A stretch of 20,284 bases of DNA from a virus. Numbering within the stretch: the first letter of the stretch is position 1; each line of letters begins with the position of its first letter. The DNA lies in IMG/VR virus record IMGVR_UViG_3300042868_000026, positions 1-20,284 of that record; one strand, 5' to 3'. The position numbers and the translations under genes were made by a program. Below the pieces are notes generated by a model. The model made no database searches, had not been told where the DNA came from, and saw only the letters and a list, made by a program, of their open reading frames with translations. This document shows positions 1-20,284 of the stretch, piece by piece.

Positions 1-1
1 A

Positions 2-193
2 TTAGCACCAACTGTTACAGCAACAGGCACAGAAATATTAGCGGAGTTTGTGCCAGCCAACAAACAAGGTGGTGGAGGTCAACTGTTTACATTTGAGTTT
101 ATTTTAAAACCGCTAACTACTTATTTGTTTCGTCTTACGAATGTCAACTCGCAAGCACACGCAGCACATCTAATGATTGAGTGGTACGAATGA
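2..193 (+). CDS. C-terminal end of a beta-rich phage virion protein (partial)
   Basis: The frame is open from the window edge and ends at TGA 191-193, leaving 63 residues with no start visible. The end of the protein is rich in Gly, Thr and alternating hydrophobic residues and closes with a TTYLFRLTNVN segment followed by HLMIEWYE. A 'thr-Tyr-Leu-hydrophobic-Arg-hydrophobic-Thr ... WYE' end is typical of a beta-structured virion protein that I have seen upstream of podovirus portal genes. The stop overlaps the next gene's start as ATGA (190-193), so the two are probably translationally coupled. Its exact role (head, tail or decoration) cannot be told from this fragment. Confidence is high that it is coding and moderate that it is structural. 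Confidence 0.7.
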   Translation, partial: LAPTVTATGTEILAEFVPANKQGGGGQLFTFEFILKPLTTYLFRLTNVNSQAHAAHLMIEWYE

Positions 194-462
194 CACTTAA
201 AAAACATCAGAACCCAAGCGGTGGGCTAAACGAGGCTGGCCGTAAACACTTTGAGCGTAAAGAGGGTGGGAACTTGCAGTCACCAGTTAAGGCTGGAACC
301 AATCCACGCAGAGTATCTTTTGCTGCTCGCTTTGGTGGTATGGCTGGGCCATTAGTGGATGAGAAAGGCAGACCAACGCGACTAAAGAAAGCGTTGCAAG
401 CGTGGGGATTCGGTAGCAAAGAGGCGGCTCGTAACTTTGCCAATAGACACAAAAAGGATTGA
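190..462 (+). CDS. Small basic protein, DUF6321-like
   Basis: This 90-residue protein is rich in Lys, Arg and Gly. It starts with a GGLNEAGRKHFERKEG motif (residues about 11-26) and continues to a GP.VDEKGRPTRLKK segment and a helix ending in HKKD. A 'GGL..AGR..F.RKxGxNL..PVK' start plus 'GP..DEKGxPTRLxxA...WG' is the pattern I associate with DUF6321 proteins of tailed phages, whose function is unknown to me. The ATG at 190 was preferred to the GTG at 181 because it forms an ATGA overlap with the upstream stop. It lies directly before the portal gene, with a one-base gap. The basic character would allow nucleic-acid binding, but that is inference only. Confidence 0.75.
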   Translation: MTLKKHQNPSGGLNEAGRKHFERKEGGNLQSPVKAGTNPRRVSFAARFGGMAGPLVDEKGRPTRLKKALQAWGFGSKEAARNFANRHKKD

Positions 463-463
463 T

Positions 464-2035
464 ATGGCTGAAATGATGAGATTAAAACCAGAGGACATCC
501 TCAAGCGCCACGACATAGCGTTGCGTAAGAAAGAGGATTTTAGAGACCTATACGATGAGGCATATGAGTTCGCTCTGCCACAACGTAATCTCTATGACGG
601 CTACTACGATGGTAAGGTTGGTGGTGCCAAGAAGATGAACCGAGTATTTGATGCTACCGCGATTAACTCAACACAGCGTTTTGCTAATCGTCTACAGTCA
701 GGAATATTCCCACCACAGCGCAAATGGTGCAGATTAGAAACTGGCCCAGATATTCCAGAAGACCGCAAGGCAGAGGCATCCGCAGCGCTTGATATCTATG
801 CAGACAAGATGTTTGCAACTCTTAAGCAGTCTAACTTTGACATTGCGATGGGCGAGTTTTTGCTTGACCTAGCAGTTGGTACGGCTGTAATGATGGTTCA
901 GCCTGGTGACGATACTAGCCCAATCAACTTCATTCCTGTGCCACAGTTCTTGGTTGCCTTTGAAGAGGGCGCTAATGGTCAGGTAGACAATGTATACAGA
1001 CGTATGCGTATTAAGGGTGAGGCAATTATCCAGCAATGGAGAGATGCTGAGATTCCTACAGACTTACAACAAAAGATTGACCAAAAGCCAACAGAAGACT
1101 TTGAGTTGATTGAGGCTACAGTATTTGATCCAAAGCGTGGAGACTTCTGCTATCACGTTATCCACAAAGAGTCCAAGCAAGAGCTAGTCTATCGCAGACT
1201 CAAGAAGAGTCCTTGGGTAGTCAGTCGCTACATGAAGGTAGCTGGTGAGATATATGGCAGAGGCCCATTGATTACTGCGTTGCCAGACATCAAGACATTA
1301 AATAAAACACTAGAGCTAGTATTAAAGAATGCATCTTTAGCTATATCCGGTGTATATACAGCAGCTGATGATGGTGTTCTTAATCCAGCAACAGTCAAGA
1401 TTGTGCCTGGCGCAATCATTCCTGTAGCTCGTAATGGTGGCCCACAAGGTGAATCACTCAAGCCATTGCCACGAGCTGGTGACTTTAACGTAGCTCAAAT
1501 TATCATGGGTGATTTGCGTGGAAACATTAAACGCATACTGCTAGATGAGAGTTTGCCTCCGGATAATATGTCTGCTCGCTCCGCAACGGAAGTCGTAGAA
1601 CGTATGAAGGAGTTGAGTCAGAACCTCGGATCTGCATTTGGCCGATTAATTAATGAGACCATGATTCCACTTGTATCTAAGATACTACAAGTAATGGATG
1701 ACAGAGGCATTATCGATATGCCTTTGCGTGTCAATGGACTAGAGGTTAAGGTAGCACCAGTTGCCCCATTGGCTATGGCTCAGAACATGGAAGACGTAAC
1801 CAACGTCATGCAGTTCGTGCAGATGGCTCAAGGCTTTGGCCCAGAGGGTCAAGCCACACCTAAGATGGGCGAGATTACAGACTACATTGCAGACAAACTA
1901 GGCATCCCATCAAGGTTGCGTAATGACCCAGCAGAGCGCCAATACAATCTCCAGCAGATTGCTCAACAGGCAGCTCAGGTTGCCGAGCAAAACCCAGAGG
2001 CTGTACCAGAAATGCTGAAAATGGCTGGAGGCTAA
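464..2035 (+). CDS. Portal (head-tail connector) protein, T7 gp8-like
   Basis: The 523-residue product matches the usual length of T7-type portals (T7 gp8 is 536). The portal ring forms the DNA entry and exit vertex of the head and nucleates capsid assembly. Family-like segments include YEFALPQRN (residues 34-42), an NRLQSGIFPPQRKW segment near residue 75 that resembles the conserved 'L...L.PP...W' of podovirus connectors, and a YGRGPLITALPDIKTLN region in the middle. The C-terminal third is Gln/Ala-rich and probably helical, as in portal barrel regions. The start was taken as ATG 464 with AAGGA at 454-458; an upstream TTG (437) would overlap the previous gene and has no better site. The gene is followed after 3 nt by the Bbp19-like gene. 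Confidence 0.95.
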   Translation: MAEMMRLKPEDILKRHDIALRKKEDFRDLYDEAYEFALPQRNLYDGYYDGKVGGAKKMNRVFDATAINSTQRFANRLQSGIFPPQRKWCRLETGPDIPEDRKAEASAALDIYADKMFATLKQSNFDIAMGEFLLDLAVGTAVMMVQPGDDTSPINFIPVPQFLVAFEEGANGQVDNVYRRMRIKGEAIIQQWRDAEIPTDLQQKIDQKPTEDFELIEATVFDPKRGDFCYHVIHKESKQELVYRRLKKSPWVVSRYMKVAGEIYGRGPLITALPDIKTLNKTLELVLKNASLAISGVYTAADDGVLNPATVKIVPGAIIPVARNGGPQGESLKPLPRAGDFNVAQIIMGDLRGNIKRILLDESLPPDNMSARSATEVVERMKELSQNLGSAFGRLINETMIPLVSKILQVMDDRGIIDMPLRVNGLEVKVAPVAPLAMAQNMEDVTNVMQFVQMAQGFGPEGQATPKMGEITDYIADKLGIPSRLRNDPAERQYNLQQIAQQAAQVAEQNPEAVPEMLKMAGG

Positions 2036-2038
2036 TAG

Positions 2039-2305
2039 ATGAATGTTGACGGATGGGCTGGCCTAGAAAGTGTAGTTACAGATATTCGCGATGTTGACCA
2101 ATCAGTAGAAGACCTAAACAAATTATGCCTCCGAGTTCTCAGCTCAGAGGATGGCGAAAAACTAATGAAGTGGTTAAGAGCCACTTTGTTAGAGCAGCCA
2201 GTTGCCTTGCCTGGCGCTGATCCTAGCTATGCTTTTTACAGAGAAGGACAAAACAGCGTAATTAGGGATCTTGAAGCAAGGATTAATAAAGCAAGGAAAA
2301 TGTAA
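2039..2305 (+). CDS. Small Bbp19-like phage protein
   Basis: This 88-residue protein lies between portal and scaffold. GGAGG at 2027-2031 gives a good ribosome site. The C-terminal half carries YAFYREGQNSVIRDLEARI, the 'REGxxxVhxxIxxxI' helix that I recall from Bbp19-like phage proteins (named from Bordetella phage BPP-1). The N-terminal half is acidic and helical, with an LSSEDGEKLMKWL segment. The function of the family is not established to my knowledge. Its constant position next to the portal suggests a role in head or connector assembly. Assignment rests on motif memory and synteny. Confidence 0.7.
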   Translation: MNVDGWAGLESVVTDIRDVDQSVEDLNKLCLRVLSSEDGEKLMKWLRATLLEQPVALPGADPSYAFYREGQNSVIRDLEARINKARKM

Positions 2306-2307
2306 AC

Positions 2308-3084
2308 ATGGAAACTACCGAAGCAGTCCAGCCCACAGAGGATGGTGGCCTACTGGACTCAGAAACAACTGAGGACAGCCAAGGTACAGAGCAGCAAAAC
2401 CCAGAAGCATCACAGATATCTCATTTAGCAGAGCAAGAGGATGACACTCCGCTAGACCGGCCTGATTGGTGGCCTGAGAACTTTTGGAAGAAAGACGATG
2501 CAGCCCCTGATCTTGAGGGCATAGCAAAATCGTGGATGGACTTGCGTAAGCAGATATCGCAAGGCAAACACAAAGCTCCAGCAGATGGCAAATACGATGC
2601 ATCCGCATTTGGCGCAATTCCAGAGAATGACCCAGTTCGTAGCCACGTCTTGGATTGGGCTAAAGAGAATGGGATATCGCAACTCGCCTTAGATAGTTTG
2701 GTTGGCAAAGTGGTTGGCATGAGTGCAGAGAAGGTAGAGTCTGTCACTAGATCACTTGCTGAAGAAAAGGCAGCCCTTGGTCCTAACGCAGATGTCATTA
2801 TTAAAGGCATTAGTAATTGGGGTTCTAGCTTTGTTAGTAAGGGAGTAATGAGCAAAGAAGATTTTGAAGAATTTAAAATCATGGGTGGAACCGCTGCTGG
2901 CATTAGAGTTTTTGCAAAAATAAGAGAGGCTTATGAAGGCTCTCGTATTCCCACCGAGTCAGTACCAACTGAAGGCGCTCCCTCTAAAGAAGAGTTATAC
3001 CAGATGGTTGGTGATCCTAAGTACAAGACGGATCCAGGCTATCGAGCTAAAGTTGAGCGAATGTTTGCTCAAAATTTCGGCTAA
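2308..3084 (+). CDS. Capsid assembly scaffolding protein, T7 gp9-like
   Basis: The 258-residue product has a strongly acidic, low-complexity N-terminus rich in Glu, Asp, Gln, Ser and Thr (about residues 1-50). A WWPENFWKK segment follows and then helical, charged sequence. The C-terminal helix contains GDPKYKTDPGYRAKVERMF. Acidic N-terminus, helical body and a basic C-terminal capsid-binding helix are the layout of podovirus scaffolds (T7 gp9, 307 aa), and its place just before the major capsid gene agrees. Scaffolds fill the procapsid and leave before DNA packaging. AAGGAAA at 2293-2299 precedes the ATG. A strong terminator follows the stop. Confidence 0.9.
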   Translation: METTEAVQPTEDGGLLDSETTEDSQGTEQQNPEASQISHLAEQEDDTPLDRPDWWPENFWKKDDAAPDLEGIAKSWMDLRKQISQGKHKAPADGKYDASAFGAIPENDPVRSHVLDWAKENGISQLALDSLVGKVVGMSAEKVESVTRSLAEEKAALGPNADVIIKGISNWGSSFVSKGVMSKEDFEEFKIMGGTAAGIRVFAKIREAYEGSRIPTESVPTEGAPSKEELYQMVGDPKYKTDPGYRAKVERMFAQNFG

Positions 3085-3116
3085 TATAAAGAATCTCCTC
3101 ACGAGAGTGACCCTTG

Positions 3117-3145
3117 CCCCGGTGCAGTTTGCCGGGGGTTTTTTT
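3117..3145 (+). terminator. Rho-independent terminator after the scaffold gene
   Basis: CCCCGG (3117-3122) pairs with CCGGGG (3132-3137) across a 9-nt loop, and a G plus a run of seven T (3139-3145) follows. This is a canonical intrinsic terminator 32 nt downstream of the scaffold stop. It would uncouple transcription of the portal-scaffold group from the capsid group, or set a lower read-through level. A small TCTC/GAGA stem (about 3093-3105) lies just upstream. Confidence 0.9.
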
Positions 3146-3160
3146 ATCCACATTTAGTAG

Positions 3161-3305
3161 ATGTAAAAAATATTTCACTAGATGTTGTATTTTTCCTACA
3201 TTTCTGCTAGAAACTCATTAAGGCATACCATTTAGTTGGCCCTTGATGCAGATTAATCTGACGATTGGCTACCGCAAGTAGCAAGCGTAGGCCCTGGCAA
3301 CAGGC
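3161..3305 (+). promoter_or_regulatory. Candidate structured 5' leader of the major capsid gene
   Basis: The 270-nt gap between scaffold and capsid genes holds no convincing ORF. After the terminator it contains consecutive potential stem-loops: ATGTAAAAAATA (3161-3172) with TATTTTTCCTACAT (3188-3201, two bulged bases); CATTAAGG (3216-3223) with CCTTGATG (3241-3248, one G-U pair); the perfect palindrome CAGATTAATCTG (3249-3260); GCTAC (3268-3272) with GTAGC (3278-3282), extended by outer CG pairs at 3262-3263/3286-3287; and GCC-TG (3291-3296, one bulged C) with CAGGC (3301-3305) around a GCAA loop. The second and third stems abut, so could stack. An unstructured A/C-rich stretch and the ribosome site AGGAG (3344-3348) follow. 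No clear promoter was found; the capsid promoter may lie here. Stems were found by eye without energy calculation. Confidence 0.5.
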
Positions 3306-3354
3306 ACACCAAAGCAAAAACCCAATTTATTTTTTACCTATTTAGGAGAAACAC

Positions 3355-4197
3355 ATGAGCATTTCATTATCTAATGCCTTTGTTACCCTCTTTGATGCTG
3401 AGGTAAAACAGGCTTTCCAGGGCAAAGCAATGCTGGTAGGTGCTGTTCGTCAGCGTAGAGGAGTAGAAGGTTCTACAGTTAAATTTCCAAAAGTTGGCAA
3501 AGGTGTGGCTACCCCACGCATTAGTCAATCTGATGTAACCCCATTAAACGTAGCATTTTCAAGCGTAACTTGCACCCTATCTGACTTTAATGCCGCTGAG
3601 TACAGCGACATTTTCAGCCAGGCTAAAGTTAACTTTGATGAGCGCCAAGAGCTTGTACAAGTTCTAGGCCACGCTATTGGCCGTAGACAAGACCAGTTAA
3701 TTCTTGATGCTTTGACAGCATCTAGCACCAGCTTGACTGTTTCTAACGATATCGGTGGTAGCGATACCAACATGAACGTAGCCAAGTTGCGTGAAGCTAA
3801 AAAGTTATTGGATAAAAATAACGTACCTCCAGAGGGCCGTCACATTATCCTCCACGCAAATGGTTTGGCATCGTTGTTGTCTGAGACAGCTGTAACTAGC
3901 TCTGACTTCAATACTGTTAAAGCACTTGTTGCTGGTGAAATCAATACGTTCTTGGGCTTTACTTTCCATATCCTTGGTGACCGCTCTGAGGGTGGCCTAG
4001 CAGTTGATGCGTCTTTAGACCGCACTTGCTTTGCTTTCCACAAAGATGCCATCGGCTATGCAGAAGCTATTGCTCCACGCACCGAAGTTAACTACATCCC
4101 TGAGAAGACCTCGTTCCTCGTGAACAGCATTTTCTCAGCCGGTGCAATTAACATCGATGATGAGGGTATTGTCAAAATCACCGCTCGCGAATCTTAA
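3355..4197 (+). CDS. Major capsid protein
   Basis: The 280-residue protein follows the scaffold, as in T7-like phages, and begins with MSISLSNAFVTLFDAEVKQAF. The pattern 'V..F...V...FQ..s.L...V..r.gv.G.t..FPK.G' and the later QDQLILDAL and KLLDKNNVPPEGR segments are typical of short HK97-fold podovirus capsid proteins. The VPPEGRHIILH segment is a recognisable part of this family. It is shorter than T7 gp10A (345 aa), with no sign of a T7-style frameshifted long form after the stop. The ribosome site AGGAG (3344-3348) is 6 nt before the ATG. The long leader upstream suggests separate control of this abundantly needed protein. Confidence 0.93.
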   Translation: MSISLSNAFVTLFDAEVKQAFQGKAMLVGAVRQRRGVEGSTVKFPKVGKGVATPRISQSDVTPLNVAFSSVTCTLSDFNAAEYSDIFSQAKVNFDERQELVQVLGHAIGRRQDQLILDALTASSTSLTVSNDIGGSDTNMNVAKLREAKKLLDKNNVPPEGRHIILHANGLASLLSETAVTSSDFNTVKALVAGEINTFLGFTFHILGDRSEGGLAVDASLDRTCFAFHKDAIGYAEAIAPRTEVNYIPEKTSFLVNSIFSAGAINIDDEGIVKITARES

Positions 4198-4214
4198 TCT
4201 AAGGAGAGAATGAT

Positions 4215-4490
4215 ATGGCATATTCTAATACTGGTTTAGTAACTGTTTGTGCATCGAAGTCTGGTAATGCACCATCGATGTATTTATATAAAACAACAGA
4301 CACCCAAGCTACAGTTAATACTGTAAGCTACTTTGACAGCATTGCATCGCTGTTAAAAGTGGGTGACATTATTTTTGTCTATGACGCTACTACCCCCAGC
4401 TTAGTGTTGACTTACGTCAACGCTGTGTCTTCAGCTGGTGTGGTTGACATTGCTGATGGTACAACTGTAAGTGCAACCGATACTGACTAA
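4215..4490 (+). CDS. Small head protein, probable decoration/head-fibre type
   Basis: This 91-residue protein follows the capsid gene with AAGGAG at 4200-4205. It is beta-rich, with many Thr, Ser, Ala and Val and few charged residues. It has an N-terminal MAYSNTGLVTVCAS strand, a YFDSIASLLKVGDIIFVYDA middle part and a Ser/Thr/Ala-rich end. The 'YF......LkvGD.I.v' pattern is one I have seen in small proteins encoded directly after capsid genes, some related to head-fibre proteins. A decoration or capsid-accessory role is inferred from position and composition. The ATG at 4210 is out of frame. Confidence 0.6.
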   Translation: MAYSNTGLVTVCASKSGNAPSMYLYKTTDTQATVNTVSYFDSIASLLKVGDIIFVYDATTPSLVLTYVNAVSSAGVVDIADGTTVSATDTD

Positions 4491-4507
4491 TAGTATCTAG
4501 TAACAAG

Positions 4508-4542
4508 ATGGGCTATTGCTGGCAAAACTGGCGATAGCCCAT
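4508..4542 (+). terminator. 12-bp stem-loop between head and tail genes (weak terminator or processing site)
   Basis: ATGGGCTATTGC (4508-4519) pairs with GCGATAGCCCAT (4531-4542) along all 12 positions, with one G-U pair and an 11-nt loop. It lies in the 71-nt gap between the small head gene and tail tubular gene A. Only a weak T tract (TTCTT) follows, so it is not a textbook intrinsic terminator. It may attenuate transcription, block 3' exonucleases or mark an RNA processing site that keeps capsid mRNA more abundant than tail mRNA. Confidence 0.55.
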
Positions 4543-4561
4543 TCTTACATTGGAGATTTAA

Positions 4562-5176
4562 ATGGCAGCTGGCGATACCGCACTATCAATATGTTCTGAT
4601 GCTTGCGTGATGTTAGGCGCAAAGCCAATCTCCTCATTTAATGAAGGAACTGATGAGGCATCGATTGCAGACCGCTTATATGCGGATATTCGCAATCAAG
4701 CCCTTATGCTTTACCCTTGGTCATTTAGCTTTAAAAAGACCTCTATTGCTCAATTAGTAACAACACCTACTAACGAGTACCGCTACGAATATCAGTTGCC
4801 TGGAGACCGACTAGGATCCCCAAGAGCGGTATATGACACTAATGCCACAGGCATCCCGCCACGCAAAGAATACAGAATCATGGGTAGCAAACTGCTTACC
4901 GATTATCAACAGGTTTATATTGACTATCAATACGCTGTACCTGAGTTTGAAATGCCCAGCTATTTTGTGCAATTGCTCAAGTACATGATGACCTGGCACC
5001 TTGCATTACCTATTACAGACCAAACAGAGAAGAGCCAGTATTGGCAATCTGTCGCTGTTGGCTCACCAGCTGAAAATGGCAGAGGTGGATATCTAAGACA
5101 GGCTATGAACATTGATGGCCTTAACCAACCAACCAACGCAATTAACGATTTCTCACTTATTGCTGTGAGGTATTAA
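4562..5176 (+). CDS. Tail tubular protein A, T7 gp11-like
   Basis: The 204-residue product is close to T7 gp11 (196 aa), the adaptor ring that joins portal to nozzle. Family-like features are the N-terminal CSDACVMLGAKPI helix, the NQALMLYPWSFSFKK segment (about residues 44-58), LPGDRLGSPRAVY in the middle and a KYMMTWHLALPITD helix near the end. Tail tubular A proteins typically show 'A.r.yp....l..hpW.fa.kr'. TGGAG (4551-4555) serves as ribosome site. The stop TAA overlaps the ATG of the next gene by one base, so translation of the two tail tube proteins is probably coupled. Confidence 0.92.
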   Translation: MAAGDTALSICSDACVMLGAKPISSFNEGTDEASIADRLYADIRNQALMLYPWSFSFKKTSIAQLVTTPTNEYRYEYQLPGDRLGSPRAVYDTNATGIPPRKEYRIMGSKLLTDYQQVYIDYQYAVPEFEMPSYFVQLLKYMMTWHLALPITDQTEKSQYWQSVAVGSPAENGRGGYLRQAMNIDGLNQPTNAINDFSLIAVRY

Positions 5177-7170
5177 TGGCTCGCTTTGTCTCTATCCAGA
5201 CAAACTTTTCTACTGGCGAGTTAGACCCATTGCTCCGGGCAAGGGTTGATTTGGCTGCCTATCAGAACGCATTAGAAGAGGCTACCAACGTGGTGTGTCA
5301 GCCACAGGGTGGCATTAGACGTAGACCTGGCACTAAGTACATTTCATCCTTGCCAAACACTAGCACAGAGTCTGCTGGCAACGGAACCCGATTAGTTGAG
5401 TTTGAGTTCAGCACATCGGATTCCTATATGCTTTGCTTTACGCATAATCGGATGCACGTTTTTAAGAATAAGGCTTTGATTACAGCCATTAATGGTGGTG
5501 CTAATAATTATTTAGATACATCTGCATTGGGGCTTACTGGCGCTAGGCTGGCCAACATTGTATGGACACAGTCTGCCGATACGCTTATTGTGGTTCATCC
5601 CGACATTAATCCAATTAAGATTGTTCGCGGTGGCACAGATGCTACATGGACAGGCACAGCAATTACTTTCGACTCTATTCCAAAGTATGCTTTTACCGCT
5701 GCTTTTTCTAATCCAGCGGGTACGCTAACACCATCGGCTGTATCGGGCAAGGTTACATTAACTGCCAGCTCATCGTTCTTTACTGCTGGAAGTGTTGGCC
5801 AATACGTCAACGCATCTCCACAAGGTAGGGCTAAGATTGTTAAGTACACATCTGGCACCTCAGTAGATGCTATTACCGAGTTCCCATTTTTTAACACCTC
5901 TGCCATTGCTAATGGTTCGTGGGAATACGAATCAGGTTACGAAGATGTGTGGAGCGCTGGTAAAGGCTATCCACGCTCGGTAACATTCCATGAAGGCCGT
6001 TTATATTTCGGTGGATCGAAGTCGCGCCCCTCTACCATATGGGGTTCTAAGGTTGGACTGTTCTTTGACTTTGACCCAACAGAAGGCTTGGATGACGATG
6101 CGGTTGAGGCTACACTAGACACCAACACATTCAACGCTATTGTTGACATTATCTCTGGTAGAGACCTACAAGTATTTACAACAGGAGGTGAATTTTATGT
6201 TCCTCAAAACGGCCTTGACCCAATTACTCCAACGAATTTCTTTGTTAAAACAGCAAGCCGTAACGGCATTAAAGAAGGTGTTAGGGTTCAACAGTTAGAG
6301 TCTGGCACCCTGTTTGTACAACGACAAGGGAAATCATTAAATGAGTTTGCTTATACTGATACGCAGCTTACATACGTCACGCAAAAGATATCGTTGCTTG
6401 CTGGCCATCTCTTGCGTACTCCAACTCGTATGGCTTTGCGTAGGTCTGTGGCTACTGATGAGAACGACTTACTGCTAATTACTAATGCAGATGACGGCAT
6501 GATGGCTGTGTTCTCATTGCTCCGCGCCCAAAACGTCATTGCCCCATCCGAGTTTATTACTGTAGATGGATCCTTTGTGGATGTAGGTGTAGATATATCA
6601 ACCATCTATGTAGTAGTCAAGCGCAACGTAAACGGCACATTCCAATACTTTGTAGAGGCATTTGACAACGACTTGCTTACAGATTGCGCTAAAACTGGTG
6701 GAGCTGCTGCATCTGTATCCATGAGCCATGTAGCTACAGAAACAGTTAATGTTATTCTTGATGGATCTGTACAGGCTAACCAAGCAGTACCAGGCGGTGG
6801 CACAGTTACATTCCCACGCTCATCAACTACTAAATTTGAGGTAGGCTTGCCTATCTCTGTAAAAGCGGTAACCATGCCGGTAGACCTAAAGCTACAGACA
6901 GGCACGCGCATTGGATTTAAGAAGAGGATTGTTGAGGTTAATGCGTTGGTGGCTAGTACCCAGCACATGAAGATTAATACGATTGAGGTGCCATTCAGAG
7001 CGTTTGGTGACATCCTTGATGAAGCAGTTGACGAGTACACAGGCACTAAAACAATGCATGGACTTTTAGGTTATACGACTGAAGGCAAGATTACAATTGA
7101 GCAAGACGTGCCATTAAAGATGACCTTGCTTGGTTTAGAGTACAAAGTAGCAACACATCAAGGAACTTAA
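5176..7170 (+). CDS. Tail tubular protein B (nozzle), T7 gp12-like
   Basis: The 664-residue protein starts at the ATG of a TAATG overlap with tail tubular A. Its N-terminus has the family signature FSTGELDPLLRAR (residues 11-23) followed by PQGGIRRRPGT (43-53). Later segments such as SVTFHEGRLYFGGS with a following TIWGS (about 267-290) also fit gp12-like proteins. These proteins form the hexameric nozzle below the portal and anchor the fibres. It is shorter than T7 gp12 (794 aa). The next gene starts one base after the stop. Confidence 0.93.
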   Translation: MARFVSIQTNFSTGELDPLLRARVDLAAYQNALEEATNVVCQPQGGIRRRPGTKYISSLPNTSTESAGNGTRLVEFEFSTSDSYMLCFTHNRMHVFKNKALITAINGGANNYLDTSALGLTGARLANIVWTQSADTLIVVHPDINPIKIVRGGTDATWTGTAITFDSIPKYAFTAAFSNPAGTLTPSAVSGKVTLTASSSFFTAGSVGQYVNASPQGRAKIVKYTSGTSVDAITEFPFFNTSAIANGSWEYESGYEDVWSAGKGYPRSVTFHEGRLYFGGSKSRPSTIWGSKVGLFFDFDPTEGLDDDAVEATLDTNTFNAIVDIISGRDLQVFTTGGEFYVPQNGLDPITPTNFFVKTASRNGIKEGVRVQQLESGTLFVQRQGKSLNEFAYTDTQLTYVTQKISLLAGHLLRTPTRMALRRSVATDENDLLLITNADDGMMAVFSLLRAQNVIAPSEFITVDGSFVDVGVDISTIYVVVKRNVNGTFQYFVEAFDNDLLTDCAKTGGAAASVSMSHVATETVNVILDGSVQANQAVPGGGTVTFPRSSTTKFEVGLPISVKAVTMPVDLKLQTGTRIGFKKRIVEVNALVASTQHMKINTIEVPFRAFGDILDEAVDEYTGTKTMHGLLGYTTEGKITIEQDVPLKMTLLGLEYKVATHQGT

Positions 7171-7171
7171 T

Positions 7172-7765
7172 ATGAGATTTTCTAGACAAGACCTTAAAAA
7201 CTTTGATGGCCCAATCGGTGATCCATTTAATGGCCCAGCCGTAAACAAGCATATTGGACAGAAGTATCAAGACCCAGTAACAGCTATCGCTATTACACTA
7301 ACTGCTGTTAGTGCAGTTGGTTCTATTGAAGCTGGCAAGGCAAGAAATAAAATGTATCAGATGCAAGCTAGGCAAGCAGAGGTTGAGTCTGACCGCAGAG
7401 CTGTGCAGTATGAGTTACAGGCTAACGAGATTCTAAGACGTACCAACCAAGCCAACGCAGCTGTAGTGGCTCGTGGCTTTGCTGGTGGTACACAAGGTTT
7501 TGAGGGATCCGCTGGATTGATACAGCAAGTCAACAATACTCGTGGCGGTAAAGAATTTATGTTTGCATTGCAAAATGCTGACATGACAAAGCGTAGTGGA
7601 CTTATCCAATCAAGCCTATATCAAGGTGCTGGACAGATTGCTGAACAGGCTGGTTACTTTGATGCATTTGGTAAGCTAGGATCTGCTGGGATGTCATATG
7701 CAAAACTTGGTGGAAAGCCAAGCGATGGCGGGTTCCGCACAACTGGTGAAGATTGGGGTAGTTAA
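7172..7765 (+). CDS. Internal virion protein, T7 gp14-like
   Basis: The 197-residue protein matches T7 gp14 in size (196 aa) and position after the nozzle gene. It has a hydrophobic stretch ITLTAVSAVGSIEAG (about residues 40-54), then a long Gln/Arg/Ala-rich helix (QMQARQAEVESDRRAVQYEL onward) and a Gly-rich C-terminal third. Proteins of this kind are ejected with the DNA and form the outer-membrane part of the ejection channel. AAGGA (7160-7164) precedes the ATG. Sequence similarity to gp14 is of the general family type; synteny is the stronger argument. Confidence 0.82.
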   Translation: MRFSRQDLKNFDGPIGDPFNGPAVNKHIGQKYQDPVTAIAITLTAVSAVGSIEAGKARNKMYQMQARQAEVESDRRAVQYELQANEILRRTNQANAAVVARGFAGGTQGFEGSAGLIQQVNNTRGGKEFMFALQNADMTKRSGLIQSSLYQGAGQIAEQAGYFDAFGKLGSAGMSYAKLGGKPSDGGFRTTGEDWGS

Positions 7766-7767
7766 CT

Positions 7768-9396
7768 ATGGCTGAACTTCCACGCTACCAACCAACTGGC
7801 TATCTGCCAGCAGATGTACCACGTCTAGACTTTGCTAATCTCAAAGAGTCTGTAGCCATGACTCAAGGGATTAGCGCTGCATTAGACCGCTTATCTAGCT
7901 TTGCTTTTAAAGAGGCAGAAGAAAAAGCAAGACGTGAAGGTATGCAATGGGCGCCAGAAAATGCACCAACCCCAGAGCAAGTGTTGGCCGCAAAGGATGA
8001 CCCAGACGCTTTACAAAAGTTGTTTGCAAAGCCTGGCACAGTCTTTGGCGATGCAGCCAGAAAGGTTCAAGCCATTCAATTAAGAACTGAACTTGAATCA
8101 ATTGGAAGACAAAAACTAGCAGAATTAAGTATTAAATCAGAAAAAGAGGGATACACTCTTGACCAAATTCAAAAAGAAACCAAAGCATTAACTAATGGAT
8201 ACGCTAGAGCTATAAGCGCTGTAGACGCAGAAGAGGGTTCTAGGTTCAGAGCATCCATATCTATGGTTGGAAGTTCTCTTATTGCTACTGCTGCAAAAAA
8301 GTTTGAAAATACTTTGGTTGAACAAAGGGCAGCGCTTGTAACAGAGCATTTGGCATCAACACCAGTAACCCTTGCAAACCATATTAAAACAGTATCTGAT
8401 CCAGTAGAATTGCAAGCATTAATAAATGCCGAATTTGAAAAGGCACTTTCAGCTGCTGGATCTGTAAACATTCCAGGATTTGTAAAAGAAAAAGCACAAG
8501 ACTTTGAAAAATTTAAACTTAATGCAATTATTGAATATGCAATTAGTAAAGATTTTGCGCCAACAGAGATAGACGGATACAGAAGATTAATTACTAGAGA
8601 TTATGGAAAATTATCTGAGGTAATGAAAAAAGTAAACCTTGACAAATTAAAAACTCAATGGTTAGAAAAAACTGGCAACATTATTGAGGCAAATAATAAA
8701 ACAAATAGTTTAGCTCTTGCTGTAAATCAAGATAAAGTAAATCAATATTTAGAAGATGCTTATAGTGGGAAAATAGGTAGCCAAGATGCTTATCGTAAAA
8801 TAAAGGCATTAAACGTAATTCTTCCAGATAGCCAAATGAAAGCATTGCTTTCTGGAGAAGGCGCTGGAGCTGCACCAAAAGAATTTGGTAATTATGAATC
8901 AATGACTCAGCGTGGATTGCTTGGAGAAAATGAAATAAATAATCTTGCCGAAAAAGGAAAGATGAGTTGGTCTCAAGCAAACAAACTTAAACAACAAGCT
9001 CGAAATCCAGATCTACAAATGAGGGATGCATCAACTTATGGAAGGTCTGCCGTTGGCGCACCAGGAGAAATGACGTTTGGATTTGGATATGAAAAAGGAA
9101 GAAACGAAAGACTGCAAGGGCAGTTGCGTTTACAAAAATATGAGGCATTGCAAACTGGCAAACCATTTGATCCAATGCAAGTAATGATAGAACTTGTTAA
9201 AAAAGATAATGCTACAGAAGAACATAAAAAATATGAACTTGAATTAAAAGATTTTAAAGATAGATTAGAAAGACAAAGAATTAAATTTGAGGAACATAGA
9301 ATTTATACAAAAGAAGATTTAAAAGACCTTGGTAAAAGAGAAATAGAAATCTTGCTTGATATGCAGTCTAAATTAAAAAGGGATAAGGATCAGTAA
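7768..9396 (+). CDS. Internal virion protein, gp15-position
   Basis: The 542-residue protein begins with MAELPRYQPTGYLPADVPRL, like other podovirus internal virion proteins at this position, and is almost entirely helical and charged afterwards. The last 50 residues are very rich in Lys, Glu, Arg and Asp and probably form a coiled coil. No catalytic motif is visible. T7 gp15 is larger (747 aa). By position it should be part of the internal core or ejection channel. The first ~300 nt have composition like neighbouring genes, but from about 8080 most of the gene is far more A-rich (60-nt counts of 22-30% GC in several places against about 50% near 7921). The stop overlaps the next ATG as TAATG. 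Confidence 0.8.
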   Translation: MAELPRYQPTGYLPADVPRLDFANLKESVAMTQGISAALDRLSSFAFKEAEEKARREGMQWAPENAPTPEQVLAAKDDPDALQKLFAKPGTVFGDAARKVQAIQLRTELESIGRQKLAELSIKSEKEGYTLDQIQKETKALTNGYARAISAVDAEEGSRFRASISMVGSSLIATAAKKFENTLVEQRAALVTEHLASTPVTLANHIKTVSDPVELQALINAEFEKALSAAGSVNIPGFVKEKAQDFEKFKLNAIIEYAISKDFAPTEIDGYRRLITRDYGKLSEVMKKVNLDKLKTQWLEKTGNIIEANNKTNSLALAVNQDKVNQYLEDAYSGKIGSQDAYRKIKALNVILPDSQMKALLSGEGAGAAPKEFGNYESMTQRGLLGENEINNLAEKGKMSWSQANKLKQQARNPDLQMRDASTYGRSAVGAPGEMTFGFGYEKGRNERLQGQLRLQKYEALQTGKPFDPMQVMIELVKKDNATEEHKKYELELKDFKDRLERQRIKFEEHRIYTKEDLKDLGKREIEILLDMQSKLKRDKDQ

Positions 9397-11504
9397 TGAT
9401 TGAGGATCGTTTTGCAGATTTAATTAGACATAGCTATCAGTTGCCAATTGAAGAAGAGCAACCTCAAGATACTATGCTTGCGGCTGGGCCAATAACGTCT
9501 GACGTTCCGCAAACTGGGGTTCGTCTTGGTAGAGCTGGTGTTACTCCTCAACAATCCGCAAAAGCTGGTGGATTGGATAAACCAGCAATTGCTTTATTAG
9601 ACACATTGGCTGGCGCTTTACGAGGCGCTACAGGCGCTGCAATTGGTTTGCCTGGTGATATACGCTCTATCGTTGACATGATTAACCAAGAGGGCGCAGA
9701 GGCCGTAATGGGAAAGCGTATGTTCCCAACTTCTGAAGAGGTTTTGCAAAGCAATATATTGCCACCAGTTATACCAGCTGGCGCACCAAATGCAACAGAG
9801 CGCCAAAAGACAGTTGATATAGCACAGAAGGTTGGAGAGTTCTTGCCAGCACCAGGCTTATTGGATGTGCCAAAGGTAGTTAAGGGTGCAACTAAAGCAG
9901 TACAAGCTACCAAGGGTATGCCAGTAGGCATGAGTACGCAGATGGTTGGCGAAGGTGTTAGTGAGCTTGGATTCTACTCAGCAGCTAAAGAGGCTGTAGA
10001 TGCTATCCAGCAACCAAAGGGAACTGGCGAGCAATTCCTAAAGCAGATTGAAAAGACTCCCGGAGTTAAGCCAGATGAGATTAAGTGGACAGGTTTGGAT
10101 GATTTCTTGAAGTCTAAGAAAACAGTTACTAAGGCTGAGGTTCAAGAGTACCTAGATAAGAATAGAGTTGAGATTAAAGAAGTGCAGCTAGGCGGCCCAC
10201 AGCCTGATCCAACATTTAGGCAAATTGAGCCTGATTTATGGGAGTCTAATGTAGGCAATATTTACAAGCAAGGATCCGATGATTTTACATTTATAGTTGG
10301 TGGTGAAGGTCAAATGTATTATTTTAATTCTTTTGATGAAGCCGCTAGTTTTGCTAAAGACTTTGCCAAAACAGAAGTGGGTAAAGAGTTTGCTGATAAT
10401 ACTAAGTTCTCCCAATACACCTTACCGGGTGGTAAAAACTATCGTGAGATATTGCTGACCTTGCCACAAAAGCCGAGCAAGTTTGAGCTAGTTGATGCTA
10501 AAGGAATAAAAATGTCAGGTCAGTTTGATAACCAGGCTGACGCTCAAAAATTTATAGATGACTTTAGTGTTTCTGGTGGAATGTTTGAAAAAAATAAACC
10601 AAACATTGTTGCAGTCGGAGATAAAAATACACAGTTTAAATCAAAACATTTTGACCAGCCAAATATCTTAGCCCATATGCGAGTCAATGACCGCGTAGAT
10701 GCTGACGGCAAGAAAGTGTTATTTGTTGAAGAGGTGCAGTCTGATTGGCATCAAACTGGGCGCAAAAGGGGATACAAAAATCTAGATGTTGAAAAACAGA
10801 TTCTTGACATTGAAGAACAAATGTCAAATCTAGCTGATATTAGAGACCCAGTAACAAATCAAATTGTTAATGAACAAGAGTTTTCTGCTTTATGGCGCAA
10901 AAAAGATGAGCTTTTAAAGCAAATGGGAACTGTACCAGATGCCCCATTTAAAACCACATGGCATGAACTTGCCCTCAAACGTGCTATCCAACTTGCATCA
11001 GAAGGCGGCTATGACCGAGTAGCGTTTACTACTGGCAAGACTCAGGCTGAACGCTACGACTTGAGCAAGCAGATTAGTGAAGTACATTTAAGCGGTACAG
11101 ACTTGGTTGCTTACGATAAAAATGGTGATACTGTTATCAAGCAAACTGGGGTTACAAAAGACAACCTTGCTGATTACATTGGTAAAGAACCAGCCCAAAA
11201 ACTTTTAGATCAAAAGCCACAAGGCACATTGCGCTCTATATCAGGAGTTGACCTCCAAGTTGGTGGTGAAGGCATGAAAGGCTTTTACGACACAATCCTA
11301 CCTAAGTTTTTAGACAAGTACGCTAAGAAGTGGGATGCTAAAACAAGTCAAATGAATATGTTTATTTCTCCTAGAGATGGTTCTGTTCAAATCCAATACA
11401 TTGACGTTACCCCTAAAATGAAAAAATCTGTTTTAACTAAAGGTCAACCATTATTTGCTGTAGGTGGAGCTGGCGCTGCAATGCAACAAGAGGATAATAA
11501 ATAA
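9396..11504 (+). CDS. Ejection-type virion protein with large enzyme-like domain of unknown activity
   Basis: The 702-residue protein sits among the internal virion genes, with TAATG overlaps on both sides. Residues 1-205 are low in motifs, with an Ala/Gly/Pro-rich hydrophobic part (about 66-90). A large conserved-looking module spans about 209-692. It starts at GTGEQFL (209) with EIKWTGLDDFL and contains EEVQSDWH (445-452), PDAPFKTTWHE (514-524), AFTTGK (543-548), GMKGFYD (626-632) and a closing 'TPKMKKSVLTKGQPLF'. I recall this motif set from large polyvalent phage proteins but cannot name its fold or reaction. Conserved Glu, Gln, Asp, His, Trp and Lys look catalytic. There is no HExxH and no lysozyme or transglycosylase motif that I can see. 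It may be an effector delivered into the host with the DNA. Confidence 0.8.
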   Translation: MIEDRFADLIRHSYQLPIEEEQPQDTMLAAGPITSDVPQTGVRLGRAGVTPQQSAKAGGLDKPAIALLDTLAGALRGATGAAIGLPGDIRSIVDMINQEGAEAVMGKRMFPTSEEVLQSNILPPVIPAGAPNATERQKTVDIAQKVGEFLPAPGLLDVPKVVKGATKAVQATKGMPVGMSTQMVGEGVSELGFYSAAKEAVDAIQQPKGTGEQFLKQIEKTPGVKPDEIKWTGLDDFLKSKKTVTKAEVQEYLDKNRVEIKEVQLGGPQPDPTFRQIEPDLWESNVGNIYKQGSDDFTFIVGGEGQMYYFNSFDEAASFAKDFAKTEVGKEFADNTKFSQYTLPGGKNYREILLTLPQKPSKFELVDAKGIKMSGQFDNQADAQKFIDDFSVSGGMFEKNKPNIVAVGDKNTQFKSKHFDQPNILAHMRVNDRVDADGKKVLFVEEVQSDWHQTGRKRGYKNLDVEKQILDIEEQMSNLADIRDPVTNQIVNEQEFSALWRKKDELLKQMGTVPDAPFKTTWHELALKRAIQLASEGGYDRVAFTTGKTQAERYDLSKQISEVHLSGTDLVAYDKNGDTVIKQTGVTKDNLADYIGKEPAQKLLDQKPQGTLRSISGVDLQVGGEGMKGFYDTILPKFLDKYAKKWDAKTSQMNMFISPRDGSVQIQYIDVTPKMKKSVLTKGQPLFAVGGAGAAMQQEDNK

Positions 11505-14431
11505 TGTCTATAAAGCCACTAAACGAGCGGTTAGATGAACTAGACTCTGCTGAAAAAGATGTTGCTGAGTTGCCAATGAAAATATCGGCAACTGAAGATT
11601 CCTTTCCTAGTGCTGAAGAACCTCCTCAATTTGAACCAGTACAAGTTGCCGGTCTAAAAGACCTAAAAAATCTAGGTAATATTTTTAAGCCAAGCAAAAA
11701 GTCTGAGCGCCCTTTAATTAAAAAAGGAAAAGAACAGGAGACTGTTGGGCCATATCAGGTTATGCCAGAGGCTACCCCAGAAAAGGTTGAGAAGATTTTA
11801 GAAGAGGCACCATCAATGCCAGTTACTGGCAAGCCATCTCCTACATCGGCAGAGGTTGCAGCTGGTGTACCAGAGACCGCATTTAATCTAGACTTGATTA
11901 AAGATGATGATGGTGTAAAACAATTTATTGAGGCTACTGCTAGAGCCTATGGCGCAGACAAAATAGAAAAAGTTAGCTATAAAGAAATAGCAACCAAGGT
12001 TTCTGCTGAAGGATATGATGAGGCTTTCTTAGCCAGAATTCTTAATCCATTAGAGGCCACCAAAGCAAACCCTAGCGATGCTTACAAAATGTTATTAGCA
12101 TTAACAGATGCTGGTAAAAGAGCGTATGACCTTGGAGTTAAAGTAAAAGCTGCTGCTGGAAATGGAACATTAAATCCTGATCTAGCAAGTGAATTTCAAC
12201 AAGCTGTTGCATTAGAAGGGTCATTGCTTAAAGCAGCAAGAGGCCGTCAGGCTGATATTGCAAGAACACTTGGTATATTTTCTGAGGCAAGACAATCAAC
12301 CGCAGAAAGAGGCAACGCTCTTAATGCAATTATGAATGAAACTGGTGGGATTAAATCAGTACATGATTTTGCAACAAAATATATTGCATTAGATTCTCGA
12401 TCAAGTAGGGCTGAAATGGCAGCATCTGGTTATGCAAGTGATTGGAAAGGTATGCTTGGTAGGGTTACAGATATCGTAATGACTACATGGATTAATGGCA
12501 TATTGTCCAGCCCAATAACACACGCTAAAAACATTGCTGGTAATACATTTTTTGGAGCATATCAAATACCAGAGCGTTTAGTTGCATCTGGCATTGGCAA
12601 GGTTAGGAATCTTCTTTTCCCTGGTGGAGAAACTGGTATTCAATTAAACGAAATACAAGCCCACGCAATTAGTTTTGTTACGTCTCCAAGAGAGGCTTTT
12701 GAAATAGGTTACAGAGCTTTTGTAAACAATACCCCAACCGATCCATTTACAAAGATTGAGTCTGCTAGATATAACAGAGATCCATTTGCAATCTCTGCTG
12801 AAACTGAGTTTGGCAAAACAATGGAAAAGGCTTTGCAGTTGTATGGTTCATTTGTAACTATACCAGGCAGAGCTTTAATGGCAGAAGATGAAGTTTTTAA
12901 AGCAATGGGATTTAGAAATCACATAAACATTTTGTCTACTCGTGAAGGTAACAAACTATTTGAAGAGCTTATTAAAAAAGGTGTTGATCCAGACACCGCA
13001 GCTAAACAAGCAGAATCTTTAACAATTTCTCTTCAAGCCAACCCTACAGATGAGCTTATGCAAGCAGCAACAGCAGAAGCAAGGGTGTTGACATTTACGA
13101 AGGAGTTAGAAGGTTTCTTGGGAGAAACAGCCCGGTTAACCCAAAGTCCTTTGATAAAAATATTTGTTCCATTTATTAGAACACCAACCAATATCATGCT
13201 GGAAACATTAAGCAGAACACCGCTTGGTGTTTTAAGTCCAAAGTTTATTAGCGACATTAAAGCTGGTGGAATACAAAGTGATACAGCAATGGCAAAGGTT
13301 GGACTTGGTTCTCTTGTCATGTATTCTGTAGCAGCTGGGCCACTAGAAGGAAAGTTAACTGGATATGGTCCAATGAGAACAGGAGACAAGCAAGTTCTAG
13401 AGGGCAACGGATGGCAACAGTTTAGCTATGTCTTAAGAAGAGACCAGGTAAGCGATGAAAGAATTAAAGAGTACGAAAAGTTAACAAAGGTTAGCGTATC
13501 AAAAGATAAGGTTTATATAAGCTATGCTGGCTTAGAGCCATTGGCATCCATGATTGCAATTGCTGCAAGCATTGGAGAATACTCAATGCAAAACCCAAGT
13601 GAAGAAGATATGGTCAAAATCTTTACTGGTGGAACAATGGGTCTATACAACTACATGAGTGAACAGCCTATGCTTAAAGGCATAAGCGAATTTATGAAGA
13701 TGATGAAATCTTCAGCCACAGAAGAAGAAAAATCTTTATTTAACATAATGTCTAATATGTCAAGACAGGCAACTAGCGTTCTTATTGGAGGCAGTCCTCT
13801 CGGTATACACAGTTCATTTGTGGCAAACGTAGAGCGCTTTATTAATCCAGAAAAATCTTTGGTTATGGTGGCCTCATCTCCTTTAGAAGAGAATCCTTTT
13901 AATGGAATAAAGAAAGGTGCGCTGTTAGCTCTTGGTGATGCTATGGCAAGAAACCCATTAACGTCTGATTTACTTCCTCCACAAATAGACCCATTAACTG
14001 GAATTACTAAAAAAACAGGCGAGGGTAATTGGAACGAAACATTTAATCCATTTAAAACATCAGAGGGTAAAGACAGCCCAGCGCACATGATTTATGCCCA
14101 GTTTCGTCTGCCAATGTATTTTCCAGCCAAACAAATAAATGGGGTGCCTTTAAATGATGAGCAATATACAAGGCTTATTGAGCTGGCAACAAAAGGGAAT
14201 AAGATTGAAAAGGGCTTGGTAATGCTTGCCAATGATCCAAACTTTATTGCATATGCAAGAGAAACAAACAACCCTAATGCTGGTTTTGCCAAAGCCCAGG
14301 GAATAGTACAAAGGGTTGCTGAGTCTGCCTATGCGGAGGCCAGAAAGATATTAATTATGGAAGATTCTAGTTTGCGGATGGATATCGGTGATGTCAAAAA
14401 ACTAGAGCAATCTGAAGGTAAATTTAGGTAG
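11504..14431 (+). CDS. Large internal virion/polyvalent protein, LPD38-like
   Basis: The 975-residue protein takes the place of T7 gp16, the large ejection protein. Residues 1-150 are acidic, Pro/Glu/Lys-rich and probably disordered. The rest is helical, with the segments WINGILSSPITHAKN (starting at W329) and PFIRTPTNIMLETLSRTP (556-573). Those two segments are what I associate with LPD38-type large polyvalent proteins of phages. Hydrophobic patches (around residues 600-615 and 680-695) could enter membranes. The N-terminal transglycosylase of T7 gp16 is not visible. The start is the ATG of a TAATG overlap. The gene ends with tandem stops TAGTAG. Confidence 0.82.
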   Translation: MSIKPLNERLDELDSAEKDVAELPMKISATEDSFPSAEEPPQFEPVQVAGLKDLKNLGNIFKPSKKSERPLIKKGKEQETVGPYQVMPEATPEKVEKILEEAPSMPVTGKPSPTSAEVAAGVPETAFNLDLIKDDDGVKQFIEATARAYGADKIEKVSYKEIATKVSAEGYDEAFLARILNPLEATKANPSDAYKMLLALTDAGKRAYDLGVKVKAAAGNGTLNPDLASEFQQAVALEGSLLKAARGRQADIARTLGIFSEARQSTAERGNALNAIMNETGGIKSVHDFATKYIALDSRSSRAEMAASGYASDWKGMLGRVTDIVMTTWINGILSSPITHAKNIAGNTFFGAYQIPERLVASGIGKVRNLLFPGGETGIQLNEIQAHAISFVTSPREAFEIGYRAFVNNTPTDPFTKIESARYNRDPFAISAETEFGKTMEKALQLYGSFVTIPGRALMAEDEVFKAMGFRNHINILSTREGNKLFEELIKKGVDPDTAAKQAESLTISLQANPTDELMQAATAEARVLTFTKELEGFLGETARLTQSPLIKIFVPFIRTPTNIMLETLSRTPLGVLSPKFISDIKAGGIQSDTAMAKVGLGSLVMYSVAAGPLEGKLTGYGPMRTGDKQVLEGNGWQQFSYVLRRDQVSDERIKEYEKLTKVSVSKDKVYISYAGLEPLASMIAIAASIGEYSMQNPSEEDMVKIFTGGTMGLYNYMSEQPMLKGISEFMKMMKSSATEEEKSLFNIMSNMSRQATSVLIGGSPLGIHSSFVANVERFINPEKSLVMVASSPLEENPFNGIKKGALLALGDAMARNPLTSDLLPPQIDPLTGITKKTGEGNWNETFNPFKTSEGKDSPAHMIYAQFRLPMYFPAKQINGVPLNDEQYTRLIELATKGNKIEKGLVMLANDPNFIAYARETNNPNAGFAKAQGIVQRVAESAYAEARKILIMEDSSLRMDIGDVKKLEQSEGKFR

Positions 14432-14433
14432 TA

Positions 14434-14451
14434 GATTTTTATTGAAAAATC
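14434..14451 (+). other. Short AT-rich hairpin before the tail fibre gene
   Basis: GATTTTT (14434-14440) and AAAAATC (14445-14451) are perfect inverted repeats around ATTG in the 40-nt gap before the fibre gene. With one G-C pair it is weak and has no T tail on the + strand, so it is not convincing as a terminator. AGGG at 14461-14464 is the likely ribosome site of the fibre gene. Confidence 0.35.
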
Positions 14452-14471
14452 AATTAGATTAGGGAAATATT

Positions 14472-15995
14472 ATGGCTGATTATGCGATATCTAACGTAGC
14501 AAGACGAGTGGTCTACACCAATACTGGTGTCGGGCCATACTCGTTTACGTTTGAAGTTCTTGCCAATACCGATATCGCTGTATATCGCGGCAGTACATTA
14601 CTGACTCTGACCACAGATTACACAGTAATTATCAACGCTAACGGCACAGGCTCAGTTACCTTGGTTGTCGCTGGCACAGGCAATATTACGATTGTTGGCT
14701 CAAGAGCAATTCAACGCACTAGCGACTATACGACAGGCGGTGACTTGTTCGCCAGCACCCTTAATACTGACCTAGACTCCCAGACCATCTACGCACAGCA
14801 AGTCGCTGAGACCGCAGAGCGTGGTCTCAAGGCTCCAGTAACAGATCCAACAGATATCGCAATGACCTTACCAGCTAAGGCATCTCGTGCTGGCAAGACC
14901 CTTGCGTTTGATGCAAACGGCAACCCAGTAGTTGGTGAGGATATTGGTAACTGGCGAGGCAACTGGGCAGCTGGTACATCATACACAGTTCGTGACCTAG
15001 TTAAAGACTCCAGCAACTACAACGTCTATCGTTGCAATACAGCCCATACTTCTACTGGCACAACTCCAATTAGCTCTAACGCTGATTCTGCTAAGTGGGA
15101 TTTAGTTGTTGATGCATCTAGCGCAGCAGCATCTGCTGTATTAGCTGAAGAGTGGGCTAGTAAAATTACTGGTCAAGTTGCATCCACAGATTATTCATCA
15201 AAGGCTTATGCTATTGGTGGAACTGGTGTAACGAATGCTGCTGGAGCTGCTAAAGAATGGGCTATTAAAACCAGCGGAACAGTTGATGGCACAGAATATT
15301 CTGCCAAGAAATACTCTACAGACTCTGCTGCATCTGCTGTATTAGCAAACGATTGGGCTACCAAGACAAGTGGTGCGGTAGCTGGTGGAGAGTTCTCCGC
15401 TAAGTATCACGCTCAAGCCGCATCGACATCAGCATCAAGCGCAAGCACATCTGCCAGCAATGCATCAACATCCGCTACCAACGCAGCATCAAGCGCAGCA
15501 TCTGCTTTAGCAGCATTAGATGAATTTACTGATACTTACTTAGGTGCGTTTTCTACTGACCCAACTTTAGACAATGATGGCAATGCGTTATCTGCTGGCG
15601 ATCTATATTTCAATACTGTTGCAAATCGCCTAAAGGTATACAGCGGATCTTCTTGGGCATTTGCGATTCTAGACACATCAACAGTAGTAACTAAAACAAG
15701 CGCTACTGGATCAGCTGTAATCCCATCTGGCACAACTGGAGAGCGTGATGGCTCACCAGCCAACGGATACTTTAGATACAACTCCTCGCTCGCATCCTTT
15801 GAGGGATATGTCGGTGGTGCGTGGGGCGGTGTCGGTGGCGCACAAGCCGGTGGAGTTATCTTTGAAAACTCATTAACGATTAGCTCAAACTACACACTAT
15901 CAACCAGCAAGAATGGATTGAGCGTAGGGCCAATCACGATTAACTCAGGTGTTTCTGTAACTGTACCAAGCGGACAAAGGTGGGTAATATTATGA
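14472..15995 (+). CDS. Tail fibre/adaptor with T7 gp17-like N-terminal domain
   Basis: The 507-residue protein begins like the T7 tail-fibre N-terminal domain that docks on the nozzle. MADYAISNVARRVVYT and 'YSFTFEVL' open it, followed by 'DYTV' and a 'RAIQRTSDYTTGGDL' segment with a following LNTDLD (about residues 78-100). Residues about 160-210 (WRGNWAAGTSYTVRDLV...YRCNTAHTS) look like a small carbohydrate-binding-module-type domain. Next come three repeats of 'A.EWA.K.sG.V...eYSaK.Y' (about 217-315) and an Ala/Ser stalk (about 316-350). The end, ITINSGVSVTVPSG with a C-terminal WVIL, is a normal fibre end, so it is not broken. The stop overlaps the next ATG as ATGA. It probably serves as the stem to which the proteins encoded downstream attach. 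Confidence 0.88.
   Translation: MADYAISNVARRVVYTNTGVGPYSFTFEVLANTDIAVYRGSTLLTLTTDYTVIINANGTGSVTLVVAGTGNITIVGSRAIQRTSDYTTGGDLFASTLNTDLDSQTIYAQQVAETAERGLKAPVTDPTDIAMTLPAKASRAGKTLAFDANGNPVVGEDIGNWRGNWAAGTSYTVRDLVKDSSNYNVYRCNTAHTSTGTTPISSNADSAKWDLVVDASSAAASAVLAEEWASKITGQVASTDYSSKAYAIGGTGVTNAAGAAKEWAIKTSGTVDGTEYSAKKYSTDSAASAVLANDWATKTSGAVAGGEFSAKYHAQAASTSASSASTSASNASTSATNAASSAASALAALDEFTDTYLGAFSTDPTLDNDGNALSAGDLYFNTVANRLKVYSGSSWAFAILDTSTVVTKTSATGSAVIPSGTTGERDGSPANGYFRYNSSLASFEGYVGGAWGGVGGAQAGGVIFENSLTISSNYTLSTSKNGLSVGPITINSGVSVTVPSGQRWVIL
15129..15346 (+). repeat. Direct repeat inside the tail fibre gene
   Basis: The 17-nt sequence GCATCTGCTGTATTAGC occurs at 15129-15145 and again at 15330-15346. 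The offset is 201 nt (67 codons), in frame. It marks the ends of a three-copy protein repeat with the pattern 'EWA.K.sG.V...eYSaK'. The copies probably arose by in-frame duplication and allow the fibre shaft length to change by recombination. Confidence 0.75.
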
Positions 15996-16579
15996 GTATT
16001 GTTTTAGTAGGCTCAACTAGCGGAAGTATCACACTACAAGAACCAGCCGTTGCTGGTACTACTGTATTAACCTTACCAGCCGTATCAGGAAATGTTCTTA
16101 CAGATACATCACCTAAAGCTGGTAATGTAATTCAAGTTCAAACAACTACTACGGATGGTGTTCTTAGTACAACAACTACTGGAGCACCGACTACTATTAC
16201 TAACGGTGTTCAAGTTTTTAGTTTATCTTTTACACCTATCTCTGCAACAAGCACAATTTTAATACAAACCAGCAGTATTGTTGTTCAGGAATCTACAAAC
16301 GGTGGCGATAAAAGCTGGTTAGCATTATGGAATGGAAGCACATTTATTGCAGCTACTAGTGGTCATGCTTCTTTTCATAGTTTTGCTAGTAATTTGAATG
16401 TAAGTAATTTGTCTCTTAATAATTCGTATTCAGCAGGAAATACATCAGCAAGAACAATCTCTGTTAGAGCTGGTATGGATTCTGGCGGTCACACAATTTA
16501 TGTTAATGGGAATTATTATGACAATTATACAGGCTCCAGTGCTCGTATTCAAATGACAGTTTGGGAGATAGCAGCATGA
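15992..16579 (+). CDS. Probable distal fibre / receptor-binding protein 1
   Basis: The 195-residue protein uses the ATG of an ATGA overlap with the fibre stop; an upstream GTG-containing start (15980) is less likely. It opens with VLVGSTSGSITLQEPAVAG and a following TLTLPA-like strand, a start often seen in small phage tail-fibre proteins. A beta-rich domain ends in RIQMTVWEIAA, the strand-and-'E-I' end of fibre-tip jelly-roll domains. Ser, Thr, Asn and Gly dominate. The second half is AT-rich (16/60 G+C at 16381-16440). It is followed by a small chaperone-type gene with another ATGA overlap. A receptor-binding role is inferred. Confidence 0.75.
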   Translation: MSIVLVGSTSGSITLQEPAVAGTTVLTLPAVSGNVLTDTSPKAGNVIQVQTTTTDGVLSTTTTGAPTTITNGVQVFSLSFTPISATSTILIQTSSIVVQESTNGGDKSWLALWNGSTFIAATSGHASFHSFASNLNVSNLSLNNSYSAGNTSARTISVRAGMDSGGHTIYVNGNYYDNYTGSSARIQMTVWEIAA

Positions 16580-16845
16580 TTGATGCCATATATAAACTAA
16601 ACCCATCCGTAGTTACCATTCGTGGCGATGTCGCTTACGATGCAGACGGCAACGAAGTCGCATACGATAAAGCCGCAGTTCAGGCTTATGTAGATGCTCA
16701 TGCTTATATTGCTAAACGAGCATCAGAATACCCACCCATCACCGATTACATTGATGGTGTAGTAAAGGGTAACCAAGCACAGATTGATAAATACATTGCT
16801 GACTGCTTGGCAACTAAAGCTAAGTATCCGAAGGGAGTGTCATAA
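16576..16845 (+). CDS. Small tail-fibre-associated protein, XkdW/chaperone-like (copy 1)
   Basis: The 89-residue protein overlaps the stop of the preceding fibre-tip gene by ATGA and its own stop overlaps the next gene by TAATG. The C-terminal part has RASEYPPITDYIDGVVKG and ends KAKYPKG. The pattern 'R..EYP...D..D....G.......I......KYPK' is shared with the protein at 18348-18659 and resembles XkdW-like small tail proteins. Such genes sit next to fibre genes and are thought to help fibre folding or attachment. It is much more GC-rich than its fibre-tip neighbour (34/60 G+C at 16621-16680). Confidence 0.7.
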   Translation: MIDAIYKLNPSVVTIRGDVAYDADGNEVAYDKAAVQAYVDAHAYIAKRASEYPPITDYIDGVVKGNQAQIDKYIADCLATKAKYPKGVS

Positions 16846-17351
16846 TGGCTGTCACACTAAATGCGAGTACAACCACAGGGCTAGTTCAGAGTGCTGATAC
16901 AAGTGGTTCTCTTAACATACAAAGCAATGGCACTACTGTTTTAGGTGTTACCTCTACTGGGGCATCTGTAACTGGCACACAATCTGTTAGTGGTGATTTA
17001 TCGTTTAACTCAGGCTATGGTTCTAGTGCAGTAGCATACGGCTGTCGTGCATGGGTAAACTTTAATGGAGGAACTAATACTGGTGGGTTTTGTACCATTC
17101 GTGGTAGTGGAAATGTAACAAGTGTTGCTGATAATGGCAGCGGTGATTACACAATTAACTTTACCAACGCTATGCCTGATGCTAATTATGTTGTAGTAAG
17201 CGTAAGTGCAGATCTTAGTGTGAGTAGTTTGGGTGGTATTGGATTAAGAGGAACTACATCTCCATCAACAACAGCCGTAAGAGTTGGTGCAACTGCCGGT
17301 GATGGTAGCAATTTTGACCAATCACACATGCACTTTGCCATCTTCCGTTAA
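16845..17351 (+). CDS. Probable distal fibre / receptor-binding protein 2
   Basis: The 168-residue protein begins with a Thr/Ser-rich docking-type segment (MAVTLNASTTTGLVQSADTS) and a GTTVLGVTSTG strand. A domain with CRAWVNFNGG (about residues 66-75), a 'RGSGNVTSVADNGSGDYTINFT' stretch and 'AMPDANYVVV' follows. The 'ARAWVNFNG...N.SS..DNGTGDYTVNFTxAMPDANY' pattern is common in phage fibre-tip proteins. It starts at a TAATG overlap. Receptor binding is inferred from family and place. Confidence 0.78.
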   Translation: MAVTLNASTTTGLVQSADTSGSLNIQSNGTTVLGVTSTGASVTGTQSVSGDLSFNSGYGSSAVAYGCRAWVNFNGGTNTGGFCTIRGSGNVTSVADNGSGDYTINFTNAMPDANYVVVSVSADLSVSSLGGIGLRGTTSPSTTAVRVGATAGDGSNFDQSHMHFAIFR

Positions 17352-17363
17352 TCAGGAGAAACT

Positions 17364-17555
17364 ATGAACCAAAGAATTATTTACCCTACTGATGATGGCG
17401 GTGTTGCTATCCTCATTCCAGCCCTTGCGTGCGGATTAACCCTTGAACAAATTGCCGCCAAGGATGTACCCGCTGGCAAACCATACAAGATTGTGGATGT
17501 TGCAGACATTCCTACAGACCGCACATTCCGTAACGCATGGGAGTACACAGCATGA
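17364..17555 (+). CDS. Small tail-fibre-associated protein (63 aa)
   Basis: This 63-residue protein has a good AGGAG ribosome site at 17353-17357. MNQRIIYPTDDGGVAILIPA is followed by 'LTLEQIAAKDVPAG', 'YKIVD' and 'IPTDRTFRNAWEY'. I recall this motif set ('YPTDDGGVAv..P', 'iA.KDVPaG.py.ivd', 'P.DRTFR.AW') from small proteins encoded beside phage fibre genes. They are usually annotated as hypothetical or fibre assembly proteins. Its stop overlaps the next ATG as ATGA, and the two are probably partners. Confidence 0.72.
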   Translation: MNQRIIYPTDDGGVAILIPALACGLTLEQIAAKDVPAGKPYKIVDVADIPTDRTFRNAWEYTA

Positions 17556-17779
17556 GTATCACCATCAATATAACCAAAGCCAAAGCGATTACTAAAGACC
17601 GCCTAAGAGCAGAGCGTACACCTTTACTGCAAGCCCAAGATGTAGCGTTTCAGAGAGCATTAGAGTCGGGTGCTGATACGACTGCTATCGTAGCTGAAAA
17701 GCAAAGGCTCAGAGATATTACCCAACTAGCTGACCAAGCAACAACGCTTGAGCAGTTAAAACAAATAGAGGTGCAATAA
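17552..17779 (+). CDS. Small helical tail-fibre-associated protein (75 aa)
   Basis: The 75-residue product is helical and charged. MSITINITKAKAITKDRLRAERTPLL precedes a 'LQAQDVAFQRALESG' helix and an 'EKQRLRDIT' segment. The pattern 'I...KA..I..DR.R..R.plL..lDv...rA.e.g' followed by 'K..LRD' is one I know from small phage tail-fibre or assembly-chaperone proteins. ATG 17552 was chosen for its ATGA overlap with the previous stop; ATG 17537 in frame would add five residues inside the previous gene. Its stop overlaps the third fibre-tip gene as TAATG. Confidence 0.7.
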   Translation: MSITINITKAKAITKDRLRAERTPLLQAQDVAFQRALESGADTTAIVAEKQRLRDITQLADQATTLEQLKQIEVQ

Positions 17780-18345
17780 TGCCATTAGTCCTAAGTGGTG
17801 ATGGAATCACCAGCGACAACATTACAAGTCTTGCTGCGAGTAAGCTGACGGGTAATGTACCTGATGCCAATGCACCAATTGGAAGCATTGTTAAGACATC
17901 ACATTTTACAAGCACAACTAGAGTAGCATTAAGCGATTCCGCTGGACCTTCTAATATTTGGACAGTTAGTATTACTAAAGACTTTAATAGTTCAACTAGC
18001 GATTTGGTTGTGTTTGGAAATCTACCAGGTCGTGGAAATTATTCAGATCAATGCGGTGTTTATGCCCATATTTCTGGCTCCACTTCTACATCCAATGATG
18101 GCTCTGCTTACTATGACGTTGAATACTATCCAGCCAATGGTACAGATAGACCAAGCGGAATTGTTTTGCTTGGTAAACGATTTGAAAGTCTAGGCGTAGG
18201 TTCGCATACTTTAGAAATTGGTTGGAAAACTCGCAATGGTTCAACGGGGGATAAACCATATCAGGTACATAACAATAATAGTAGCGATGAAGCCAGGTCT
18301 CACCAGCACCGGTCTAATCTTGTTGTATATGAAATTTTGAGGTAA
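17779..18345 (+). CDS. Probable distal fibre / receptor-binding protein 3
   Basis: The 188-residue protein begins with MPLVLSGDGITSDNITSLAASKL and a following 'PDANAP', a short docking-type start found in small phage fibre proteins. A 'GSIVKTSHFTS' strand and a beta-rich domain with many aromatics, Ser, Asn and Gly follow, ending SNLVVYEILR. The general plan, with a terminal 'V-Y-E-I' strand, resembles protein 1 at 15992, although the sequences have diverged. A His cluster (SHQHR, near residue 178) is close to the end. The gene is AT-rich (20/60 G+C at 17941-18000). Receptor binding is inferred. Confidence 0.75.
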   Translation: MPLVLSGDGITSDNITSLAASKLTGNVPDANAPIGSIVKTSHFTSTTRVALSDSAGPSNIWTVSITKDFNSSTSDLVVFGNLPGRGNYSDQCGVYAHISGSTSTSNDGSAYYDVEYYPANGTDRPSGIVLLGKRFESLGVGSHTLEIGWKTRNGSTGDKPYQVHNNNSSDEARSHQHRSNLVVYEILR

Positions 18346-18347
18346 TC

Positions 18348-18659
18348 ATGCAAGCTCCTAACAAACTTTACATTGCCGCTAACCTACTTGGAAAAGCCGT
18401 CTGTGAAAAAACTGATGGATTTTATTACTGGGAAGGTAATGACGAAGCATCTACGCAAAAATTAACTTCCTCTGAATTAGCTCAGGTAGATACAGAATAT
18501 GCCGCTCGTCAAGCCGATTACGATGCCAAGCAATACCAACGCAATCGCTCTGTTGAGTACCCATCATTCGCAGATCAATTCGATACGCTTTATCACGGAG
18601 GCTATGATGCTTGGAAGGCAACGATTGATTCTGTGAAAACTAAGTATCCAAAGCCGTAA
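18348..18659 (+). CDS. Small tail-fibre-associated protein, XkdW/chaperone-like (copy 2)
   Basis: The 103-residue protein follows the third fibre-tip gene after 2 nt. It has an N-terminal part with 'GFYYWEG' and a helix 'YAARQADYDAKQYQRNRSVEYPS'. The end is 'DQFDTLYHGGYDAWKATIDSV' closing on KYPKP. The pattern 'YQRNR..EYP...DQ.D.lyHgG.d.WK..I..vK.KYPKP' is very common in small proteins of phage tail-fibre loci and resembles XkdW-like proteins. It shares the EYP...D and KYPK features with the protein at 16576-16845, so the two are probably distant paralogues. Confidence 0.75.
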   Translation: MQAPNKLYIAANLLGKAVCEKTDGFYYWEGNDEASTQKLTSSELAQVDTEYAARQADYDAKQYQRNRSVEYPSFADQFDTLYHGGYDAWKATIDSVKTKYPKP

Positions 18660-18673
18660 GGAGATAGAACATC

Positions 18674-18823
18674 ATGAACTTCATCTTTACATGGATCCTA
18701 GATCGCTTTGGCTTTATCCCCAGAGCTACCCTTGAGTTTCCAATTGAAAAACCAGTTACTGTTAAGCCAGCTCGTAAGGCTGCCAAGAAAGTAGTACGCA
18801 AAAACGTACGCAAGAAAGCATAA
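18674..18823 (+). CDS. 49-aa protein with hydrophobic N-terminus and basic tail
   Basis: This short gene runs from ATG 18674 to TAA 18821-18823. AAGGAG (18658-18663), overlapping the previous stop, is a plausible ribosome site. The N-terminus MNFIFTWILDRFGFIPRA is hydrophobic and aromatic. After a Pro-containing linker the last 20 residues are almost only Lys, Arg, Ala and Val (KPARKAAKKVVRKNVRKKA). The stop overlaps the following ATG as TAATG. I recall similar 'FxWLLDRFGFxP' starts with Lys/Ala-rich tails in other phages, without known function. Membrane-peripheral or DNA-binding roles are both possible. The tidy spacing and coupling argue that it is real. Confidence 0.7.
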   Translation: MNFIFTWILDRFGFIPRATLEFPIEKPVTVKPARKAAKKVVRKNVRKKA

Positions 18824-19011
18824 TGATGGCTCAACTTACCGAACAAGAGATTGAGGACATCGTTGAGAAGGTGACAGAGCGTGTCATTGAAAAGGTCTAT
18901 ACAAATATCGGTAAGTCTGTGGTCACCAAATTCTTTTGGATTGTTGGAGTTGGAGCAGTTGGCCTTGTTACATTCCTAGCTGGGATGGGCCATATCAAGA
19001 TCGGCAACTAA
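18823..19011 (+). CDS. Small one-TM membrane protein of the lysis region
   Basis: The 62-residue protein starts at ATG 18823 (TAATG overlap) or ATG 18826. Residues 3-36 form an amphipathic charged helix (EQEIEDIVEKVTERVIEKV). Residues 37-56 form one clear transmembrane segment (FFWIVGVGAVGLVTFLAGMG), with a short polar end. It lies just ahead of the holin-type gene and the endolysin. A holin, antiholin or lysis accessory role is possible from position and topology only. I do not recognise a named family. Confidence 0.65.
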   Translation: MMAQLTEQEIEDIVEKVTERVIEKVYTNIGKSVVTKFFWIVGVGAVGLVTFLAGMGHIKIGN

Positions 19012-19012
19012 T

Positions 19013-19459
19013 GTGGCAGATCAGTTCGGGTTTCTTGATGGCGCAAAGGGTCTCAGCAGTTCTTTAAATGCTAGTCGTGATGTCAGCAAAGAGCTGTCCA
19101 AGAGCATTGCGGATACCCAGAAAGAGGCATCTGATGTAGCACAGCAGCGCAACCTAGATAGACGTAGGGAGCTGCGAGAGAATGAGGTACGCAAGGAGTT
19201 ATTTCTTAAGCGTGTACTGATTGCCTGGGAACATGAGGAGCAAGTACGCAGAGAAGAGGCCACGCTAAGAGCTGACTTCCTAAAGAAGTACGGCAAGAGA
19301 TGGGCAGAGGTTGAGGCTCTTAGGGTCAAGCTGGAGAAACAGGAGAAAGAGTTTCAGAAAGCATTTGACTCTGATCTGTCTAAGGCTCGGTGGGCGCAGT
19401 TCTGGTGCTTTGCAGTAGCTGGCTGGATTGCTTATTTTATTGTATGGGGATATAAATAA
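19013..19459 (+). CDS. Coiled-coil protein with C-terminal transmembrane segment
   Basis: The 148-residue protein must start at GTG 19013, because it contains no internal Met. An ATG at 19011, overlapping the previous stop, is in another frame and stays open for only 18 codons. Residues about 20-120 are extremely rich in Glu, Arg, Lys and Gln (RRRELRENEVRKELFLKRV, then RREEATLRADFLKKYG) and should form a long coiled coil. Residues about 126-146 (WAQFWCFAVAGWIAYFIVW) form a tail-anchor membrane helix. A spanin would usually have its TM at the N-terminus, so that role is doubtful. The stop overlaps the next gene as TAATG. Confidence 0.7.
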   Translation: MADQFGFLDGAKGLSSSLNASRDVSKELSKSIADTQKEASDVAQQRNLDRRRELRENEVRKELFLKRVLIAWEHEEQVRREEATLRADFLKKYGKRWAEVEALRVKLEKQEKEFQKAFDSDLSKARWAQFWCFAVAGWIAYFIVWGYK

Positions 19460-19944
19460 TGTTTACTCTGTTAACAACTCTCGTTTCATTCCTAGCCGGT
19501 GGCTTACCAAAGCTGCTAGATTTTTTCCAAGATAAATCAGACAAAGCACATGAGATGGATCTAGCTCGTATGCAGACTGAGCGTGAGCTACAGATGCTAG
19601 AGCGTGGCTACATTGCTCAAGCCAGAGTAGAAGAGATCCGCACAGAGCAGATTGCAATACAGTCAGCAGAGAAAGAGCGTGAGTCGCTCTATGCCCACGA
19701 CATAGCTATCGGTCAAGGCGCATCTACATGGGTCATCAACGCTCGTGCTATGGTTCGCCCAGCGATTACCTATGGACTGTTTGTCCTATTTGCTTTCGTA
19801 GAAATCTTTGGTTTCGTATATGCCTGGAAAACAGGAGTTGATTTCAGCATTGCATTAGACGTGCTGTGGGATAACGAGACACAAATCATTTGGAGTTCAG
19901 TCGTGGCATTTTGGTTCGGGTCACAGGCTTTCAAGAGCAAGTAA
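19459..19944 (+). CDS. Holin-like protein of the GTA 3-TM type
   Basis: The 161-residue protein has a hydrophobic N-terminus (MFTLLTTLVSFLAGGLPKLLDFF, residues 1-23), a charged helical or coiled-coil part (about 25-85) and WVINARAMVRPAITYG leading into a strong TM (about 100-121). A final hydrophobic segment ends IWSSVVAFWFGSQAF. 'W...ARA.vRP..ty' and 'A..FWFGsRaf' are hallmarks of the holin-like family known from gene-transfer-agent release and many phages (PF11351 as I recall it). Holins open the inner membrane at lysis time. The endolysin follows directly with a TAATG overlap, which supports the role. The endolysin lacks its own signal, so it would depend on such a pore. Confidence 0.82.
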   Translation: MFTLLTTLVSFLAGGLPKLLDFFQDKSDKAHEMDLARMQTERELQMLERGYIAQARVEEIRTEQIAIQSAEKERESLYAHDIAIGQGASTWVINARAMVRPAITYGLFVLFAFVEIFGFVYAWKTGVDFSIALDVLWDNETQIIWSSVVAFWFGSQAFKSK

Positions 19945-20284
19945 TGCTTGACCACAAAGTCATTGAGATGATTAAGCACCATGAAGGGGTGCGAGTAAAA
20001 CCATACCAATGCCCAGCATTACTGTGGACAGTTGGTGTCGGAAGAGTAATAGATCCCAATCACATAAAGGTGAAACTTGAAGAGCGTAAGAACCTACCAA
20101 TCCCAGAGGGGTGGAACAGAACCCTCAGCATGGATGAAGTTAACAAGTTGCTTGAAGAAGATTTACAGAGATTTGAAAGCGGGGTACGCAGACTATGTCC
20201 TGATGGCCTTACTCCTGGGAGGTTTGGCGCACTCGTCAGCTTTGCCTTTAATGTTGGATTGGGTAACCTCCAACGCTCAACGCT
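19944..20284 (+). CDS. Endolysin, phage lysozyme GH24 (partial, C-terminus beyond window)
   Basis: The frame starts at the ATG of a TAATG overlap and is open to the window end (113 codons). IKHHEG with 'VKPYQCPALLWTVGVG' is the phage lysozyme active-site region. E14 matches the catalytic Glu (T4 E11). C23 sits at the T4 D20 place with the same spacing, and T29 matches T26; the E-8-(D/C)-5-T triad is known in this family. 'FGALVSFAFNVGLGNLQRSTL' is the second conserved region. There is no N-terminal signal or SAR segment, so export needs the holin. Substrate should be the beta-1,4 bond between MurNAc and GlcNAc of peptidoglycan. Confidence 0.93.
   Translation, partial: MLDHKVIEMIKHHEGVRVKPYQCPALLWTVGVGRVIDPNHIKVKLEERKNLPIPEGWNRTLSMDEVNKLLEEDLQRFESGVRRLCPDGLTPGRFGALVSFAFNVGLGNLQRST

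Follow-up and report, generated by a model that had tools for sequence, protein, structure and literature searches.

A conserved structured leader RNA predicted to open the major capsid mRNA of short-tailed water phages

Comparative sequence analysis identifies a structured leader RNA of four stems at the 5′ end of a phage major capsid mRNA, at approximately positions 3220–3322 of a 20,284-base virus record (IMGVR_UViG_3300042868_000026, hereafter the window). The phages that carry this leader, which we model as R1, are a large and little-studied group of short-tailed phages living in water. Within the window, a portal gene (437–2035) and a scaffold-like gene (2308–3084) are followed by a terminator (3117–3144), the major capsid gene (3355–4197) and, after it, genes for the tail and other structural parts. 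By capsid protein, Methylophilales phage MEP301 is the closest isolate (81% identical); it is a short-tailed phage that infects OM43 bacteria (PMC8024684). A strong hairpin lacking a T run, GGGCTATTGCTGGC...GCGATAGCCC, occurs at 4509–4541, after the 91-amino-acid gene that follows the capsid gene and before the tail gene at 4562, and is possibly an RNA processing site. The features of the leader region are as follows.

3117–3144, plus strand: intrinsic terminator (8-bp stem, then a T run) parting the portal and scaffold genes from the capsid unit
3152–3184, no strand assigned: imperfect inverted repeat rich in A and T, ACATTTAGT...ACTAGATGT, lying before the −35 box and outside the RNA, inside the stretch of low folding energy
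3185–3213, plus strand: predicted sigma70-type promoter, with −35 TTGTAT (3185–3190), a 17-nt spacer and extended −10 TGcTAGAAA (3205–3213), located by eye from homologues
3220–3322, plus strand: conserved core of the predicted leader RNA, model R1 (covariance model match of 101 bits at 3216–3322, the window itself being among the sequences used to build the model)
3220–3244, plus strand: P1 hairpin, 3220–3223/3241–3244, internal loop CAUA (3224–3227) versus C (3240), 3228–3231/3236–3239; from covariation
3249–3260, plus strand: P2 hairpin, 3249–3252/3257–3260; from covariation
3268–3282, plus strand: P3 hairpin, 3268–3272/3278–3282, with conserved pentaloop CGNWA (3273–3277); from covariation and conservation
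3283–3286, plus strand: single-stranded AAGC linking P3 and P4 (AAG in 97/97 sequences, the next C in 96/97)
3290–3310, plus strand: P4 hairpin, 3290–3291/3309–3310, C (3292) versus CACA (3305–3308), 3293–3296/3301–3304; from covariation
3314–3322, plus strand: conserved single-stranded 3′ tail, consensus approximately GCGANAAAC (G and C each in 96/97 sequences)
3323–3354, plus strand: A/U-rich linker of kept length and variable sequence, with Shine-Dalgarno AGGAGA (3344–3349)
3355–4197, plus strand: major capsid protein gene, 280 amino acids (PHROG 3437 major head protein, E 9.5e-57)

Covariation and folding energy of the leader

The stems were evaluated in an alignment of 97 sequences with a mean pairwise identity of 67%, aligned to the R1 model. 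Changes on both sides are seen in 16 of the 23 model pairs, and standard pairs fill 95.7% of paired cells, compared with 78.8% in shuffled alignments and 16–40% when partners are slid; a slide of a single column is enough for the pairing signal to collapse. The covariation score is 0.489 versus 0.162, and double-change cells number 419 versus 128 in shuffles. Because this alignment was fitted to the model and is hence biased toward it, we added a broader test of all 5,356 column pairs with average-product correction and a tree-preserving null, a re-implementation of tree-aware covariation testing and not R-scape itself. The top eight pairs (E ≤ 0.05) all belong to the four-stem model and are distributed across P1, P2, P3 and P4. 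They include three of the four P2 pairs, in which 99.7% of cells pair, and five pairs that exceed every null score, namely 3230–3237 and 3231–3236 in P1, 3272–3278 in P3, and 3295–3302 and 3296–3301 in P4. Both outer AU pairs of P1 are also doubly changed, and plain MAFFT alignment followed by RNAalifold, before any model, gave 12 doubly changed pairs. The proposed pairs covary beyond what phylogeny explains, the general mark of a conserved structured RNA. A possible extra contact across P2 (3246/3253; C-G in 49/97 sequences, A-U in 41/97) falls outside the model and was left out of the covarying set (E 0.47).

P1 and P4 share a 1×4 internal loop (GR-C-CC / GG-CNNA-YC), whose long strand reads GG-C-N-N-A-Y-Y and short strand R-R-C-CC; in P1 of the window these are GGCAUACC (3222–3229) and GGCCC (3238–3242). 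P4 is the P1 module with its long strand on the 3′ side, so that R1 presents two modules in side-by-side hairpins with opposite strand order. The invariant positions agree between them: GG, A and CCC do not vary in either hairpin across the 97 sequences, and the loop C is nearly invariant. The pair adjoining the loop of P1 is U-A, C-G or C-A, never U-G. In the P3 pentaloop the C and the last A are invariant across the same set.

Of the five local stems claimed in the original prediction, all can be drawn, and the second to fifth are P1 to P4 of the conserved RNA (3216–3223/3241–3248 being P1, 3249–3260 P2, the core 3268–3282 of the fourth P3, and 3290–3310 P4); the first lies outside it, as described below. 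The GNRA tetraloop noted in the last stem does not hold as a feature, the P4 loops being variable among relatives. The bulged C reported for that stem is there, and is really the short side of the conserved 1×4 loop that also occurs in P1.

Folding energy told a different story from covariation. An unusual density of stems had been argued, with comparison to dinucleotide shuffles as a check, and 3146–3354 does give a z-score of −2.5. However, the AT-rich promoter DNA at 3146–3215 alone has a z-score of −3.16, and the leader proper and likely transcript (3219–3354) folds no better than its shuffles (z +0.33), placing the origin of the signal outside the RNA. Shuffle comparison, a helpful but not required criterion, likewise set the cores of 18 sampled leaders (window, MEP301 and 16 other homologues) no lower than their controls (mean z −0.2). 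We dropped folding energy as evidence for the leader, its signal being that of the promoter region. Used alone, the energy condition that the original prediction named as refuting it (folding no better than shuffled sequence) would have wrongly rejected a leader that covariation retains, and energy-based screens would miss RNAs like this one.

Two readings other than a leader RNA were considered for the conserved block. A small upstream reading frame is ruled out, as lengths do not stay in steps of three nucleotides and most frames are closed. A DNA-level element, such as a packaging, recombination or protein-binding site, would account for a block that always occupies the same genome place, and the strand test (34 G-U cells and 43 A-C cells, 25 of the latter from one module pair) does not separate it from an RNA. 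Conservation nevertheless begins at the predicted transcription start and stops before the linker, and covariation tracks stems of RNA type with loops free to differ in length, as in P1, making a DNA element extremely improbable.

Promoter, occurrence and linkage to the capsid gene

The terminator at 3117–3144 is the strongest sense-strand terminator-like site within the window, and a strict stem followed by a T run is found upstream in 60 of 95 related loci. The window promoter was placed by homology, an automatic scan having picked another site in the window. Of 96 homologues, 75 have their best −10 ending 6–7 nt short of P1, and 81% have it within 3–9 nt as against 10% in shuffles. The most likely transcription start is P1, following the terminator and the sigma70-type promoter. 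Given this −10 position, the first stem of the original prediction (3161–3172/3188–3201) precedes the likely RNA start; it overlaps the −35 box and spacer and is no part of the RNA. The inverted repeat at 3152–3184 is kept only in close relatives in a by-eye comparison, and could serve as the operator of a regulator that acts on the capsid promoter.

A capsid-protein search returned 80 IMG/VR loci, 78 of them with upstream sequence, and all 78 of these close relatives have the leader (77 by pattern, L053 by covariance model). We also scanned viral contigs and cellular genomes with a P3-to-P4 DNA pattern irrespective of genes, which gave at least the listed matches in viral contigs but only five in 257 billion bases of cellular genomes. 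Among the viral and cellular matches listed, 126 sequences were located (window included), 116 with a capsid match, and the pattern stands 83–98 nt before the capsid start in 115 of these 116, the match in L091 being fragmentary. Seven of the remaining ten reach a contig end, and three on genome contigs (L200, L201 and L204) score 12–15 bits and were rejected as chance. Among the matches listed, the real R1 pattern is found only in front of this capsid gene. Two of the R1 leaders (L202 and L203) lie on contigs assigned to Rhodoferax and Flavobacteriaceae MAG bins; these are probably phage contigs, so the bin names point to hosts only weakly.

Twelve longer records searched whole contain one good R1 copy each, with no second copy above chance elsewhere in the genome. 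In every case seen, the gene that comes first after the RNA is the capsid gene, and the arrangement is thus compatible with both gene-specific and operon-wide action. The distance from the end of the R1 RNA to the capsid ATG is 31.0 ± 2.4 nt (94 loci), some of this conservation stemming from the Shine-Dalgarno itself.

Operon-wide action could take the form of a put-like antitermination RNA, which would bind the host RNA polymerase on emerging, at the zinc-binding domain as put-type RNAs do, and make it resist pausing and termination along the structural operon. The leader does sit directly behind a predicted host-type promoter that heads a long operon. MEP301 lacks an RNA polymerase gene of its own (PMC8024684), and HK022 putL, a protein-independent RNA of ∼70 nt with two stem-loops, similarly lies just 3′ of its promoter (PMC9378689). 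A bulged region of HK022 put RNA is functionally essential (PMC9378689). The put RNAs, however, have two copies per genome and serve early operons, whereas R1 is a single copy confined to the capsid promoter, with four stems and 103 nt in place of two stem-loops and ∼70 nt. Few sense-strand terminator-like sites lie downstream within the window, and antitermination has no need of a narrow, fixed distance to the ATG. We regard a put-like role as unlikely.

Leaders of related phages

In a 72-protein capsid tree, the R1 leaders fall into one group explained by one change (support 89/92); the assignment to a single clade is not fully firm. Leader type tracks the capsid tree. No R1 match was obtained at the leaders of a Vibrio-type locus (L207), a Vibrio phage (L291) or two pelagiphages (L289 and L290), whose capsids are ∼27–39% identical. 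Upstream of the capsid gene in L265 and L266 is another leader, with GCGGCCCGAAAC...GUUUCGCCUWWACCGC pairing.

The sister clade (support 100/100) comprises Dunaliella viridis virus SI2 and IMG/VR relatives, and a second conserved leader, CAAGATGCAGACCCGCGAGGAACGGCACCCGGC...GGCCC...GGCCCTCGATC, precedes the capsid gene in L206 and L208–L254. Like R1, these SI2-type leaders are promoter-proximal, belong to the same gene, end at a near-equal distance from the ATG (33.4 ± 1.2 nt) and have two GRCCC strands with GGC-type partners. They are conserved among themselves, with GACCC and GGCCC as the short strands. Unlike R1, they are probably nested in arrangement, have a 3-nt instead of a 4-nt loop, lack P2 and P3, and do not match the R1 model; the two members scanned against Rfam (L206 and L227) gave no match. 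Their inner GAGG/CCUC helix is weak when taken alone, with a mean complementary run of 3.9 versus 3.2 in shuffles and a shuffle maximum of 3.9.

Three divergent leaders (L257, L260 and L282) each have at least two matches to the R1 1×4 loop module, at shuffle frequencies of 0.02, 0.013 and 0 of 150, respectively, for the module pairs. This cross-clade module reading was found after viewing the data and is a lead, not a test. It raises the doubtful idea that an entire capsid clade among tailed phages with double-stranded DNA might control capsid synthesis by a leader with two copies of one internal-loop module. That the module is kept while the layout shifts from side-by-side in R1 to nested in the sister clade might conceivably reflect a two-site binder, for example capsid protein or ribosome, reading the pair.

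L260 and L282 each have a short strand with two possible long-strand partners, and in the window the short strand of P1 could alternatively pair with the long strand of P4 (4+3 bp), which would make the leader a bistable RNA. The key pair for this in R1, 55–141, does not covary and is A-C in 70 of the 97 sequences, leaving the S1-L2 alternative pairing unsupported as a conserved switch and a bistable RNA very improbable.

Proposed function and comparison with known systems

The suggestion that the position would suit control of translation or stability agrees with what was found, and a regulatory role appears plausible from sequence. We favor, tentatively and at slightly less than even confidence, a phage-specific cis-acting leader that controls capsid translation and mRNA life via two loop modules read by a trans-acting factor. 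The narrow ATG spacing of both R1 and SI2-type leaders, set against the looser terminator-to-RNA distance (sd 13.3), was counted in favor of a capsid-linked cis element. Placement and structure are computed, and the mechanism we infer would run as follows. P1 would cap the 5′ end of the transcript, slowing its decay, and a trans-acting factor would dock the two modules, the CGNWA loop and the AAGC linker just outside the 30S footprint. This factor could be a phage capsid or assembly protein, or a component of the host ribosome, and may boost capsid translation or throttle it when free capsid protein accumulates. Since the conserved structure stops short of the Shine-Dalgarno, any effect would be expected to bear on standby or platform loading rather than on masking. 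The ribosome platform binds upstream 5′ UTR sites (PMC3936740), and a 5′ hairpin is able to stabilize bacterial mRNA (PMC3997798). We found no E. coli rRNA segment mimicked by the loop module, and such a mimic was rejected for want of a plausible paired site.

The hairpins could instead merely shield a very abundant mRNA from decay, a known role of 5′ hairpins (PMC3997798) that fits the start of P1 a few nucleotides from the likely transcription start predicted by promoter spacing. A simple hairpin would be enough for such protection, which accounts for P1 only and leaves the invariant loop, repeated module, AAGC linker and ATG spacing unexplained; the predicted folding energy is also ordinary. 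Pure 5′-end protection therefore seems to us an unlikely explanation of the whole element.

In line with the original prediction, the RNA matches no named family. Rfam 15 at gathering thresholds returned no match in the window and nine relatives, and relaxed thresholds gave chance-level matches only. No such capsid leader emerged from a literature search whose coverage lay outside subscription journals. The R1 leader matches no described RNA family in the databases searched. Compact multi-stem RNAs with conserved unpaired bases include riboswitches, and glutamine riboswitches occur in some marine phages (PMC9004378). For R1, the Rfam result, the tie to one capsid gene and not to metabolism, and the expression platform, of which none was seen (no consistent Shine-Dalgarno pairing by eye and no terminator between RNA and gene), make a small-molecule riboswitch quite improbable.

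The closest parallels are partial. HK022 putL is, like R1, a phage RNA of stem-loops directly behind a promoter for host polymerase (PMC9378689). The 1×4 loop, with its conserved C and A, looks similar to the C-loop, a recurrent asymmetric internal loop (PMC3854523, PMC8570644). Going by its name, Mu-gpT-DE (RF03012) is likewise a structured RNA that belongs with a head gene of a phage; unlike R1, it has a 53-nt model, and its weak match at 3336–3357 of the window (13.9 bits, cut-off 49) covers only the ribosome-binding site. The name Mu-gpT-DE denotes a “downstream element.” In the leader that forms the E. coli thrS operator, a protein reads repeated arms close to the ribosome site; these arms mimic tRNA and block the ribosome. 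R1 may resemble it in being a leader with repeated arms.

Tailed phages must supply hundreds of capsid subunits on time, which is usually credited to promoters and gene order. Should the capsid clade as a whole use such leaders, the two-module leader would be to tailed phages what coat-protein operators are to RNA phages. For the R1 phages themselves, the leader is probably a built-in control for making the main shell protein, and, with such an RNA conserved on capsid mRNAs across a widespread aquatic group and carried by the isolate MEP301 on OM43 bacteria, RNA-level control of capsid dosage becomes testable.
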